Source of the DNA: Streptococcus sp. X13SY08
GTDB lineage: Bacteria; Bacillota; Bacilli; Lactobacillales; Streptococcaceae
NCBI RefSeq assembly: GCF_001182825.2
Contig: NZ_LFYO02000003.1
Span: 62,001 to 126,000, forward strand
Direction of reading: 5' to 3'
DNA: 64,000 nucleotides
The translations under genes and the position numbers were made by a program. Position 1 is the first letter of the stretch; the number at the start of each line of letters is the position of its first letter. Of this stretch, positions 1-64,000 are shown piece by piece. The notes under the pieces were generated by a model that worked only from the letters and a program-made list of their open reading frames with translations, made no database searches and was not told the DNA's origin.

Positions 1-2
1 GA

Positions 3-641
3 GTGCTAGCTGTTTTGGCAATTGATTTATTGCACAGTCAGAAAGTCAATCATGATGCGGCCACAGGTCTCGTCTTTTCTTTCTTTTTTGCTTTGGCAGT
101 CATTTTGATCTCTCTTTTTGCGCGCAATGTGCATTTGGATGTGGACATGGTACTGATGGGAGAAGTCTTATTTGCTCCCTTGCATCGGATGGATATTTTT
201 GGAATCAGTCTATCAGTATCCATGATAAAAACGGGTGTGACATTGCTCCTCAATAGCTTTTTCTTCGCGTTCTTTTATCGGCCTTTATCGCTCTTTCTCT
301 TGGACAAAACGCAGGCTCGCCTGACGGGTCTACCTGTTAAAAAATTGCAGTTTCTGATTTTGCTTTTGGTGGCCTTGACAACGGTTTTATCCTTTGACGC
401 TATTGGTTCTATGACGGTTATTGTCTTTTTAGTTGCACCAGCTATGACAGCATTGTCTTGGGTTGGCTCATTTCAGCAACTCTTACTTGGAGGACTTGCT
501 GTCGCTTTGGTGAATGCGAGCACAGGATTTTTCATTGGCTATCAGTTGGACTTGACCATGTCAGGATCTTGTGCAGTAGTCAGTCTAGTCGTTTTCTGTT
601 CCAGCGTTGTATTGCAAAAATTACGCACAAGCTGTGGATAA
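3..641 (+). CDS. Metal-ion ABC transporter permease, 5'-truncated by the window edge
   Basis: This is the C-terminal ~212 residues of an ABC-3 family permease, the membrane subunit that moves Mn, Zn or Fe delivered by a lipoprotein receptor. Several hydrophobic helices are visible, such as GLVFSFFFALAVILISLFA, and a late stretch (residues ~115-150, VALTTVLSFDAIGSMTVIVF) is typical of the family. Family members are about 280-290 residues, so roughly 70-80 N-terminal residues lie upstream of the window. The metal cannot be assigned from this part. The ATPase and binding-protein genes would be expected further upstream. It ends just before the oppositely oriented LysR gene. Confidence 0.8.
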   Translation: MLAVLAIDLLHSQKVNHDAATGLVFSFFFALAVILISLFARNVHLDVDMVLMGEVLFAPLHRMDIFGISLSVSMIKTGVTLLLNSFFFAFFYRPLSLFLLDKTQARLTGLPVKKLQFLILLLVALTTVLSFDAIGSMTVIVFLVAPAMTALSWVGSFQQLLLGGLAVALVNASTGFFIGYQLDLTMSGSCAVVSLVVFCSSVVLQKLRTSCG

Positions 642-647
642 GTGCTT

Positions 648-1546
648 TTATATTACGTGAAATTTTTCAAGAATTTTGTTGAAAATATATTCTTCGATAG
701 TGGAATGGTTATCTTTCTTGAGACGGCTGCCCATGACTTTCCAAGGAATAGGATTTTCCATTGGAATAGCAACAATATCTTGTAAGACATAGTTATCAAC
801 CGTTGGTTTGGGAATAATGGTCATCAGTTGTGGATTGATACGAGTCGAATTCACTAGAAAATCCCATGAGGCAGACTCCAAAACGATTTGAAGATTGATA
901 TCCGTGTATTTGCATTTTTCCTTTATTAAATGGTGAATCATGAAAGTCTTATCAAATATAGCCAATTTTTCATTGTGGAGCTCTGCCCAAGTCAGGCTTT
1001 TTTATTGGCTAAATGGTGTTCCTTGGAGACGAATGCGCAGAGTTCTGATTCTTGGATTTGGAAAGAATCAATAGTGTTTGCGGCAATTCGTTCAGGATGG
1101 AGAAGAACAGCGATGTCGACATTCTCTAAAATTAGGTCTTGACGCAGTCGATTGGCCCCATATTCCTTGATATTGAAGTGAATGTTAGGATTTTCCAGAA
1201 TGATTTCAGGCATGATTTTCGAAGATACAACCGATAAAATCAATGGAGGAATACCGATGGTGATATTGCCCTCAATCTTTTGATCTGTAGCGAAAAGATT
1301 TTGATGCATTTTATCATACTTTCGAATGACTTCTAGAGACTCTTCGTAAAATTGTTTCCCTGTCATGGTCAAGCCTAGAATCTTATTGTATTTTTTATTG
1401 AAGAGCTTGATACCCTGTTTCTCCTCAAAATCGTTGATCATGATACTGAGAGCAGGTTGTGAAATATAAAGTTGTTGAGCAGTACGGCTCAGATTGAAAT
1501 TATTTTCCACAATGGCAATAAAGAAACGCAAGTGTTTGATATCCAT
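648..1546 (-). pseudogene. LysR-family regulator, frameshifted at an A-run
   Basis: The first 184 codons (1546 down to about 995) encode the winged helix of a LysR regulator (MDIKHLRFFIAIVENNFNLS, then SQPALSIMINDFEEKQGIKL) and the start of the effector domain. The frame then hits a stop, and the rest of the effector domain continues in another frame (965 down to 648). The break lies at the T6 run 998-1003 (A6 in the gene). One additional A would read NKKSLTW and give an uninterrupted 299-residue protein, the normal family length. It diverges from the ketone-body operon, as a LysR activator of that operon would. It could be a genuine inactivating mutation or a homopolymer sequencing error. 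Confidence 0.85.
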
Positions 1547-1574
1547 AATTTTTATCAGTCTCTCTACCTATTAA

Positions 1575-1630
1575 TATTACGGACAATTTTTGTAGCCGTC
1601 AATCAAAATGATAAAAATTTTTTATAATCA
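1575..1630. promoter_or_regulatory. Putative LysR operator region with two dyads
   Basis: Two inverted repeats lie in the divergent intergenic region. TTACGG (1577-1582) faces CCGTCAA (1596-1602), and an AT-rich near-palindrome runs TGATAAAAA...TTATAATCA (1609-1630). LysR proteins usually bind T-N11-A dyads in such divergent regions, so these are candidate operators. A TATAAT hexamer sits at 1623-1628 inside the second dyad. Function is inferred from position and symmetry only. Confidence 0.45.
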
Positions 1631-1648
1631 TAATAAAAAAACGAATTT

Positions 1649-1702
1649 CACAAACGCTTTCATCCGCGATAAAATAAAACCAGGAACAAGAAAACGCTTT
1701 CT
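1649..1702 (+). promoter_or_regulatory. Two cre-like sites upstream of the ketone-body operon
   Basis: CACAAACGCTTTCA (1649-1662) and AGAAAACGCTTTCT (1689-1702) both resemble the CcpA-binding cre consensus WTGNAANCGNWNNCW. They flank an AT-rich block with a possible -10 (TAAAAT, near 1671). Paired sites around the promoter would fit carbon catabolite repression of the operon. Confidence 0.55.
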
Positions 1703-1731
1703 GGTAAAACTTAAGATTGGAGAATCACACA

Positions 1732-2919
1732 TTGGTTAAAGAAGTCGTTATCACAACAGCCGTGCGAACCCCCATTGGTTCATTTGGCGGAGCCTTCAAG
1801 TCAGTCTCAGCTGTTCAATTGGGAAAAGTGGTTGTAGAGGCCTTACTAGAAAAATCAGGTTTAGAACCTAAGCAAATCGACGAAGTTATCTTCGGAAACG
1901 TCCTTCATGCAGGACTGGGTCAAAATGTTGCCAGACAAGTAGCGGTAACGGCGGGGATTCCTAATGATAAGCCTGCCTTCACTGTGGATATGGTGTGTGG
2001 TTCTGGTCTCAAATCCATCGAATTAGCGGCTCAAAGCATTATCTGTGGGGATTCAGATATCGTCATCGCTGGTGGTGCTGAAAACATGAGCCAAACGAGC
2101 TATGTCCTTAAAGATTACCGTTGGGGCGGTCGTTTGGGCGATGGAAAAATCATCGATACTATGGTAAACGATGGCTTGACAGATGCCTTTCATGATTATC
2201 ACATGGGGATCACGGCAGAAAATATTGCAAAAAATTATGATATCAGTCGCGAAGCACAAGATACATTTGCATTGGCTAGTCAGGAAAAAGCTGCCGCTGC
2301 GCAAGCCGCTGGTCGTTTCGTAGAGGAAATCGTTCCAGTGCCAGTACCGCAACGCAAAGGCGATCCAATCTTGGTTACAGAAGATGAGTACATCAAACCT
2401 GGGACAACACTTGAAAAATTAGCAGCTCTTCGTCCAGCTTTTGTTCGTGACGGTTCAGGAACTGTTACCGCAGGAAACGCTTCAGGAATCAATGATGGTG
2501 CAGCAGCTGTTCTTCTCATGAGCCGTGACAAGGCTGAAGAACTTGGTCTTCCAATCTTGGGCTCTATTAAAGGTTATGCAAGTGCTGGTGTCGCACCAGA
2601 AGTAATGGGGACTGGCCCAATTACTTCTACTCAAAAAGCTCTTGCTAAAGTTGGTTGGACTGTGGAAGACTTAGATTTGGTGGAAGCCAATGAAGCTTTC
2701 GCTTCACAAGCTATCAGTGTTGTAGACGAACTCGGCCTTAATGCAGATATTGTCAACGTCAACGGTGGGGCAATAGCTCTTGGTCATCCGATCGGCGCTA
2801 GTGGTGCGCGTATCTTGGTAACACTATTGCACGAGATGGAAAAACGTCAAGCGCATAAAGGTTTGGCAACACTCTGTATTGGTGGCGGTCAAGGAACGTC
2901 TGTATTGATTGAAAAATAA
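1732..2919 (+). CDS. atoB: Acetyl-CoA acetyltransferase (thiolase II)
   Basis: The enzyme interconverts two acetyl-CoA with acetoacetyl-CoA and CoA in the cytosol. All thiolase landmarks are present: the acylated cysteine in CGSGLK (near residue 88), the histidine in GHPIGASG and the second cysteine in CIGGGQG near the C-terminus. The chosen start is the TTG at 1732 (MVKEVVITTAVRTPIG), because GGAG at 1719-1722 lies 9 nt upstream. An in-frame TTG at 1717 would lack a ribosome site. The product is about 395 residues, normal for the family. It is the first gene of an operon with CoA-transferase and 3-hydroxybutyrate dehydrogenase, so here it most likely cleaves acetoacetyl-CoA during ketone-body or short-chain-acid use. 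Confidence 0.93.
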   Translation: MVKEVVITTAVRTPIGSFGGAFKSVSAVQLGKVVVEALLEKSGLEPKQIDEVIFGNVLHAGLGQNVARQVAVTAGIPNDKPAFTVDMVCGSGLKSIELAAQSIICGDSDIVIAGGAENMSQTSYVLKDYRWGGRLGDGKIIDTMVNDGLTDAFHDYHMGITAENIAKNYDISREAQDTFALASQEKAAAAQAAGRFVEEIVPVPVPQRKGDPILVTEDEYIKPGTTLEKLAALRPAFVRDGSGTVTAGNASGINDGAAAVLLMSRDKAEELGLPILGSIKGYASAGVAPEVMGTGPITSTQKALAKVGWTVEDLDLVEANEAFASQAISVVDELGLNADIVNVNGGAIALGHPIGASGARILVTLLHEMEKRQAHKGLATLCIGGGQGTSVLIEK

Positions 2920-2935
2920 AAAGGAGGATAGTTTC

Positions 2936-3586
2936 ATGAATAAACGAATTAGCATTGAAGAAGCTGTCAACCTTGTAAAAGACGGCGATACCATCATGGT
3001 TGGTGGTTTCATGACAAATGGAACGCCGGAACGCTTAATTGACGCTTTAGTAGAAAAAGGAGTTAAAGATTTAACTCTCATCTGTAACGACGCAGGTTTC
3101 CCTGACAAGGGAGTTGGTAAAATGGTGGCACAACACCAATTCTGGAAAATCATTGCTTCTCACATCGGATTGAACAAAGAAGCTGGACGTCAAATGACTT
3201 CTGGTGAAACAGTCATTGACTTGGTGCCACAAGGAACCTTAGCAGAACGTATTCGTGCGGGAGCTTTTGGACTTGGGGGATTCTTGACCCCAACAGGTAT
3301 CGGGACCTTAGTAGAAGAAGGCAAGCAAAAATTGCATGTCAATGACAAAGATTACCTTCTAGAATTGCCTTTGAAAGCAGATGTAGCTTTGATTTTTGCG
3401 GATAAAGCTGATGACTTAGGAAACTTGTGCTACAAGGGTTCTGAAAATAATTTCAACCAAGTTATGGCAGCCAATGCAGAAATTACGATCGTTGAAGCAC
3501 GTGAAATTGTGCCAATCGGGGATATTGAACCAATTGCGGTCCAAACACCAAGCATCTTTGTCAATTATCTAGTGGAAGGGGAGTGA
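2936..3586 (+). CDS. atoD: Acetate/acetoacetate CoA-transferase subunit A
   Basis: This is the alpha subunit of a two-subunit family I CoA-transferase that activates acetoacetate or a short-chain acid with CoA taken from another acyl-CoA. It begins MNKRISIEEAVNLVKDGDTI, followed by the glycine-rich GGFMTNGTPERLIDAL typical of alpha subunits. The ATG at 2936 is preceded by AAGGAGGAT (2921-2929), a near-ideal ribosome site, and this rules out the longer frame from 2909. The product is 216 residues, the usual length. It lies 16 nt after the thiolase and overlaps or abuts the beta subunit, so the subunits are co-translated. Confidence 0.92.
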   Translation: MNKRISIEEAVNLVKDGDTIMVGGFMTNGTPERLIDALVEKGVKDLTLICNDAGFPDKGVGKMVAQHQFWKIIASHIGLNKEAGRQMTSGETVIDLVPQGTLAERIRAGAFGLGGFLTPTGIGTLVEEGKQKLHVNDKDYLLELPLKADVALIFADKADDLGNLCYKGSENNFNQVMAANAEITIVEAREIVPIGDIEPIAVQTPSIFVNYLVEGE

Positions 3587-3594
3587 GTGTCATT

Positions 3595-4236
3595 ATGAAA
3601 GAATTGAGTAAAGAAGAAATTCAAGAACGCATTGCGAGACGAGTGGCACAAGAACTTCCAAATAACTCCTTGGTTAACTTGGGAATCGGCTTGCCAACAA
3701 AAGTAGCTAGCTTCTTGCCAGAAGGCATTACAATCATGTTGCAATCTGAAAATGGTTTTGTCGGCTTGGATAAAGCAGGCGATGAAATTGACCCAACGAT
3801 TGTCAATGCTGGTGGTCAGCCAGTAGGTATTGTATCCGGTGGAGCTTTCTTTGATAGTACAACTTCATTTGGTATCATTCGTGGTGGTCACGTAGATGCT
3901 ACTGTCCTTGGTGCTTTACAAATTGATGAAAAAGGGAACATCGCAAACTATCTGATTCCAGGAAAAATGGTTCCAGGAATGGGTGGTGCCATGGACTTAC
4001 TAGTTGGTGCTAAAAAAGTAATCGTAGCTATGGAACATACCAATAAAGGGAAATGGAAAATCTTGAAAGAGTGCTCGTTGCCTTTGACGGCAGCAGGGGT
4101 TGTCGACAAGATTGTCACAGAAATGGGTGTCTTCACAGTTACTCCAGAGGGAATCGCGGTAGAAGAAATTCATCCAGATTATACCTTTGAAGAAGTCCAA
4201 GAAGCAACAGAAGCAACATTGATTTATAATAAATAA
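3595..4236 (+). CDS. atoA: Acetate/acetoacetate CoA-transferase subunit B
   Basis: This is the beta subunit carrying the catalytic glutamate, seen in LQSENGF (near residue 47), where the glutamyl-CoA intermediate forms in this family. The following GGAFFD and GGHVDATVLGALQ segments are also characteristic. The ATG at 3595 follows GGGGAG (3578-3583) at 11 nt. An alternative GTG at 3583 overlaps the stop of the upstream subunit and would add four residues. The product is about 213 residues. With the preceding gene it forms the acetoacetyl-CoA-generating step feeding the thiolase. Confidence 0.92.
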   Translation: MKELSKEEIQERIARRVAQELPNNSLVNLGIGLPTKVASFLPEGITIMLQSENGFVGLDKAGDEIDPTIVNAGGQPVGIVSGGAFFDSTTSFGIIRGGHVDATVLGALQIDEKGNIANYLIPGKMVPGMGGAMDLLVGAKKVIVAMEHTNKGKWKILKECSLPLTAAGVVDKIVTEMGVFTVTPEGIAVEEIHPDYTFEEVQEATEATLIYNK

Positions 4237-4275
4237 CAGAGAACAACATTAAACAAGATAAGTGAGGAAATAAAT

Positions 4276-5049
4276 ATGTTTAAACAAGTAGTATTCGTAA
4301 CAGGTGCAGCAAGCGGTATCGGTAAACAAATTGGTGAAACATTCTTGAAAGAAGGAAAAATTGTTGTCTTCTCAGATATCAACCAAGAAAAATTGGATGC
4401 CGTTGTTGATGAGTACACAACACAAGGCTTAGCAGCTGACTCTGTTTTGTGTGACGTAACAAACGAAGAAGCAATCAACAAAGCCATTGACTACACAGTT
4501 GAAAAACATGGTCGTTTGGATATCTTAGTCAACAATGCAGGTTTGCAACACGTTGCTATGATTGAAGATTTCCCAACAGCAAAATATGAATTTATGTTGA
4601 AAGTCATGCTGACAGCACCATTTATCGCTATCAAGCGTGCTTTCCCAACTATGAAAAAACAAGGCTTCGGTCGTGTAATCAACATGGCTTCTATCAATGG
4701 TGTAATCGGTTTTGCCGGTAAAGCAGCTTACAACTCAGCTAAGCATGGTTTGATCGGTTTGACAAAAGTTGCAGCGCTTGAAGCAGCAGATTCAGGAATC
4801 ACTGTTAATGCTATCTGCTCAGGCTATGTGGACACACCACTCGTTCGTGATCAATTCGAAGACCTCTCTAAAACACGCAACATTCCACTTGAAAATGTAT
4901 TGGAACAAGTATTGTACCCATTGGTACCACAAAAACGCTTGATTGACGTGCAAGAAATCGCTGACTATGTATCTTTCCTTGCAAGCGACAAGGCAAAAGG
5001 AGTTACTGGTCAACCAGTTATCTTGGATGGCGGTTACACTGCTCAATAA
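4276..5049 (+). CDS. bdhA: 3-hydroxybutyrate dehydrogenase, short-chain dehydrogenase family
   Basis: This NAD-dependent oxidoreductase interconverts 3-hydroxybutyrate and acetoacetate. The nucleotide-binding TGAASGIG motif is near the N-terminus, NNAG follows, and the catalytic Tyr-x-x-x-Lys is in AAYNSAKHG. The C-terminal GQPVILDGGYTAQ is typical of the BdhA branch, and 257 residues is normal. GTGAGGAAAT precedes the ATG. Sitting after thiolase and CoA-transferase genes, it completes a route from 3-hydroxybutyrate to acetyl-CoA. Substrate assignment rests on this context and on resemblance to the family. It could work in either direction. Confidence 0.88.
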   Translation: MFKQVVFVTGAASGIGKQIGETFLKEGKIVVFSDINQEKLDAVVDEYTTQGLAADSVLCDVTNEEAINKAIDYTVEKHGRLDILVNNAGLQHVAMIEDFPTAKYEFMLKVMLTAPFIAIKRAFPTMKKQGFGRVINMASINGVIGFAGKAAYNSAKHGLIGLTKVAALEAADSGITVNAICSGYVDTPLVRDQFEDLSKTRNIPLENVLEQVLYPLVPQKRLIDVQEIADYVSFLASDKAKGVTGQPVILDGGYTAQ

Positions 5050-5080
5050 GAGCATTCCATTCAGTGGGAAATAGGAGAAT

Positions 5081-5110
5081 AAGGGATAGAGTGACATTCC
5101 TCTATCCCTT
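5081..5110 (+). other. Strong intercistronic stem-loop
   Basis: AAGGGATAGAG pairs perfectly with CTCTATCCCTT around an 8-nt loop, between the dehydrogenase and permease genes. It is not followed by a T-run, so it looks more like an mRNA processing or stabilising hairpin than an intrinsic terminator. Confidence 0.6.
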
Positions 5111-5140
5111 GCTCCATCTTAGTATGAGAGGGGAAATATT

Positions 5141-6316
5141 ATGGAATTTTTAGGACCGATTGGGGTCTTGCTAGGCATTATTGCCATCATTTATTTTTCG
5201 CTAAAGGAAATTCATATCACTGTTGCGGCTCCTATGGCAACTATCTTGGTTGTTCTTCTAAATAGTATGCCGCTGGTTGAGTCAATCTTAGGCAAGGAAC
5301 CAAACAACTATATGGGTGCACTCGGTGGCTATGTCATGAGCTACTTTGCCATCTTCTTGCTGGGTAAAAAGTCGGTTATCAAAATCCATACCGTATCTTG
5401 GTAGCCATCTTTATCATCAGCGCCATTTTGACTTATGGCGGTATCAGCCTTTTCGTGGTTATGTTTGCTGTCCTACCATTGGCGAGATCCCTCTTTAAAA
5501 AGATGGACTTATCATGGAATCTTATTCAAGCGCCGCTTTGGTTGGGAATTGCGACCTTTACCATGACCATCTTGCCTGGTACACCAGCTATTCAAAACGT
5601 TATTCCTATCCAATACCTCAATACTTCTGGCAGCAGGTGAAAACTATGCGACTTACACTAATCAAACAGAAGAAGACACAACTGATAAAATCTTGCCACC
5701 ATTTGTAGCCAGCATTTTACCTTTGGCACTCTTGATTGTTGTCGCTATCACAGGGAGTCTACTAGGTGATGAGTTTGTTAAGAAAAATATCATTTATGTG
5801 GCGCTCTTGACAGGGATTATTTCAGCTATCGTTCTATTTAATAAGTATATTGATAAGAAAATTGCGACTCTCAGCATCGGTGCAAGTGGTGCGGTTGGAC
5901 CAATCTTTGCGACAGCCTCTGCAGTAGCCTTTGGTTCTGTGGTTATGGTAGCGCCTGGTTTTGGAGTATTCTCAGATGTCATCTTGAACATTCCTGGACC
6001 ACCTGTTATCAGTTTGACTGTCTTGACTTCAGCTATGTCAGCTATTACAGGTTCATCATCAGGAGCCTTAGGTATTGTCATGCCAAACTTCGCCCAATAC
6101 TATTTGGATGCCGGAGTTTCACCGGAAATGATTCACCGTGTGGCGGCTGTTGCTTCTAATATTTTGCCCATCGTACCACAATCTGGCGTCTTTTTAACCT
6201 TCTTGAGCCTCACTGGTCTCAATCACAAAAATGGCTTCAAACAAACCTTTATCACGGTTTTTGGTAGTACTTTGGTGGCCGAAATTATCATTATTTTAAC
6301 TGGCCTGTTCTTTTAA
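5141..6316 (+). pseudogene. GntP-family permease with two internal deletions
   Basis: This was a multi-helix GntP-type organic-acid permease, probably the importer for the 3-hydroxybutyrate operon. Three pieces are readable: residues 1-~80 from 5141, a middle segment (frame of 5398, KKVGYQNPYRILVAIF then PGTPAIQNVIPIQYLNTS) and the C-terminal part (frame of 5693, starting upstream as GENYATYTNQTEEDTTDKIL). At about 5366 the sequence jumps from FAIFLLGK directly to KKVGYQ, and at about 5635 from LNTS to GENYATY, each with a frame change. The total span is ~392 codons against a family length near 440-460, so some 60 codons are missing. GGGGAAA precedes the ATG. The remaining enzymes of the operon are intact. 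Confidence 0.85.
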
Positions 6317-6324
6317 TCCGCAGT

Positions 6325-6356
6325 AGATCGATGGGAGACCATCGGTCTATTGTTTT
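6325..6356 (+). terminator. Intrinsic terminator of the ketone-body operon
   Basis: AGATCGATGG pairs with CCATCGGTCT around a GAGA tetraloop and is followed by ATTGTTTTG. It ends the operon just before tadA. Confidence 0.75.
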
Positions 6357-6388
6357 GCTCTGAAAAACATACTGAATAGATTGGAATG

Positions 6389-6403
6389 TGCTATAATAAG
6401 CCT
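6389..6403 (+). promoter_or_regulatory. Extended -10 promoter abutting the tadA start
   Basis: TGCTATAAT (6389-6397) is a consensus extended -10. Transcription would begin about seven bases later, at or next to the ATG at 6404, leaving no room for a ribosome site. This suggests a leaderless or near-leaderless tadA message. Confidence 0.55.
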
Positions 6404-6922
6404 ATGAAATTTACACAAGAAGAAAAAGAATATTTTATGCGAGAGGCTTTGAAGGAAGCTGGAAAGTCTCTACAAAAGGAAGAAATTCCCATAGGGTGTG
6501 TTATTGTAAAAGAAGGACGCATTATCGGTCGAGGACACAACGCGCGTGAAGAACTGGGTCAAGCAATCATGCATGCGGAAATCATGGCCATTAATGAAGC
6601 CAATGCAAGAGAGCAGAATTGGCGTTTACTAGATAGTACTCTTTTTGTGACGATCGAGCCTTGTGTTATGTGTAGCGGAGCCATTGGGCTTGCTCGTATC
6701 CCACAGGTCATCTATGGCGCAGCTAATCAAAAATTTGGTGGAGCTGAGAGTCTCTATCAGATTTTGACGGATGAGCGTCTCAATCATCGAGTAGAGGTTG
6801 AAACGGGTGTTTTAGAGGAGGAATGTGCGCAGATAATGCAGGATTTCTTCCGCCAAGGACGAGAGAAAAAGAAAGCTGCTAAACAGGCAGCCAAAGAGCA
6901 GGCAGGTACGTCGCTTGCATAA
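6404..6922 (+). CDS. tadA: tRNA-specific adenosine deaminase TadA
   Basis: TadA deaminates A34 to inosine in tRNA-Arg(ACG), an essential decoding step. The zinc-dependent cytidine-deaminase-fold motifs are HAEIMAI (His plus the proton-shuttling Glu) and EPCVMCSGA (two zinc cysteines). The protein is 172 residues from the ATG at 6404. No Shine-Dalgarno sequence is visible, and a consensus -10 ends seven bases upstream. The lysine- and alanine-rich tail (REKKKAAKQAAKEQ) is a normal variable extension. The SRP RNA gene follows immediately, an arrangement common in streptococci. Confidence 0.95.
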   Translation: MKFTQEEKEYFMREALKEAGKSLQKEEIPIGCVIVKEGRIIGRGHNAREELGQAIMHAEIMAINEANAREQNWRLLDSTLFVTIEPCVMCSGAIGLARIPQVIYGAANQKFGGAESLYQILTDERLNHRVEVETGVLEEECAQIMQDFFRQGREKKKAAKQAAKEQAGTSLA

Positions 6923-6948
6923 TGAAGAGTTTATGGTATAATAAATAG

Positions 6949-7028
6949 CGGAGCAACATTTCTGCGTGAAGCGGGTCAGGGGAGGAATCCAGCAGCCCTA
7001 AGCGAGTGTGAGGTGTGTGCTCTTTTTT
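6949..7028 (+). ncRNA. ffs: Small signal recognition particle RNA (4.5S type)
   Basis: The apical SRP domain is recognisable: GGTCAGGGGAGGAATCCAGC followed by AGCCC, with the asymmetric and symmetric internal loops that bind Ffh. The flanking GAGCAACA and TGTGTGCTC pair as the closing helix, and a T-run (7022-7028) terminates it. A TATAAT at 6937-6942 gives a start near 6949. It lies just after tadA. The ends are estimated from the promoter and terminator. Confidence 0.9.
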
Positions 7029-7115
7029 TGTATGAAATATGGTTGAGACTTAACAAAGTACTTGATAAAATACAGATAAAACGGTATCATAAAGTATTGA
7101 AATCGGAGGTTTACA

Positions 7116-8465
7116 ATGACACATATTAAATTTGATTATTCAAAAGTACTAGATCAATTTGTAGCGCCGCATGAGCTGGATTATATGCAGATGCATATAA
7201 CTGCTGCGGATGCAGCTCTACGTGAAGGTACTGGTCCTGGTGCAGAAATGTTGGGCTGGCTTGATCTACCTGAAAATTACGATAAAGAAGAATTTGCTCG
7301 TATCCAAGAAGCAGCTAAAAAAATTCAATCAGATAGCGAAGTCTTGGTTGTAATTGGGATCGGTGGTTCTTATCTTGGTGCGCGTGCAGCGATTGATTTC
7401 TTGAACACTTCATTTGCTAACCTGCAATCAAAAGAAGAACGTAAAGCACCACAAATTTTATACGCAGGAAACTCAATTTCTTCTAACTACTTGGCAGATC
7501 TTGTAGATTATGTAGCAGATAAAGACTTCTCTGTGAACGTGATTTCAAAATCAGGGACAACAACAGAACCAGCGATTGCTTTCCGTGTATTTAAAGAACT
7601 TTTGGTTAAAAAATACGGTAAAGAAGAAGCAAACAAACGCATTTATGCAACAACAGACCGCCAAAAAGGTGCTGTTAAAGTAGAAGCAGATGCCAACGGT
7701 TGGGAAACTTTTGTCGTTCCAGATAGTGTTGGTGGACGTTTCACAGTCTTGACAGCAGTTGGTCTATTACCAATTGCGGCTTCAGGTGCAGATATTACTG
7801 CTCTTATGGAAGGTGCCAATGCGGCTCGTCAAGTTTACTCGTCAAATAAAATTGCAGAAAATGAAGCTTACCAATATGCTGTTATCCGTAATGTCCTTTA
7901 CAGAAAAGGTTATGTGACAGAAGTATTGGCAAACTATGAGCCATCACTTCAATACTTTAGCGAATGGTGGAAACAATTAGCTGGTGAGTCAGAAGGAAAA
8001 GACCAAAAAGGTATTTACCCAACTTCAGCTAACTTCTCAACAGACTTGCACTCTCTTGGTCAATTTATCCAAGAAGGCTACCGCAATATGTTTGAAACAG
8101 TTGTCCGTGTGGATAAACCGCGCAAAAATATCACTATTCCTACAGAAGAAGCAGACCTTGATGGTCTTGGCTACTTGCAAGGAAAAGATGTGGACTTTGT
8201 AAATAAAAAAGCAACAGACGGTGTACTTTTGGCCCATACTGATGGTGGTGTGCCAAATATGTTCCTTACGTTGCCAGCTCAAGATGAATTCACACTTGGT
8301 TATGTGATCTACTTCTTTGAAATCGCAATTGGCTTGTCAGGTTACCTCAATGGTGTCAATCCATTTGACCAACCAGGTGTAGAAGCTTACAAGAAAAACA
8401 TGTTTGCTCTCCTTGGCAAACCAGGTTTTGAAGAGCTTGCAGCAGAATTGAACGGTCGTCTTTAA
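7116..8465 (+). CDS. pgi: Glucose-6-phosphate isomerase
   Basis: This glycolytic enzyme interconverts glucose-6-phosphate and fructose-6-phosphate. The 449-residue product matches the Gram-positive form. The sugar-phosphate-binding loop [10 protein letters not shown], the [11 protein letters not shown] segment and the C-terminal [12 protein letters not shown] are all present. AATCGGAGGT lies at a good distance before the ATG at 7116. It has its own upstream region after the SRP RNA and its own terminator, so it is probably monocistronic. The gene is intact, in contrast to several neighbours. Confidence 0.97.
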
Positions 8466-8480
8466 TCGTTAGAAATAGTC

Positions 8481-8507
8481 AACCCCAGCCAGAAATGGTT
8501 GGGGTTT
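8481..8507 (+). terminator. pgi terminator
   Basis: AACCCCAGCC and GGTTGGGGTT form a GC-rich stem around AGAAAT, followed directly by a T-run. Confidence 0.85.
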
Positions 8508-8570
8508 TTGTGTTGAAATTAGTCAAGAAAAATTTTCTAAGTTGTAAAAAAGAGTGTCTTAATTATCCTT

Positions 8571-8587
8571 TGGAAGCGTTTTATAAT
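8571..8587 (+). promoter_or_regulatory. cre-like site overlapping the gut promoter -10
   Basis: TGGAAGCGTTTTAT (8571-8584) fits the cre consensus and overlaps TATAAT (8582-8587), so CcpA binding would block RNA polymerase directly. This suits catabolite repression of a sorbitol locus. Confidence 0.6.
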
Positions 8588-8628
8588 AAAGAAGCAAAAA
8601 TAAACCAAACAAGTTCAAGGAGGATAAA

Positions 8629-9428
8629 ATGACAGATTGGTTAAATATTGCTGGTAAAACAGTTGTCGTAACAGGGGGGCATCAGGGATTGGGAAAGCAA
8701 TCGTGGATGAACTATTGGAATTGGGAGTCAATGTTGCCAATTTTGACATTGTGGATAATGGAGAACAGCATGAATATCTCCTATTCCAAAAAGTGGATGT
8801 CACATCTCGTGAACAGGTAGAAGCAGCTGTAGTTGCTACTGTAGAACGCTTTGGGACCATTGATGCGGTGGTTAACAATGCTGGTATCAATATTCCTCGA
8901 CTATTGATAGATCTAAAAGATCCTTATGGAAAATATGAGTTGGACGATGCTACCTTTGATAAAATTATCATGATTAATCAAAAAGGCTTGTACTTGGTCA
9001 GCCAAGCAGTGGGCCGTATTTTGGTTGAAAAGAAAAATGGCGTCATTATTAATATGGCATCAGAGGCAGGTCTAGAAGGTTCTGAACGTCAAAGTGCTTA
9101 CGCAGCAACTAAAGCAGCGGTTTACAGCTACACTCGTTCATGGGCAAAGGAGCTTGGAAAACACAATGTACGTGTAGTCGGAATTGCACCAGGGATTATG
9201 GAAGCTACAGGTTTGAGAACGCTTGCATATGAAGAGGCGCTCGGATATACTAGAGGAAAAACAGTTGACGAAATCCGCGCTGGCTATGCCTCAACGAGCA
9301 CAACTCCGCTCGGGCGAAGTGGAAAATTGAGTGAAGTGGCTGATTTGGTAGCCTATTATATTTCAGATAGAGCCAGTTATATCACAGGAATCACAACAAA
9401 TGTGGCAGGTGGTAAGACGCGCGGATAA
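8629..9428 (+). pseudogene. gutD: Sorbitol-6-phosphate 2-dehydrogenase, one-base frameshift
   Basis: This short-chain dehydrogenase would oxidise sorbitol-6-phosphate to fructose-6-phosphate. The frame opens MTDWLNIAGKTVVVTGG after AAGGAGGA and is lost at the G6 run 8674-8679. With one more G it reads TGGASGIGKAIVDELLELGV, restoring the NAD-binding glycine motif and an exact 266-residue protein. Downstream NNAG and the catalytic YAATK motif are intact, ending in GGKTRG. Identification as the sorbitol enzyme comes from the following gut-type regulator and GutM genes. As written it would not be translated correctly. A homopolymer sequencing error is equally possible. Confidence 0.85.
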
Positions 9429-9453
9429 AGTGTTAAAAAAAGGGGGGAGCAGA

Positions 9454-10812
9454 GTGGCCATCATCAATCGTTGGTATCGAGTCTTAGAGACATTGGTATT
9501 GCAGCATCGGGTTAGCTTTGAAGAGATGCGATCTGATTTGAACATCAACTCAGCAACCTTACAAAAGTCTATTGAGCAGTTGAATGAAGTGCTTGACGCC
9601 GATCTTCACATCCGGTTTGAACAGAATCAATTGGTATTAGAAGTCTATGACTATGATCGGTTAGAAGAAATTCTGGCAGGTAGCCTCCGTAAGGAAAGTG
9701 ACTTCAATTCTTCCAGTAAGCGGTCTTCCTATTTGATAAAGCGGCTCATTCAAAGTTCAAGTCCCCTCTTGATTGATGATTTGGCTTATGAAATTGGTGT
9801 CAGTCGCACGACCATCAATAAAGATTTGAAACATGTTAAGGATTTGGCCAAGCAATTCAACATAGAAATCAAGTCTCACCTAAAATTCCTAATCAATCGT
9901 TTAATTTTCCATGCACAGGCCAGTGATCTTTTTCACGGAGAGATTCAAAGCAAGTATCCTTTGGCATTTGAAATGGCTAAAGTAGCTGCCAGCGTTCTAG
10001 AAGAAAAGATTGGTGGAAGAGTTGAATCGTCTGAATTGAGTTATCTTGCTCTCTACTTTGAGATGATTCTGCGGGAAAATAAGCAGGATTGGTCCAATAA
10101 GCAGAGAAAAATCGCTGTGGTTTGTACCACAGGGCGTGGAACGGCATGCTGGCAGTTAATACGAGTTTTAGGGCAGGATATTGCCGTTACTCAGTATTCA
10201 GAGGAGGAATTTGATCCCTTGGATAGTGATGATTACTTTGCAATCTTTACGACTATTCCCTTGAAATTCAGCGGCAGAAAATCACCAGTTATTCAAATTA
10301 CCAATTCGTTTGATGATCAATGGTTGCAAAATGAATGGCAGCGAGTTCATCGCTATCATCAAAAAAATCTTGAGACCTTGACCGCAAAGTACATAGGTTT
10401 ATCAAGCGAAAATTCTTATCAAGCCAATCTGGAAATCATGTCTCGGTCCCTTGAAAAGGAAGGACTGGTCGACAAGGAGTTCTCAAGACGGATTCTTGAG
10501 CGGGAGAAAAAGCAATCAACTAATTTTGGAAATGGAATTGGATTCCCCCATACCGTTAATGGACAATCTTCTCAAACAATTTTGATGCTTGGTGTTGTGA
10601 ATCAGGCGCAGGAAATTAGGGAAGAAGATGTGGAATTTATTTTCTTGGTTGCCATTCCACAAAAAGTTGAACAAGAAGTGGAGTCCGACTTGCTTGAATT
10701 GTACAATGATATTTTCCGAATCGCAAGCGATGAAAGCTTAAAAGAAGAATTGCGAAAGATAAAAACAGACTCGGATTTGCGGATGTTGAGTAGAAATAAA
10801 GGAGTATTTTAA
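9454..10812 (+). CDS. gutR: PTS-regulated transcriptional regulator (BglG/MtlR type) lacking one PRD
   Basis: This regulator of sorbitol genes would sense PTS phosphorylation. Visible in order are an N-terminal helix-turn-helix, a second one (IDDLAYEIGVSRTTINKDL), one PRD (HLKFLINRLIFHAQ...LSYLALYFEM), an EIIB-like domain with CTTGRGTA and an EIIA-like domain with the FPHT histidine. The GTG at 9454 follows AGGGGGGAG at 6 nt. Family members have two PRDs and about 600-640 residues, but this product has 452. The second winged helix runs straight into the final PRD, so PRD1 appears removed in frame near codon 145. Regulation may therefore be altered. Confidence 0.82.
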   Translation: MAIINRWYRVLETLVLQHRVSFEEMRSDLNINSATLQKSIEQLNEVLDADLHIRFEQNQLVLEVYDYDRLEEILAGSLRKESDFNSSSKRSSYLIKRLIQSSSPLLIDDLAYEIGVSRTTINKDLKHVKDLAKQFNIEIKSHLKFLINRLIFHAQASDLFHGEIQSKYPLAFEMAKVAASVLEEKIGGRVESSELSYLALYFEMILRENKQDWSNKQRKIAVVCTTGRGTACWQLIRVLGQDIAVTQYSEEEFDPLDSDDYFAIFTTIPLKFSGRKSPVIQITNSFDDQWLQNEWQRVHRYHQKNLETLTAKYIGLSSENSYQANLEIMSRSLEKEGLVDKEFSRRILEREKKQSTNFGNGIGFPHTVNGQSSQTILMLGVVNQAQEIREEDVEFIFLVAIPQKVEQEVESDLLELYNDIFRIASDESLKEELRKIKTDSDLRMLSRNKGVF

Positions 10813-11506
10813 ATGAATTTTATGCTAGTTTTTGGAGCATTTTGTATGGCAGCCTATGCCTTACAGATCGTCTTTGGAATGCAACAACTAAAACATTTTA
10901 ATACGACCTACAGGGAGATGCGACACCTCGGGCGGGTGGCCATTGGGCGCCGGGCCGGGAAAGTGAAGTCGGGGGACTATTGTAATGTTTGCGGTGGATA
11001 AGAATGGTCAGGTTCTTGCTGCTAAGAAGATGCAAGGGGTTACCGTACTGGCTAAGTTCAAAGACACACCAGCTTACTTGACCATTCATCTAGGCGGAGA
11101 ATTACGCAATAGCCGAGCAAAACAGAAGGCTCAAAACGTAGTAATTGTTTCAGATGACGGAATTGGTATAAAAAAATTGCTGCTAAAGCAGTGTCAACGA
11201 TATTTAAGCAATTGTCAAATTGAAGCCGTATTTACCCCTGAACAATTTCAGAGCGTGAGAGACCTGATGTCTATTGACATGGTAATCTCCACCATGGATA
11301 CCTTGGATTCTCCTTTTCCACAGATTGTTATTCACTCCATTTTGAGCGACGAGGATATTATTCGCTTAATCCGTTTTTCAAAGCAAGGACGGTTATCCGA
11401 AACATCCAATTTGTCTAGGGAATTGGATAAGGCTATCGCACAATTTGTAAAAGAAGATAGTGAGCGAAATGCCTTAAAGAACAAAATAAAAAAAATAATC
11501 CGGTAG
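10813..11506 (+). pseudogene. Fusion of gutM with the 3' end of an ascorbate-type BglG regulator
   Basis: The 5' part is GutM, the glucitol operon activator: an N-terminal hydrophobic anchor (MNFMLVFGAFCMAAYALQIV), then MFAVDKNGQVLAAKKMQGV. The frame changes at the G5 run 10971-10975, where one G fewer restores KSGTIVMFAVDK. At about 11060-11080 GutM stops abruptly after KFKD, and the sequence becomes the end of a PRD (AYLTIHLGGELR) plus an EIIB-like domain (NVVIVSDDGIGIKKLLLKQC) of a different regulator. That regulator is probably the one for the ula operon, since ulaG follows. Sorbitol and ascorbate PTS genes expected between these are absent, so a deletion joined the two loci. Confidence 0.75.
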
Positions 11507-11559
11507 GCATTAATGCAAGATATTTTACTTGAACAATAAATTTTTATACTAGTAGTAGA

Positions 11560-11606
11560 CCTCAGCTATTTCTGATAGGCAGAAAGATAGAGCTGGGGAT
11601 TTTTTG
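11560..11606 (+). terminator. Intrinsic terminator before ulaG
   Basis: A long imperfect stem, CCTCAGCTAT...ATAGAGCTGGGG, is followed by ATTTTTT. It separates the fused regulator remnant from ulaG. Confidence 0.75.
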
Positions 11607-11676
11607 TGTTCAAAAATAATCGATGAGACAAACCATCCATTTTTGAACATAAAAGTGTGTGACACTTGGTCTTTTT

Positions 11677-11719
11677 TGGAAACGTTTTTAAGGATATACT
11701 GTAACTGTAGTAAACTACA
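11677..11719 (+). promoter_or_regulatory. ulaG: ulaG promoter with cre-like site and dyad
   Basis: TGGAAACGTTTTTA (11677-11690) resembles cre and sits just before TATACT (11695-11700). Downstream TGTAG-TAAA-CTACA (11706-11719) is a perfect inverted repeat near the expected transcription start. It could be an operator or a 5' mRNA hairpin. Confidence 0.5.
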
Positions 11720-11746
11720 AAACAGTAGAATTTCGGAGGAAATATA

Positions 11747-12838
11747 ATGGCTAAAGTACAAGATATTACACGTGAATCATGGATTCTTTCAACTTTCCCA
11801 GAGTGGGGAACATGGCTCAATGAAGAGATTGAAGAAGAAGTGGTGCCAGAAGGAAACTTCGCAATGTGGTGGCTTGGAAATTGCGGTGTCTGGGTTAAAA
11901 CACCTGGCGGTGCAAATATTGTCATGGACCTTTGGTCAGCTCGTGGTAAATCTACCAAAAAAGTGAAAGATATGGTACGCGGACATCAAATGGCCAACAT
12001 GGCGGGTGTGCGCAAATTGCAACCAAACTTGCGCGTTCAACCAATGGTAATTGATCCATTTGCAATCAATGAACTAGATTACTACTTGGTATCACACTTC
12101 CATAGCGATCACATTGATATCAATACTGCAGCAGCGATTATTAACAATCCAAAATTAGACCATGTAAAATTTGTAGGTCCTTATGAATGTGGTGAAATCT
12201 GGAAAAAATGGGGTGTTCTTGAAGATCGTATCATGATTGTAAAACCAGGTGATTCTTTCCAACTGAAAGATATGACGGTCCATGCTGTTGAATCATTTGA
12301 TCGTACTTGCTTGGTAACCCTTCCTGTTGACGTTGCAGATGCTCAAGATGGTGAATTGGCTGGTCTTGCTGTGACGGACGAAGAAATGGCTCGCAAGGCT
12401 GTTAACTATGTCTTTGAAACACCTGGTGGAACAATTTACCATGGTGCAGACTCACACTTCTCTAATTACTTCGCAAAACATGGTCGTGACTTTAAGATTG
12501 ATGTAGCATTGAACAACTATGGTGAAAACCCACTTGGCATTCAAGATAAGATGACATCTATTGACCTTCTTCGTATGGCCGAAAATCTTCGTGCTAAAGT
12601 TATTATCCCAGTTCACTACGACATCTGGTCAAACCTTATGGCTTCAACAGATGAAATCCTTCAATTGTGGAACATGCGCAAAGAACGCCTTCAATATGAT
12701 TTCCATCCATTTATCTGGGAAGTTGGTGGTAAATACACTTACCCACAAGACAAAGATAGAATCGAATATCACCACCCACGTGGCTTCGATGATTGCTTCT
12801 TAGAAGATTCAAATATTCAATTCAAAGCATTGTTGTAA
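11747..12838 (+). CDS. ulaG: L-ascorbate-6-phosphate lactonase
   Basis: This cytosolic metallo-beta-lactamase-fold hydrolase opens L-ascorbate-6-phosphate lactone. The metal-binding HxHxDH is visible in SHFHSDHIDIN, with further ligands in GADSHFSNY and the late VPVHYD. The product is 363 residues, matching UlaG proteins. CGGAGGAAAT precedes the ATG. It is intact, has its own promoter and is flanked by terminators. The ascorbate transporter and the other ula enzymes that would supply its substrate are not in this window, and the sequence just upstream shows a deletion joint, so its present role is uncertain. Confidence 0.93.
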   Translation: MAKVQDITRESWILSTFPEWGTWLNEEIEEEVVPEGNFAMWWLGNCGVWVKTPGGANIVMDLWSARGKSTKKVKDMVRGHQMANMAGVRKLQPNLRVQPMVIDPFAINELDYYLVSHFHSDHIDINTAAAIINNPKLDHVKFVGPYECGEIWKKWGVLEDRIMIVKPGDSFQLKDMTVHAVESFDRTCLVTLPVDVADAQDGELAGLAVTDEEMARKAVNYVFETPGGTIYHGADSHFSNYFAKHGRDFKIDVALNNYGENPLGIQDKMTSIDLLRMAENLRAKVIIPVHYDIWSNLMASTDEILQLWNMRKERLQYDFHPFIWEVGGKYTYPQDKDRIEYHHPRGFDDCFLEDSNIQFKALL

Positions 12839-12848
12839 AATAAGGTTC

Positions 12849-12880
12849 AATACCTACACATTTGACGATGTGTGGGTATT
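12849..12880 (+). terminator. Terminator-like hairpin after ulaG
   Basis: AATACCTACACA pairs with TGTGTGGGTATT (one G-T pair) around TTTGACGA. The T-tract after it is poor. Confidence 0.6.
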
Positions 12881-12910
12881 TGATTCAGTAAATAGCGAAA
12901 ATTAAACAAT

Positions 12911-12932
12911 AGAAAACGCTTTATGTTATAAT
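12911..12932 (+). promoter_or_regulatory. cre-like site and -10 before tkt
   Basis: AGAAAACGCTTTAT (12911-12924) precedes TATAAT (12927-12932), a layout that allows CcpA control of the following gene. Confidence 0.55.
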
Positions 12933-12960
12933 AGATTTATCTCAAAAACAGGAGGAAAGT

Positions 12961-14818
12961 ATGTCAAATCTTTCAGTAAATGCCATTCGCTTTTTAGGCA
13001 TTGATGCTATTGAAAAAGCAAATTCAGGACACCCGGGAGCAGTGATGGGACAAGCTCCAATGGCTTACAGCCTTTTTACAAATCATATGCGAGTTAACCC
13101 TGCACAACCAAATTGGATCAACCGTGACCGTTTTGTACTATCTGCAGGCCATGGATCTATGTTGCTCTACGCTTTATTGCATTTAACGGGCTATGAGGAT
13201 GTTACTCTTGATGAGTTGAAAAATTTCCGTCAATGGAATTCTAAAACACCCGGGCACCCAGAAGTAGGGCATACAGCTGGTATTGATGCTACAACGGGTC
13301 CTCTTGGACAAGGGATTTCAACTGCGGTTGGTTTTGCGCAAGCAGAACGCTTCCTTGCAGCTAAATATAATAAAGAGGGTTACAATCTTTTTGACCACTA
13401 TACTTAACTTGGATGGACCAACTTCCGAGAGTATTACAGAAAATGTTCGTGCTCGTTACGAAGCTTACAACTGGCACACAGATTTGGTAGAAGATGGTAC
13501 AGATGTTGATGCGATTAACCAAGCTATTGAGGCGGCTAAAGCGTCTGGTAAACCATCCTTGATTGAAATCAAGACCATTATCGGTCATGGTTCGCCAGCT
13601 AAAGCGGGTTCTAACTCTTCACATGGTGCTCCTCTTGGTGCAGACGAAGTCGTTGCTACTCGTGAAAATCTTGGTTGGGAATATGCACCATTTGAAGTTC
13701 CAGCAAAAGTATATGCAGATTTCAAAGAACATGTAGCAGATCGTGGTGTCGCAAGTTATGATGCTTGGCTTCAATTGGTAGAAGACTACAAAGCTGCCTA
13801 TCCAGAATTAGCTGAGGAAGTATCTGCTATCTTGGCTGGTAAAGATCCCGTTGTCATCAAACCAGAAGATTTCCCAGCTATTGAAAATGGCTTTTCACAA
13901 GCGACTCGTAATTCTTCACAAGATGCCTTGAACGTAGCTGCTGAAATCATGCCAAACTTCCTTGGTGGATCTGCAGACTTGTCACATTCAAATATGACTT
14001 TCATCAAAGGGGAAGGTTTGCAAGACTCTGAACATCCACTTGAACGTAATATTCAATTTGGTGTTCGTGAATTTGCCATGGCAACTATCTTGAATGGTAT
14101 GGCTCTTCATGGTGGTTTGCGTGTATATGGTGGTACATTCTTAGTCTTCTCAGACTATGCAAAAGCAGCCATGCGTCTTTCTGCAATTCAAGGATTACCT
14201 GTGACCTATGTCTACACACATGATTCAATCGCAGTTGGTGAAGATGGTCCAACACATGAGCCAATCGAACATTTGGCAGGACTTCGTGCGATGCCAAACC
14301 TCAACGTTATTCGCCCAGCTGATGCGCGTGAAACACAAGCTGCTTGGTATTTGGCGCTTACAAGTGAATCTACCCCAACAGCTTTGATCTTGACTCGTCA
14401 AAACTTGACGGTTGAAGAAGGTACTGATTTTGCTAAAGTAGCTAAAGGTGCTTACGTAGTTTATGAAGCAGAAGGGTTTGATACCATTCTCTTGGCATCT
14501 GGTTCAGAAGTGAACTTGGCAGTCAAAGCTGCAAAAGAATTAGAAGAGTCTGGTACAAAAGTACGTGTGGTTTCTGTTCCATCAACAGATATTTTTGATG
14601 CACAAGATGCTGCCTACAAAGAAGAAATTCTCCCAGCCAATATTCGCCGTCGTGTTGCAATCGAAATGGCAGCGACACAAAGCTGGTATAAGTATGTTGG
14701 TTTAGATGGTCAAGTGATCGGTGTTGACCGCTTTGGTGCTTCAGCTCCAGCGCAAACGGTCATTGACAATTATGGCTTCACTGTTGAAAATGTCGTTTCA
14801 GTAGTCAATAGCTTATAA
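12961..14818 (+). pseudogene. tkt: Transketolase with an internal deletion that removes the TPP motif
   Basis: Transketolase transfers two-carbon ketol units in the pentose phosphate pathway and needs thiamine diphosphate. The N-terminal part is normal ([15 protein letters not shown], then [16 protein letters not shown]) up to YNLFDHYT near 13406. There the sequence jumps, with a frame change, to [22 protein letters not shown] and continues normally to the end. The missing ~40 residues are exactly those that carry the GDG...N cofactor-binding motif in this family. The span of 619 codons compares with about 658 in streptococcal enzymes. AGGAGG lies before the ATG. As written the enzyme cannot work. 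Another transketolase elsewhere, or an assembly error, would explain viability. Confidence 0.85.
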
Positions 14819-14824
14819 TAGATT

Positions 14825-14853
14825 GCCTGACTTTCTTGTGAAGTCAGGCTTTT
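14825..14853 (+). terminator. tkt terminator
   Basis: GCCTGACTT and AAGTCAGGC pair around TCTTGTG, followed by TTTT. Confidence 0.85.
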
Positions 14854-14922
14854 ATGTACAGAGACCAGTAGACCTTTGTCACAAGGAATGGTAAAATAAA
14901 GTACATAATAAGGAGTTTTTAT

Positions 14923-15453
14923 ATGAAAAATAAAGGAATCACATCAGCTGTAGCTTTACTTGCTATTTTAGCATTGACCGCTTGTTCAAATTGGGGAGGT
15001 AAGAAGGAAGACGGGGCTTCTTCTAGCTCATCTAAGATAGAAAAAACTTCTTCTACGGAAGAAACGACTGCTAGCACTGCAATGACTCTAAAGGAATCTA
15101 CGATCACATACCTTTCTGATGCAGAAATTGAAGCAGTTCAAACTTTGGAAGACTATAAGCAAGCCTTTAGATCACTAATGGACTCTTACGTGGCCGATTT
15201 TGATGAGTTAGTCACACAAGTTCCGCCAGTAGCCCAGAAAAATTTGACTCCATATCGTGAGCAACTGGTGCAAATGATGGATGAGCAATATAAGGCTTTA
15301 GAAGAACAGTTTGCGACAATCGGCGATGACGATGCCTCTATCCCTGATTCAGTACGTGAGACATTGGTGTCGACATTAAAAGCAGCTCGCGACCAGCTCA
15401 CACAAGCCATGACAACCATTAGAGAACAAGCAGAGAATCTGATGGAACAATAG
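14923..15453 (+). CDS. Small lipoprotein of unknown function
   Basis: The 176-residue product begins MKNKGITSAVALLAILALTAC, a lipoprotein signal peptide with lipobox LTAC, so Cys21 should be lipidated and the protein held on the outer membrane face. A serine/threonine-rich linker (SSSSSKIEKTSSTEETTAST) follows. The remaining ~110 residues are strongly charged and look helical (QTLEDYKQAFRSLMDSYVADFDELV, then a run of alanine/glutamine/leucine heptad-like sequence to LMEQ). It is preceded by AAGGAG and ends at its own terminator, so it is a single-gene unit. No family is recognised. A cell-envelope role is a guess from location. Confidence 0.8.
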   Translation: MKNKGITSAVALLAILALTACSNWGGKKEDGASSSSSKIEKTSSTEETTASTAMTLKESTITYLSDAEIEAVQTLEDYKQAFRSLMDSYVADFDELVTQVPPVAQKNLTPYREQLVQMMDEQYKALEEQFATIGDDDASIPDSVRETLVSTLKAARDQLTQAMTTIREQAENLMEQ

Positions 15454-15457
15454 TCAA

Positions 15458-15492
15458 AAAAAAACGACTTTCTGTAGAAGGCCGTTTTTTTA
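15458..15492. terminator. Bidirectional terminator between lipoprotein and esterase genes
   Basis: AAACGACTT and AAGGCCGTTT form a stem with an A-run on the left and a T-run on the right. It can therefore serve both convergent genes. Confidence 0.75.
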
Positions 15493-15495
15493 TGG

Positions 15496-16488
15496 CTATT
15501 GTTGGATAATGGAGACGATTTGATTTTGTGCAGTTTCCGCTTCAGGCATAGGATAAATCGGATAGACGTGATTCATTTTTTCAGCGACAATCAGCTCATA
15601 TGGATGTTTACTATCTGCTAATTGCTTTGCAAATTTAGTAATATCTGGATAAAAAATCTCGTGTGTTCCAACAAATAAAGTGATTTTTGGCAAGCCGGCC
15701 ATATCACCGTAAATAGGGCTGACATAAGGGTGCTTGACATTATGGTCGGACCAGAGTTGACCAACGCGTTCCAATCCCCAAGCTGACAAGATGGGGTCAA
15801 CAGATTCATATTGTTTGATGTCTGGATTTTCCATTGAGACATCTAACCAAGGAGAAAGCAGGATAATATCTTTTGGCATAGCTGGTTTTTCGGGCTCTTC
15901 TTTGAGGGCTAATGCCAAACCAAGAGCTAGCCCGCCTCCAGCAGAATCTCCCATTAAGATTAGATTTTCGGCTTTGGTTTCTTTTAGAGTCTTTTTATAA
16001 TAATCAACGAGCAAAGGCATGGCCTTATGATAGTGATAAGTTGGAGCCTTAGGATAGATAGGAAGGACGATTTTTGCATCCAATTTTTCCGAAATCTTGC
16101 GTAGGGCTGCGATATGATAAGAAGACGGATTGTTTAGATAAGAACCGCCGTGAAGATAAAAGATCACTTTTTGATCGGGTTTCTCATTGTCGTTCCAGGT
16201 ATAAGCTTGAAATTCTCTAGAAACGTAATCATATTTCAATGGGCCGTTGACATCGCTAGTTGATAGGTAGAAGCCGAGATTGCTTTTTTCGCCAGATGAT
16301 TTGACATACTGGTCAAAAATAGCTTCATCTTGCTGATCGTAGTAACTTTTATCACCACGTAACCAAAAATATTGTTCAATCAACCAACTTTTCCAAGACT
16401 GGCTGTCCGCACATGCCTTTAAGGGAAGGATGCTTACTGATAGAACAAGTCCTGTAAGTAGGATGAGATAGAGTGTTTTCTTTTTCAT
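15496..16488 (-). CDS. Secreted or anchored alpha/beta-hydrolase esterase (HSL family)
   Basis: This 330-residue hydrolase has a Sec-type N-terminal hydrophobic segment (TLYLILLTGLVLSVSILPL). It shows the hormone-sensitive-lipase oxyanion motif HGGSY near residue 113, and the nucleophile elbow GDSAGG near residue 180. The likely acid and base are an aspartate near the C-terminal third and the histidine in MNHVYPIYPMPEA. Substrates are probably short-chain acyl esters, but this cannot be told from sequence. GGAGGTC precedes the start at 16488. It runs opposite to its neighbours and is probably monocistronic. Confidence 0.85.
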   Translation of the reverse strand: MKKKTLYLILLTGLVLSVSILPLKACADSQSWKSWLIEQYFWLRGDKSYYDQQDEAIFDQYVKSSGEKSNLGFYLSTSDVNGPLKYDYVSREFQAYTWNDNEKPDQKVIFYLHGGSYLNNPSSYHIAALRKISEKLDAKIVLPIYPKAPTYHYHKAMPLLVDYYKKTLKETKAENLILMGDSAGGGLALGLALALKEEPEKPAMPKDIILLSPWLDVSMENPDIKQYESVDPILSAWGLERVGQLWSDHNVKHPYVSPIYGDMAGLPKITLFVGTHEIFYPDITKFAKQLADSKHPYELIVAEKMNHVYPIYPMPEAETAQNQIVSIIQQ

Positions 16489-16719
16489 ATGACCTCCGAT
16501 GACATAATAGTTGTGCTGTTTTGCAGCATCAAAAAAATTTTAGCAAAAAAATGGATCATGTCAATGCCTCTATTATAGGAAACTGTAACAAATATTTGGA
16601 AAGAAAATTTGATTGTTTCTGACAAATGTCCTCTTTTTTGGCATAATAGAAGAAAAAAGAAAGCACCATTTCTATTTGCTAGAAGTTGCTGGTGATTTCT
16701 TAGAGGAAGTGAGTCTTTG

Positions 16720-17247
16720 ATGAAAAAAGCTGTGCTACGAAAGCAGATGATTGCGCAACTCCAAGCACTAGATAGTACTGAGAAGGTAAGATGGGATAAA
16801 GAGCTAACGAAACAAATCCTAGCGTCCTCTGCTTACCAAGAAGCTGGGACTATTGCCACCTTTTTATCTATGGACGTTGAGTTTAATACACAACTGTTGA
16901 TTGACGCTGCTCTCGCGGATGGGAAACGAGTCCTCGTTCCCAAAACCTTTGGAAAAGGAAGAATGATATTTGTGGAATATGACGCTGCCCAGCTTCAAAT
17001 AAGTTCCTTTGGTGTTCGCGAGCCCATTTCTGACAAAGAAATTAGCCCGGATCAGATCGATCTCATTCATGTGCCAGGTCTAGCTTGGAATAAGGAGGGG
17101 TATCGCATTGGCTTTGGTGGTGGATATTATGATCGCTATCTGAAGGATTTTTCTGGGAGATCGGTGTCGACTATTTATCCTTTTCAGTCGCAGGAGTTTG
17201 CGAAAGAAAACTTTGATATTCCAGTAGAAAGTTTCTGTTATTTGTAA
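16720..17247 (+). CDS. ygfA: 5-formyltetrahydrofolate cyclo-ligase
   Basis: This ATP-dependent enzyme converts 5-formyl-THF to 5,10-methenyl-THF, keeping the one-carbon pool active. The 175-residue size is normal. The C-terminal glycine-rich motif GFGGGYYDRYL is the family signature, and basic residues near the start (MKKAVLRKQM) are also typical. AGAGGAAGTG lies upstream of the ATG at 16720. In many streptococci this gene is followed directly by a rhomboid protease gene. Here two extra genes, a repeat protein and a MATE exporter, lie between them. Confidence 0.93.
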   Translation: MKKAVLRKQMIAQLQALDSTEKVRWDKELTKQILASSAYQEAGTIATFLSMDVEFNTQLLIDAALADGKRVLVPKTFGKGRMIFVEYDAAQLQISSFGVREPISDKEISPDQIDLIHVPGLAWNKEGYRIGFGGGYYDRYLKDFSGRSVSTIYPFQSQEFAKENFDIPVESFCYL

Positions 17248-17360
17248 AAGCAGAGTTCTTTTTAATGCATAATGAGGAGATTTTTACTGTATTTAGATGG
17301 ACAAAAGTAATTTGTGAAATTTTGAAATGCATATATATAGGATTGCTATAAGGAGTTTAT

Positions 17361-18062
17361 ATGAAAAAGCAATCTTTTGTAGCTGGTTTGCTGGCACTTG
17401 TTTTCTTGTTTGTCGGTTTATCAGCGAGTGCGCAAGTTCACGCAGACACACCTCTCTATCGTCTCTACCATACGGGACTCAAAGTTCATCTCTATACCAA
17501 AGATTCAAATGAATACGCAGTATTAGCAAAACGTGGTTGGAGCCAAGAAGGAACTGCTTGGACCACTTCAGATAATCAAGGTGATGTCGTTTATCGTCTT
17601 TATCACAAAGGTTTGAAAGTTCATTTGTATACGAAAGATGCCAATGAATATACAGTATTGGCAAAGCGTGGTTGGAACCAAGAAGGAACTGCCTTTTATG
17701 GAATTGCTGCGCAAAAAACAGCTCAACCAGTTGTTCCTGAACCAGCACAAAATGTTGAAGAACCAATCAAGCCTGAACAACCTGTTCTAGATGGTATGAA
17801 TCAAGTGGAACCACCAGTAGGACCAAATGGTTTAAAAAATTCAATGGATGAAGAGAATGCTCTCTTTGTACAGGTTATCTATAAAACAACTGACGGGGCA
17901 CAAATTTTCTCTTATGATAATAAAATGACGGATAAATTGGACTTAGGCTTGCAAATGTATCCTGACAATGTTATTGAATGGGATGTCCCGGAAAACTACC
18001 GTGTAACAGAAGCACACCTGCACACATTGGCGATCACTCTGGGATATCTATCAGACAACTAA
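17361..18062 (+). CDS. Secreted protein with two DUF5648-like repeats
   Basis: The product (233 residues) begins with a signal peptide (FVAGLLALVFLFVGLSASAQVHA). Two tandem ~45-residue repeats follow, each of the form YRLYHxGLKVHLYTKD-NEYxVLAKRGW-QEGTA, at about residues 33-70 and 80-118. This pattern is that of DUF5648-type repeats found in secreted streptococcal and lactobacillar proteins, often next to peptidoglycan-active domains. A proline-rich linker then leads to a C-terminal ~75-residue domain (FVQVIYKTTDGAQIFSYDN...) that I do not recognise. No LPxTG anchor is seen, so it is likely released. AAGGAG precedes the ATG. Function unknown. Confidence 0.78.
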   Translation: MKKQSFVAGLLALVFLFVGLSASAQVHADTPLYRLYHTGLKVHLYTKDSNEYAVLAKRGWSQEGTAWTTSDNQGDVVYRLYHKGLKVHLYTKDANEYTVLAKRGWNQEGTAFYGIAAQKTAQPVVPEPAQNVEEPIKPEQPVLDGMNQVEPPVGPNGLKNSMDEENALFVQVIYKTTDGAQIFSYDNKMTDKLDLGLQMYPDNVIEWDVPENYRVTEAHLHTLAITLGYLSDN

Positions 18063-18114
18063 GCAAAAAGATTTTGTTTTTGAAGTTAGCTTCTCAAAAA
18101 AATAATTGAAGAAG

Positions 18115-18181
18115 AAAAGCCCTGCTGTCAAACTCTTTCTGGAAAAACATCCATTGAAAAAGTTTGAGGCTAGGCTTTTTA
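18115..18181. terminator. Convergent terminator region
   Basis: AAAAGCC...TCAAACT...AGTTTGA...GGCTTTTT forms a long interrupted stem usable from both sides. A smaller hairpin, GAAGTTAGCTTC, precedes it at 18082-18093. Confidence 0.6.
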
Positions 18182-19525
18182 CGTTTTGTTTTCTATAGTT
18201 CGTGCTTTAAGCTGGCGCGTGAGTATAAGGGTACTTGGGATGAGAACGAGGACGCTGCCAATCCAAGCGGCGGGACTAGCAGTAGCTACTCCTGTAAATC
18301 CAAAGTATATGAGACCGATAATAGCGACATCTGCTCGCATGATTAACTCCATAAAACCAGCCAAAGTGGGGACAAAACCGTAGCCTAGACCCTGAATAAA
18401 GCTGCGTAGAATGAAGAGGATGGACAAAATCCAGTAACAGCAACCGTTGATAATATAGTAGGTCAATACGAGATTTAGTACGGTTGGGCTGGCATTTGCC
18501 ACAAAGAGTCCTGAGAAGAAACGATTGAACACGATCAGCAGGGTAGCAAAGAAAATGGACCAGAGAATATTGATGATAACTGTTTTCTTCAAGCCTGATA
18601 AGATACGTTGATATTGCTTGGCACCATAATTTTGCGCCGTAAAGGTCGAGATAGCTAGTCCTAGATTCATCATAGGAAACATAGCTAATTGGTCTGTTTT
18701 ACTGGCGATAGATTGCGCAGCAACAGCATCTGTTCCCAGCTTATTGAGCGCGATTTGCAGTGTAATGGTACCCAGAGCGATGATGCTAGCTTGAAAAGCC
18801 ATAGGAAATCCAAGTCGAGCGTGATTTTTCAGATTTATCTTATCTAGTTTCAAATCGGCTAATCCAACCTGAAAATAAGGAACCTTAAAATGGATGTAAA
18901 AAAGAAGATAGAAAACGGAAAATGCTTGCGCGATAATGGTGGCAAGGCCTGCGCCGAAGACTCCCATGTGGAAGTTTAAGATGAAAACAAAATCCAAAAT
19001 AATGTTGATAAGGCAAGCAATCATCAACGCTATCAAGGGTGTTTTGTAATTTCCTAGAGCACGAATAGCACTGGATAGGTAGTTAAAGAGGATTGTGAAA
19101 ATCATCCCACCAAATATGGCTAAGAGAAAAACATGTGCATGGTTTAATAGGCGTTCAGGTGTCTGCATGAGAACCAGCATAGAGCGAGAAAAGATCAATG
19201 CTAAAATGGAAAGGACTAGGCTGACTGCCATGGAATAAAAGAGTCCATGTACAAAGCTTTTTTTGACGCCTATCTGGTCTCCAGCGCCGAATTTTTGAGA
19301 GGTCACAATGGATAATCCCGACGTCAACCCTTGAGCAAATCCGATGATTAAAAAAACCAAACTTCCTGTAGCACCGACACTAGCAAAAGCAGTCTGTCCC
19401 AAGGTGTGCCCAACAATCATACTATCGGCAAAATTATAAGCCAGTTGGAAGAAACTTCCAATCAGCAAGGGAGTTGTAAACCACAAAATGATGCGAATGG
19501 GACTCCCTTTGGTTAAATCCTGCAT
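18179..19525 (-). CDS. MATE-family multidrug/cation exporter
   Basis: This 448-residue integral membrane protein belongs to the MATE superfamily, exporters that swap Na+ or H+ for organic cations or metabolites. The start MQDLTKGSPIRIILWFTTPL and the conserved ADSMIVGHTLGQTAFASVGATG are characteristic, and about twelve hydrophobic segments follow. AGGAGAAGAC lies before the start at 19525. Substrate is not predictable. It lies opposite to flanking genes and looks like part of an insertion between ygfA and the rhomboid gene. Confidence 0.88.
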   Translation of the reverse strand: MQDLTKGSPIRIILWFTTPLLIGSFFQLAYNFADSMIVGHTLGQTAFASVGATGSLVFLIIGFAQGLTSGLSIVTSQKFGAGDQIGVKKSFVHGLFYSMAVSLVLSILALIFSRSMLVLMQTPERLLNHAHVFLLAIFGGMIFTILFNYLSSAIRALGNYKTPLIALMIACLINIILDFVFILNFHMGVFGAGLATIIAQAFSVFYLLFYIHFKVPYFQVGLADLKLDKINLKNHARLGFPMAFQASIIALGTITLQIALNKLGTDAVAAQSIASKTDQLAMFPMMNLGLAISTFTAQNYGAKQYQRILSGLKKTVIINILWSIFFATLLIVFNRFFSGLFVANASPTVLNLVLTYYIINGCCYWILSILFILRSFIQGLGYGFVPTLAGFMELIMRADVAIIGLIYFGFTGVATASPAAWIGSVLVLIPSTLILTRQLKARTIENKT

Positions 19526-19682
19526 GTCTTCTCCTATCTTTTTCCACTATAAATCTCACTACTATTCTAAGAAAACTTGTTTTAAATAGCAAGAGCAAGG
19601 TTAGGTTTAGAAAAAAATCATAAATCATGCTATCATACTAGAAAGAAAAAACTTTGAATCAGAAAGTGTACATAAGAAATAA

Positions 19683-20357
19683 ATGAAGCAAGCATTTGAT
19701 AAACGATTTCTAGCTACAAATGCACTGCTCTCCTTGACGGCAGCAGTCTTTTTTGCAATCCAAATGTTACGTGTTGGTCGTACGACAGACGCCTATACAA
19801 TTTACGAATTTGGTGGACTTTTGGGCTATGCCATCAAGATGGACCCAAGTCAACTATGGCGCCTAATTTCGCCTATTTTTGTTCACATTGGCTGGGAGCA
19901 TTTTCTCTTTAATAGTCTGACGCTCTACGTTTTGGGCTATCAGGTGGAGGAGCTTTTTGGTTGGAAGAAATTTCTCGCTATTTATCTCTTGTCTGGAGTG
20001 ATGGGGAACGCTTTTGTGCTCTATTTTACTCCTGCCGTAGTGACTGCTGGGGCTTCCACGTCGCTCTTTGGGCTTTTTGATCTCATGGCTTTGCTTCGCT
20101 ATCATGCTAAAAGTCCCCATATCAAGGCTTTGGGCGAGCGATATGTCGGTCTCTTGGTGGTTAATTTGGCGATTAGCTTTTTGACACCCTCTATTAGTCT
20201 GACAGGGCATTTGGGTGGTTTGGTCGGTGGCTTGCTCTGTGCTGTCATGATTACTCCACCACATGAAGGTCAGCTCTTTGCAAAATGGCAGAGCTACTTA
20301 GCTTGCGCTCTCTATTTTGTTCTCATCGGATTTTTCATTCTTACGATCATAGCATAG
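19683..20357 (+). CDS. gluP: Rhomboid intramembrane serine protease
   Basis: Rhomboids cut transmembrane segments of other membrane proteins. The catalytic serine is in GASTSLFGLF (near residue 123) and the catalytic histidine in LTGHLGGLVGG (near residue 180). HIGWEHFLFNSLTLY is the conserved loop-helix before them. With 224 residues and six to seven hydrophobic segments the size is normal. No good ribosome site precedes the ATG at 19683 (ATAAGAAATAA). A convergent terminator with galU follows directly. Confidence 0.92.
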   Translation: MKQAFDKRFLATNALLSLTAAVFFAIQMLRVGRTTDAYTIYEFGGLLGYAIKMDPSQLWRLISPIFVHIGWEHFLFNSLTLYVLGYQVEELFGWKKFLAIYLLSGVMGNAFVLYFTPAVVTAGASTSLFGLFDLMALLRYHAKSPHIKALGERYVGLLVVNLAISFLTPSISLTGHLGGLVGGLLCAVMITPPHEGQLFAKWQSYLACALYFVLIGFFILTIIA

Positions 20358-20387
20358 AAAAAAGATTGGGTTCCCCAATCTTTTTAG
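20358..20387. terminator. Bidirectional terminator between rhomboid gene and galU
   Basis: AAAAAGATTGGG and CCCCAATCTTTTT pair perfectly around TT, with A- and T-runs on either side. Confidence 0.88.
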
Positions 20388-20388
20388 C

Positions 20389-21297
20389 TTATTTTTCTTT
20401 ATGTTGTTTACCTTCTAGGCGTTTACCAAGATCAATGATATACTGTTTCAGGTCACCTTTGGTTTGTGGGTGGTTGAGACCATAGTCAATTGAAGTCTTC
20501 ATATAACCAAATTTATCACCAACATCGTAGCGATTGCCTTTGAATTCACGAGCAAATACGCGCTGTGTTTTGTTGAGTGTATCAATTGCATCTGTCAATT
20601 GCACTTCATTTCCTGCTCCTGGTTTTTGATTTTCCAAGATATTGAAGATTTCAGGAGTCAAGAGATAGCGACCAATGATGGCTAAGTCAGATGGGGCATC
20701 TTCGGGTGCTGGTTTTTCGACAAATGTCTCAACGCTGTAAAGGCCATTAACACCTTCGCCTTGTGGTGCGACGACACCGTAAGCGGACACTTCTTCGTGA
20801 GGAACAGGCATAACTGCGATAGTAGATGCATGGGTTGCTTGGTAGTCCTCAATCAATTGCTGAGTTAATGGTTTTTCCGTACCGTTAATGTCCATAAGGT
20901 CGTCACCTAGCATAACGACGAAAGGTTCATTGCCGACAAAAGCCTTGGCTTGTAATACAGCATCGCCTAACCCTTTTGGATGACTCTGACGGATGAAGTG
21001 AAGACGAATGCCAGTGGTTTCATCCACTAACTTGAGCAAATCTGTTTTGCCTTTTTCTTTGAGGTTGAATTCCAATTCAAAGTTTGAGTCAAAATGATCT
21101 TCGATAGAACGTTTGGATTTACCAGTGACTACTAGGATATCTTCGATACCTGATTTGAGAGCTTCTTCGACGATAAATTGGATAGTTGGTTTGTCTACAA
21201 TCGGCAGCATCTCTTTAGCGAGAGCTTTAGTAGCAGGAAGGAAACGGGTTCCCAAACCAGCTGCGGGGATAACGGCTTTTCTAACTTTTTTTGTCAT
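20389..21297 (-). CDS. galU: UTP-glucose-1-phosphate uridylyltransferase
   Basis: GalU makes UDP-glucose for capsule, glycolipid and cell-wall polymers. The nucleotide-binding signature [20 protein letters not shown] and the following [10 protein letters not shown] are intact. The start at 21297 ([14 protein letters not shown]) has GGAGAAG upstream. The longer frame from 21324 would overlap gpsA and lacks a ribosome site. At 302 residues it is of family length. It follows gpsA with a short gap on the same strand, so the two are co-transcribed. Confidence 0.96.
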
Positions 21298-21314
21298 ATT
21301 CTTCTCCATATTTT

Positions 21315-22331
21315 TTAAGACCATTCATTTTCAGCACGGAATTCACCAGCCATGATACTTTTGATGGCTTCATCCATGCTAGCTCCTTGGTAAATCACGC
21401 TGTAAATAGCTTGCGTAATTGGCATATAAACGCCCAATTCTTGTGCTAGTTCGTAGGCTGCCTTGGTAGTCGAAATCCCTTCGATAACCATGCCCATATT
21501 GCGTTCGATATCTTCTAACTTTTCACCGCGCCCCAGAGCGTCTCCTGCTCGCCAGTTGCGTGAATGAATAGAAGTTCCGGTGACAATCAAGTCCCCGACT
21601 CCTGATAAACCACTGTAGGTCAGAGGATTAGCACCCATTTCGACGCCGAGGCGGGTAATTTCTGTCAAGCCGCGTGCAATGATGGCAGCTTTTGCATTGT
21701 CTCCATAACCCAGTCCATGAAGGGCGCCTGCGCCAACTGCGATAATATTTTTGAGAGCACCTGCAGTTTCAACACCGCTGACATCTGTGTTGGTATAAAG
21801 GCGGAAGTAGGAATTGCCAAAGAGATTTTGAACGTAGGTTGCTGTTTCCATGGATTTAGAAGCTGCAGAGATAAGGGTGATATCACGCTTAATAGTCTCT
21901 TCGGCATGACTTGGTCCTGAAACAACCACAATTTCGCTACGGAGTTGAGCTGGAATTTCTTCTTCCAAGATGGTTGATATACGCTTATGGCTCTTCGGTT
22001 CCAGACCTTTAGAAGCGTGCATGATGACCACTTTTTTTGTGAGCACTTGAGCCACTTGTTGAGCCACTAGGCGCGTCACCTTGGTTGGTACTACGAAAAG
22101 TATGGCATCTACGCCATCGAGCGTCTCTGCTAAGTCTTTGTAGCCTACAATGTTCTCATCAAGGACAATATCCTTAAAATAACGTTTGTTAGTATGATGT
22201 TCGTTGATTTCATCAATTTGTTCTGCTGAATTACCCCAGATACGGACATTATGTCCGTTATCATTGAGTACTTGTGCGAGGGCGGTTCCCCAAGAACCTG
22301 GGCCCAAGACAGCAATGGTTTGTTTTGTCAT
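21315..22331 (-). CDS. gpsA: Glycerol-3-phosphate dehydrogenase [NAD(P)+]
   Basis: GpsA reduces dihydroxyacetone phosphate to sn-glycerol-3-phosphate for phospholipid and teichoic acid synthesis. The N-terminal Rossmann motif [17 protein letters not shown] and the substrate-site [19 protein letters not shown] are present. The 338-residue length is standard. The start at 22331 has AGGAGAAA before it. It is the upstream gene of the gpsA-galU pair. Confidence 0.96.
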
Positions 22332-22349
22332 GTTTTCTCCTTTTTGCTG

Positions 22350-22966
22350 CATTTAACTTATTATACCATAGACGGAGCTGTGCGGGTAAATAAAGACAAG
22401 CTTAGCTTATTTAGTTGGGAGCGTTTTCTCATCCAACCAGGGAAAGAAGTGGCAGGTGAAATAGTAAAAAGCTATATTTAGTATTTTTTCTCTATAAAAT
22501 GGGCATGTTTGAAACAGTTTCGTTCTCAAAGGAATGGACTGTTATCTGATAAAGAAACCTAAAAAAGTTATAGGATTTATATATTAGGCAAGGAAAAAAT
22601 CTATGATAAAATAGGATTAACACATGGAGATTTGAGATGCGCATAAAGGATTTCAAAGGATGAAGGTCTAGAAAGAAGACAGGAATCGTTCTCGTCTTTT
22701 TAATAGGGCTGACGGCAATAGTAATTCTACCAATCTGGTGGTTAGACTAGTTAATGGCCCCCCTCCAAAGCTGTAGTAGATAGCAACAGGATCGTAAAAC
22801 GATAGTTATCGCTCATCCATTGCATCCATTTTCCCATGACTTTTAAATGAATCACCTGAAGAAGGATGGGCTAGTGCTGATCTTTTTTTATTTTACCGAG
22901 AATTTACGAATAAAACAGGAAAGGGTCTTTTTCAGCTTGGTGACTTTCTGTGCCTGATTTCTGTGG
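22350..22966. other. Gene-poor stretch with a decayed membrane-protein start
   Basis: No intact gene is seen in these ~600 bases. Around 22660-22749 one frame reads KKTGIVLVFLIGLTAIVILP, a single hydrophobic helix, ending at a stop near 22750. An ATG (22660) lies in a different frame from it. It looks like the N-terminal remnant of a membrane or secreted protein whose body has been lost. The rest shows no coding signal. Confidence 0.5.
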
Positions 22967-22972
22967 TATAAT
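22960..22972 (+). promoter_or_regulatory. Extended -10 promoter of the dut operon
   Basis: TGTGGTATAAT (22962-22972) lies about 30 bases before the dut start. It carries the TG extension, and the -35 element is weak. Confidence 0.6.
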
Positions 22973-23004
22973 GGAAAGAAATCAAGGAAATGAGGATAGA
23001 ATGT

Positions 23005-23448
23005 ATGAAAATTCGTGGATTTGAGTTAGTATCTCGTTTTACAGACGAAAACTTGTTGCCCAAGCGGGAAACTGCCCATGCAGCGGGCTATGATTTAAAA
23101 GCAGCGGAGCGCGTGGAATTGCTCCCAGGTGAAATTAAGCTAGTGCCAACAGGCAACAAAGCCTACATGCAAGAGACTGAGGTACTCTATCTTTATGACC
23201 GTTCGTCCAATCCACGTAAGAAAGGTTTGGTCCTCATCAACTCAGTTGGGGTCATTGATGGTGATTATTATGGCAATGAAGCCAATGAGGGACATATCTT
23301 TGCACAAATGAAAAATATTACCGATGAAACGGTTGTTGTGGAAGTCGGCGAGCGCATTGTTCAAGCTGTTTTTGCACCCTTCCTTGTTGCAGATGGTGAT
23401 GAGGCGACAGGCGAGCGCACAGGCGGTTTTGGCTCTACGGGAAAATAG
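23005..23448 (+). CDS. dut: dUTP diphosphatase
   Basis: dUTPase hydrolyses dUTP to dUMP, keeping uracil out of DNA and supplying thymidylate synthesis. Trimeric-dUTPase motifs are visible: AGYDLKAAE, DRSSNPRKKG, GVIDGDYYGNE, QAVFAPF and the C-terminal ERTGGFGSTGK arm. The ATG at 23005 is preceded by GAGGA. The frame could also open at 22990, but that ATG lies upstream of the ribosome site. The product is 147 residues. The stop is followed directly by the next ATG, so the two genes are translationally linked. Confidence 0.95.
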   Translation: MKIRGFELVSRFTDENLLPKRETAHAAGYDLKAAERVELLPGEIKLVPTGNKAYMQETEVLYLYDRSSNPRKKGLVLINSVGVIDGDYYGNEANEGHIFAQMKNITDETVVVEVGERIVQAVFAPFLVADGDEATGERTGGFGSTGK

Positions 23449-23973
23449 ATGAAGATTCTTTTTGTGCGACATAGTGAGCCAGATTATAGCATGCTAGATG
23501 GCAAAAGTACTTACACAGGTTTTGGACGTGACTTGGCTCCCTTGTCGGAAAATGGCAGAGCGATCGCAACTAGAATGGCAAAAGATAATCGTTTATTGCA
23601 GGCGCAGGTCATTGTCTCGTCCTCTGTTACAAGAGCCTTGGAAACGGCGGCAACTATTGTCCGTGAAATCCATCTGCCACTCTTGGTTGAGCCCTTCTTT
23701 CATGAGTGGAGGCCAGATATGACAGGCCAAAATGCAACTAGAGACGAGGCTATGCAAGCGGTTCAACTATATGAAGATTATAATGGAGAATTGCCGGTTC
23801 ATTCGCCAGTTTGCTATGAAACTGCTAGTCAAATGAAGGAACGTTTTCTGACAGCGCTCGAACAGTATCGGCACTACGATTGTGTGATCATCGTCTGTCA
23901 TGGCATGCTCATGCGGCCTTTTGCTCCACTAGAAATGATTGAGTATTGCCAAATTATTGAAGTAGAATTGTAG
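23449..23973 (+). CDS. Histidine phosphatase family protein
   Basis: This 174-residue member of the phosphoglycerate-mutase-like phosphatase superfamily has the phosphohistidine motif RHSEPD at residues 7-12 and a second active-site histidine in IVCHGMLMR near residue 150. Streptococci carry this gene between dut and radA. The substrate is unknown, and a housekeeping phosphatase for a small metabolite is a reasonable guess. It starts immediately after the dut stop. Confidence 0.85.
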
Positions 23974-23981
23974 AGGAAACC

Positions 23982-25346
23982 ATCATCGCTAAGAAAAAAT
24001 CAACTTTTGTCTGTCAAAATTGTGAATACCATTCACCCAAGTATCTAGGGCGTTGTCCCAATTGCGGTGCTTGGTCTAGCTTTGTCGAAGAAGTAGAAGT
24101 GGCCGAGGTCAAAAACGAGCGAATTAGTCTAACAGGGGAAAAGACGCGCCCGATGAAGCTGAATGAAGTGTCTTCTATTCAGGTTGCACGGACCAAGACC
24201 AATATGGACGAATTTAACCGAGTGCTTGGCGGTGGTGTGGTTCCAGGAAGCCTCGTTTTGATCGGCGGTGACCCTGGCATCGGGAAATCTACTTTACTCT
24301 TACAAGTCTCCACCCAGCTATCTACTATCGGCACCGTGCTCTATGTATCTGGGGAAGAATCTGCTCAGCAAATCAAGCTGCGCGCCGAGCGCTTGGGCGA
24401 CATTGACAGCGAGTTTTGTCTCTATGCAGAGACCAATATGCAGAGCATCCGTACCGAGATTGAGAAAATTAAGCCTGATTTTCTGGTTATTGACTCCATC
24501 CAAACCATTATGAGTCCAGAAATTTCCAGTGTTCAAGGTTCTGTCAGTCAGGTCCGTGAAGTGACCAATGAATTCATGCAGATTGCCAAGACCAATAATA
24601 TTGCCACCTTTATCGTCGGCCACATGACCAAAGAAGGTACGCTGGCTGGACCGCGTACTCTGGAGCATATGGTGGACACCGTTCTTTACTTTGAAGGCGA
24701 ACGCCAGCACACCTTCCGTATTTTGCGAGCAGTCAAAAATCGCTTTGGCTCTACCAATGAAATCGGCATTTTTGAAATGCAGTCTCAGGGTCTAGTTGAA
24801 GTGACCAATCCTAGCGAAGTTTTCTTGGAAGAACGGCTAGACGGTGCGACAGGATCTGCCATCGTCGTGACCATGGAGGGAACGCGTCCTATCCTAGCTG
24901 AAGTACAGGCTTTGGTCACGCCAACCATGTTTGGTAATGCTAAGCGAACAACGACGGGACTTGATTTTAACCGTGCCAGTCTGATCATGGCTGTGCTGGA
25001 AAAACGAGCAGGTCTTCTCTTACAAAATCAAGATGCTTATCTCAAATCAGCTGGAGGCGTCCGCTTGGACGAACCAGCTATTGACCTAGCAGTCGCTGTC
25101 GCTATCGCGTCCAGCTACAAGGATAAGCCGACCAATCCTCAAGAGTGCTTCATCGGCGAAATCGGCTTGACGGGGGAAATCCGCCGTGTCAACCGCATTG
25201 AGCAACGAATCAATGAAGCAGCAAAACTAGGCTTTACGAAAGTCTACGTACCCAAAAATTCTTTGACAGGTATTCAGGTGCCTACGGGCATCCAGGTCAT
25301 TGGTGTCACCACGCTAGGAGAGGTTCTGCAGAAGGTTTTTGCATAA
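23982..25346 (+). CDS. radA: DNA repair protein RadA with apparent AUC start
   Basis: RadA is a RecA-like ATPase/branch-migration helicase used in recombination and natural transformation. The N-terminal zinc finger (CQNC...CPNC), Walker [11 protein letters not shown], the KNRFGS motif and a C-terminal Lon-like domain are all present. The zinc finger lies upstream of the first ATG/GTG/TTG in frame (GTG at 24099), so translation must begin earlier. The only upstream candidates are ATC 23982 or ATC 23985 (or ATT 23967), with AGAGGA at 23972-23977. I place the start at ATC 23982, giving [14 protein letters not shown]. About 454 residues is the normal length. Confidence 0.9.
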
Positions 25347-26509
25347 GAAAAAATGGAATTCCAAACGGAGTTCCACTTTATTGTGTTATTTTCGTCGCTC
25401 TCTTCTTTTTTACTAGGAGACTCAAAGTCTGAAGCCTCTTTTTCATTAGCATGAACCGTTTCGTTATCCGTTTCCTTGACAATAAACTTAGGGTCGTGCA
25501 GTTTGACTGGGTCAACATCTAGTTGTTGGTGGACAGCATCATTTTTGTCGGCATAATTAAAACTTGCGCCATTTACAATTCCATTTTCGTTCGTATCCTC
25601 GGGATCTATTTTGTTGAGAAATTTACCGTTTTCAGATAGGTTAAATTCTGCATGGAAATGTAGGACGACTTTGAAATTATTTTGCGAAATATCATCTGCG
25701 TATTGCGCTTCTTGGTCCGATTTTTTGCCATTGTCGATTGTTGCAAGTTTATTGTGAAGTCGGGAGGATTCATTCAAATTATAATCATCCTCTTTTAAAG
25801 TTGCTAAGTATTTAGCCAGCGCTGTTCGATCGTCTTCTTGAGCAGATCGGAAATTATCTCGGACCCATTGTACTTGTTGAGCAGAAATGAGGTAGCGTAG
25901 CTGGTGGGTTTGCTTTTGAAGTTTGCCGTCGTGGGCTAATGTTCCTAGGGGAAAGGCTGCCTGAACCGTATCTGCTAAATCTTGCCAAAAAGGGTCAATA
26001 GGAGATAATTGGGGAGAGAAGGCTCTTAATAAATGCTCTATTTCTTTTGGATCCTGCACTAACTTCTTAGGAAAGTGTATATAATTCATAAGAACTTGTA
26101 ACCGATTTTGAGCTGCAAGTGGGCTCACATCCTCCATATCAGCGTTCCACAAGTCCATAAAACCTGATTGTCCGATTAGAAGTGTATCTTCATAGGCTTC
26201 TTGAAGCTTCTGAGCCATAGGCTCTTGGTTATCCGATATATCTCCTAAAGTCTCCAAATAGCCTTTTTGGATTGTTGTTTTACTCCAGCCCATTTTATCA
26301 AGACGCTCAATGTCCTCAAGCACCTGACGTCTGATGCTCCGCTTTTCCCGCCAACTACTTGCCTTATAGCCGGGAGATTGTCCAACGGTTTTCTCAAAAA
26401 TTGGCAGAAAATCCTCGTGCTGTTGAGTATATTGATTTTCTTGGTAGAAGAAAAATAGCAGAGCTCCAAGCCCAATGGTGAGGAATGCTCCAATCATATA
26501 TTTTTTCAT
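25274..26509 (-). CDS. Membrane-anchored protein of unknown function
   Basis: The product has an N-terminal transmembrane anchor ([19 protein letters not shown]) and a long, charged, mostly helical extracytoplasmic part. The C-terminal region ([20 protein letters not shown]) is acidic and ends in a lysine/glutamate-rich stretch. The start at 26509 is preceded by AGGACGAT. The frame runs 73 bases into the 3' end of radA on the opposite strand and through the radA terminator, which is unlikely to be coding. A TAA in the adjacent frame at 25386-25388 suggests the original stop was lost by a small indel. No family is recognised. It lies between radA and carbonic anhydrase, which are often neighbours in streptococci. 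Confidence 0.65.
25348..25378 (+). terminator. radA terminator
   Basis: AAATGGAATTCC and GGAGTTCCACTTT form a stem-loop around AAAC, followed by ATTGTG. The T-tract is short. Confidence 0.6.
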
Positions 26510-26660
26510 AATCGTCCTAATTCTTTCGTGAAAACTACGGTTGTTATAGCATAGTTCGGCTGAAACACTCGCGAAGCAGTTCGAAAAGACAAAATCTATT
26601 AAAAATGATACAATATGCAACATCATAATAGTTTGTATTTCGAATAAAGAAGGAGTTCCC

Positions 26661-27227
26661 ATGTCCTATTTCAAGAATTTTATGAAAGCCAATCGAGCCT
26701 ATGTGGACCTTCATGGTACCCATCATCTGCCACTTAGACCGAAGACAAAAGTAGCTATTGTGACCTGCATGGATTCTCGTCTACATGTGGCGCAGGCGCT
26801 AGGACTAGCACTTGGTGATGCTCATATCTTGCGAAATGCTGGTGGACGGATCACCGATGATATGTTGCGATCCTTGGTGATTTCTCAGCAGCAATTAGGA
26901 ACACGGGAAATTGTCGTTTTGCATCATACGGACTGTGGCGCTCAGACCTTTACAAATGAGGGATTTGCCCAGCAGTTGGCCCGTGATTTGGGCGTGGATG
27001 TAGCTGGTCAGGATTTTCTCCCTTTTACAGATGTAGAAGAAAGCGTGCGTGAGGACATGGCGATTTTGCGGCAGTCTCCTCTTATGTCAAAAAAATATAT
27101 AAAACAAGAGTTTGGAACTGACTTTTGTCCCGAACTCTTTTTTAGTCTTTTCTTGACGATAGCAGAGCTTGGTGCTATATTTGTATTAATCATGTGGTAC
27201 AAAAAAGAAAGTGAGGATGTATCATGA
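26661..27227 (+). CDS. Beta-carbonic anhydrase fused to a foreign membrane-protein tail
   Basis: The first ~140 residues are a beta-class carbonic anhydrase, which hydrates CO2 for biosynthesis and pH control. Zinc ligands are in CMDSR (residues ~33-37) and HHTDCG (~residues 88-93). The protein should end with about 25 more enzyme residues. Instead, after ILRQSPLM it continues in frame into SKKYIKQEFGTDFCPELFFS and then the hydrophobic LFLTIAELGAIFVLIMWYKK, which belongs to some other membrane protein. This looks like a deletion joint. AAGGAG precedes the ATG, and the stop overlaps the next start (ATGA). Whether the enzyme is active without its native C-terminus is doubtful. Confidence 0.8.
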   Translation: MSYFKNFMKANRAYVDLHGTHHLPLRPKTKVAIVTCMDSRLHVAQALGLALGDAHILRNAGGRITDDMLRSLVISQQQLGTREIVVLHHTDCGAQTFTNEGFAQQLARDLGVDVAGQDFLPFTDVEESVREDMAILRQSPLMSKKYIKQEFGTDFCPELFFSLFLTIAELGAIFVLIMWYKKESEDVS

Positions 27228-27712
27228 AAGAATACCGAATCAAGCAAAAATTTTTGTCCTTAAATGGGACCTTTGATATCGCAGATGAATTGGGACTGCC
27301 AGTCTATCATGTAGAAGGTTCATTTTTGAAATGGTTTAAAGAATTTACAGTGACCGATAGTTTAGGAAAAGAAGTTTCATCCATCAAGCATCGATTTTCT
27401 TTTCTCTTGCCTGAGTTTGAAGTGACCATGGCGAGTGGGGAGACCTTTACGTTACTGAAGGAGTTTACTTTTTTTAAGGATAAGTATAGCATCAATAATC
27501 TGGGACTTGAAATCAACGGTGACTGGTGGGATATGAATTTCACTTTGTCGAAAAATGGTCGAACAATCGCACAAATTCATCAAGAATGGTTGCGTTTAGC
27601 CTCTACCTATCAGGGACAAGTCTTGGAAGATGACTATGCAGATTTGGTTGTTACCTTAGTCATCGCTATTGACTATGTCAAGCAGATGGAAGCAGCAGCA
27701 AATAACGGATAA
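27224..27712 (+). CDS. LURP-one-related family protein
   Basis: This 162-residue protein of the LURP-one/YxjI (tubby-like) fold is rich in short beta strands. MKEYRIKQKFLSLNGTFDIAD followed by YHVEGSFLKWFKEFTV is the common N-terminal pattern. Family members are cytosolic and their function is unknown. Its ATG overlaps the stop of the preceding reading frame (ATGA), indicating translational coupling. Confidence 0.78.
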   Translation: MKEYRIKQKFLSLNGTFDIADELGLPVYHVEGSFLKWFKEFTVTDSLGKEVSSIKHRFSFLLPEFEVTMASGETFTLLKEFTFFKDKYSINNLGLEINGDWWDMNFTLSKNGRTIAQIHQEWLRLASTYQGQVLEDDYADLVVTLVIAIDYVKQMEAAANNG

Positions 27713-27722
27713 GGAGAAACAC

Positions 27723-28368
27723 ATGGATAATCGAATGAAATACACTATTGACAGCAATATGCAATTTCCGCTGGTTGAGATTGATTTGGAGGCTGGGGAA
27801 TCTATCTATTTTCTGCAAATCGTATATCATCAGTATCTGTGAATCGCTTGCTGTTTTTATCTTGCTCAATCATCATTTTCAATGGTTGCGCGTAGGGACA
27901 GGGACCTTGATTGTAGCCAGTCTTCTCATTTATATCGGAGTGCGGATGCTGTTTAAAAAAGAGAGAAGATTCAACTTCTATCGCAGTGCTAAAACAGAGA
28001 AAAGGTTATTTGGCAAGGCAAGTGACTCCGATATGGGAAAGGTTAAATCATCCAATTCTGATACAGTTTTTGGTGGTAGTACGTGCTATATTGATACCCC
28101 TTTTACTGATGTCAGTGGTGATACATTCTTTTCTGCTAGTTCTGTTTATTTTACGGCCGATAGCATGTTGGGGGACAAAGCTACTTATTCTGGTGATACC
28201 GTCTTTTCAACTTTAAAACTCTATGTTCCAAAGACTTGGGCTGTTCGCATCACAGGTGATACGGTAATGAGTTCCATCAAGGCCAATCCAAGTGGTGCGC
28301 AGACGGACAAGTTACTAGAGGTAACAGGTGATTTTGTCTTTAGCCGCTTAGAGGTTCATTGTTTATAA
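27723..28368 (+). pseudogene. Chimera of an AIM24-family start and a LiaF-like membrane protein
   Basis: The frame from 27723 reads MDNRMKYTIDSNMQFPLVEI then DLEAGESIYF, which is the opening of a TIGR00266/AIM24-type protein. It is cut at about 27810 and stops at 27842. In the next frame a different protein begins: FCKSYIISICESLAVFILLN, a further hydrophobic helix (GTLIVASLLIYIGVRML), and a LiaF-like C-terminal beta domain (DTVFGGSTCYID, GDFVFSRLEVHC). The latter family helps sense cell-envelope stress. A deletion has evidently removed the rest of the first gene and the start of the second. AAGGAG precedes the first ATG. Confidence 0.72.
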
Positions 28369-28370
28369 GT

Positions 28371-28398
28371 AAAGAAGGAGCAAACATGCTCTTTCTTT
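28371..28398 (+). terminator. Terminator-like hairpin
   Basis: AAAGAAGGAGCA and TGCTCTTTCTTT pair around AACA. The U-tract is part of the stem, so strength is moderate. Confidence 0.6.
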
Positions 28399-28441
28399 AA
28401 GAAAAACAAAAATCTGAACATTCAGACAAAATGTAAAAATC

Positions 28442-29672
28442 ATGAAAAAAGTATTAACCAATAAAATTTACATGACCTTATTTGCAAGCGATATGCTATC
28501 AAACTTTGGCGATGTCCTTTATTATTTGGCACTTATGACTTACATTCTTCAGTTGCCAAATGCTAAGCTGGCTATTGCTATCGTTAGTGTTTCTGAAACC
28601 TTGCCGATATTAACCGGATTTGTCATGGGCTACTTTGCCGATCAGACGACGGATAAAGTTGGGACCATTCTCCAGACTCCTGTATTTCGTGTCCTACTTT
28701 ATTTATTGGTTGGTTTGGTGATGGGTTTTGCGCCTAGTTTGTGGGTTGTCATCATCGTTTCTCTGATGAATTTTCTCTCCGACTTGGCTGGTCAATATGA
28801 AAATGGCCTTTATACGCCATTGAGCTTGCGGATTATCTCCGACGGCGAACGAGAAACCAGTTATTCTTTTCGCCAAGCAGTGAGTTCTTCCTTTGCATTG
28901 GTTTTCAATCGGCTGGTGCGCTTTTGGTCAGTATCATGAGCTATCAAGCTTTAGCTTTTGTCAATGCGGGGATCTTTGCCATCAGTCTGGGCTTTCTCCT
29001 GTTTATCAAGCCGAAGCTTCTCCAGCTTTTGGAGGAACGGCCTATTCAGGTGTCAGGACAAAGAGAACAACCTCTCCTCAAAGATATGTGGCGAAACCTC
29101 AAAACCGCTATTCACGAATGTATCAAGATTCCAGAAATCAAATTTTGCATGGTCGTTGCCCCTGTCGTTAACGGTCTTCTCAATGTGATGTCCATTATCA
29201 TTGCGGTGATGATGACTCAAGATTCACGATTTGTCATTGTCAATCCGACCACGACCTTGGCGGTCATCGGTCTATTTCATCTTGTTGGTGGAATCGTTGG
29301 TAGTATTCTTGCTATGACTTTGTTAAAACGGCCTTCCATCATGACCGTTGTTCGTCTGTTAACACTGTTTGTCTCTGGTCTCTTTTTCTTCTTTTATCAA
29401 CACCATATTTACGGAGTTGGGCTGATGTTACTGATTCTTATGATGATAGCGGCTGTCATCAGTCCAAAGTTGAATGCGCTCATTCTGAATACCTTACCAG
29501 AGGAACAACTGGCCTTGCTTAGTAGTGGAATCGGTACCTATTTTCAATTGGGAACTATCCTTTTGCTTCAGGTTTGATTTTGATTGTACCGATTGATTTG
29601 ATTAGCTTGACGGCTCTTAGCCTGAGTTTTATTTTAGTTTTTTATACATTTATTGTAAATCGCGAACATTGA
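28442..29672 (+). pseudogene. MFS transporter, two one-base frameshifts
   Basis: This major-facilitator exporter resembles the MFS group annotated in streptococci as macrolide-efflux-like. The frame opens MKKVLTNKIYMTLFASDML and is lost at the T4 run 28902-28905, where one added T gives LVFQSAGALLVSIMSYQALA. It is lost again at the T4 run 29561-29564, where one added T gives ASGLILIVPIDLISLTALSL and a natural end at FIVNREH. With both corrected the protein is 410 residues, the usual MFS length, with about twelve helices. Two independent short T-run errors in one gene are as easily explained by sequencing as by mutation. Substrate unknown. Confidence 0.8.
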
Positions 29673-29751
29673 TCAAAAAAATATCCTAAATTAAGGTTAA
29701 AAGTTGTTTACAAATTGGATATAAAATGCTAGACTATTTCAATCAAGGGAA

Positions 29752-29765
29752 TTTCCCGAACAAAA
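29752..29765 (+). promoter_or_regulatory. Possible PurR box upstream of xpt
   Basis: TTTCCCGAACAAAA resembles the PurBox (AWWWCCGAACWWT) recognised by the Gram-positive pur regulator, and purR is itself in this window. It lies just 5' of the riboswitch. Its position relative to the promoter is not typical, so confidence is low. Confidence 0.35.
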
Positions 29766-29771
29766 TAAAAG

Positions 29772-29834
29772 ACTTATTTATGTTGAGAATTGGCTCAGCG
29801 TTTCTACAAGACACCGGAATGTCTAACAATAAGT
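29772..29834 (+). ncRNA. Purine (guanine-type) riboswitch
   Basis: The three-way junction can be drawn. P1 is ACTTATT (29772-29778) with AATAAGT (29828-29834). P2 is TGAG/CTCA with loop AATTGG. The conserved J2/3 is TTTCTAC. P3 is AGACA...TGTCT with the ACCGGAA loop, and J3/1 contains AACAAT. It precedes a terminator and then xpt-pbuX, the classic purine-salvage target. The cytosine in the AC-A-AT joining strand argues for guanine/xanthine-family rather than adenine ligands. Guanine binding should favour the downstream terminator and shut the operon off. Confidence 0.88.
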
Positions 29835-29840
29835 GAGCAT

Positions 29841-29911
29841 GGAGCTTGCTTGTGGTGTATCACCCAAGCTTTTCTTTGGTATTCCAAAGAAAAGCGAGCA
29901 GGCTCTTTTTT
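29841..29911 (+). terminator. Riboswitch-controlled terminator
   Basis: CTTTTCTTTGG and CCAAAGAAAAG (29869-29895) form a strong hairpin, extended by GAGC...GCTC pairing and followed by a T6 run. The 3' side of P1 (AAGTGAGC) is close enough to switch between structures. Confidence 0.75.
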
Positions 29912-29934
29912 GTTTTTGAAAATAAGGAGAACAC

Positions 29935-30516
29935 ATGAAGTTATTAGAAGAACGCATTTTAAAAGATGGAGATATTCTAGGAGAAAAAATTTTAAAAGTA
30001 GACTCCTTTCTCACCCACCAAGTGGATCATAAATTGATGAAGGAAATGGGAAAAGTCTTTGCGGAGACCTATCGCGATGCAGGGATTACTAAGGTAGTCA
30101 CTATTGAGGCATCAGGAATTGCACCAGCAGCTTCTATGGCAGAAGCATTGGATGTACCAATGATTTTTGCGAAAAAGCATAAGAACATTACGATGACAGA
30201 GGGGATTTTGACCGCGGAGGTTTATTCTTTCACTAAGCAGGTTACTTCCACTGTGTCTATTGCTGGAAAATTCCTTAGTTCTGAGGACAAAGTCTTGGTT
30301 ATCGACGACTTTTTGGCCAATGGTCAAGCGGCAAAGGGATTGCTTGACATCATCTCACAAGCAGGAGCTAAAGTGGTTGGTGTTGGTATTGTTATCGAGA
30401 AATCTTTCCAAGATGGACGTAAACTGTTAGAAGAAACCGGCGTCCAAGTGACATCACTTGCACGAATTAAAAACTTTGATCAAGGACAACTACATTTTAT
30501 GGAGGCAGACGCTTGA
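29935..30516 (+). CDS. xpt: Xanthine phosphoribosyltransferase
   Basis: Xpt salvages xanthine to XMP using PRPP. The PRPP-binding loop [17 protein letters not shown] is near residue 125, and [20 protein letters not shown] is also characteristic. The 193-residue length is normal. AAGGAGAACAC precedes the ATG. It overlaps pbuX by one base (TGATG), forming the riboswitch-controlled xpt-pbuX operon. Confidence 0.95.
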
Positions 30517-31720
30517 TGCAACATCAAGAACATTCTCACTCACAATCAGCTATTCTAGGTTTACAACACTTGCTCTCAATGTATGCAGGATCTATCTTAG
30601 TGCCAATCATGATTGCCTCTGTTTTGGGCTATTCAGCAACACAATTGACCTACTTGATCTCGTTGGTTTACCAGTTGTTTTGGGCTGTGCTTTCCAATCG
30701 GTTGCGCCACTTTCAATCATTGGTGCGCAACAAGGATCTGGTGCCATGTTTGGTGCCTTGATTGCGTCGGGAATCTACGTCATTTTAGTGGCAGGTATCT
30801 TCTCAAAAATTGCGGGTCTCTTCCCACCAATCGTAACTGGTGCGGTTATCACAACCATCGGTTTGACCTTGATTCCCGTTGCTATGGGTAATATGGGGAA
30901 TAACACCGCTGAGCCAACCCTGCAAAGTTTGATTTTGGCGCTCATCACGATTTTGATTATCCTCTTGGTTCATATGTTTGCCAAAGGGTTTGTTAAATCT
31001 ATTTCAATCCTTATTGGTCTTGTCGCAGGGACTCTTATCGCCGCTTTTATGGGTTTGGTGGATACATCGGTAGTAGCGGATGCACCATGGGTTCACGTAC
31101 CAACGCCATTCTACTTTGGGGCTCCGACTTTTGAATTCACATCTATCCTCATGATGTGTATCATTGCAACGGTTTCTATGGTTGAGTCAACGGGTGTATA
31201 CTTGGCCTTGTCAGATTTGACAGATGACAAGCTGACAGAACAGCGTTTGCGCAATGGTTACCGTTCAGAAGGGATTGCGGTGCTTTTAGGCGGAATTTTC
31301 AACACCTTCCCTTATACAGGATTTTCACAAAATGTCGGTCTGGTCTGCTTGTCTGGTATCAAGACCCGTCGTCCTATCTACTACACAGCAGGATTCTTGG
31401 TCGTTATTGGTCTCTTGCCTAAATTTGGTGCCCTAGCACAAATGATTCCAAGTCCTGTTTTGGGTGGTGCCATGCTGGTTCTTTTTGGAATGGTGGCGCT
31501 ACAGGGAATGCAGATGCTCAATCGTGTGGACTTTGCTGGGAATGAGCACAATTTCATCATCGCAGCAGTTGCCATTGCAGCCGGTGTCGGCTTTAATGGT
31601 ACCAATCTATTTGTTAGTCTACCGACTACGGTCCAAATGTTCTTGACCAATGGAATTGTGATCGCGACGGTCGTTGCCGTTGTACTCAATCTCATCTTGA
31701 ATAGTCGAGATAAGGGATAA
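30516..31720 (+). pseudogene. pbuX: Xanthine permease with a small internal deletion
   Basis: This NCS2-family purine/H+ symporter imports xanthine for Xpt. The N-terminal part (HLLSMYAGSILVPIMIASVL) is normal up to LTYLIS near 30660. The frame then shifts and resumes as GLPVVLGCAFQSVAPLSIIG, so about 20 residues of a helix (usually TDIF...GV) are missing. After that the frame is open to the end, with the NCS2 signature QNVGLVCLSGIKTRRP. The start at 30516 has GGAGG ten bases upstream inside xpt. As written it would yield an 80-residue fragment. Confidence 0.85.
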
Positions 31721-31733
31721 ACATTTATAGTAG

Positions 31734-31760
31734 AAATCAGCCTCTTTGGCTGATTTTTTC
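31734..31760 (+). terminator. pbuX terminator
   Basis: AAATCAGCC and GGCTGATTT pair around TCTTT, ending in a T-run. Confidence 0.85.
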
Positions 31761-31778
31761 GTCTAAAAATCAATATTG

Positions 31779-31787
31779 TGCTATACT
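31779..31787 (+). promoter_or_regulatory. Extended -10 promoter of gltX
   Basis: TGCTATACT (31779-31787) lies about 35 bases before the gltX ATG. Confidence 0.5.
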
Positions 31788-31821
31788 AGAAATGATTGAA
31801 AATAATGACTAGGAGAAAAAC

Positions 31822-33285
31822 ATGTCAGATAAAATTCGCGTGCGTTATGCACCAAGTCCAACAGGGCTTTTACACATCGGAAATGCGCGAACTGCGCTCT
31901 TTAATTACCTGTATGCTCGTCACCATGGCGGTACTTTCTTAATCCGTATTGAGGATACAGACCGTAAACGCCACGTAGAAGACGGTGAGCGTAGCCAGCT
32001 TGAAAACCTACGTTGGTTGGGCATTGACTGGGACGAAAGTCCGGAGACCCATGAAAACTACCGTCAGTCAGAACGTTTGGACCTTTACCAAAAATACATC
32101 GACCAACTCTTGGCAGAAGGCAAAGCCTACAAATCATACGTGACTGAGGAAGAATTGGCGGCTGAGCGAGAACGCCAAGAAGCAGCAGGCGAAACACCTC
32201 GTTACATCAATGAATTCCTCGGGATGTCCGAAGATCAAAAAACTGCTTATATTGCAGAGCGTGAGGCAGCAGGTATCGTTCCGACTGTCCGCCTAGCAGT
32301 TAACGAAGCTGGTATCTATAAATGGACTGACCTGGTCAAAGGTGATATTGAGTTTGAGGGTGGTAACATCGGTGGTGACTGGGTTATCCAGAAAAAAGAT
32401 GGCTACCCAACCTATAGTTTCGCCGTTGTCGTGGATGACCATGATATGCAGATTTCTCACGTTATCCGTGGAGACGACCACATTGCCAATACGCCAAAAC
32501 AACTCATGGTTTATGAAGCACTTGGTTGGGATGCACCAGAATTTGGTCATATGACCCTTATCATCAATTCTGAAACTGGTAAGAAGTTGTCAAAACGTGA
32601 CACCAATACGCTTCAATTCATCGAAGACTACCGTAAAAAAGGCTATTTGCCTGAAGCTGTCTTTAACTTTATTGCCCTCTTGGGTTGGAATCCTGGTGGT
32701 GAAGAGGAGATTTTCTCACGTGAGCAACTCATTGAGCTCTTTGATGAACATCGTCTCAGCAAATCACCAGCAGCCTTTGATCAGAAGAAGTTGGACTGGA
32801 TGAGCAATGACTACATTAAGAATGCTGATTTAGAAACTGTCTTTGAACTCTGTAAACCATTCTTAGAAGAAGCAGGACGTCTGACCGACAAAGCTGAAAA
32901 ATTGGTAGAACTCTACAAGCCACAAATGAAATCAGCAGATGAAATCGTGTCCTTGACAGATCTCTTCTTTTCAGATTTCCCAGAATTGACGGATACTGAA
33001 CGTGAAGTCATGGCTGGTGAAACCGTACCAACGGTACTTGAAGCCTTCAAAGCCAAGTTGGAAGCTATGACAGATGAAGAATTCCAACCGGAAAATATCT
33101 TCCCACAAATCAAAGCTGTTCAAAAAGAAACTGGCATCAAAGGTAAAAATCTCTTCATGCCAATCCGTATTGCTGTTTCAGGCGAAATGCATGGACCAGA
33201 ATTGCCAAATACCATTTATCTTTTAGGTCGTGAGAGATCTATCCAGCATATCGAGGATATGTTATTAACTTTATCTTTAGTATAA
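31822..33285 (+). CDS. gltX: Glutamyl-tRNA synthetase
   Basis: GltX charges tRNA-Glu and, in these bacteria, tRNA-Gln for later amidation. The class I motifs are [14 protein letters not shown] (HIGH) and KLSKR (KMSKS equivalent). The product has 487 residues, close to the family's ~484. AGGAGAAAAAC precedes the ATG. The last few residues (MLLTLSLV) differ slightly from the usual C-terminus but the body is intact. It is transcribed alone between two terminators. Confidence 0.97.
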
Positions 33286-33291
33286 CTAACT

Positions 33292-33322
33292 AAAAAAGAG
33301 AACCATTTGGTTCTCTTTTTTA
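33292..33322 (+). terminator. gltX terminator
   Basis: AAAAAAGAGAACC and GGTTCTCTTTTTT form a perfect stem around ATTT. Confidence 0.9.
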
Positions 33323-33460
33323 GTTATCAAAATATTTTTTTGTTTTATTTTGCATAAAAATAAAATTATTTAGCAGACAAAACCTTTTGGAATAAGGGGA
33401 AAAGTAAGATTAGTAGGGGAAATTATAAAACCCCATTATTTGTTGCTATAAACAAAAAAC

Positions 33461-33474
33461 AAAAGCGTTTTCAA
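33461..33474 (+). promoter_or_regulatory. cre-like site upstream of the thioredoxin-like gene
   Basis: AAAAGCGTTTTCAA matches the cre core. It lies about 95 bases before the TTG start, in an otherwise AT-rich 240-base intergenic stretch that holds no gene. Confidence 0.45.
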
Positions 33475-33567
33475 GCAAAAAATTCCAAGGCTTACATCTT
33501 TTATTTAATAAAAAAATGTGGTAAAATACGGCAGATTAATAATTGCTATAAGAAAGGAATATGCTAA

Positions 33568-34148
33568 TTGAAAGGATATAGGAATTTAATCATTTTAGTC
33601 GTCGCCCTCATTGCGATTGTAGCCGGGACAGGATATATTTTTTATTCTAGTCATCAAGCTGCAGAAAAAGCGAGTCAGAAAACTACTTCAACTGCTTCTT
33701 CAGAGACAGAAGAATCTCTCCCAGCTGTGATGGGATTGCTTAACAAGAACTTACCAGAGTTCGATGTGACGGATATAAAAGGTCAATCTGTTTCATCCAC
33801 TCAATTTGCCAACAAACCAACTCTGATTGTGGAGTGGGGGAGTTGGTGCCCTCGTTACCAACAAATGCTACCTATCATAGAGGAAATGTATAAGAAGCAT
33901 GGTAATGAAATTGAGTTCGTTCTCATCAATGCGACAGATAATGACCGAGAGACCAAAGAGTCTGCTCAAAAATATGTTAAAGAAGAGGGATACACTTTCC
34001 CTTATTATTTCGATAATGAATTGAGTGCCGCAGCTAAACTACAAGTAGAAGCCGTTCCTTTGTAGATGCAAATGGTACGATTCAGAACATCGAAGTGTCG
34101 GAAGTAGCTAAAGAAGATGTTGAAAAAATGCTTCTCGAGTTACTGTAA
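33568..34148 (+). pseudogene. Membrane-anchored thioredoxin-like protein with a C-terminal frameshift
   Basis: The product has an N-terminal membrane anchor (NLIILVVALIAIVAGTGYIF), a Ser/Thr linker and a TlpA/redoxin domain. In place of the usual CxxC the active-site region reads WGSWCPRYQQM, with a single cysteine. Near 34063 the frame ends prematurely at VEAVPL. In the next frame FVDANGTIQNIEVSEVAKED runs to a stop at 34148. Related proteins read VPTVFFVDANG, so about eight bases are missing there. The TTG at 33568 follows AAAGGA at 9 nt. Such proteins act as thiol-disulfide reductases outside the membrane. This copy may be inactive on two counts. Confidence 0.75.
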
Positions 34149-34192
34149 CAATTAGAGATAATAAAGAAAAAGAATATTCAAAGGAGATCCTT

Positions 34193-35207
34193 ATGGACAA
34201 ATGTTTGCAGAAAGTCGCCGTAGCATCAGTTATCACTCTGTTTTCTACCACTGTTCTATCCTCATTTAATGCTTATCAAGATAATTCCTTGTTATTTGGA
34301 CTTACCATTTATGCTCAAGATCCTCCAGCTGACGAAGATGTTCCAGACGCAAATGAATGGTCTCTCATCAATAATTCCCGAGCACTTTATGCGGAAGCTT
34401 TGGAAATTGTTCAAGATCCAGCATACACCGAAGCTGATAAACCCTATGCTTTACAGCCCCTTGACGAGATTAATTTAGTTGGATTAAAGGCAATCAATAA
34501 AACTCAATCTAGGGAATTGGTCGCTCAAATCGAAGCCTTGTATGCTCAAATAAATAGGATGAGTTCAATGCCTCAACCAGCACCTATTGTGACTGAGGAA
34601 AAGGAAAATGTTCCAGTAGCAACTGCCTACATTGCAGACCCTGAAGTTAAAGCCAATACGCAGACAGTTCTCAACGAAGGAACACCCGGAGAAATCACGT
34701 ATACGGTAACAAATGGTGTCCGCGATCAAGGCACTGAAACAATACCGATGATCCCTAAACGTGTCTCAGTGGGAACAAAAACAGAAGTTGTGACCGAAGC
34801 AATTCCAGCACCCGCAGCTGTCGAAGAATTGGATGCAAATCTTGAAGAAGGCAAACGCGAGTTGAAAACTCCTGCAGTACTTGGTTCAAAAACCACGACC
34901 ACAACCTACACATTGGACAATCGCAACAGGCATTGCCAATGCTAACGAACCAATGGTTGTAGAAACAGCTGGTACCCCAGCGGTTTACCGTGTTGGGTCC
35001 AAGAAGACGGTTCAACCACAACAATCAGTACTTGAGGAGCAGCAAACAGCTAAGTCGGGTGATAAGGTACAAGAATGTTCGACAATGAAAGAGAACAAGA
35101 ATGTCTTACCAAAAACTGGAGAACAAATGTCAATTTTTACAGTGTTTGGTGCTGTCCTTCTAGCAGGTGTGGCTGGAATACTCACGTTCCGTAGGAAAAA
35201 AGAATAA
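34193..35207 (+). pseudogene. LPxTG surface protein with a G5 domain, frameshifted
   Basis: A signal peptide (VAVASVITLFSTTVLSSFNA) leads to an ~85-residue helical region. A G5-type domain follows (TPGEITYTVTNGVRDQGTET...TKTEVVTEAIPAP), of the kind found in streptococcal surface proteins that bind sugars or zinc. At about 34918 the frame is lost (TLDNRNR). The next frame resumes ATGIANANEPMVVETAGTPA and ends in the sortase signal LPKTGEQ, a hydrophobic helix and RRKKE. Restored, the protein has about 338 residues and is covalently anchored to peptidoglycan. AAGGAGAT precedes the ATG. The very large adhesin gene follows at once. Confidence 0.8.
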
Positions 35208-35265
35208 AATATTTTAGAGAAAAACATGCAATCAAAAACAGAGAGGCAAAGCTCGAAAGGTTTAC

Positions 35266-38200
35266 TTGGTCATTATTCAGGACGCCAGTGGTTCTTTTGA
35301 AAAAACTATGCCGAATATTAAAGAGGCATTGAAGAAGGTTACAGAAACAACTAGTGCTAAAGCTTATGATGAAAATAATCCGAAGTTAGTTTTTACAAAT
35401 GATCCTAAGACTACTGACCGTGTCATGATTACCTCCTATGCGGGTATCGATGCGGAGCGTCTATATGACGATGCGGACATTCTTTCTCGAGCTAGTCGCT
35501 TTGTTCCTGATCGTAATTCTCCTTGGGCATATGTTGACATGGATACTATTGCTGTTGGTGATTCTTACACGTATAATGATCCAGAACGCGGTCAAGTAAC
35601 GGATTTCTATCAACCAGAGGAACCAATTTTTAGCTACTACACTCGTACATTTCTTCGTTATGCGGGCAGCACCTCAATGAATATCAAAGGTATGTTTGCT
35701 AAAGGATATTACGATTTTACCAACGCTTCTTTGGAGATAACCGGGACAGATAGTAACTTTAAAACACTACGAGAAACACAGGAACAGTCCAGTGGTCGCT
35801 ATCGTTTTGAATCGAATGGCAATTTGATGTCTTCTACTGATGCTATTAATGCTGAAATTACCAAGATATCAACCGGTGGCGGGACACCGACTGTACCCGC
35901 TATTGACGATGCCATCAAGCAATACGAAGCCATCAAGAATAATGATGGGGGTATGGCAAATAACCGTAAGACTGTTTTCCTTTTGATTACTGACGGAGTG
36001 GCTAACGGATATCGCGACCCAAATAATCCAAGTGACTCAACAGTCTATTTTGACCGAAGTTTCTATCGTACCTATAGTTTGATGAAAGACTGGGGGACAA
36101 ATGGACGTTGGCCAGAAGCAGCGCAAAACTACCTTGCACGTGCAAATGAATTGGCAGATGCAGGAAATAAGTTAAAGGCCGCAGCAGGGGCCAATGGTAA
36201 AGTTGCAGTTGGTTTCTGGGAAGACAAACAGACACTTGAAGCCTTCGACACGCGATATGGCTATATGTACGCCTATGAAAATGCTTTTGGTGATCCGGAT
36301 AGTCGTACGACTATCAAAACTGGTGATCCCCGTTCCGTACGTGAAGTCTTTTCAACGGCTCTGCAATCAGTCGCTTCAGGTGCTGAAACGCTCCCGAATG
36401 GGAAGGACGCGAATTACTACGTTCAGGAATCGGACATTAACGCTTTTGCGGCTAATATCTTACAGTCCCTGACATCCGCCATTACAAAACAAGATGTATT
36501 GGGTAACTTTACCATCACAGATGGTTATAAGGTCAAATCAGTGAGCATCAATGGTAAAAAGATTGTTGACAAGGTAACGAACGAAGCTACGGAAATTCGT
36601 GGGACCGTTACACAGGAAGGAACGAAAGTCACCATCTCTGTGCCAGACACTGTCTTTAAATCTGGAGACAATAAGTTCGATTACGAATTGGAATACAGTG
36701 AAGCATCGCAACAAGCCGACGTAGCTAACGAAATTGAAGTCCCGGCAAACTATGTTCCACAGAAGAAAAACTACACCATTGGTAAGTTAGTAGGTACATT
36801 CCAAGTTAGGACATATACAACTGCTGAAATCGGGAAAAGTGCAGCCTCAACTATTTCTGTAGAAGATTTGCAATATTGTTATCCACGCGCTACCAAAGAT
36901 GTTAAAGATAAAGATATCTCAAACGATACAAATGGTGATGATGGCAAGACTGGTACCATCGCTGAAGATCCATTGTTGAAATCTGCAGATCCAAGTATTA
37001 GTCGTCCGACCTATGCAGCAACACTTTCTGATCAAGGTGAAGCATTTACTTATAAAGTACGCTACAACATGTATAATGGTGCGCTTGCAATGAACAACAA
37101 TGTTATGTTCGTAGATGCATTGAATTATCATGTGGACTATGTGGATGCACACGTTGAGGGTGAAAGTGGTAAAACCCTGCCTGACTTTAAAGTTTCGACG
37201 AAGCAAAGTACAGATGCTGCTGGCAAACCAATCACCATTGTTTATGCGACAGTCCCTCCATTAAAAGGTCCGAATGAGTCGGATACTGTTACCGAAGGAA
37301 ACTATGGTGGTCACAAATTTAAGGTCTATAACCTTGTTATCAATGCTAAAATCAAAGATCAATATTCATTCGAGAATAACCCTGATGAATACAAAAAGAT
37401 GATGACAGACAATGGTGGTCTCGGTTTCTTGAGCCAAGCGAAAATCATTTGGGATGGTGCCACGGCAGATCCTGAGGACACTACAGCAAAATTACGTCGA
37501 TCAAATGCGGTTTACGTCGTTCCACCAGTGAAGACAGATATTAGTAAAAAAGTAACTCAAGACTTAAATGTAGCAGGTACAGACCACCTTGAGTTGCCAA
37601 CTCGCTTGGATGCTTACTATTACCAACTCAATTCCACATGGTCTGGTCTTTTCGATCGCTGCTTGATTGAAGATACTCTGGTACCAGAATTGATGTCCCT
37701 TCATGATGAAAAAAGTGAAGACAAAGTATTGATTAACGGCAAAGAAGCTACTACCTTGGCAAAGTACTTGAAGGAAGAGGTCGTTCAAGTTAACGGTGTT
37801 TCACGAGATCGTGTCTATTTTGAGTTAGATGCGTCGAAATTGAGTCGATTAGAGCTTCGTCAAATTAATACTGAAATTGAGGCGTTGAACAAAGGCAACA
37901 ATGGTCCTGCGATTATCACATTAGGGATTCAAGCGCGTGTCCGTGACAATGCTGTTCTTGCAAAGTATGCGGATGCAAATGGTAAAATTAAAATACCAAA
38001 TACTGCCAATGTCACTTTAAACAATAATTCGCAAACTTCAAATAAAGTAACAGTTAGTCCAAACTCTCCAGCAGCCATCAAATTAATCAATGGAGATGAT
38101 ACTCACATCTTTTCAACTGTTGATGGAAATGAGGCAGGTGTGCCATTCAACTATGATGTGCAAGCCACTCTTCCAAACGTGGCAACGAAGACGGGCATCA

Positions 38201-41200
38201 AGCCAAATGGGGAGTCACATGTCATTACTACTCCACCAGTAACTGTAACACCTCCACAAGAGGATCCTACAGTTGAGAAAATGATTGAGACTCCTGATAC
38301 AAAAGAACTTGTAACAGATTTGGATATCGAAAACGAAAAAGTTTACAACTATATCGTTACGTCACAATTGCCAGCAGACATCCAAGATTTCAAGAAATTT
38401 GTTATCAAGGATACATTGGATGATCGATTGACAGCTCTCAATACAGCTGATAACAAACCATTCATTGAAGGTGACGCCGCTAAATTCTTCGATGTAAAAG
38501 TGGATGGACAAACGGTTACTGCAACAATGAAAGAGTTCATAACAGCTACAGATTCAGCTGGCAAAGAAATTAAGTTAGTTATTCCAGCTCAAATCAACAA
38601 AGGTGTGAAGACTCCTCAGATTCCAAATACAGCTTCTATCGACTTCACAAATGCTGTTAATAAACAGGGGAATAGGAAAACGGAACCGGTCACAGTATCT
38701 CCTCCAGGTGAAACTCCAACGGTTGAGAAGAAGATTAATGGTACATTGACGGACGCCCTTGTATTACCAGAGTCTAACTACACTTACAATATCAAGGCAC
38801 TCCTTCCAATGGACATCACAAGCTACAAAGCTTACACGATTGTCGACGAAGTGAATGAGAACTTGGCAAGTAAGATAGTAGAACTCGTGATCACAGCGCA
38901 GGTGAAAGCAACAAGCACAGAAGCGAAGATTGAAAACACTGCGAAAGTCACTTACCAAAATAAATCACATGTTGATGGAACTCCAGATAGCGAGACCCCA
39001 CCAACACCGCCAGTAACGGGACAGACTACAAGTACAACATTAAGACAACCCTTCCAACCGATATCGCCACTTACAAGACATTTGTGATTAAGGATACGCT
39101 TGAGAAAGAATTGGAAGTACAAGGCCCCCAACGATTACAGGGGACGCGGCTAAGTTCTTCAAGGTTGAAGTGAGCGGTCAAACTGTTACGGCCACCATTA
39201 CAGACTTCGATGCAGCGAAAGCTTATGCAGGTAAAGAAGTAGAGCTTGTGATTGTCTCACAAATCCGTAAAGGTGTGACTCGTCAAGCGATTCCAAATAC
39301 AACTAAAGTGACTTACCAAAATAAATCACACGTAGATGGAACGCCAGATAGCGAAACACCACCTACACCACCAGTAACGGTAACGCCTCCGGGTGAAACA
39401 CCGACTGTTGAAAAGAAGATTAACAATACGCTTGATCACTTGGATATCACCAGTTATTTCTGGTGACGCCGCGAAATTCTTTGATGTAACAGTTGATGGA
39501 CAAACCGTAACACCGCCTACACCAAATACTCCTCCACTTGAGAAGAAAGTAAATGGTGCAGAAAGTGCGAAACTATCAGCCCGCCAAGAAGTATTTACAT
39601 ACACAATCGCCACAACTGTTCCAACTGGCGCATTTGCATTCGAAATCAGCGATACACTCAAAGATGCCTTGACATTTGAAGGTGATATCACTGCAACCTT
39701 GGCTGGTAAAGCAATCTCTTCAAATCAAATTTCTATCTCTGGACAAACTGTTACAGTTAAATTGACTAAAGATCAAGTTCGTAAAGAAGCTGGTAAACCA
39801 GTTCATGTTGAATTCTCTGCTAAGGTCAAAGATGGTGCTGATTTGACACCATACATGACAAATGGTGTGACAAGCATTCCAAATACTGCAAGCTACATCG
39901 TCAATAACAACCCGGCAACTAAGAAGGATTCAAACACTGTTCCGGTATTACCACCAACTCCTAACGAACCAGAAATTGATAAGAAAATCAATCATACTCT
40001 TGAACATCTTGACATCGAAACAAATCAATCCTACATGTATAATGTCACTGCGGATCTTCCACAAGACATTGCAACATACCGTGAATTTGTCGTGACAGAT
40101 ACGCTTGAATCTGTCCTTGCAATCAATGGTGATGTGGTAGCCTATGTAGATGGATACACAACAGATGCTGTGAAAGTAACTGTAGAAGGCAATAAAGTGA
40201 CTGCAAGTGTCGTAGACTTTGCAAAACTTGCTGGCTTCAAACAAATCCAACTTTACATTCCTGCCAAATTAGCCTCTTAGCTCTTCTTAAAGCTACAGAA
40301 GCCTTCCGCTTTGACATCAAGTCAGTCGTTCCAATGGACGAAGCTGATGACAAACGTCAAAACCTTACAAGCATCACGATTACGGATAACTTGGACAATC
40401 TCTTCGCTGTGAAGAAGGACCAAGTAGCTGTGAAGGTTATAGATGCTCCTCAGGAAAATGCGAACTTTATCGATGAAGATGTTGAAAAATCGCAAGCTGC
40501 CCTTGATGATGAAAAAGCTAAATTGGAAGAAATCAAGCAATCTGGTCAAACAGAAGCAGCCACAGCTGCTCTTGCGAAAGCTCAAGCGACAGTCGCTGCA
40601 CTTGAAACACAGTTGGCAGAAGCACAAGCTAAATTGACTGAGCTTAAAGCTATGAAATCAACAGAAGCATCTACTACAGAGCAACCTGCGACAGATACAG
40701 CATCCTCTACTGATACTTCAGTAGCTGGAACGACAATTGATAATTCAGTTGAAATTGCTGCGCAAGAAGCCTTAATAGCAGATGTACAAGCTAAATTGGA
40801 AGCTGCGAAAGTAGAAGTACAAAAAGCTCAAGAAGCTTTAGCACAAGCGAAGACTGCTGAAGTACAAGAACGCATGGCACAATTGGCTAAGGTAAATGCT
40901 AAAGGTGGATTGACGGCTGAAGCAATTGCTGCTTTGGGCGGAACAATTAAAGTAGAAGGACAACTTGTAACGGTTGAATTCACAGATGAGGACACAATGG
41001 AAGCCCTTAGAGGCTACACTGTAAACGTGATAATCTACTCAAGTATCACAGATGTGAAAGCTTTGACAGATGATCATTTCACCAAGGGAATCGATAATAC
41101 TGCAACAGTACAATTCAATCATGATCCAAATGCCAACCTCATTAAGAAGACTAACAAAGTAACGGTTGTACCTCCTAAGGAGCAAACACTTCCACCGACA

Positions 41201-41389
41201 CCTCCAAAACCTGAAGAGCCAAAAGGTGATTTACCAACACCGCCTAAGAAGCTAGCTCCGACACCAAAACCAGCTACACCAATCTTGCCTAAGACAGGAT
41301 CTGTTGAAACTGGCTTCTGGAGCCTTCTTGGTCTCGGCCTAGCAGCTCTTGGAATCTTTGCTCTTAGTAAAAAGAAAAAAGATGTCTAG
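35266..41389 (+). pseudogene. Very large LPxTG adhesin: vWA, isopeptide-type repeats, coiled coil; broken in several places
   Basis: Readable blocks are 35266-39087, 39170-39466, 39393-40280 and 40334-41389. The first starts inside a von Willebrand A domain whose MIDAS residues are clear (DASGS, TGGGTPT, LLITDG). No signal peptide precedes it, so the true N-terminus is missing. Several ~120-residue beta-sandwich repeats follow (VTPP-x-E-x-PTVEKxI ... DTL ... GDAAKFF-V-VDGQTVTATM ... IPNTA), resembling isopeptide-forming fimbrial D2 domains. Frames change at about 39020, 39125, 39455 and 40275. A ~170-residue coiled coil (DDEKAKLEEIKQSG...) interrupts the last repeat, and the end is LPKTGSVETGFWS, a helix and KKKKDV. 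Intact, it would be a long sortase-anchored adhesin. Repeat collapse during assembly could explain part of the damage. Confidence 0.75.
38943..39382 (+). repeat. Near-identical direct repeats inside the adhesin gene
   Basis: About 75 bases starting near 38943 recur near 39304 with only a few silent changes (both encode KVTYQNKSHVDGTPDSETPP). The offset is 361 bases, which is not a multiple of three and accounts for the frame change between the copies. Such repeats favour recombination in the cell and collapse in short-read assembly. Confidence 0.8.
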
Positions 41390-41397
41390 TTAGCCGC

Positions 41398-41433
41398 TAA
41401 AACAGAAAGAGATATTTCTCTTTCTGTTTTTTT
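41398..41433 (+). terminator. Adhesin terminator
   Basis: AAACAGAAAGAGA and TCTCTTTCTGTTT pair around a short loop, followed by TTTT. Confidence 0.88.
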
Positions 41434-41543
41434 GTGTTAAAATGCGCAGATAAGTCCCTCAAGTGCCTAGTTTTTCGGGTTTTTTGAAAAATGATGGTTA
41501 AATATGATATAATAAAGATAATTTTGAAAGATGGAGTTGTATT

Positions 41544-41848
41544 TTGAAGAAAAGCTATCGTGTCAAGCGAAAACGCGATTTTAACGATCTATTTACACAG
41601 GGAAAAAATGTGGCAAATCGGAAGTTTGTGGTCTACCGTTTGCCTAAGGAGCAAGAGCATTTTCGATTCGCCATGTCCTGATGGAATTTTCTCCGAATCT
41701 GACAACAGATGATTTTGTGGTCATCGCCCGAAAAGGTGTGGAAAATTTGTCCTACCAAGAAGTCCGCGATAATCTTCGCCATGTTTTAAAATTAGCAACT
41801 ATTTACCAGAAAGGTGAAACTCTTGAAACAGAAACTAAAATGGGCTAG
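41544..41848 (+). pseudogene. rnpA: RNase P protein component missing its central RNR region
   Basis: RnpA is the protein partner of RNase P RNA in tRNA 5' maturation. The TTG start has GGAG about seven bases upstream and reads MKKSYRVKRKRDFNDLFTQG, normal through [15 protein letters not shown]. The frame then ends. The rest of the protein, [20 protein letters not shown] onward, continues in another frame to a stop at 41848. The ~20 residues normally between them (VSKK-GNAV-RN-IKR) contain the conserved basic RNA-binding helix. RnpA is essential in most bacteria, so a real lesion of this kind would be surprising. The gene's end overlaps yidC by 26 bases. Confidence 0.85.
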
Positions 41849-42632
41849 CATATTAGCGGCCGCCCTGCTCTTCTTAGCCGGTTGTGGCAGAGGAGACGTG
41901 ACCAGTCAGTCGACAGGCTGGGATCAGTTGATTTATTGGTTTGGTGATATCATCCAATTCCTCTCTATCAATGGTCGTATTGGAATCGGGATTATCCTCT
42001 TTACTCTCTTGATTCGAACATTGTTACTCCCGCTTTTCCAGATGCAGATGACATCGTCACGCAAGATGCAGGAATTGCAACCACAAATCAAAGCACTACA
42101 AGCAAAATATCCAGCTACGGACCTAGAAAGTCGTAAGCAGCTGGCAGAAGAAACACGAGCTCTTCAGCAAGAAAATGGCGTGAATATGTGGGCATCTATG
42201 CTGCCAATTCTTATTCAAATGCCGATTTTGATTGCCCTTTTCCAATCCTTGACTCGGGTACCAGAATTGCGGGTAGGTCAATTCCTTTGGCTCAATCTTG
42301 GTGAGACAGATCCCTACTTTATCTTGCCAATCCTTGCAGCAGGCTTTACATTCCTCAGCATGTGGTTATCCAATAAAGCTGCACTGGAGAAAAACATGGC
42401 TCTGACAGTTATGACTTACGCTATGCCGGTTATGATTTTCATCTTTGCCCTTAACGCAGCCAGCGGGGTTGCCCTTTACTGGGTGGTTTCCAATGCCTTC
42501 CAAGTTTTCCAAACTTTGTTATTCAATAACCCATTTAAAATCATTGCGGAGCGCCAAGCTGTTCTTGATGCAGAAAAAGAACGCGAAGCTCGCATTCGTC
42601 GTGCCAAGAAAAAAGCTCGTAAAAATCGATAA
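41823..42632 (+). CDS. yidC: Membrane protein insertase YidC/Oxa1
   Basis: YidC inserts and folds membrane proteins, alone or with SecYEG. It is a lipoprotein in Gram-positives, and LFLAGCGRG is a lipobox. Core segments are present: the hydrophilic loop [20 protein letters not shown], then [17 protein letters not shown], and a C-terminal basic tail ([11 protein letters not shown]). TTG 41823 is preferred (AAGGTG six bases upstream, [16 protein letters not shown]) over the GTG at 41814 that overlaps this ribosome site. The 269-residue length is normal. It follows rnpA and precedes jag, the standard order. Confidence 0.93.
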
Positions 42633-42644
42633 AAGGAGACTATG

Positions 42645-43634
42645 ATGAAATTTACAGGAGCAACTGTTGAAGAAGCCATTCAAAATGGCTTGAACGAACT
42701 CAATATTCCACGCAAAAAAGCCCACATTACAGTGGTTGCGCGCGAGAAAAAAGGATTTTTGGGATTTGGTAAAAAGCCAGCCCAAGTTGACATTGATGTG
42801 ATTAATGAAACCACTGTTGTCAAAGCCAATCAAAAAGCTGTACGCGGTGTACCAAAAGAAGTCAACGATAAAAATGAGCCTGTTAAGAGTGTATCAGAAG
42901 CGACACTTGATTTGGGTCGTGTCGTTACAGCTGTCAAAGAATTAGAAAAATCAGGCCAAACTTTGGATGATGGAATCAAAGCTGAAATCTTGAAAAACGA
43001 CAAAGAAGCGACAACGATTTTGGAAGAAACAGGACGAGTTGAAATTCTTCAAGAGGGAGACATCACAGCGGCTCAGTCTATTTCAGAGTCAGATGTTGAG
43101 TCTGTTCAGGAAGATGCCTCTGCGACAGAAAGCTTTGAAGATTTGGATATCAAGATTGAACATGAGTACGATATTGACCAAGTAGTGTCAGAAGTTTCTG
43201 CTTATGTGCAAGAAATTTTGGATGATATGGATGTGGAAGCAAGCCTTGAAAGCACTCACAACCGTCGCACCATCAATATCCAAGTGGATGCCAATGAACC
43301 AGGCCGTGTGATTGGTTACCACGGAAAAGTGCTCAAAGCTTTGCAATTGTTGGCACAAAACTTCCTTTACAATCGTTATGAGCGCAATTTCTACATCACA
43401 ATCAATGTTAACGACTATGTAGAGCATCGCGCCGAAGTTCTTCAAGGTTATGCGCAAAAATTGGCAGAGCGTGTATTGGAAGATCAAGAAGCTTACCACA
43501 CAGACCCAATGTCTAGCAGCGAGCGTAAGATTATCCATCGCATCATTTCTAAAATGGACGGTTTGACAAGCTATTTAGAAGGCAATGAGCCAAATCGCTA
43601 TGTGGTAGTAGATATTGAGGGTAATCATGACTAA
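42645..43634 (+). CDS. jag: RNA-binding protein Jag/EloR (KhpB)
   Basis: EloR/KhpB regulates cell elongation and peptidoglycan synthesis with KhpA in streptococci. Domains visible in order are the Jag N-terminal domain (FTGATVEEAIQNGLNELNI ... KKGFLGFGKKPA), a long acidic linker, a KH domain with GRVIGYHGKVLKALQLL near residue 225, and an R3H domain (HRAEVLQGYAQ ... GLTSYLEGNEPNRYVVV). The second ATG at 42645 has better spacing from AAGGAG than the one at 42642. The length, 329 residues, is typical. The next gene's start lies inside its last codons. Confidence 0.95.
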   Translation: MKFTGATVEEAIQNGLNELNIPRKKAHITVVAREKKGFLGFGKKPAQVDIDVINETTVVKANQKAVRGVPKEVNDKNEPVKSVSEATLDLGRVVTAVKELEKSGQTLDDGIKAEILKNDKEATTILEETGRVEILQEGDITAAQSISESDVESVQEDASATESFEDLDIKIEHEYDIDQVVSEVSAYVQEILDDMDVEASLESTHNRRTINIQVDANEPGRVIGYHGKVLKALQLLAQNFLYNRYERNFYITINVNDYVEHRAEVLQGYAQKLAERVLEDQEAYHTDPMSSSERKIIHRIISKMDGLTSYLEGNEPNRYVVVDIEGNHD

Positions 43635-44259
43635 ATACAGTGCCATTTCAGCTTTCCTTGTCCACAAGGGAGCCAAGTACATCATGCCTGAAAAAGCGAG
43701 TGACTTGCGTCAAGAAATGGAGCGAATCAAGCGAGAGGGGCAAGCAGCTCGTCTCGCTTTTTCACAGCTGGCAACGCGCTTCCAGACACTTCATCCACAG
43801 TTTCGCTTGCAACGTGTTAGTAACTGGGTTAATCAAGCGCAAATTGCTCGTCCGCATTTTTGGGTATATTTGCTGGGACACGGGGAGATCACAGAACCCG
43901 TGTTTGCTCTGCGTTTGTATGGAGAGGCTGAACATTTTGGTATTTCTGTCGAAGTCAGCATTATGGAGCGCAAGAAGGACCAATATAGCCTTGAAAAGCA
44001 GGCTCGACTATTGAATTGTCCCGCTCAAGAAGGAACTTATTATCAATATATGAACCAGGAAGAGGTCATTCGGATTCCGGCAACAGAGGAGAATCGTCTG
44101 AACCTCCGAGACAAAGTTCAAAGCGGAGCTATTCGCAAGGTATTGGCAAAAACGGATATTGACTGGACGGAAGGATTGGAAGAAACTGTGCTGCTTCAAG
44201 GACTTTATGAGGGGATGATGCGCCTAGTTCCCTACTACGAAGAAACACGAAATTTCTAA
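43627..44259 (+). CDS. Conserved protein of unknown function
   Basis: This 210-residue soluble protein is mixed alpha/beta with no membrane segment or signal. Its start (MTKYSAISAFLVHKGAKYIM) overlaps the end of jag by eight bases, indicating co-translation. QAQIARPHFWVYLLGHGEIT and RLYGEAEHFGISVEVSIME suggest an extended sheet. Homologues sit near rnpA-yidC-jag in some streptococci, but I cannot assign a family or activity from the sequence. Confidence 0.72.
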   Translation: MTKYSAISAFLVHKGAKYIMPEKASDLRQEMERIKREGQAARLAFSQLATRFQTLHPQFRLQRVSNWVNQAQIARPHFWVYLLGHGEITEPVFALRLYGEAEHFGISVEVSIMERKKDQYSLEKQARLLNCPAQEGTYYQYMNQEEVIRIPATEENRLNLRDKVQSGAIRKVLAKTDIDWTEGLEETVLLQGLYEGMMRLVPYYEETRNF

Positions 44260-44269
44260 CCAGAAGCAC

Positions 44270-44299
44270 TTGACAAATGGCCATTGGTTAGTGTAGAAT
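44270..44299 (+). promoter_or_regulatory. Near-consensus promoter of rpmH
   Basis: TTGACA (44270-44275) and TAGAAT (44294-44299) are separated by 18 bases, just after the preceding stop codon. Confidence 0.8.
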
Positions 44300-44373
44300 A
44301 GCTTGGTATGTTTAGTAACTGATCAAAACTAGCCGGCTAAACGAATACGAAAATCTATGAGGAGGTATTCATC

Positions 44374-44511
44374 GTGAAACGTACTTTTCAACCAAGTAAA
44401 ATCCGTCGTGCGCGCAAACACGGTTTCCGTAACCGTATGGCTACAAAAAATGGCCGTCGCGTATTAGCAGCTCGTCGCCGTAAAGGGCGCAAAGTGCTTG
44501 CGGTAGCATAA
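44374..44511 (+). CDS. rpmH: 50S ribosomal protein L34
   Basis: This 45-residue, very basic ribosomal protein binds 23S rRNA. The sequence [20 protein letters not shown]... down to [12 protein letters not shown] is the complete L34. It starts with GTG, and TGAGGAGGT six to ten bases upstream is a strong ribosome site. It has its own promoter and terminator. Its place near rnpA and yidC is the ancestral arrangement. Confidence 0.97.
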
Positions 44512-44523
44512 GATGAAGATGAG

Positions 44524-44556
44524 AAACCAAGAGAAACTCGAGTCTCTTGGTTTTTT
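44524..44556 (+). terminator. rpmH terminator
   Basis: ACCAAGAGA and TCTCTTGGT pair around AACTCGAG, followed by a T-run. Confidence 0.88.
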
Positions 44557-44628
44557 CTTTGCTGCAGCAAGCTCACTAAGAATGGGTTTTATGGTAAAAT
44601 AGAGTGATAGAAAGTATGGATGAATAGA

Positions 44629-45399
44629 ATGGAAATTTTCGATACCCACACGCATCTAAATGTGGACAATTTTAAAGATAGGATTGAAGAAGAGCTGACC
44701 TTGGCACGCGAGATGGGCGTCGTCTATCATAATGTGGTTGGTTTTGACCGTCCAACCATTGAGCGAGCGCTGGAGTTAGCGGATCAGCATTCAGAGATTT
44801 ACCTGACTCTTGGCTGGCACCCGACCGAGGCTGGCTCTTATGATGACCAGGTGGAAAGTTACCTGCGTCAAGTCCTTGCGCATCCAAAGGTCATCGCTCT
44901 TGGGGAGATTGGCCTTGATTATTATTGGATGGAGGATCCTAAAGAGGTGCAGATAGAGGTCTTTAAGCGCCAGATGGCTCTCGCTAAAGAACTGGATTTG
45001 CCTTTTGTGGTTCACACCCGTGACGCGTTTGAAGATACTTATGAGGTCATCAAGGAAGTTGGTGTAGGTCTTCGTGGCGGCATTATGCATTCTTTTTCAG
45101 GTTCTTTGGAAATGGCAGAGCGCTTTATGGAGCTAGGGATGACTATTTCATTTTCTGGGGTGGTAACCTTTGAAAAAGCCACAGATATTCAGGAAGCCGC
45201 ACAGCATTTGCCCCTAGAAAAAATCCTAGTTGAGACTGACGCCCCTTACTTGGCGCCAGTGCCCAAACGCGGCAAGGAAAACAAAACGGCCTATACTCGC
45301 TATGTCGTGGAGAAAATCGCCGAGCTGCGAGGCTTGAGCGTCAAGGAGGTGGCAATGGCTACGACCGAGAATGCCAAGAGGTTATTTGGACTTGACTGA
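44629..45399 (+). CDS. tatD: TatD-family metal-dependent deoxyribonuclease
   Basis: TatD is a TIM-barrel hydrolase with 3'-5' exonuclease activity on DNA and RNA in quality control. Metal ligands are in FDTHTHLN at the start, GEIGLDYYW and VETDAPYLAP. The chosen start is ATG 44629 (MEIFDTHTHLN), which matches homologues. An in-frame ATG at 44620 is possible. The product is 256 residues. It overlaps rnmV by eight bases, so the two are co-expressed. Confidence 0.93.
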   Translation: MEIFDTHTHLNVDNFKDRIEEELTLAREMGVVYHNVVGFDRPTIERALELADQHSEIYLTLGWHPTEAGSYDDQVESYLRQVLAHPKVIALGEIGLDYYWMEDPKEVQIEVFKRQMALAKELDLPFVVHTRDAFEDTYEVIKEVGVGLRGGIMHSFSGSLEMAERFMELGMTISFSGVVTFEKATDIQEAAQHLPLEKILVETDAPYLAPVPKRGKENKTAYTRYVVEKIAELRGLSVKEVAMATTENAKRLFGLD

Positions 45400-45976
45400 T
45401 AAGATTAAAATTAGCGAAGTGGTTGTTGTTGAAGGGCGAGATGATACTGCCAATCTCAAACGTTTTTATAACGTGGATACCTATGAAACCCGTGGCTCTG
45501 CCATTACGGAAGATGACTTGGAGCGCATTGAAAAATTGGACAATCTCCGAGGTGTCATCGTTTTTACCGACCCTGACTACAATGGTGAGCGGATTCGCCG
45601 GATCATTATGGATGCCATTCCCACTGTCCGCCACGCCTTTCTCAATCGAGATGAAGCTAGCCCAGGTTCTAAGAGCAAAGGACGCTCTCTGGGCATTGAG
45701 CATGCCTCCTTTGAAGACTTAGAGAAGGCTCTCTCCAAAGTCACCCAGCATTTTGATGACGAAAACAATTTTGACATCACTCAGAGTGATCTCGTTCGCC
45801 TAGGCCTCATTGCAGCCACTGATAGCCGCCAACGTCGTGAGTTTTTGGGCGAACAGCTGCGCATCGGCTACAGCAACGGAAAACAACTCTTGAAACGACT
45901 GGAGTTGTTTGGAGTGATGTTGGAAGAGGTAGAAGAGTGTATGGAAGGATTTGGTGATTGCGATGATGAGAAATAA
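45392..45976 (+). CDS. rnmV: Ribonuclease M5
   Basis: RNase M5 trims 5S rRNA precursors using a Toprim domain. Motifs are VVVVEGRDDTANLKRF (catalytic Glu) and FTDPDYNGERIRR (the DxD-like pair). The TTG at 45392 (MTDKIKISEVVVVEG) has AAGAGG about ten bases upstream. The earlier in-frame ATG at 45371 lies before this ribosome site inside tatD. The product is 194 residues, a few more at the C-terminus than usual. rsmA normally follows, but here two extra genes intervene, the first overlapping the 3' end. Confidence 0.92.
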   Translation: MTDKIKISEVVVVEGRDDTANLKRFYNVDTYETRGSAITEDDLERIEKLDNLRGVIVFTDPDYNGERIRRIIMDAIPTVRHAFLNRDEASPGSKSKGRSLGIEHASFEDLEKALSKVTQHFDDENNFDITQSDLVRLGLIAATDSRQRREFLGEQLRIGYSNGKQLLKRLELFGVMLEEVEECMEGFGDCDDEK

Positions 45977-46892
45977 TAGGCGAATAAATTTGTTTTTATG
46001 TGTGTTGTTTTGTACTGGGGTTATTAATTTTTGCCTAGCATTTTTTTATAATAAGGGTGTAACCCAAGACAATCAGTTTATCAAAAATATCTACATGACA
46101 TTAAGTCAGGGAGAAATAATTGTAGGTATAGGTGTAGCGCTCCCAACATTTTTGCTCTGGAAGAGTGAGTTAGATAATAGAAAATCTGATAGACAAGTTA
46201 GTAATTTTGAATATTCTTTTCAAATAACAAAAGAATTGCAACAAGCTCATGATAGATGTAAGAAGCAAGTAACTTCACAGCTAAATTCTAGAAATAAAGC
46301 GAAACTAAGAAAAATGATTCTAAGTGTGAGAGAGTATATTGAGTTATTAGAGCAAATCCAAGGATATAAAAACAAAGATTTGATAATAACAACTATTTCT
46401 AATAGTGATATATATGAAGCTTTAACTAATATACAAAAGAACAATGCCGAAGGAAATGATAGATTGGTAGTAGAAATTGGTGGACTACTGACGAGAATAC
46501 TTGTCTATGATAAAAATGATAGTAAATTGAAGGATGGAGATCCAATACAAGGAATTTATTTTTTATTTGATAGTGACAGTTATTTCAATTTGGATTTCGG
46601 TAAAATTTTTAGTAGTGGAAAATTTGGCAAAAATAATGATAATGAGGATTTAGTCTTTATATTTAGACCTGGCTCTAAATTTATTAAGTGCACAATTGAC
46701 CTGAAGTCATTTTCAAAATATGCTAGGCATGATGAGGAGGGTAGAGATAATCCCCCAAAATTCAAAGAATGTAATTATTACTATGGTAGGGGAAAGGAAG
46801 TTCCGGCTAACAAAATTAAAGAGAAATGGTTGAGCGGAATAGATGAGTTTTATTCTGATGCTATTAAGGGGGGAAATAATGGAATTTATTGA
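45963..46892 (+). CDS. Unrecognised two-helix membrane protein (AT-rich island gene 1)
   Basis: The ~309-residue product starts MMRNNRRINLFLCVLFCTGV and has two transmembrane helices, at about residues 9-28 and 48-66. A cytoplasmic, lysine-rich helical segment follows (SDRQVSNFEYSFQITKELQ ... NSRNKAKLRKMILSVREYIEL). A C-terminal domain of mixed strands comes next (RLVVEIGGLLTRILVYDKND, GIYFLFDSDSYFNLDFGKIF, FIFRPGSKFIKCTIDLKSF). I know no family for it. Base composition is clearly more AT-rich than rnmV and rsmA, pointing to acquisition. The start is uncertain: GGAAGGA (45943-45949) is 13 bases from this ATG, and GTG 45954 is an alternative. Its stop overlaps gene 2, so the pair is one unit. 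Confidence 0.72.
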   Translation: MMRNNRRINLFLCVLFCTGVINFCLAFFYNKGVTQDNQFIKNIYMTLSQGEIIVGIGVALPTFLLWKSELDNRKSDRQVSNFEYSFQITKELQQAHDRCKKQVTSQLNSRNKAKLRKMILSVREYIELLEQIQGYKNKDLIITTISNSDIYEALTNIQKNNAEGNDRLVVEIGGLLTRILVYDKNDSKLKDGDPIQGIYFLFDSDSYFNLDFGKIFSSGKFGKNNDNEDLVFIFRPGSKFIKCTIDLKSFSKYARHDEEGRDNPPKFKECNYYYGRGKEVPANKIKEKWLSGIDEFYSDAIKGGNNGIY

Positions 46893-47419
46893 TAACTTTG
46901 AAACAATGTTGAAAGAAAAGTTGCAAAAAGAGAATCTCGAAGGTGAAGTTTTAGATGAAGGCGAGGTTAAAGATTTTAGATGAAGGCGAGGTTAAAGATT
47001 TTAGAGGTAGGGGAGAATCGTTGCCAATATCAAATTTTTCAGGGAAAGCCTATCGTGTCAAAAGCGCTATTTTTGAAGATATGCCTGAAGATACTAGAAA
47101 AATCGGACCGTATTTTGAAGATATATTTAATGAGTTAATAAAGGTTGAATTTGATTTGCGTATAAGTAAGAATTACGCAAATCAAACAGGTAGTTGGAAG
47201 ATATTCAAAAAATATAAATGGAGCAGTTGGTTTATGCTTTCGACTAAAAGTATGAATCAGACTGTTTCAGGGTATATTTTTTTAACTGTGACCGAAGATT
47301 GTCTTTATTTTATTGTTTTTAGTAAGGATGGGCTTAAAGATTTAATCCAGTATAAACAAATAGCTTCTAATGATAGATACCATTTTTATTTTGGCGAGAG
47401 TAGAAGATGGGGTTGGTAG
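46879..47419 (+). pseudogene. Unrecognised small cytosolic protein split by a 25-bp tandem duplication (island gene 2)
   Basis: The ATG at 46879 has AAGGGGGGAAA just before it and lies inside the end of gene 1. The frame reads MEFIDNFETMLKEKLQKENL then GEVLDEGEVKDFR and stops. An exact 25-bp duplication (46949-46973 and 46974-46998) is responsible. Deleting one copy gives one frame continuing GRGESLPISNFSGKAYRVKS and on to ESRRWGW at 47419, about 171 residues. The repaired protein has an acidic N-terminus and an aromatic C-terminal half (YKWSSWFMLSTKSMNQTVSG, LTVTEDCLYFIVFSKDG). No family is recognised. It may be paired functionally with gene 1. Confidence 0.75.
46949..46998 (+). repeat. Exact 25-bp tandem duplication
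   Basis: Two identical, adjacent 25-base units, starting TTTTAGATGAAGGCG and ending GTTAAAGA, are followed by a partial third (TTTTAGA, 46999-47005). Since 25 is not divisible by three, adding or losing a unit toggles the reading frame of island gene 2. Confidence 0.95.
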
Positions 47420-47462
47420 TTCCTAAAGTTTTATTTTAAATTTTTACCTAGAAAGAAACATT

Positions 47463-48335
47463 ATGAGAATCGCAGATCATTCGGTAACCCGCGCCATCCT
47501 TGAGCATCACGGGTTTACCTTTAAGAAGTCATTCGGTCAGAACTTTTTGACCGATACTAATATTTTACAGAAGATTGTCGATACGGCGGAGATTGACAAG
47601 AATGTCAATGTCATCGAGATTGGGCCTGGCATCGGTGCTTTGACCGAGTTTTTGGCGGAGAATGCCGCTGAGGTCATGGCTTTTGAGATTGACGACCGGC
47701 TCATTCCGATTTTGGCGGATACCCTTCGAGATTTCGACAATGTTCAAGTAGTCAACCAAGATATTTTGAAAGCGGACTTGCAAACGCAAATCCAAGAGTT
47801 CAAAAATCCTGACCTGCCTATCAAAGTGGTGGCAAACCTGCCTTACTACATCACCACGCCTATCCTTATGCACTTGATTGAGAGCAAGATTCCTTTCACA
47901 GAGTTTGTGGTCATGATGCAAAAGGAGGTGGCGGATCGCATTTCGGCGGAACCTAACACCAAGGCATACGGCAGCCTCTCTATCGCTGTCCAGTACTACA
48001 TGACAGCCAAGGTTGCCTTCATCGTGCCGCGCACCGTCTTTGTACCGGCGCCAAATGTGGATAGTGCCATTCTCAAAATGGTCCGTCGGGATCAGCCTTT
48101 AGTGAGTGTTCAAGATGAAGATTTTCTCTTTGATGTGGCGAAGAGCTCATTTGTCCATCGTCGCAAAACTCTTTGGAACAATCTGACCAACCGCTTTGGT
48201 AAAGCAGAGGATGTGAAAGAAAAGCTCCAAGCTGCCCTTGAAATGGCAGAGCTATTACCAAGTGTACGTGGCGAAGCCCTCACTATTGAGCGGTTTGGAC
48301 GATTATCGGATGCATTAAAAGAGCAAGGATTATAG
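47463..48335 (+). CDS. rsmA: 16S rRNA dimethyladenosine transferase RsmA/KsgA
   Basis: KsgA dimethylates two adjacent adenosines near the 3' end of 16S rRNA during 30S maturation. SAM-binding [15 protein letters not shown] and the catalytic NLPYYITTP motif are present, and a basic C-terminal RNA-binding domain follows. The protein is 290 residues, as expected, starting [20 protein letters not shown] after GAAAGAAAC. Its usual operon partner rnmV is separated from it by the AT-rich island. Confidence 0.96.
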
Positions 48336-48346
48336 AAAGAAAATTA

Positions 48347-48484
48347 ATGAGAACATTCGTTGTTTTCTTGCCTACGTCTCTTGATGGCAGTGTGGAAGAG
48401 CCCAATGGTGCCATGGATACAGCCTTTTTCCATTACAGTTCAGAATTGGAAAAAATTACTTATCAGCTCACTAAAAAAGACTGA
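48347..48484 (+). pseudogene. Fragment of a dihydrofolate-reductase-like (RibD-C type) protein
   Basis: A 45-codon frame reads MRTFVVFLPTSLDGSVEEPN and continues GAMDTAFFHYSSELEK before ending in a terminator. The phrase TSLDG...GAMD is typical of the first strand and helix of the DHFR-like family of ~180 residues, so this is only the start. No further part of the domain is found downstream. Confidence 0.5.
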
Positions 48485-48508
48485 GTTTATCACGCTCGGT
48501 CTTTTTGA
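48472..48508. terminator. Bidirectional terminator
   Basis: AAAAGACTGAG and CTCGGTCTTTT form a stem with A- and T-runs, between the fragment above and the convergent VIT-family gene. Confidence 0.8.
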
Positions 48509-48514
48509 ATTTTT

Positions 48515-49039
48515 TTAAATAACTTGTTCCAAGAGTTGGCCAATAGCGTAAGCAACACCAGCTGCGACAATACCAACAATCAATGTCCGGATGATTTCGG
48601 ACTTTTTACTTTGCCCAGTAATAGTAGCTTTAACCCAGCCCAGAGTAGCTAGAGCAAGGGAAACAATGACAGACGCCATCAGTAAAGTGATGGTATCAGA
48701 CATGACTGCTAGATTTGCTAAAAGTAAATAAGCTACCAGTGGTACCAAACCAAAAATATTGAATGACAGAAAAGTCATAATGGCATTTTTGATAGCGTGA
48801 GCATGCTCTTTGTGCTCTTCAGTGGTGGAGCTCAGATAATCACCCGCAGCCATGGAAAATCCATCGGCTAAGAGATTTGAAAAACCTAAAATTATAATAG
48901 CAGTAGGACCAAGACTTCCGCCAATAGCACCCGCGACAACTGCAAAGGTTGTGATGATACCGTCTAATCCGCCATAAGTAATGGATTTAGCATGGTTTTG
49001 AAAATTGAAAACGGTCTTGTTTTTTGTAGTAATTGCCAT
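48515..49039 (-). CDS. VIT1/CCC1-family Fe/Mn transporter
   Basis: This 174-residue membrane protein is of the vacuolar iron transporter family, which moves Fe2+ or Mn2+ out of the cytosol. NHAKSITYGGLDGIITTFAV starts the first helix, and AAGDYLSSTTEEH is the conserved metal-relay region. Five hydrophobic helices can be counted, and the size is that of the short bacterial form. The start at 49039 (MAITTKNK) is chosen because GAG lies nine bases upstream. An ATG at 49048 is next to that GAG and less likely. Confidence 0.85.
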   Translation of the reverse strand: MAITTKNKTVFNFQNHAKSITYGGLDGIITTFAVVAGAIGGSLGPTAIIILGFSNLLADGFSMAAGDYLSSTTEEHKEHAHAIKNAIMTFLSFNIFGLVPLVAYLLLANLAVMSDTITLLMASVIVSLALATLGWVKATITGQSKKSEIIRTLIVGIVAAGVAYAIGQLLEQVI

Positions 49040-49084
49040 AATAGTCATCTCAGCAATCGTTTTCTCTAATAACTTTGTAATTTT

Positions 49085-49605
49085 ATTATAGCAGATTCTG
49101 CTCCAAAATAATAGAAACAAAATGGTCTGTTTGTTTCTTATCGAACATTTTTAAAATATTGTCCGTGATCTATAAATATAAATCGGGTCTGAAAATAGGA
49201 TAGTGCTGGATGGAATGTGATGATTAGTCGCTAAAGGGATTCTACTCTCAGGAAGGACTATCAAAGAGTTGAAAGTATAAGATATCGTTATTTTGGTCTG
49301 TCCGTAATTGGAACAGTTTTTTGGGAAGAGTAATTGGTGGATGAGGTGAAATTGACAATTTTCTAAAGACGACTGGGCCTATGGAAAGCCTTTTTGAAGG
49401 GTTTTCTAGAGAATTTCAGCTAACTGAATCCACTGATATGATTAATTGAGTAAGTGTTTGACATGCGCTCTGGTTAAATAAGGAATCTGAAAATTGCAAG
49501 AAATTGAGTGTGTTTTTCTTTTTCATTTTTGACAAATCCTTGCAGAGGGAACTATTTTTGTTTATAATGTAGAAAACGCTTACTTTTTGTTTGGAAGGAA
49601 TTTAT
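49085..49605. other. Long intergenic stretch without a gene
   Basis: Only very short open frames occur in these ~520 bases, for example a 22-codon one at 49381 (MESLFEGFSREFQLTESTD). No conserved domain is seen, and stops in neighbouring frames suggest decayed coding sequence. Near its end AGAAAACGCTTACT (about 49571-49584) is a cre-like site just before the lipoprotein gene. Confidence 0.6.
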
Positions 49606-50262
49606 ATGAAAAAGACGCTGCTGATTGTTTGTGCTCTGCTATTGACTGCTTGTGGAAGTGTTTCAGGAGAGACATCGAATCCGAGTAGTCATCATGATGT
49701 GACGCAGGAATTGGAGAAGACCTATGCTGGAATCTATAAGGATTACAAGGAGCTTATTCCAGTAGAGCACTGGGAGCAAGAGGAATTCCCTTTGGTAAAT
49801 CCAACTAGTGTGAAGATGTTGCAACAATTTATGGTAGAAAAGGCAGCGGATGTGGTCGCTAAGGAGGTAGACCTTGATAGCGATGGGACAAACGAACTCT
49901 TGGTAGGCTTTCAGACGCCTATTTCTGATAGCGAAAAGATGACGGTTTATGGTCAGATAAAAGGAAAAGTCATTGATTTGTTGTCGGATATTTTGGTGGA
50001 AGATGCAGATGATTTTATGATGTTTTATAAGAATAATCGCATGCGCTTGGATCAAACGACACACAATAATGGTGGCAGTGGCATCTATGAGCTGACAGAT
50101 GAAGGACTAAAAGAATTGATTTTTATCTCGGTCGATTTGGAGGGTGACCTAGTAGATGGTCATTTAGTTTCGAAGGACCGTCAGGGAAATATCATTGAAG
50201 ACACGGAGAAAAAAATAGAAGAAGTCATTGGTCATCCACACGACCAAGAGGTAATTGAATAA
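49606..50262 (+). CDS. Lipoprotein of unknown function
   Basis: The 218-residue product starts MKKTLLIVCALLLTACGSVS, a signal peptide with lipobox LTAC, so it should be lipid-anchored outside the membrane. After a short polar linker, AKEVDLDSDGTNELLVGF has the look of a calcium-loop-like or beta-propeller-type DxDxDG repeat. The remainder is mixed and acidic. GGAAGGAA precedes the ATG at 49606. It is a single-gene unit between a cre-like site and a terminator. No family is assigned. Confidence 0.78.
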   Translation: MKKTLLIVCALLLTACGSVSGETSNPSSHHDVTQELEKTYAGIYKDYKELIPVEHWEQEEFPLVNPTSVKMLQQFMVEKAADVVAKEVDLDSDGTNELLVGFQTPISDSEKMTVYGQIKGKVIDLLSDILVEDADDFMMFYKNNRMRLDQTTHNNGGSGIYELTDEGLKELIFISVDLEGDLVDGHLVSKDRQGNIIEDTEKKIEEVIGHPHDQEVIE

Positions 50263-50266
50263 AGAA

Positions 50267-50291
50267 AAAGACGAGTTTGCGCTCGTCTTTT
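50267..50291 (+). terminator. Lipoprotein-gene terminator
   Basis: AAAGACGAG and CTCGTCTTT pair around TTTGCG and end in TTTTG. Confidence 0.85.
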
Positions 50292-50591
50292 GTGTCCTTC
50301 TGAAATAAACTTAAAAAATATCTGTATACTGTTGTTTTATAAGAAGATAGCTAATAAAAACAGAACAGCCTTCGTGATGGAAGGTTGGGTATATCATTTT
50401 ATCAGTTCGTCGTAGTTGATGGATGGTTCGCTGTGTCTATGACTTGCGACCAATCTCATCAGCCTGACGGGTCGTCGAGTCATGAAACAGCCTTCATAAT
50501 GATGTATTTTGAGTTTTTCAACAAGGCGGAGAGTGATGATAGAATTGAAGTTCATTGACCGAAGTCCAACGCCGAGAAAAAGCTCAAAAGA
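50292..50591. other. Intergenic stretch downstream of tRNA-Leu
   Basis: No gene is supported. Read on the minus strand it resembles streptococcal intergenic repeat-type sequence (TTGAAAAACTCAAAATACAT near 50507-50526). It contains a hairpin, GCCTTCGTGATGGAAGG (50369-50385), which may end the tRNA transcript. A database comparison would be needed to call it a repeat family. Confidence 0.4.
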
Positions 50592-50674
50592 TGCGGAGGA
50601 AGGGATTTGAACCCTCACACCCGTACGGGCACATGCGCCTGAAGCATGCGTGTCTGCCGTTCCACCACCTCCGC
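50592..50674 (-). tRNA. tRNA-Leu (anticodon CAG)
   Basis: On the minus strand the acceptor pairs GCGGAGG with CCTCCGC, and the discriminator is A. The anticodon stem CATGC/GCATG encloses loop TTCAGGC with anticodon CAG. The T loop reads GGTTCAAATCC, and the long variable arm fits a leucine tRNA. The length is 83 nt without CCA. A TATAAT-type -10 lies just upstream (about 50685-50692). Confidence 0.95.
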
Positions 50675-50799
50675 GGAACTCTTTTATTATACACTTTTTC
50701 GTAGAAAAGGCAAGATATTCCAGCGCTTCTTTGCCCACAGAGCTGATTTATAGCTGGATTTTTGGTATAATGAGGCATAACATACAAAGAGGAAATCAG

Positions 50800-51672
50800 T
50801 TGCAAGGAAGAATTATCAAGGCTCTAGCAGGCTTTTACTACGTTGAGTCAGATGGACAAGTTTATCAAACACGAGCGCGGGGGAATTTTCGCAAAAAAGG
50901 ACAAAAACCCTACGTAGGGGATTTTGTGGAATTTTCAGCAGAAGAAAACTCTGAAGGCTATATTTTAGCCATTCACGAGCGTAAAAATTCTTTAGTGCGT
51001 CCTCCCATTGTCAATATTGATCAAGCGGTGGTCATCATGTCTGCCAAGGAGCCTGATTTCAACGCTAATCTCTTGGACCGTTTTTTGGTGCTCCTAGAGC
51101 AAAAAAACATCCATCCTATTATTTATATTACCAAGCTGGATTTATTGGAAAATCAAGCGGAGCTAGATGAGTTTAAGGCAATCTATGAGAAAATTGGCTA
51201 TCCTTTCCTCTACCGATTGGAGGAGCTAGCGCCTTATCTCAAAGATCAGGTGACGGTTTTTATGGGACAGACAGGTGTTGGAAAATCAACCTTGCTCAAT
51301 AAAATTGCCCCAGAATTGGCTCTGGAAACAGGTGCTATTTCTGACAGTCTTGGGCGTGGTAAGCACACGACTCGTGCGGTTAGTTTTTATAATGTCTACG
51401 ATGGAAAAATAGCGGATACGCCTGGCTTTTCTTCTTTGAATTATGAGGTGACGGAGAGCGAAGCACTCAATGATTGTTTCCCAGAGATTGCGGAAGTTAG
51501 CCAGATGTGCAAGTTCCGTACCTGTACCCACACCCATGAACCAAGCTGCGCGGTCAAACCAGCAGTAGAAGCGGGAGACATTGCCCAAAGTCGCTACGAC
51601 AATTACCTACAATTTTTAAGTGAAATTGAAAATACACGCGAAAGCTACAAAAAAGTGAGTAAAAAACTCTAG
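50800..51672 (+). CDS. rsgA: Ribosome small-subunit-dependent GTPase RsgA
   Basis: RsgA is a circularly permuted GTPase that checks 30S assembly. Order of motifs: G4 ITKLDLL, G1 [10 protein letters not shown]3 ADTPG, then a zinc-binding [14 protein letters not shown]. An N-terminal OB domain precedes them. The TTG at 50800 follows AAAGAGGAA at six bases and gives the usual 290 residues ([16 protein letters not shown]). Longer frames upstream have no ribosome site and run toward the tRNA gene. It is the first gene of a run rsgA-rpe-thiN-rmuC-yhaM. Confidence 0.94.
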
Positions 51673-51685
51673 AAAGTTGAATCTT

Positions 51686-52348
51686 ATGAGCAGAATCTAT
51701 AAAATCGCCCCATCTATTTTAGCAGCAGATTATGCTAATTTTGAAACAGAACTCAAACGTTTGGAGGAAACAGGCGTTGAGTATGTTCATATTGATATTA
51801 TGGATGGTCATTTTGTGCCAAATATTTCCTTTGGTGCTGATGTGGTCGCTGCCATGCGTCCCCACAGCAAGTTGGCCTTTGATTGTCATCTGATGGTATC
51901 TAACCCAGAAAATCATATCGAAACATTTGCGCGTGCTGGTGCGGATATCATGACCATTCATGCGGAAACAACAGTGCACATTCACGGCGCTCTGCAAAAA
52001 ATTAAAGCTGCAGGCATGAAAGCTGGCGTTGTTATCAATCCAGGAACGCCTCTATCAGCTATTGAGCATGTGCTGAACTTGGTGGATCAGGTCCTTATCA
52101 TGACGGTCAATCCAGGATTTGGTGGGCAGGCATATATTCCGGAAATGGCAGAGAAAATTGCCGCTTTAGTTGCACTTCGAGACAAAAAAGAGCTTGATTT
52201 TGATATTGAAGTGGATGGTGGTATTGACGATCAGACCATTCATTCTGCTAAAGGAGCGGGTGCCAATGTCTTTGTGGCTGGCTCTTACCTTTTCAAAGGT
52301 GACGTGCAAGAGCGCGTGGATCGTTTGCGGATGGCATTAAATGACTAA
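51686..52348 (+). CDS. rpe: Ribulose-phosphate 3-epimerase
   Basis: Rpe interconverts ribulose-5-phosphate and xylulose-5-phosphate, supplying transketolase. TIM-barrel motifs are HIDIMDGHFVPN, FDCHLMV and MTVNPGFGGQ, with metal and substrate residues intact. The ATG at 51686 (MSRIYKIAPSILAADY) fits homologues, giving 220 residues. It lies 14 bases after rsgA and overlaps thiN by eight. Confidence 0.95.
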   Translation: MSRIYKIAPSILAADYANFETELKRLEETGVEYVHIDIMDGHFVPNISFGADVVAAMRPHSKLAFDCHLMVSNPENHIETFARAGADIMTIHAETTVHIHGALQKIKAAGMKAGVVINPGTPLSAIEHVLNLVDQVLIMTVNPGFGGQAYIPEMAEKIAALVALRDKKELDFDIEVDGGIDDQTIHSAKGAGANVFVAGSYLFKGDVQERVDRLRMALND

Positions 52349-52973
52349 GATTGCTTTATTTGCAGGCGGTGACTTACCTGAACTTGTACCTGATGAGCTC
52401 TTTGATATCTATGTTGGTGTAGATGTGGATTCGCTCTTTTTGGCAAAAGCAGGGTTACCTCTTGATTTTGCTGTTGGAGATTTTGATTCTGTATCAGAGG
52501 CAGAACTTTCTCTCATTCGTCAATGTGCAAAGGAGTTTTTACAGGCACCTGCGGAGAAGGATGATACGGATTTGGAGTTGGCCTTGAAAGAAATGTTGCG
52601 TCTCTACCCAGATGGTCAAATTTCTATCTATGGCGCATTTGGCGGACGCTTGGACCACATGATGGCCAATCTCTTTTTGCCCAGTGAGCCAGCTTTTTCA
52701 GGTCACATGCAGCAAATCCAGCTCTGCGATGAGCAAAATATTGTTCGATTTTATCCAGAAGGAAAGCATAAAATCACACCAATTGAAGGTATGGAGTATA
52801 TTGCTTTTATGCCGTCGGATGATAGTCGTTTGGAAATAAAGGATGCCAAATATCCGCTAAATGCTAGTAATTATTTTTTCAAAAAGTGCTACACCAGTAA
52901 CGAATTTATAGATAGGGACATGATCATTACCCTAGACAAGGGTTATGTGGTGGTTATTTACAGTCGAGATTAG
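52341..52973 (+). CDS. thiN: Thiamine diphosphokinase
   Basis: ThiN transfers pyrophosphate from ATP to thiamine, making the cofactor used by transketolase. GDFDSV and AEKDDTDLELAL are the family's catalytic motifs, and GAFGGRLDHMMANL follows. The 210-residue product starts inside the end of rpe, so translation is coupled. Confidence 0.94.
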   Translation: MTKIALFAGGDLPELVPDELFDIYVGVDVDSLFLAKAGLPLDFAVGDFDSVSEAELSLIRQCAKEFLQAPAEKDDTDLELALKEMLRLYPDGQISIYGAFGGRLDHMMANLFLPSEPAFSGHMQQIQLCDEQNIVRFYPEGKHKITPIEGMEYIAFMPSDDSRLEIKDAKYPLNASNYFFKKCYTSNEFIDRDMIITLDKGYVVVIYSRD

Positions 52974-52987
52974 AAATAGGAGCGAGG

Positions 52988-54232
52988 ATGAACCCAATGG
53001 ATTTTCTTATTTTATTCTTAGTAGGCGTAGTTCTGCTTGGGCTCATTTTCTTGTGGCGGACAGTCCAGCTCTTGCCCAAACAATTGGAGAATGAAACCGA
53101 GGACATGGCTGACCTACTTTCAGACCAAATGGGTTACCAGCTAGAGCGTCAATCTTTGTTGCAACAGCAAAGTGCCTCTAAGGACATGACGGACTTGCGG
53201 CGGGAGCTCTATCAGCATTTGACGGAAATTCGTCGGGATATTCAGCTTAGTTTGCAGCAAAATCGAGAGGCGACGGATCAACGTTTGCAACAGATGCAAG
53301 TATCCAATGAAAAACGTTTGGAAGAAATGCGCCAAACGGTTGAGGAGAAGCTAGAAAAAACCTTGCAGACCCGCTTACAGGCTTCCTTTGAAACGGTGTC
53401 TAAGCAGTTGGAATCCGTCAACCGTGGTCTGGGAGAAATGCAGAATGTGGCGCGTGATGTGACGAGCCTCAATAAGGTCTTGTCCAATACCAAGACTCGA
53501 GGCATTATGGGCGAGTTGCAACTTGGTCAGATTATAGAAGATGTTTTGACACCGAGCCAGTATGAACGGGAATTTGCGACGGTTGCGGGCTCTAGTGAGC
53601 GCGTGGAATTTGCCATCAAATTGCCAGGACAGTCTAGCGACCAACCAGTTCATTTACCGATTGATTCCAAGTTTCCTTTGGAAGATTATTATCGCTTGGA
53701 AGACGCTTATGAGATTGGTGATAAGAACCAGATTGATCTTCACCGCAAAAATCTTCTTGCAAGTGTGAAATGTTTTGCTAAGGATATTCGCAGCAAGTAT
53801 CTCAATCCACCTGAAACCACGAATTTTGGTGTTTTGTTCTTGCCAACTGAAGGGCTCTATGCGGAAATTGTGCGCAACCCGGCCTTTTTTGATGGCTTAC
53901 GTCGGGATGAGCAGATTGTAGTGGCAGGTCCTACAACCTTGTCTGCTTTACTCAATTCCATGTCCGTGGGCTTTAAAACGCTCAATATTCAAAAATCTGC
54001 TGATGACATTAGTAAGGTGCTAGGCACCGTCAAGATTGAATTCGGTCGTTTTGGAGATATGCTTTCTAAGGCGCAAAAACAGTTGTCCACAGCTAGTCGG
54101 ACAGTTGATAGTCTCTTAACAACGCGAACCAATGCTATTGAACGCGCGCTCAGAAACATTGAATTCTATGAAGATGATCAGACCAGAAGTCTCTTAGATA
54201 TACCATTAGAAGAGGTAGAAGATGAAAATTAA
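52988..54232 (+). CDS. rmuC: DNA recombination protein RmuC
   Basis: RmuC-type proteins limit inversions between short repeats and belong to a nuclease-related fold. The N-terminal helix (FLILFLVGVVLLGLIFLWRTV) anchors it. A long coiled coil follows to about residue 150 (QQNREATDQRLQQMQVSNEK...). The RmuC domain comes next (GIMGELQLGQIIEDVL, LPIDSKFPLEDYYRL, NFGVLFLPTEGLYAEI). The 414-residue length is normal. AGGAGCGAGG precedes the ATG, and the end overlaps yhaM. Confidence 0.93.
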   Translation: MNPMDFLILFLVGVVLLGLIFLWRTVQLLPKQLENETEDMADLLSDQMGYQLERQSLLQQQSASKDMTDLRRELYQHLTEIRRDIQLSLQQNREATDQRLQQMQVSNEKRLEEMRQTVEEKLEKTLQTRLQASFETVSKQLESVNRGLGEMQNVARDVTSLNKVLSNTKTRGIMGELQLGQIIEDVLTPSQYEREFATVAGSSERVEFAIKLPGQSSDQPVHLPIDSKFPLEDYYRLEDAYEIGDKNQIDLHRKNLLASVKCFAKDIRSKYLNPPETTNFGVLFLPTEGLYAEIVRNPAFFDGLRRDEQIVVAGPTTLSALLNSMSVGFKTLNIQKSADDISKVLGTVKIEFGRFGDMLSKAQKQLSTASRTVDSLLTTRTNAIERALRNIEFYEDDQTRSLLDIPLEEVEDEN

Positions 54233-55163
54233 CCAGATGCGCAAGGACGAATTCTTTGAAGGATTCTACTTGATTGAGACGGCAGAAGTTCGTCAGACTA
54301 GGGCTGGAAAAGACTATTTGGCTCTAACCTTCCAAGACGATACAGGGGAAATCGAAGGCAAAGTATGGGACGCTCAACCAGATAAAATCAAGGATTTCAC
54401 TGCGGGGACGGTTGTTCATATGCAGGGACGCCGTGAGGTTTACAACAATACTCCCCAAGTCAATCAGATTACTCTTCGTTTGCCACGCAATGGCGAACCT
54501 AGTGATCCAGCTGATTTTAAGGAAAAACCACCAGTAGATGTCAAAGATACCCGTGACTACCTCAGCCAGATTACTTTCCGTATTGAAAATGCGATCTGGC
54601 AGCGGATTGTTCGAGCGCTTTACAGCAAGTATGATAAAGAATTTTATTCCTATCCGGCTGCCAAAACTAATCACCATGCCTTTTATTCAGGTCTATCCTT
54701 CCATACAGCGACCATGATTCGCTTGGCTGATAAGATTGGAGATGTTTATCCACAGCTCAACAAGAGCCTCCTTTTTGCGGGAATTATGCTCCATGATTTA
54801 GCAAAGGTGATTGAATTGACAGGTCCTGACAATACAGGTTACACAGTTCGAGGCAACCTCATCGGGCATATCTCGCTGATTGATGAAGAAATCACAAAAG
54901 TGGTCATGGAACTGGGTATTGACGATAGCAAGGAAGACGTGGTTATTTTACGTCATGTCATTCTTAGTCACCACGGGCTCCTAGAATACGGTAGTCCTGT
55001 TCGTCCGCAAATTATGGAAGCCGAAATCACGCACATGATTGATAACATTGATGCGGAAATGATGATGATGCTGACGGCGCTTGATAGAGTCGGGGCTGGC
55101 GAAATGACCAATCGTATTTTTGCCATGGACAATCGGGCATTTTACAAACCAAATCTTGATTAG
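54222..55163 (+). CDS. yhaM: 3'-5' exoribonuclease YhaM (Cbf1)
   Basis: YhaM degrades RNA and single-stranded DNA from the 3' end. An N-terminal OB-fold (YLALTFQDDTGEIEGKVWDA) is followed by an HD domain with metal ligands in YSGLSFHTATM, GIMLHDLAK and ILSHHG. The 313 residues match the family. It starts within the end of rmuC and ends at a strong terminator. Confidence 0.94.
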   Translation: MKINQMRKDEFFEGFYLIETAEVRQTRAGKDYLALTFQDDTGEIEGKVWDAQPDKIKDFTAGTVVHMQGRREVYNNTPQVNQITLRLPRNGEPSDPADFKEKPPVDVKDTRDYLSQITFRIENAIWQRIVRALYSKYDKEFYSYPAAKTNHHAFYSGLSFHTATMIRLADKIGDVYPQLNKSLLFAGIMLHDLAKVIELTGPDNTGYTVRGNLIGHISLIDEEITKVVMELGIDDSKEDVVILRHVILSHHGLLEYGSPVRPQIMEAEITHMIDNIDAEMMMMLTALDRVGAGEMTNRIFAMDNRAFYKPNLD

Positions 55164-55170
55164 TTTGATC

Positions 55171-55228
55171 AAAAGCGAAAAAGCGGAACTTTTTAACTTG
55201 TAAAAGTTCGTCTTTTCGCTTTGTTTTT
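55171..55228 (+). terminator. yhaM terminator
   Basis: AAAGCGAAAA...AACTTTTTAACTTGTAAAAGTT...TTTTCGCTTT forms a long stem followed by GTTTTTAT. Confidence 0.82.
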
Positions 55229-55273
55229 ATTTGTTTTATGATATAATAAGAAAAAATCAAAAGGGGAGAAACT

Positions 55274-56089
55274 ATGAAACTAAGAAGAAGTGAACGTATG
55301 GTGGTTATTTCTAACTATTTGATCAACCATCCTTATCAATTAACAAGTTTAAATGTATTTGCAGAAAAATATGAGTCCGCAAAATCTTCCATTTCAGAAG
55401 ACATTGCCATTATAAGAAAAGCCTTCGAAGAAAGTTCCGTCGGCTATATTGAAACGATCACAGGAGCGAGTGGAGGCGTGGTCTTTACGCCGTCCATCTC
55501 TCGCGAGGAGTCTATAGAAATAGCGGAGCAGTTGCGTGAGCAAATGGCTGAAAGTAGTCGTATCTTGCCAGGTGGGTATATCTACTCATCCGATCTTTTG
55601 TCAACACCAATTGTATTGAAAAATGTAGGGCGCATTATCGCGGAAGCCTTTAAAACAGAGAATATCGATGCTGTTATGACCGTTGCAACCAAAGGGGTTC
55701 CTTTGGCAAATGCCGTTGCTAACGTTCTCAATGTGCCGTTTGTGATTGTTCGCCGTGATTTGAAAATCACGGAAGGATCAACGGTTTCTGTCAATTACGT
55801 ATCTGGTTCAAGCGATCGTATCGAGAAAATGTTTCTTTCAAAGCGTAGCCTCAAGGCAGGCAGCCGCGTTTTGATTGTTGATGATTTCTTGAAAAATGGA
55901 GGAACCATCAACGGGATGATCAGTCTTTTGTCAGAATTTGATAGCACTCTGGCAGGTGTAGCTGTATTTGCGGAGAATCAAAAAGGAGACCGCAGTGTCA
56001 CCAACTACAAGTCTCTCCTTGCTGTTACCAATATCGATACCAAAGAAAACAAGGTTGATGTGGAATTGGGAAATATCTTTGATAACTAA
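55274..56089 (+). CDS. purR: Pur operon repressor/regulator PurR
   Basis: PurR controls purine synthesis and salvage genes by binding PurBox DNA and sensing PRPP. An N-terminal winged helix (RSERMVVISNYLINHPYQLT) is joined to a phosphoribosyltransferase-like domain with the PRPP loop VLIVDDFLKNGGTINGM. The 271-residue size is normal. AAGGGGAGAAAC precedes the ATG. A possible PurBox upstream of xpt lies in this same window. Confidence 0.95.
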   Translation: MKLRRSERMVVISNYLINHPYQLTSLNVFAEKYESAKSSISEDIAIIRKAFEESSVGYIETITGASGGVVFTPSISREESIEIAEQLREQMAESSRILPGGYIYSSDLLSTPIVLKNVGRIIAEAFKTENIDAVMTVATKGVPLANAVANVLNVPFVIVRRDLKITEGSTVSVNYVSGSSDRIEKMFLSKRSLKAGSRVLIVDDFLKNGGTINGMISLLSEFDSTLAGVAVFAENQKGDRSVTNYKSLLAVTNIDTKENKVDVELGNIFDN

Positions 56090-56093
56090 ATTC

Positions 56094-56121
56094 AAAAAAC
56101 CTAGACTAGCTAGGTTTTTTA
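56094..56121. terminator. Bidirectional terminator after purR
   Basis: AAAAAACCTAG and CTAGGTTTTTT pair around ACTAG, serving purR and the convergent pseudouridine synthase gene. Confidence 0.9.
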
Positions 56122-56123
56122 TG

Positions 56124-56987
56124 TTATTTTAATCCTAATTCAAAACTGTCAGAAGATGCTGTGACAGCAATCGTTTTAAGCGTCAGCGGATGTATCAGAG
56201 TCAGTTTATGGGCGTGCAGCATGAGGCGAGATGCTCTCTTATTGCTGTAAAGAGGATCGCCGATAATGGCAAGTCCATGATGACGGAGGTGAACGCGGAT
56301 TTGGTGAGTCCGACCTGTTTTTAGTCGACAGGAAACCAAGCTATTGCGCCCGATCTTTTTTAATAAGGTTACATGGGTTTCAGCGCTTTGCCCATTTCGA
56401 ATATCCACTACTCGCTTCCTACGGTTATGGCGGTCGCGCCCGATTTTATCGGTAATGGTCCATTCTTTTTTGGTGATTGTCCCTTGTGCCAAGGCCAGGT
56501 ATTCACGGTAGATTCGTTTGTCTTCAAGCAGGCGATTCAAGATGGGTAAGATAAAGGGGTTTTTAGCAAAGAGAATGGCTCCGCTGGTTTCCATATCTAG
56601 TCTGTGGACCACATAGCAGGTGCTACCGACGTAGGCTGATACATGATTCAAAAGGGCGATTTCTGTAGGCTCATTACCGTGTGTTTTCATGCCCTCAGGC
56701 TTATTGACAATGATAACATGTTCATCATCGTAAAGTGGATCAACTAGCTCTGCCTTTCCCATAGGAATAAGCTTTTCAGGATAGTCTTCTTGATCAAAGG
56801 TTAATTCCAGAATATCACCTGCTTGGATAGAGCTCTGCCAATGGATGCTTTCTCCGTTGACATGAACATGCTTTTTCATGCGCAGGAAGTGGCGAATTTT
56901 TCGAGGAATGAAGAAATAATCTTCCAGCAACTCTTTGACGGTCATCTCTGGAAAACTTTCTGGGATGGGAATCTTGTATGTTATCAT
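56124..56987 (-). CDS. RluA/RluD-family pseudouridine synthase
   Basis: This 287-residue RNA pseudouridine synthase has the catalytic aspartate in HRLDMETSGAILFAKN. An N-terminal S4-like RNA-binding part (IPRKIRHFLRMKKHVHVNGE) and a C-terminal GRTHQIRVHLRHHGLAI complete the signature. It isomerises specific uridines in rRNA or tRNA; which one cannot be told. It lies next to a reductase gene on the same strand with almost no gap, so the two are co-transcribed. Confidence 0.92.
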   Translation of the reverse strand: MITYKIPIPESFPEMTVKELLEDYFFIPRKIRHFLRMKKHVHVNGESIHWQSSIQAGDILELTFDQEDYPEKLIPMGKAELVDPLYDDEHVIIVNKPEGMKTHGNEPTEIALLNHVSAYVGSTCYVVHRLDMETSGAILFAKNPFILPILNRLLEDKRIYREYLALAQGTITKKEWTITDKIGRDRHNRRKRVVDIRNGQSAETHVTLLKKIGRNSLVSCRLKTGRTHQIRVHLRHHGLAIIGDPLYSNKRASRLMLHAHKLTLIHPLTLKTIAVTASSDSFELGLK

Positions 56988-56988
56988 C

Positions 56989-57960
56989 TTATAAACTCGT
57001 TGAATGTTTGGGTTGCACTTTTTCTGCTGGATTGATGAAATTCATGGCATTGTTGACAGCAGTTGGTGCTTCGCCAAATCCTGTCGCAATCAAGTCCACC
57101 TTGCCTTCGTAGAAGCAGCAATCACCGACGGCATACACACCAAGCGCAGATGTTTCCTGCTTGCTGTTGACAATGATACGGTGACGATTGAGGTCGAGCC
57201 CCCATTCTTTGAGAGTACCAACAGAGGATTTGAAACCGTAGTTGACAAAGAGTTGGTCAAGCGGTAGCATCACAGTTTCATCACTTTTGACCTTGGTAAT
57301 TTCCAAGTGAGTGGCTGTCGAGCCTTCGCCGATGAGTTTGCTTGGGACGTAGGGCGTATGAATGGTTACGTTAGATTTTTTCAGTTCGTCAACGCTATGT
57401 TCCAGCGCACGGAAATTGTCTCGTCTGTGAACAATACTAGTTTTGCCAGCGATTTTTTCAAAAGTCAAAGACCAGTCAACTGCAGAATCACCCCCACCTA
57501 GAGCGACGACATCTTGTCCTTGGTATTGCTGAATATTGGACACGTGATAGCGGATGTTTTCAAATTTTTCAGCTCCATCAATTTCAAGAGGGCGAGGTTT
57601 GAAGGCGCCGCCTCCCATCGCTACGATAATGGTTTTGGTCTCATGTTGCCCTTTAGAGGTTGAAATGGTTAACTGTTTCTCTCCGCGTTCTATACCTGTA
57701 ACGGTTTCGTTGAGACAAATAGTGATGTTAAATTGTTCCAACTGTGCCAAGAGATTGTCCGTTAATTCTTGTCCAGTAATGCTAGCATAAGCTGGGATAT
57801 CGAGAATAGCTTTTTCTGGATAGAGAATGGCGGGTTGTCCGCCTAGTTGCGGCATAGAATCAATGATTTTTACTTTGGCTTGACGCAAATGAGCATAAAA
57901 AGCGGCGAAGAGACCGACTGGTCCGCCGCCAATGATGGTAATATCATAAACTTCTGTCAT
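56989..57960 (-). CDS. Ferredoxin/flavodoxin-NADP+ reductase, thioredoxin-reductase-like type
   Basis: This FAD/NADPH oxidoreductase of the YumC type passes electrons from NADPH to ferredoxin or flavodoxin. It has an FAD-binding GGGPVGLFAAFYA near the N-terminus and an NADPH-binding GGGDSAVDW near residue 160. It lacks the CxxC of true thioredoxin reductases, which supports the reductase assignment. The product is 323 residues. AAAGGATCTACCC lies before the start at 57960. It may serve isoprenoid or ribonucleotide reductase partners elsewhere. Confidence 0.9.
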   Translation of the reverse strand: MTEVYDITIIGGGPVGLFAAFYAHLRQAKVKIIDSMPQLGGQPAILYPEKAILDIPAYASITGQELTDNLLAQLEQFNITICLNETVTGIERGEKQLTISTSKGQHETKTIIVAMGGGAFKPRPLEIDGAEKFENIRYHVSNIQQYQGQDVVALGGGDSAVDWSLTFEKIAGKTSIVHRRDNFRALEHSVDELKKSNVTIHTPYVPSKLIGEGSTATHLEITKVKSDETVMLPLDQLFVNYGFKSSVGTLKEWGLDLNRHRIIVNSKQETSALGVYAVGDCCFYEGKVDLIATGFGEAPTAVNNAMNFINPAEKVQPKHSTSL

Positions 57961-58115
57961 GGGTAGATCCTTTCAAAACAAAATCATTACCATTTTAGCA
58001 TAAATCATCAAAAAATTCTTAGACTTTTCAGTCCAAAGGTCTCAAATGGAGCTTTTTCGTCGGTAAAAATTTAAAATGTAGTATAATGGGAACAATTAAA
58101 AGGAGTGAATAAAAC

Positions 58116-60244
58116 ATGACTTATGAATTTGAACCAGATCATCTAGAAGATGAGATGGATTATCAAGAAGAATATAGCCGCAGCCGGCGTGCCCGTGGCG
58201 GTGGCGAAAAGAAAATAAAAACACCTAAAAAATCTCGTATCCCAGAACCCATTCGTCGCTTTTGGCGCCGTTATCAATTGACCAAGATTCTTTTGATTTT
58301 GATTGGGGTGGTTGTTTTAGTCGTTGGTAGCTACCTTTTTTACCTCGCTAAAACTGCTAATGTTGGGGATCTGCAGGCTGCACTCAAGGCAACAACAGTA
58401 ATCTATGATAAGGATGGCGCCGAGGCAGGGACCCTATCTGGGCAAAAGGGGACCTATGTGGAGTTGGACGCTATTTCGGACAACTTGGAACAAGCTGTCA
58501 TTGCCACGGAAGACAGAACTTTCTACGAAAATTCAGGTATTAACTACAAACGGACCTTCTTAGCGCTTTTAACTTTGGGTCGTTCAGGTGGTGGATCAAC
58601 CATTACTCAGCAGTTGGCTAAGAATGCTTTTTTAACGCAGGATCAGACCATCAGTCGGAAAGCACGAGAATATTTTCTAGCACTCGAAATCAATAAAAAA
58701 TATAGTAAAGATGAAATTCTAACCATGTACCTTAACAATGCCTATTTTGGCAATGGTGTTTGGGGCGTACAAGATGCTAGCCAAAAATATTTTGGTATCA
58801 ATGCATCTGATTTATCAGTAGAACAGTCGGCACTGATTGCGGGTATGCTTAAGGGGCCTGAGATTTACAACCCTTATTATTCGATTGAAAATGCGACCAA
58901 TCGCCGCAATACAGTCTTGCAAGCTATGGTAGATGCAAAAACGATTGACCAAGCAACGGCTGATGCTGCCAGTCAAGTAGACATCGCAAGCCAACTTGCA
59001 GATACTTACGGAGGGAAGCAACAAAATTATAGCTACCCATCTTATTTTGACGCGGTGATTGCTGAGGCCATCGACCGCTATGGTCTCAAGGAAAGTGACA
59101 TTATCAATAATGGTTACCGTATTTACACGGAGATGGACCAAAATTCCCAGGCCAGCATGCAGGTGATTTACAACGACGAAACGATGTTCCCGATTTCTCC
59201 ATATGATGGTTCGTCTGCTCAGTCTGCCAGTGTCGTTCTTGATCCCAAGACAGGTGGTGTTCGTGCTCTAGTCGGACGTGTCAATAGTTCAGAAGATGCG
59301 GCTTTCCGGACCTTTAATTTTGCCACTCAATCAGAGCGCAGTCCAGGTTCTACTATTAAGCCCTTGGTAGCATATTCTCCAGCCCTTGCTGCAGGGTGGG
59401 AGATTGACCGGGAACTAGATAATCACACAGAAACCTATGGCAATTACACTCTACATAATTATGATTATTCGACTTCTGACACTATTCCTATGTATCAGGC
59501 TTTAGCGATGTCTTATAATCTTCCGGCGGCCTCTGTAGTTCATACCTTAGGTTGGGTGTTTCTATTGGAAGTGGAGTGTCGACGAATCCCCTTCAAATGG
59601 CTCAAGCCTACTCTACCTTTGCAAATGGTGGCGTCATGCAAGATGCTCACTTGATTAGCAAAATTGAAACGGCCAGTGGAAAAGCATTAGCTATCCATAC
59701 AACAAAATCAACACGCGTCGTCAATCAGTCAGTCGCGGATAAAATGACGTCCATGATGCTTGGTGCATTTACCAACGGAACGGGCGCAAATGCAGATGTT
59801 TACGGCTATGACATTGCCGGAAAAACAGGGACCACAGAAACAAGTTTTAATGCTGATTTTATCAATGATCAGTGGATCATTGGTTTTACACCAGATTTAG
59901 TAATGACACAGTGGGTAGGTTTTGAAAATACAGATGAATCGCATTATATTGATGAATCTAATTCATGGATGGCACCTGTTATTTTCCAGACAGTTGCAGG
60001 TTCTATTTTACCGAATACAGCTGGCACAGCTTTCCATGTCGAAAATGCCTATGTAGCAAATGGAATCATTACAACTCAAGAAGAAACAGGTCAACCAGAA
60101 GTAGCACCTGATCAGAATGATCTGAACGACTTAGCCAATAAAACTCAAGATTTAATTGATCAAACGAAACAACAAATTCAAGACGCAAAAATTCCGGAGC
60201 GAGCAAAAACACTGTGGGATAACATTCAATCCTTCTTTGAGTAG
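58116..60244 (+). pseudogene. pbp2A: Penicillin-binding protein 2A with an internal deletion
   Basis: This class A enzyme polymerises and cross-links peptidoglycan. It has a cytoplasmic basic tail, one transmembrane helix (ILLILIGVVVLVVGSYLF) and a GT51 domain (TEDRTFYENSGI, STITQQLAKN). The transpeptidase domain has SPGSTIKP (nucleophile), SYNLP and, in the second piece, GKTGTTE. The frame breaks near 59553-59560, jumping from VVHTLG to LGVSIGSGVSTNPLQMAQAY. About 20-25 residues are missing between the SxN and KTG motifs. It would total ~731 residues if whole. AAAGGAGTG precedes the ATG. As written only the glycosyltransferase and part of the transpeptidase would be made. Confidence 0.85.
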
Positions 60245-60292
60245 TTGCCAAAAGGGAAAAAACGTGATAAAATAGCAAGGATGGAGGGTTTT

Positions 60293-60445
60293 ATGGCATT
60301 AAAAAAAGCAAGCCTAGCGTGTACCGTATGCGGTTCTAGAAATCACTCAATTACGCTTTCTAGCAATCCAAAACCCACACGATTAGAAGTAAATAAATAT
60401 TGTAAACATTGTGGTCAATACACTGTCCACAAAGAAACCAGATAG
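60293..60445 (+). CDS. rpmG: 50S ribosomal protein L33
   Basis: This 50-residue zinc-type L33 (C+ form) starts [20 protein letters not shown] and has the second cysteine pair in [15 protein letters not shown] (60283-60288) is at good distance. It lies directly before secE and nusG, a common Gram-positive order. Confidence 0.95.
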
Positions 60446-60454
60446 GAGTCAGAT

Positions 60455-60631
60455 GTGAACTTTTTTAAAGATACCATTCAAATTTTAAAAGATACAACAT
60501 GGCCAACTAAGAAGCAAGGACGGAAAGATTTTGTTTCTGTCTTGGAATACACAGCCTTTTTTGTGGTTGTCATTTATCTCTTTGACCTCTTATTATCAAA
60601 AGGGGTTATCGGATTGATTAATCTTTTCTAG
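60455..60631 (+). CDS. secE: Preprotein translocase subunit SecE
   Basis: This 58-residue single-helix SecE starts MNFFKDTIQILKDTTWPTKK with the WPTK motif before the helix (AFFVVVIYLFDLLL). It uses a GTG start at 60455, with AGGAGTCAG upstream. It is the essential clamp subunit of SecYEG. It lies ten bases after rpmG. Confidence 0.95.
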   Translation: MNFFKDTIQILKDTTWPTKKQGRKDFVSVLEYTAFFVVVIYLFDLLLSKGVIGLINLF

Positions 60632-60639
60632 TTTTAGCT

Positions 60640-60698
60640 TGCCATTTACAAAATGGAAGTGATATAATAAAGAAAAGCGAAAGCCTTCGGGCTTTTTT
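60640..60698 (+). promoter_or_regulatory. nusG promoter followed at once by a UUCG hairpin and T-run
   Basis: TTGCCA (60639-60644) and TATAAT (60663-60668) with an 18-base gap form a near-consensus promoter. Transcription would start near 60675 and run straight into AAAGCC-TTCG-GGCTTT (60680-60695) with a T6 run. This hairpin may end the secE transcript, or attenuate nusG. Confidence 0.6.
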
Positions 60699-60718
60699 AT
60701 TGTGAAAGGAAAAGGGCT

Positions 60719-61258
60719 ATGTTAGATAGTTTTGACAAAGGTTGGTTTGTACTACAGACCTATTCAGGGTACGAAAATAAGGTAAAGGAAAACCTCTTGC
60801 AACGTGCGCATACTTATGATATGTTGGAAAACATTTTGCGCGTGGAAATCCCTACTCAAACTGTTCAATTAGAGAAAAATGGCGAGAAAAAAGAAGTAGA
60901 AGAAAATCGCTTCCCAGGTTATGTTTTGGTAGAAATGGTCATGACAGATGAAGCATGGTTTGTTGTCCGTAATACACCAAACGTTACAGGTTTCGTTGGG
61001 TCACATGGGAACCGTTCAAAACCAACTCCACTCTTGGAAGAAGAAATTCGCCAAATCTTGGTGTCTATGGGACAAACCGTTCAAGAATTCGATATTCATG
61101 TTCAAGTGGGCGATATGGTTCGTATCATTGATGGAGCTTTCTCTGGCTATGAAGGAAAAGTTTCTGAGATTGATAATAACAAAGTTAAGATGATTATTTC
61201 TATGTTCGGAAATGACACTGTTGCTGAAGTAAGCCTTAATCAAATCGCAGAATTATAA
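60719..61258 (+). CDS. nusG: Transcription termination/antitermination factor NusG
   Basis: NusG binds RNA polymerase and tunes pausing. The NGN domain begins GWFVLQTYSGYENKVKENLL and contains NRFPGYVLVEMVM. The KOW domain holds VGDMVRIIDGAFSGYEGKV. The 179-residue length is usual. AAAGGAAAAGG precedes the ATG. Confidence 0.96.
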   Translation: MLDSFDKGWFVLQTYSGYENKVKENLLQRAHTYDMLENILRVEIPTQTVQLEKNGEKKEVEENRFPGYVLVEMVMTDEAWFVVRNTPNVTGFVGSHGNRSKPTPLLEEEIRQILVSMGQTVQEFDIHVQVGDMVRIIDGAFSGYEGKVSEIDNNKVKMIISMFGNDTVAEVSLNQIAEL

Positions 61259-61263
61259 GACTT

Positions 61264-61285
61264 GGAGCCATTTGGCTCCTTTTTT
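61264..61285 (+). terminator. nusG terminator
   Basis: GGAGCC and GGCTCC pair around ATTT, followed by a T-run. Confidence 0.88.
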
Positions 61286-61409
61286 GTGTGGAAAAATAGA
61301 CATAAAAAGCACCTCGGAGTGGAGAGGAAATCAAGAAATGGGTAATTTGTTCTAAATTCGCCCCAAAATATTTTAAAATTGCTCCGAATTTAATCGAACC
61401 GAGAAATCA

Positions 61410-61434
61410 AAAAGCCCGATTTTACGGGCTTTTC
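61410..61434 (-). terminator. tRNA-Cys terminator
   Basis: AAAGCCCG and CGGGCTTT pair around ATTTTA. On the minus strand a T-run follows, ending the tRNA-Cys transcript. It could also work on the plus strand. Confidence 0.8.
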
Positions 61435-61467
61435 ATTAGGATTAATACTATTAAATTGGGTACATGA

Positions 61468-61538
61468 AGGCGGTAGACGGATTTGAACCGACGATCAAGC
61501 TTTTGCAGAGCCGTGCCTTACCACTTGGCTATACCGCC
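61468..61538 (-). tRNA. tRNA-Cys (anticodon GCA)
   Basis: The acceptor stem GGCGGTA/TACCGCC carries discriminator T. The anticodon loop CTGCAAA gives GCA, and GGTTCAAATCC is the T arm. The 71-nt length is normal for cysteine tRNA. Confidence 0.94.
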
Positions 61539-61620
61539 ACAACAAGAATCATTCTACCGTAATTGATGTGATTTGTCAAGAGTAAATCATGGTGGCAAAA
61601 AAGTTGGCAAATTTAAGGTT

Positions 61621-61654
61621 TTGAAGTGACTAATTAGAACCATTATAATATAAT
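61621..61654 (+). promoter_or_regulatory. ahpCF promoter with a PerR-box-like operator
   Basis: TTGAAG (61621-61626) and TATAAT (61644-61649) are 17 bases apart. TTAGAACCATTATAA (61634-61648) differs at only two positions from the PerR consensus TTATAATNATTATAA and overlaps the -10. This fits peroxide-inducible repression. Confidence 0.7.
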
Positions 61655-61684
61655 GGGGTTATTAAGCAGAAGGAGGACACTATC

Positions 61685-62245
61685 ATGTCTCTAGTCGGAA
61701 AAGAATTGGTTGAGTTTTCAGCCCAAGCCTATCATAACGGTAAATTTATTACTGTGACAAGCGATGATGTTAAAGGGAAATGGTCAATTTTTTGTTTCTA
61801 TCCAGCAGATTTCTCGTTTGTTTGTCCCACCGAACTCGGTGATTTGCAAGAGCAATATGCAGAATTGCAATCCTTAGGAGTTGAAGTCTATTCTGTTTCT
61901 ACTGACACACATTTTGTGCACAAAGCTTGGCACGACGATTCAGATGTTGTAGGCACCATCACCTATCCTATGATTGGAGATCCTTCTCATGCCATCTCAG
62001 CTGCTTTCGATGTTCTAGGTGAAGATGGTTTGGCGCAACGTGGTACATTTATTATTGATCCAGATGGGGTTATCCAAATGATGGAAATTAATGCGGATGG
62101 TATTGGTCGTGACGCAAGTACATTAATTGATAAAATCCATGCTGCACAGTATGTTCGTAAGCATCCTGGTGAAGTTTGTCCAGCTAAATGGAAAGAAGGT
62201 CAAGATACATTGACTCCAAGTTTGGACCTTGTAGGAAAAATTTAA
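61685..62245 (+). CDS. ahpC: Alkyl hydroperoxide reductase peroxiredoxin subunit
   Basis: This typical 2-Cys peroxiredoxin reduces H2O2, alkyl peroxides and peroxynitrite. The peroxidatic cysteine is in FSFVCPTEL (near residue 47) and the resolving cysteine in GEVCPAKW (near residue 165). The 186-residue length is standard. AAGGAGGACAC precedes the ATG. AhpF follows 30 bases on and recycles it. Confidence 0.96.
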
Positions 62246-62275
62246 GAACCATCTGTTTGTGAGAGGAGGATTTCA

Positions 62276-63808
62276 ATGGCACTCACAAGTGAAATCAAAT
62301 CACAATTAAAACAATATCTAGCTCTTTTAGAATCTGAGGTGTTGATCGAAGCAGACTTGACGACTGATGAACATTCTCAACAGGTCAAAGATTTTCTTGA
62401 TGAAATTGCTCAAATGTCCGATAAAATAACCATCGTAGAGGGAGAATTGGGTAGCAGAAAACCTAGTTTTACAATACGAAAAAAAGAGAAAGAAAGTGGC
62501 ATTTTATTTGCCGGCCTTCCTCTAGGGCATGAATTTACATCTTTCATCCTTGCCTTGTTGCAAGTTTCAGGTAGAACACCTAAAATAGATGAAGAAGTTT
62601 CAAAACGCATCCAAGCCATTACACAACCTCTTCATTTTGAAACCTATGTCAGTCTGTCTTGTCATAATTGCCCGGATGTTGTACAGGCGCTTAATATTAT
62701 GGCTGTCCTCAATCCTGCTATTTCTCATACCATGGTTGAGGGAGGGATGTTTCAAGATGAAGTCAAGTCCAAAGGAATTTTGTCCGTTCCAGCAGTCTAC
62801 TTAAATGGCCAAGAATTCTCTTCTGGTCGTGCAACGATTGAGCAATTGCTGGAAAAAATTGCTGGCCCTACAAAAGAAGATTTTTCGGATAAGGGAATCT
62901 ATGATGTTTTGGTTGTCGGCGGTGGCCCTGCAGGCAATAGTGCGGCTATTTACGCTGCCAGAAAAGGCTTGAAGACTGGACTAGTAGCAGAGACCTTCGG
63001 TGGTCAGGTTATGGAGACGGTCGGCATCGAAAATATGATTGGAACCCTCTATACAGAAGGTCCAAAACTGATGTCTCAAGTTGAAGAGCACACCAAATCC
63101 TACGATGTGGATATTATCAAAGCTCAAGTAGTAACATCCATTGAGAAAAAGGAAACGATCGAAATGACACTTGCCAGCGGTGGTGTTTTGAAAGCTAAAA
63201 CAGTTATTTTGGCACTTGGTGCTAAATGGCGGAATATCAATGTGCCCGGTGAAGAAGAATTCCGAAATAAGGGAGTGACTTACTGTCCGCACTGCGATGG
63301 TCCACTCTTTGAAGGGAAAAATGTAGCTGTCATCGGCGGTGGAAATTCTGGATTGGAAGCGGCTCTTGATTTAGCGGGCTTGGCCAAACAGGTCTATGTA
63401 TTAGAATTTTTGCCAGAGTTGAAGGCAGATAAAGTTCTCCAAGATCCTGCAAATGAGACGAGCAACGTCACTATTCTTAAAAATGTTGCTACCAAGGAAA
63501 TTGTTGGAGATAGTCAAGTGACAGAGCTTCATTATGTGGAGCGTGATACCAACGAGGAACGTAGCATAGAACTCGAAGGAGTTTTCGTACAGATAGGTTT
63601 AGTTCCAAGTACATCATGGCTAAAGGATAGTGGCATCGAATTGAATCAACGAGGAGAAATCGTAGTGGATAAGTATGGTTCAACCAATATTTGTGGCATT
63701 TTTGCAGCAGGAGATTGTACGGATTCGGCGTATAAGCAAATTATCATCTCCATGGGATCAGGAGCGACCGCAGCCATTGGGGCATTCGATTATCTCATTC
63801 GACAATAA
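62276..63808 (+). CDS. ahpF: Alkyl hydroperoxide reductase flavoprotein subunit
   Basis: AhpF passes electrons from NADH through FAD to AhpC. The N-terminal tandem thioredoxin-fold domain holds the redox pair CHNC (near residue 128). The C-terminal thioredoxin-reductase-like part has GGGPAGNSAAIYAAR, the active CPHCDGPLFEGK and IGGGNSGLEAALDL. The 510-residue length is usual. GAGAGGAGG precedes the ATG. It is co-transcribed with ahpC under the PerR-like operator. Confidence 0.96.
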   Translation: MALTSEIKSQLKQYLALLESEVLIEADLTTDEHSQQVKDFLDEIAQMSDKITIVEGELGSRKPSFTIRKKEKESGILFAGLPLGHEFTSFILALLQVSGRTPKIDEEVSKRIQAITQPLHFETYVSLSCHNCPDVVQALNIMAVLNPAISHTMVEGGMFQDEVKSKGILSVPAVYLNGQEFSSGRATIEQLLEKIAGPTKEDFSDKGIYDVLVVGGGPAGNSAAIYAARKGLKTGLVAETFGGQVMETVGIENMIGTLYTEGPKLMSQVEEHTKSYDVDIIKAQVVTSIEKKETIEMTLASGGVLKAKTVILALGAKWRNINVPGEEEFRNKGVTYCPHCDGPLFEGKNVAVIGGGNSGLEAALDLAGLAKQVYVLEFLPELKADKVLQDPANETSNVTILKNVATKEIVGDSQVTELHYVERDTNEERSIELEGVFVQIGLVPSTSWLKDSGIELNQRGEIVVDKYGSTNICGIFAAGDCTDSAYKQIIISMGSGATAAIGAFDYLIRQ

Positions 63809-63947
63809 GAAGAAAAGCTCACATTCGTCAGTCATTAGCGCTGTAAAAGTTGATTGCTCAGCGTATTTTAGAGGGCAGACTTGTTATTGATCTCCTCTCT
63901 ATCGGCATTCAAGCACTGCATTTTGAAAATGTAATGTGAGTAATAGG

Positions 63948-63981
63948 AGTTTGGAACTAGTTTTGGTCCAAACTCTTTTTG
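63948..63981 (+). terminator. Terminator downstream of ahpF
   Basis: AGTTTGGAAC and GTCCAAACT pair around TAGTTTTG and are followed by CTTTTT. The ~140 bases between ahpF and this hairpin hold no gene. Confidence 0.75.
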
Positions 63982-64000
63982 TTGCACGATAAAGATGGAG

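Follow-up and report, generated by a model that had tools for sequence, protein, structure and literature searches.

The wall-proximal isopeptide domain of a putative giant streptococcal adhesin is split by a helical insert, as read from profile matches and predicted structure, and this design is conserved in the relatives of the protein. The adhesin was found in pieces in a stretch of 64,000 nucleotides from Streptococcus sp. X13SY08 (contig NZ_LFYO02000003.1), which is referred to here as the window. It is highly probable, from sequence and modelling, that the family has a von Willebrand factor A (vWA) head, a stalk of D2-type isopeptide modules, a wall-proximal D2 domain bearing a helical hairpin, and an LPxTG anchor. 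Taken as a whole, the reading somewhat favored here is that of a single-chain fibrillar adhesin whose base domain carries a hairpin with a bracing role, and whose copy in the window was probably broken by error.

The adhesin gene in the window

The initial annotation described a giant adhesin as one protein at positions 35266-41389 of the forward strand, and overlooked that this copy is broken. Coding in the region is split over four frames with pieces missing, and there is no single open reading frame. Reading frames, profile matches and motifs place the vWA head, without its start, and the first D2 modules in one piece (35218-39084), and further coding pieces lie at 39104-39463, 38991-39170 (in a third frame), 39384-40277 and 40196-41386, all on the forward strand. 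The signal peptide is absent from the window adhesin; the upstream LPxTG gene extends to 35204 and the first head motif begins at 35281. The MIDAS motifs reported earlier are present in the head, namely DASGS (35281-35295), GGTPT (35878-35892) and LLITDG (35980-35997), and a conserved cysteine C-terminal to the head is found in the sequence YCYP (36874-36885).

D2 modules matched by profile span 37009-38706 (37009-37527, 37567-38061, 38059-38190, which is a part only, and 38251-38706) and are followed by cut and shortened modules, recognized by partial profile matches in three frames (38701-39512), and by two further modules (39516-40271), of which the first is full (39516-39956) and the second lacks its C-terminal part (39954-40271). 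Profile mapping finds modules that are truncated or partly absent at the joins, in some cases in-frame. The hairpin-bearing domain begins with an N-terminal part (40277-40447) from which the strand bearing the isopeptide lysine is missing and in which the aspartate lies within TITDNLD (40376-40396). The segment said to interrupt the last module was recovered as a helix-rich insert of 151 residues (40448-40900), which consists, partly by reference to the model of a relative, of a first arm (40457-40654), a linker (about 40658-40744) and a second arm (40745-40894) about 30 residues shorter than in most relatives. The C-terminal part of the domain (40901-41176) contains the isopeptide asparagine in GIDNTA (41087-41104), and an LPKTG sorting motif follows (41285-41299). 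As read, the window copy is unable to make this protein.

Three pieces of the window adhesin score 119.8, 33.6 and 154.8 bits with the NCBIfam model TIGR04226 (RrgB_K2N_iso_D2; cut-off 30 bits), and the repeated modules of the initial annotation are therefore of the D2 type, with a unit of approximately 145-150 residues by our own profile in place of the approximately 120 proposed. TIGR04226 gave no match to the hairpin-bearing last domain (40196-41386) at an E-value of 0.1; although that model does not report it, the last domain is built like a D2 module, in that its halves match our own D2 profile and its predicted fold agrees. Pfam VWA exceeds its cut-off only in the relative from S. gallinaceus 3635A (L032), and fails to reach it in that from S. 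suis HN129 (L031) and in the window. With respect to antigen I/II, the NCBIfam model Streccoc_I_II (cut-off 1500 bits) has no match in the adhesin pieces and reaches 11.8 bits in the anchor piece of the upstream gene, and Pfam AgI_II_C2 reaches 25.1 bits in the window, under its cut-off of 27.1.

The breaks in the window are probably errors of sequence or assembly, because rnpA and the genes of transketolase and PBP2A show cuts like those of the adhesin. rnpA (41508-41830, forward strand) matches its profile at positions 1-46 and then, in another frame, at 64-107, so that 17 positions (47-63) are missing. The transketolase gene (12961-14815) likewise occupies two frames, matching positions 3-145 and 173-651 with 27 positions missing between them, and that of PBP2A (58116-60241) matches 15-463 and 485-716 in two frames with 21 missing. 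The breaks are not universal, because gltX, jag and the xanthine phosphoribosyltransferase gene give near full-length profile matches. The model of xanthine permease (30458-31717) is matched only from position 58, and the start of this gene may also be missing. It is unlikely that the breaks are genuine and that the lineage is losing the adhesin together with its neighbors. Such decay would account for three neighboring genes that are all broken, including on the forward strand a ResA-like thioredoxin gene (33568-34145, in two frames at 33568-34062 and 34038-34145) and a gene of a G5-domain LPxTG protein (34124-35204, in two frames at 34124-34942 and 34866-35204; Pfam G5 and Gram_pos_anchor above cut-off), and also for the motif WCPRY (33844-33858) of the thioredoxin gene, in which the second cysteine of the relatives is absent. 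Against it stand the similar cuts in rnpA, transketolase and PBP2A and the lack of any rnpA at an E-value of 0.001 in the genome of the window itself, a threshold passed in 10 of 14 control genomes. A viable cell would not be expected to survive such a loss.

Relatives of the adhesin

When the C-terminal piece of the window adhesin was compared with 147 Streptococcus genomes, 60 gave matches at an E-value of 0.001 or less. Strong matches (best E-values of 6.7e-229 to 1.7e-17) were found in 17 of these, including the genome of the window, and the remaining 43 gave weak matches that are mostly restricted to the C-terminal part. Eighteen proteins from 17 genomes were analyzed as relatives (one genome, G007, contributes two); L034 duplicates L032, and the two count as one everywhere but in the survey of 19 loci described below; the alignment of the family (A3) holds 17 of the 18, L035 being omitted as near-identical to L031.

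Unlike the window copy, 14 of the 18 relatives have the head, stalk and LPxTG motif in one open frame of 2,757-4,385 residues, and these unbroken proteins support the earlier description of a vWA head on an isopeptide stalk. The other four are incomplete: L033 and L044 are in two frames, the head of L038 is on another contig, and L042 starts at a contig end. By profile count the stalks of the unbroken relatives comprise 12-23 D2-type modules, and the stretches over the TIGR04226 cut-off number 13 in L031 and 15 in L032. MIDAS motifs are present in all 16 complete heads. The head was found in 18 of the 147 genomes, and the hairpin domain is also present in 17 of these; in the eighteenth, G131, the frame runs off the contig end. 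Nine giant LPxTG proteins taken from the weakly matching genomes (L050-L058) were rejected as family members, with no D2 module below 1e-5 and no D.SGS motif; the hairpin was not seen in their last 420 residues. These nine represent a part of the 43 weakly matching genomes, which also include G061 (query residues 13-137).

A D2-type domain split by a helical insert

Sequence profiles and modelling indicate that the domain next to the wall is a single isopeptide domain of the D2 type into which a helical segment is inserted, and comparison with streptococcal LPxTG proteins showed that this design holds across species. The insert measures 151 residues in the window and 148-210 in the 18 relatives, and ordinary D2 modules lack an insert of this kind, their inserted residues totaling at most 44. 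The D2 profile was built from 242 rows of ordinary modules of the same proteins, after removal of the C-terminal 430 residues from every protein. The C-terminal half of the last domain matches this profile in all 18 relatives (37.8-62.4 bits), starting at position 65-74 and covering approximately positions 65-150, and the N-terminal half maps inside positions 1-68, again in 18 of 18. Among 900 shuffled sequences per half, the highest scores were 9.4 bits for the N-terminal and 9.8 bits for the C-terminal half; the N-terminal half lies above its maximum in 10 relatives and below it in eight (7.9-9.2 bits). Profile-profile comparison of the aligned halves with D2 gave E-values of 2.2e-8 (N-terminal) and 1.4e-18 (C-terminal).

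The structure of the hairpin domain of S. suis HN129 was predicted with AlphaFold2 from an alignment (A1) whose further rows were two orthologs and 23 ordinary modules (9 of 13 from L031, 12 of 14 from L032 and two from the window), and has a pLDDT of 86 and a pTM of 0.69. In this model two beta parts (residues 15-84 and 278-354) flank helical arms (91-264) composed of helices 91-118, 121-160, 183-217 and 221-264, and residues 161-182 are without regular structure, with 166-174 at a pLDDT of less than 50. The model superimposes on the pilin BcpA over residues 8-357, that is, across the insert (Z 16.5, 2.1 Å, 144 residues). Because the rows of ordinary modules favor the D2 fold, a control model was made with three orthologs only (pLDDT 70.7, pTM 0.51); its first 26 residues are unreliable, and it has strands, four long helices and strands in the same main order. 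Among the 50 PDB matches listed for the control model, 49 are limited to the helical part, including the antiparallel hairpin of AcrA (residues 119-218, 1.5 Å, 79 aligned), and the sole listed match that covers both flanks is Sgo0707 (31-356, Z 9.9, 3.0 Å, 123 aligned). Helical matches at such Z-scores may reflect a common arrangement only.

That the coiled coil is instead a separate linker joining two complete domains is extremely improbable. The weak score of the N-terminal half alone against the D2 profile in eight of the 18 relatives is the one observation found in its favor; this reading was rejected in view of the complementary profile positions of the two halves and of the one-domain model and its superposition on BcpA, both of which extend across the insert. 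The initial proposal that the coiled coil lies within the last module of the stalk agrees with the profile matches of both halves and with the structure predicted for the HN129 relative, which is one split domain.

The insert itself looks like an intramolecular antiparallel hairpin in the predictions. One chain folded back on itself is the simplest reading, because both models show two helical arms joined by a linker of low confidence and because antiparallel hairpins from other proteins are among the matches of the ortholog-only model. The insert had been called heptad-rich, and averaged over 17 sequences a period of 3.5 reaches significance in both base segments (p 0.0035 and 0.0015), whereas neither tip segment does so (p 0.29 and 0.16). 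The window sequence taken by itself gives no significant period either (p 0.42 and 0.15). Tests of single sequences were mixed, with significance in several more distant relatives but none in L031, L032 or the window. Of the lateral dimerizing arm suggested at the outset, the lateral arm agrees with the predicted geometry. Dimerization, in which the hairpins of adjacent chains would form a four-helix bundle and join fibers at their base, would suit the heptad periodicity of the base segments and the long arms present in all 18 relatives, but is improbable given that both models fold the arms together within one chain and that the insert is weakly conserved.

The isopeptide residues of the split domain

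The isopeptide lysine, aspartate and asparagine are retained in all 17 aligned relatives, and the insert occupies the loop between the strand bearing the aspartate and that bearing the asparagine. BcpA is the best PDB sequence match of the alignment profile (E 1.8e-34), and its lysine, aspartate and asparagine occupy the same alignment columns as those of the hairpin domain. The title of PDB entry 3rkp names the substitution D312A; a chain offset of 160 places residue 312 on the aligned aspartate and yields K273 and N383, which we take to be the partners of the BcpA isopeptide bond. From these residues and the predicted fold we infer that a Lys-Asn bond forms in the hairpin domain as in BcpA. 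Tension from the head would then be carried from the first strand to the penultimate one, so that the hairpin insert would be bypassed.

Possible role of the hairpin

The end of the hairpin domain is 25-51 residues from the LPxTG motif in 18 of 18 relatives, and the hairpin is therefore located at the base of the fiber. We know of no settled account of how isopeptide stalks of many modules are held upright and load-bearing at the wall. At approximately 5 nm per isopeptide module, the stalks would be roughly 60-115 nm long. Bracing of the fiber base is the most likely of the roles proposed for the hairpin, and is put forward tentatively. In this mechanism, a vWA head with MIDAS motifs would sit atop a D2-type isopeptide stalk anchored to the wall through LPxTG, and the D2 domain adjoining the wall would carry the antiparallel hairpin in the loop between its Asp and Asn strands. 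The hairpin would form a tension-shielded lateral arm whose 70 residues, at 1.5 Å each, extend over approximately 10 nm. Located in or at the outer wall, it would hold the base by wedging on the wall or by packing with neighboring surface chains, so that the very long stalk is kept upright and does not tilt or pull through.

Mean pairwise identity is 0.40 in the hairpin compared with 0.52 and 0.54 in its domain, and the insert is acidic, with a net charge of -6 to -19. An acidic and weakly conserved insert would be more in keeping with a mechanical function or with spacing than with a conserved binding site. The exposed arm, the variable linker at its tip and the net charge could still be those of a second binding site for a ligand from the host, from bacteria or from the wall polymer, but such a site is quite unlikely, as it would lie at the wall end, distant from the head, and the tip is no more conserved than the remainder (0.37-0.43 in tip and base). 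It is doubtful to a similar degree that the hairpin acts as a passive spacer, or that it helps a very long chain to fold or to be secreted. Its fast sequence change within a constant size class (148-210 residues) is what a spacer would be expected to show; the conserved insertion site and the presence of the hairpin in all 18 readable relatives, by contrast, suggest a use that depends on its position.

A conserved arm next to the anchor, past which force is possibly carried by a covalent bond, is a testable idea, and would also mean that isopeptide domains accept long helical inserts between the bond-forming residues.

Distribution and gene neighborhood

The hairpin domain is rare but portable, because few genomes match and because one protein that carries it has a different head. 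It was found in eight of 246 Lactobacillales genomes, two of which are from another family; in six of 398 Bacilli genomes, all of Streptococcus and including that of the window; and in two of the 76 genomes of that other family. One of the latter, G245, encodes a protein of 4,168 residues with the full architecture. G188 (L074:1274-17257) encodes an LPxTG protein of 5,328 residues in which the head is different and the stalk mostly different, and whose last domain is likewise of the hairpin-bearing kind. A literature search, mainly of open-licence papers, found no description of a helical insert of this kind, and no Pfam family is common to most hairpin domains, the commonest, YlqD, being matched in three of 17. 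The hairpin within D2 might be an undescribed portable base module for giant adhesins of Gram-positive bacteria, that is, an isopeptide-clamped and tension-shielded helical arm close to the wall that braces or organizes fibers and is traded among proteins with differing heads and stalks, a broader proposal that is rather doubtful at present.

A frame with a WCxxC motif lies near the adhesin in 10 of 19 loci (flank lengths vary, and L032 and L034 are one place), and a second LPxTG gene in 16 of 19 (L031-L049, L075 and the window neighborhood at 33568-35204; flanks vary). The neighborhood recurs at different chromosomal places, and the flanking genes, judged by eye, resemble rnpA, gapA/pgk or glnA. 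With respect to sortase-assembled pilus tips of the RrgA/PitA type, the TLxTC-type motif of pilus sortases is absent from the frames listed for the 19 loci, a comparison of motif only and over short flanks. All 16 complete heads have one cysteine before and one after the vWA domain, and in 15 of them these are the sole cysteines of the frame. A disulfide across the head, made with the neighboring thioredoxin, is a reasonable guess from these sequences.

L031 (698-9520) and L035 (2526-14828) are identical at 529 of 530 head residues and differ in length by 1,160 residues, which corresponds to four units of 870 bp; L031 has two copies of this unit and a part, and L035 six and a part, with self-matches over 1 kb at 92.9-97.8%. 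Near-identical tandem units whose number varies between close relatives, the criterion for periscope proteins, are present in these two proteins as read from their genes.

Comparison with known systems

The Bacillus cereus major pilin BcpA (PDB 3kpt and 3rkp; a single isopeptide domain) has the same fold as that predicted for the split domain. It differs from the window family in having no helical insert in the aligned stretch and in being a pilin subunit as opposed to one giant chain. The beta domain of Sgo0707 from Streptococcus gordonii (PDB 4igb) is also similar, with a Z-score of 15.1 for the HN129 model and 9.9 for the ortholog-only model, but its aligned stretch is without a long helical insert; Pfam Sgo0707_N2 is under its cut-off in the window pieces. 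The L031 and L035 pair resembles the periscope proteins, in which near-identical tandem stalk units vary in number, although a hairpin base is unmentioned in the available part of the source on these proteins (PMC9704523).

PrgB of Enterococcus faecalis (PDB 8beg), with which the HN129 model superimposes at a Z-score of 14.9, is likewise an LPxTG adhesin with Ig-like domains containing Lys-Asn/Asp isopeptides and a coiled-coil region. According to the available part of its description, that coiled coil (residues 198-257) is N-terminal to the polymer adhesin domain and outside the stalk domains, unlike the hairpin of the window family (PMC10588982). A survey from 2025, in the part available, reports a helical-hairpin fold whose isopeptide bond is intermolecular, and also that isopeptide folds accept domain insertions in their loops (PMC12617251). 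A parallel in that text is with RrgA and Spy0125, which have a large loop insert between the bond-forming residues, as in the hairpin domain. The inserts of this class are, however, usually isopeptide or adhesion domains (PMC12617251), whereas that of the window family is, as predicted, a helical hairpin at the wall end of the fiber.
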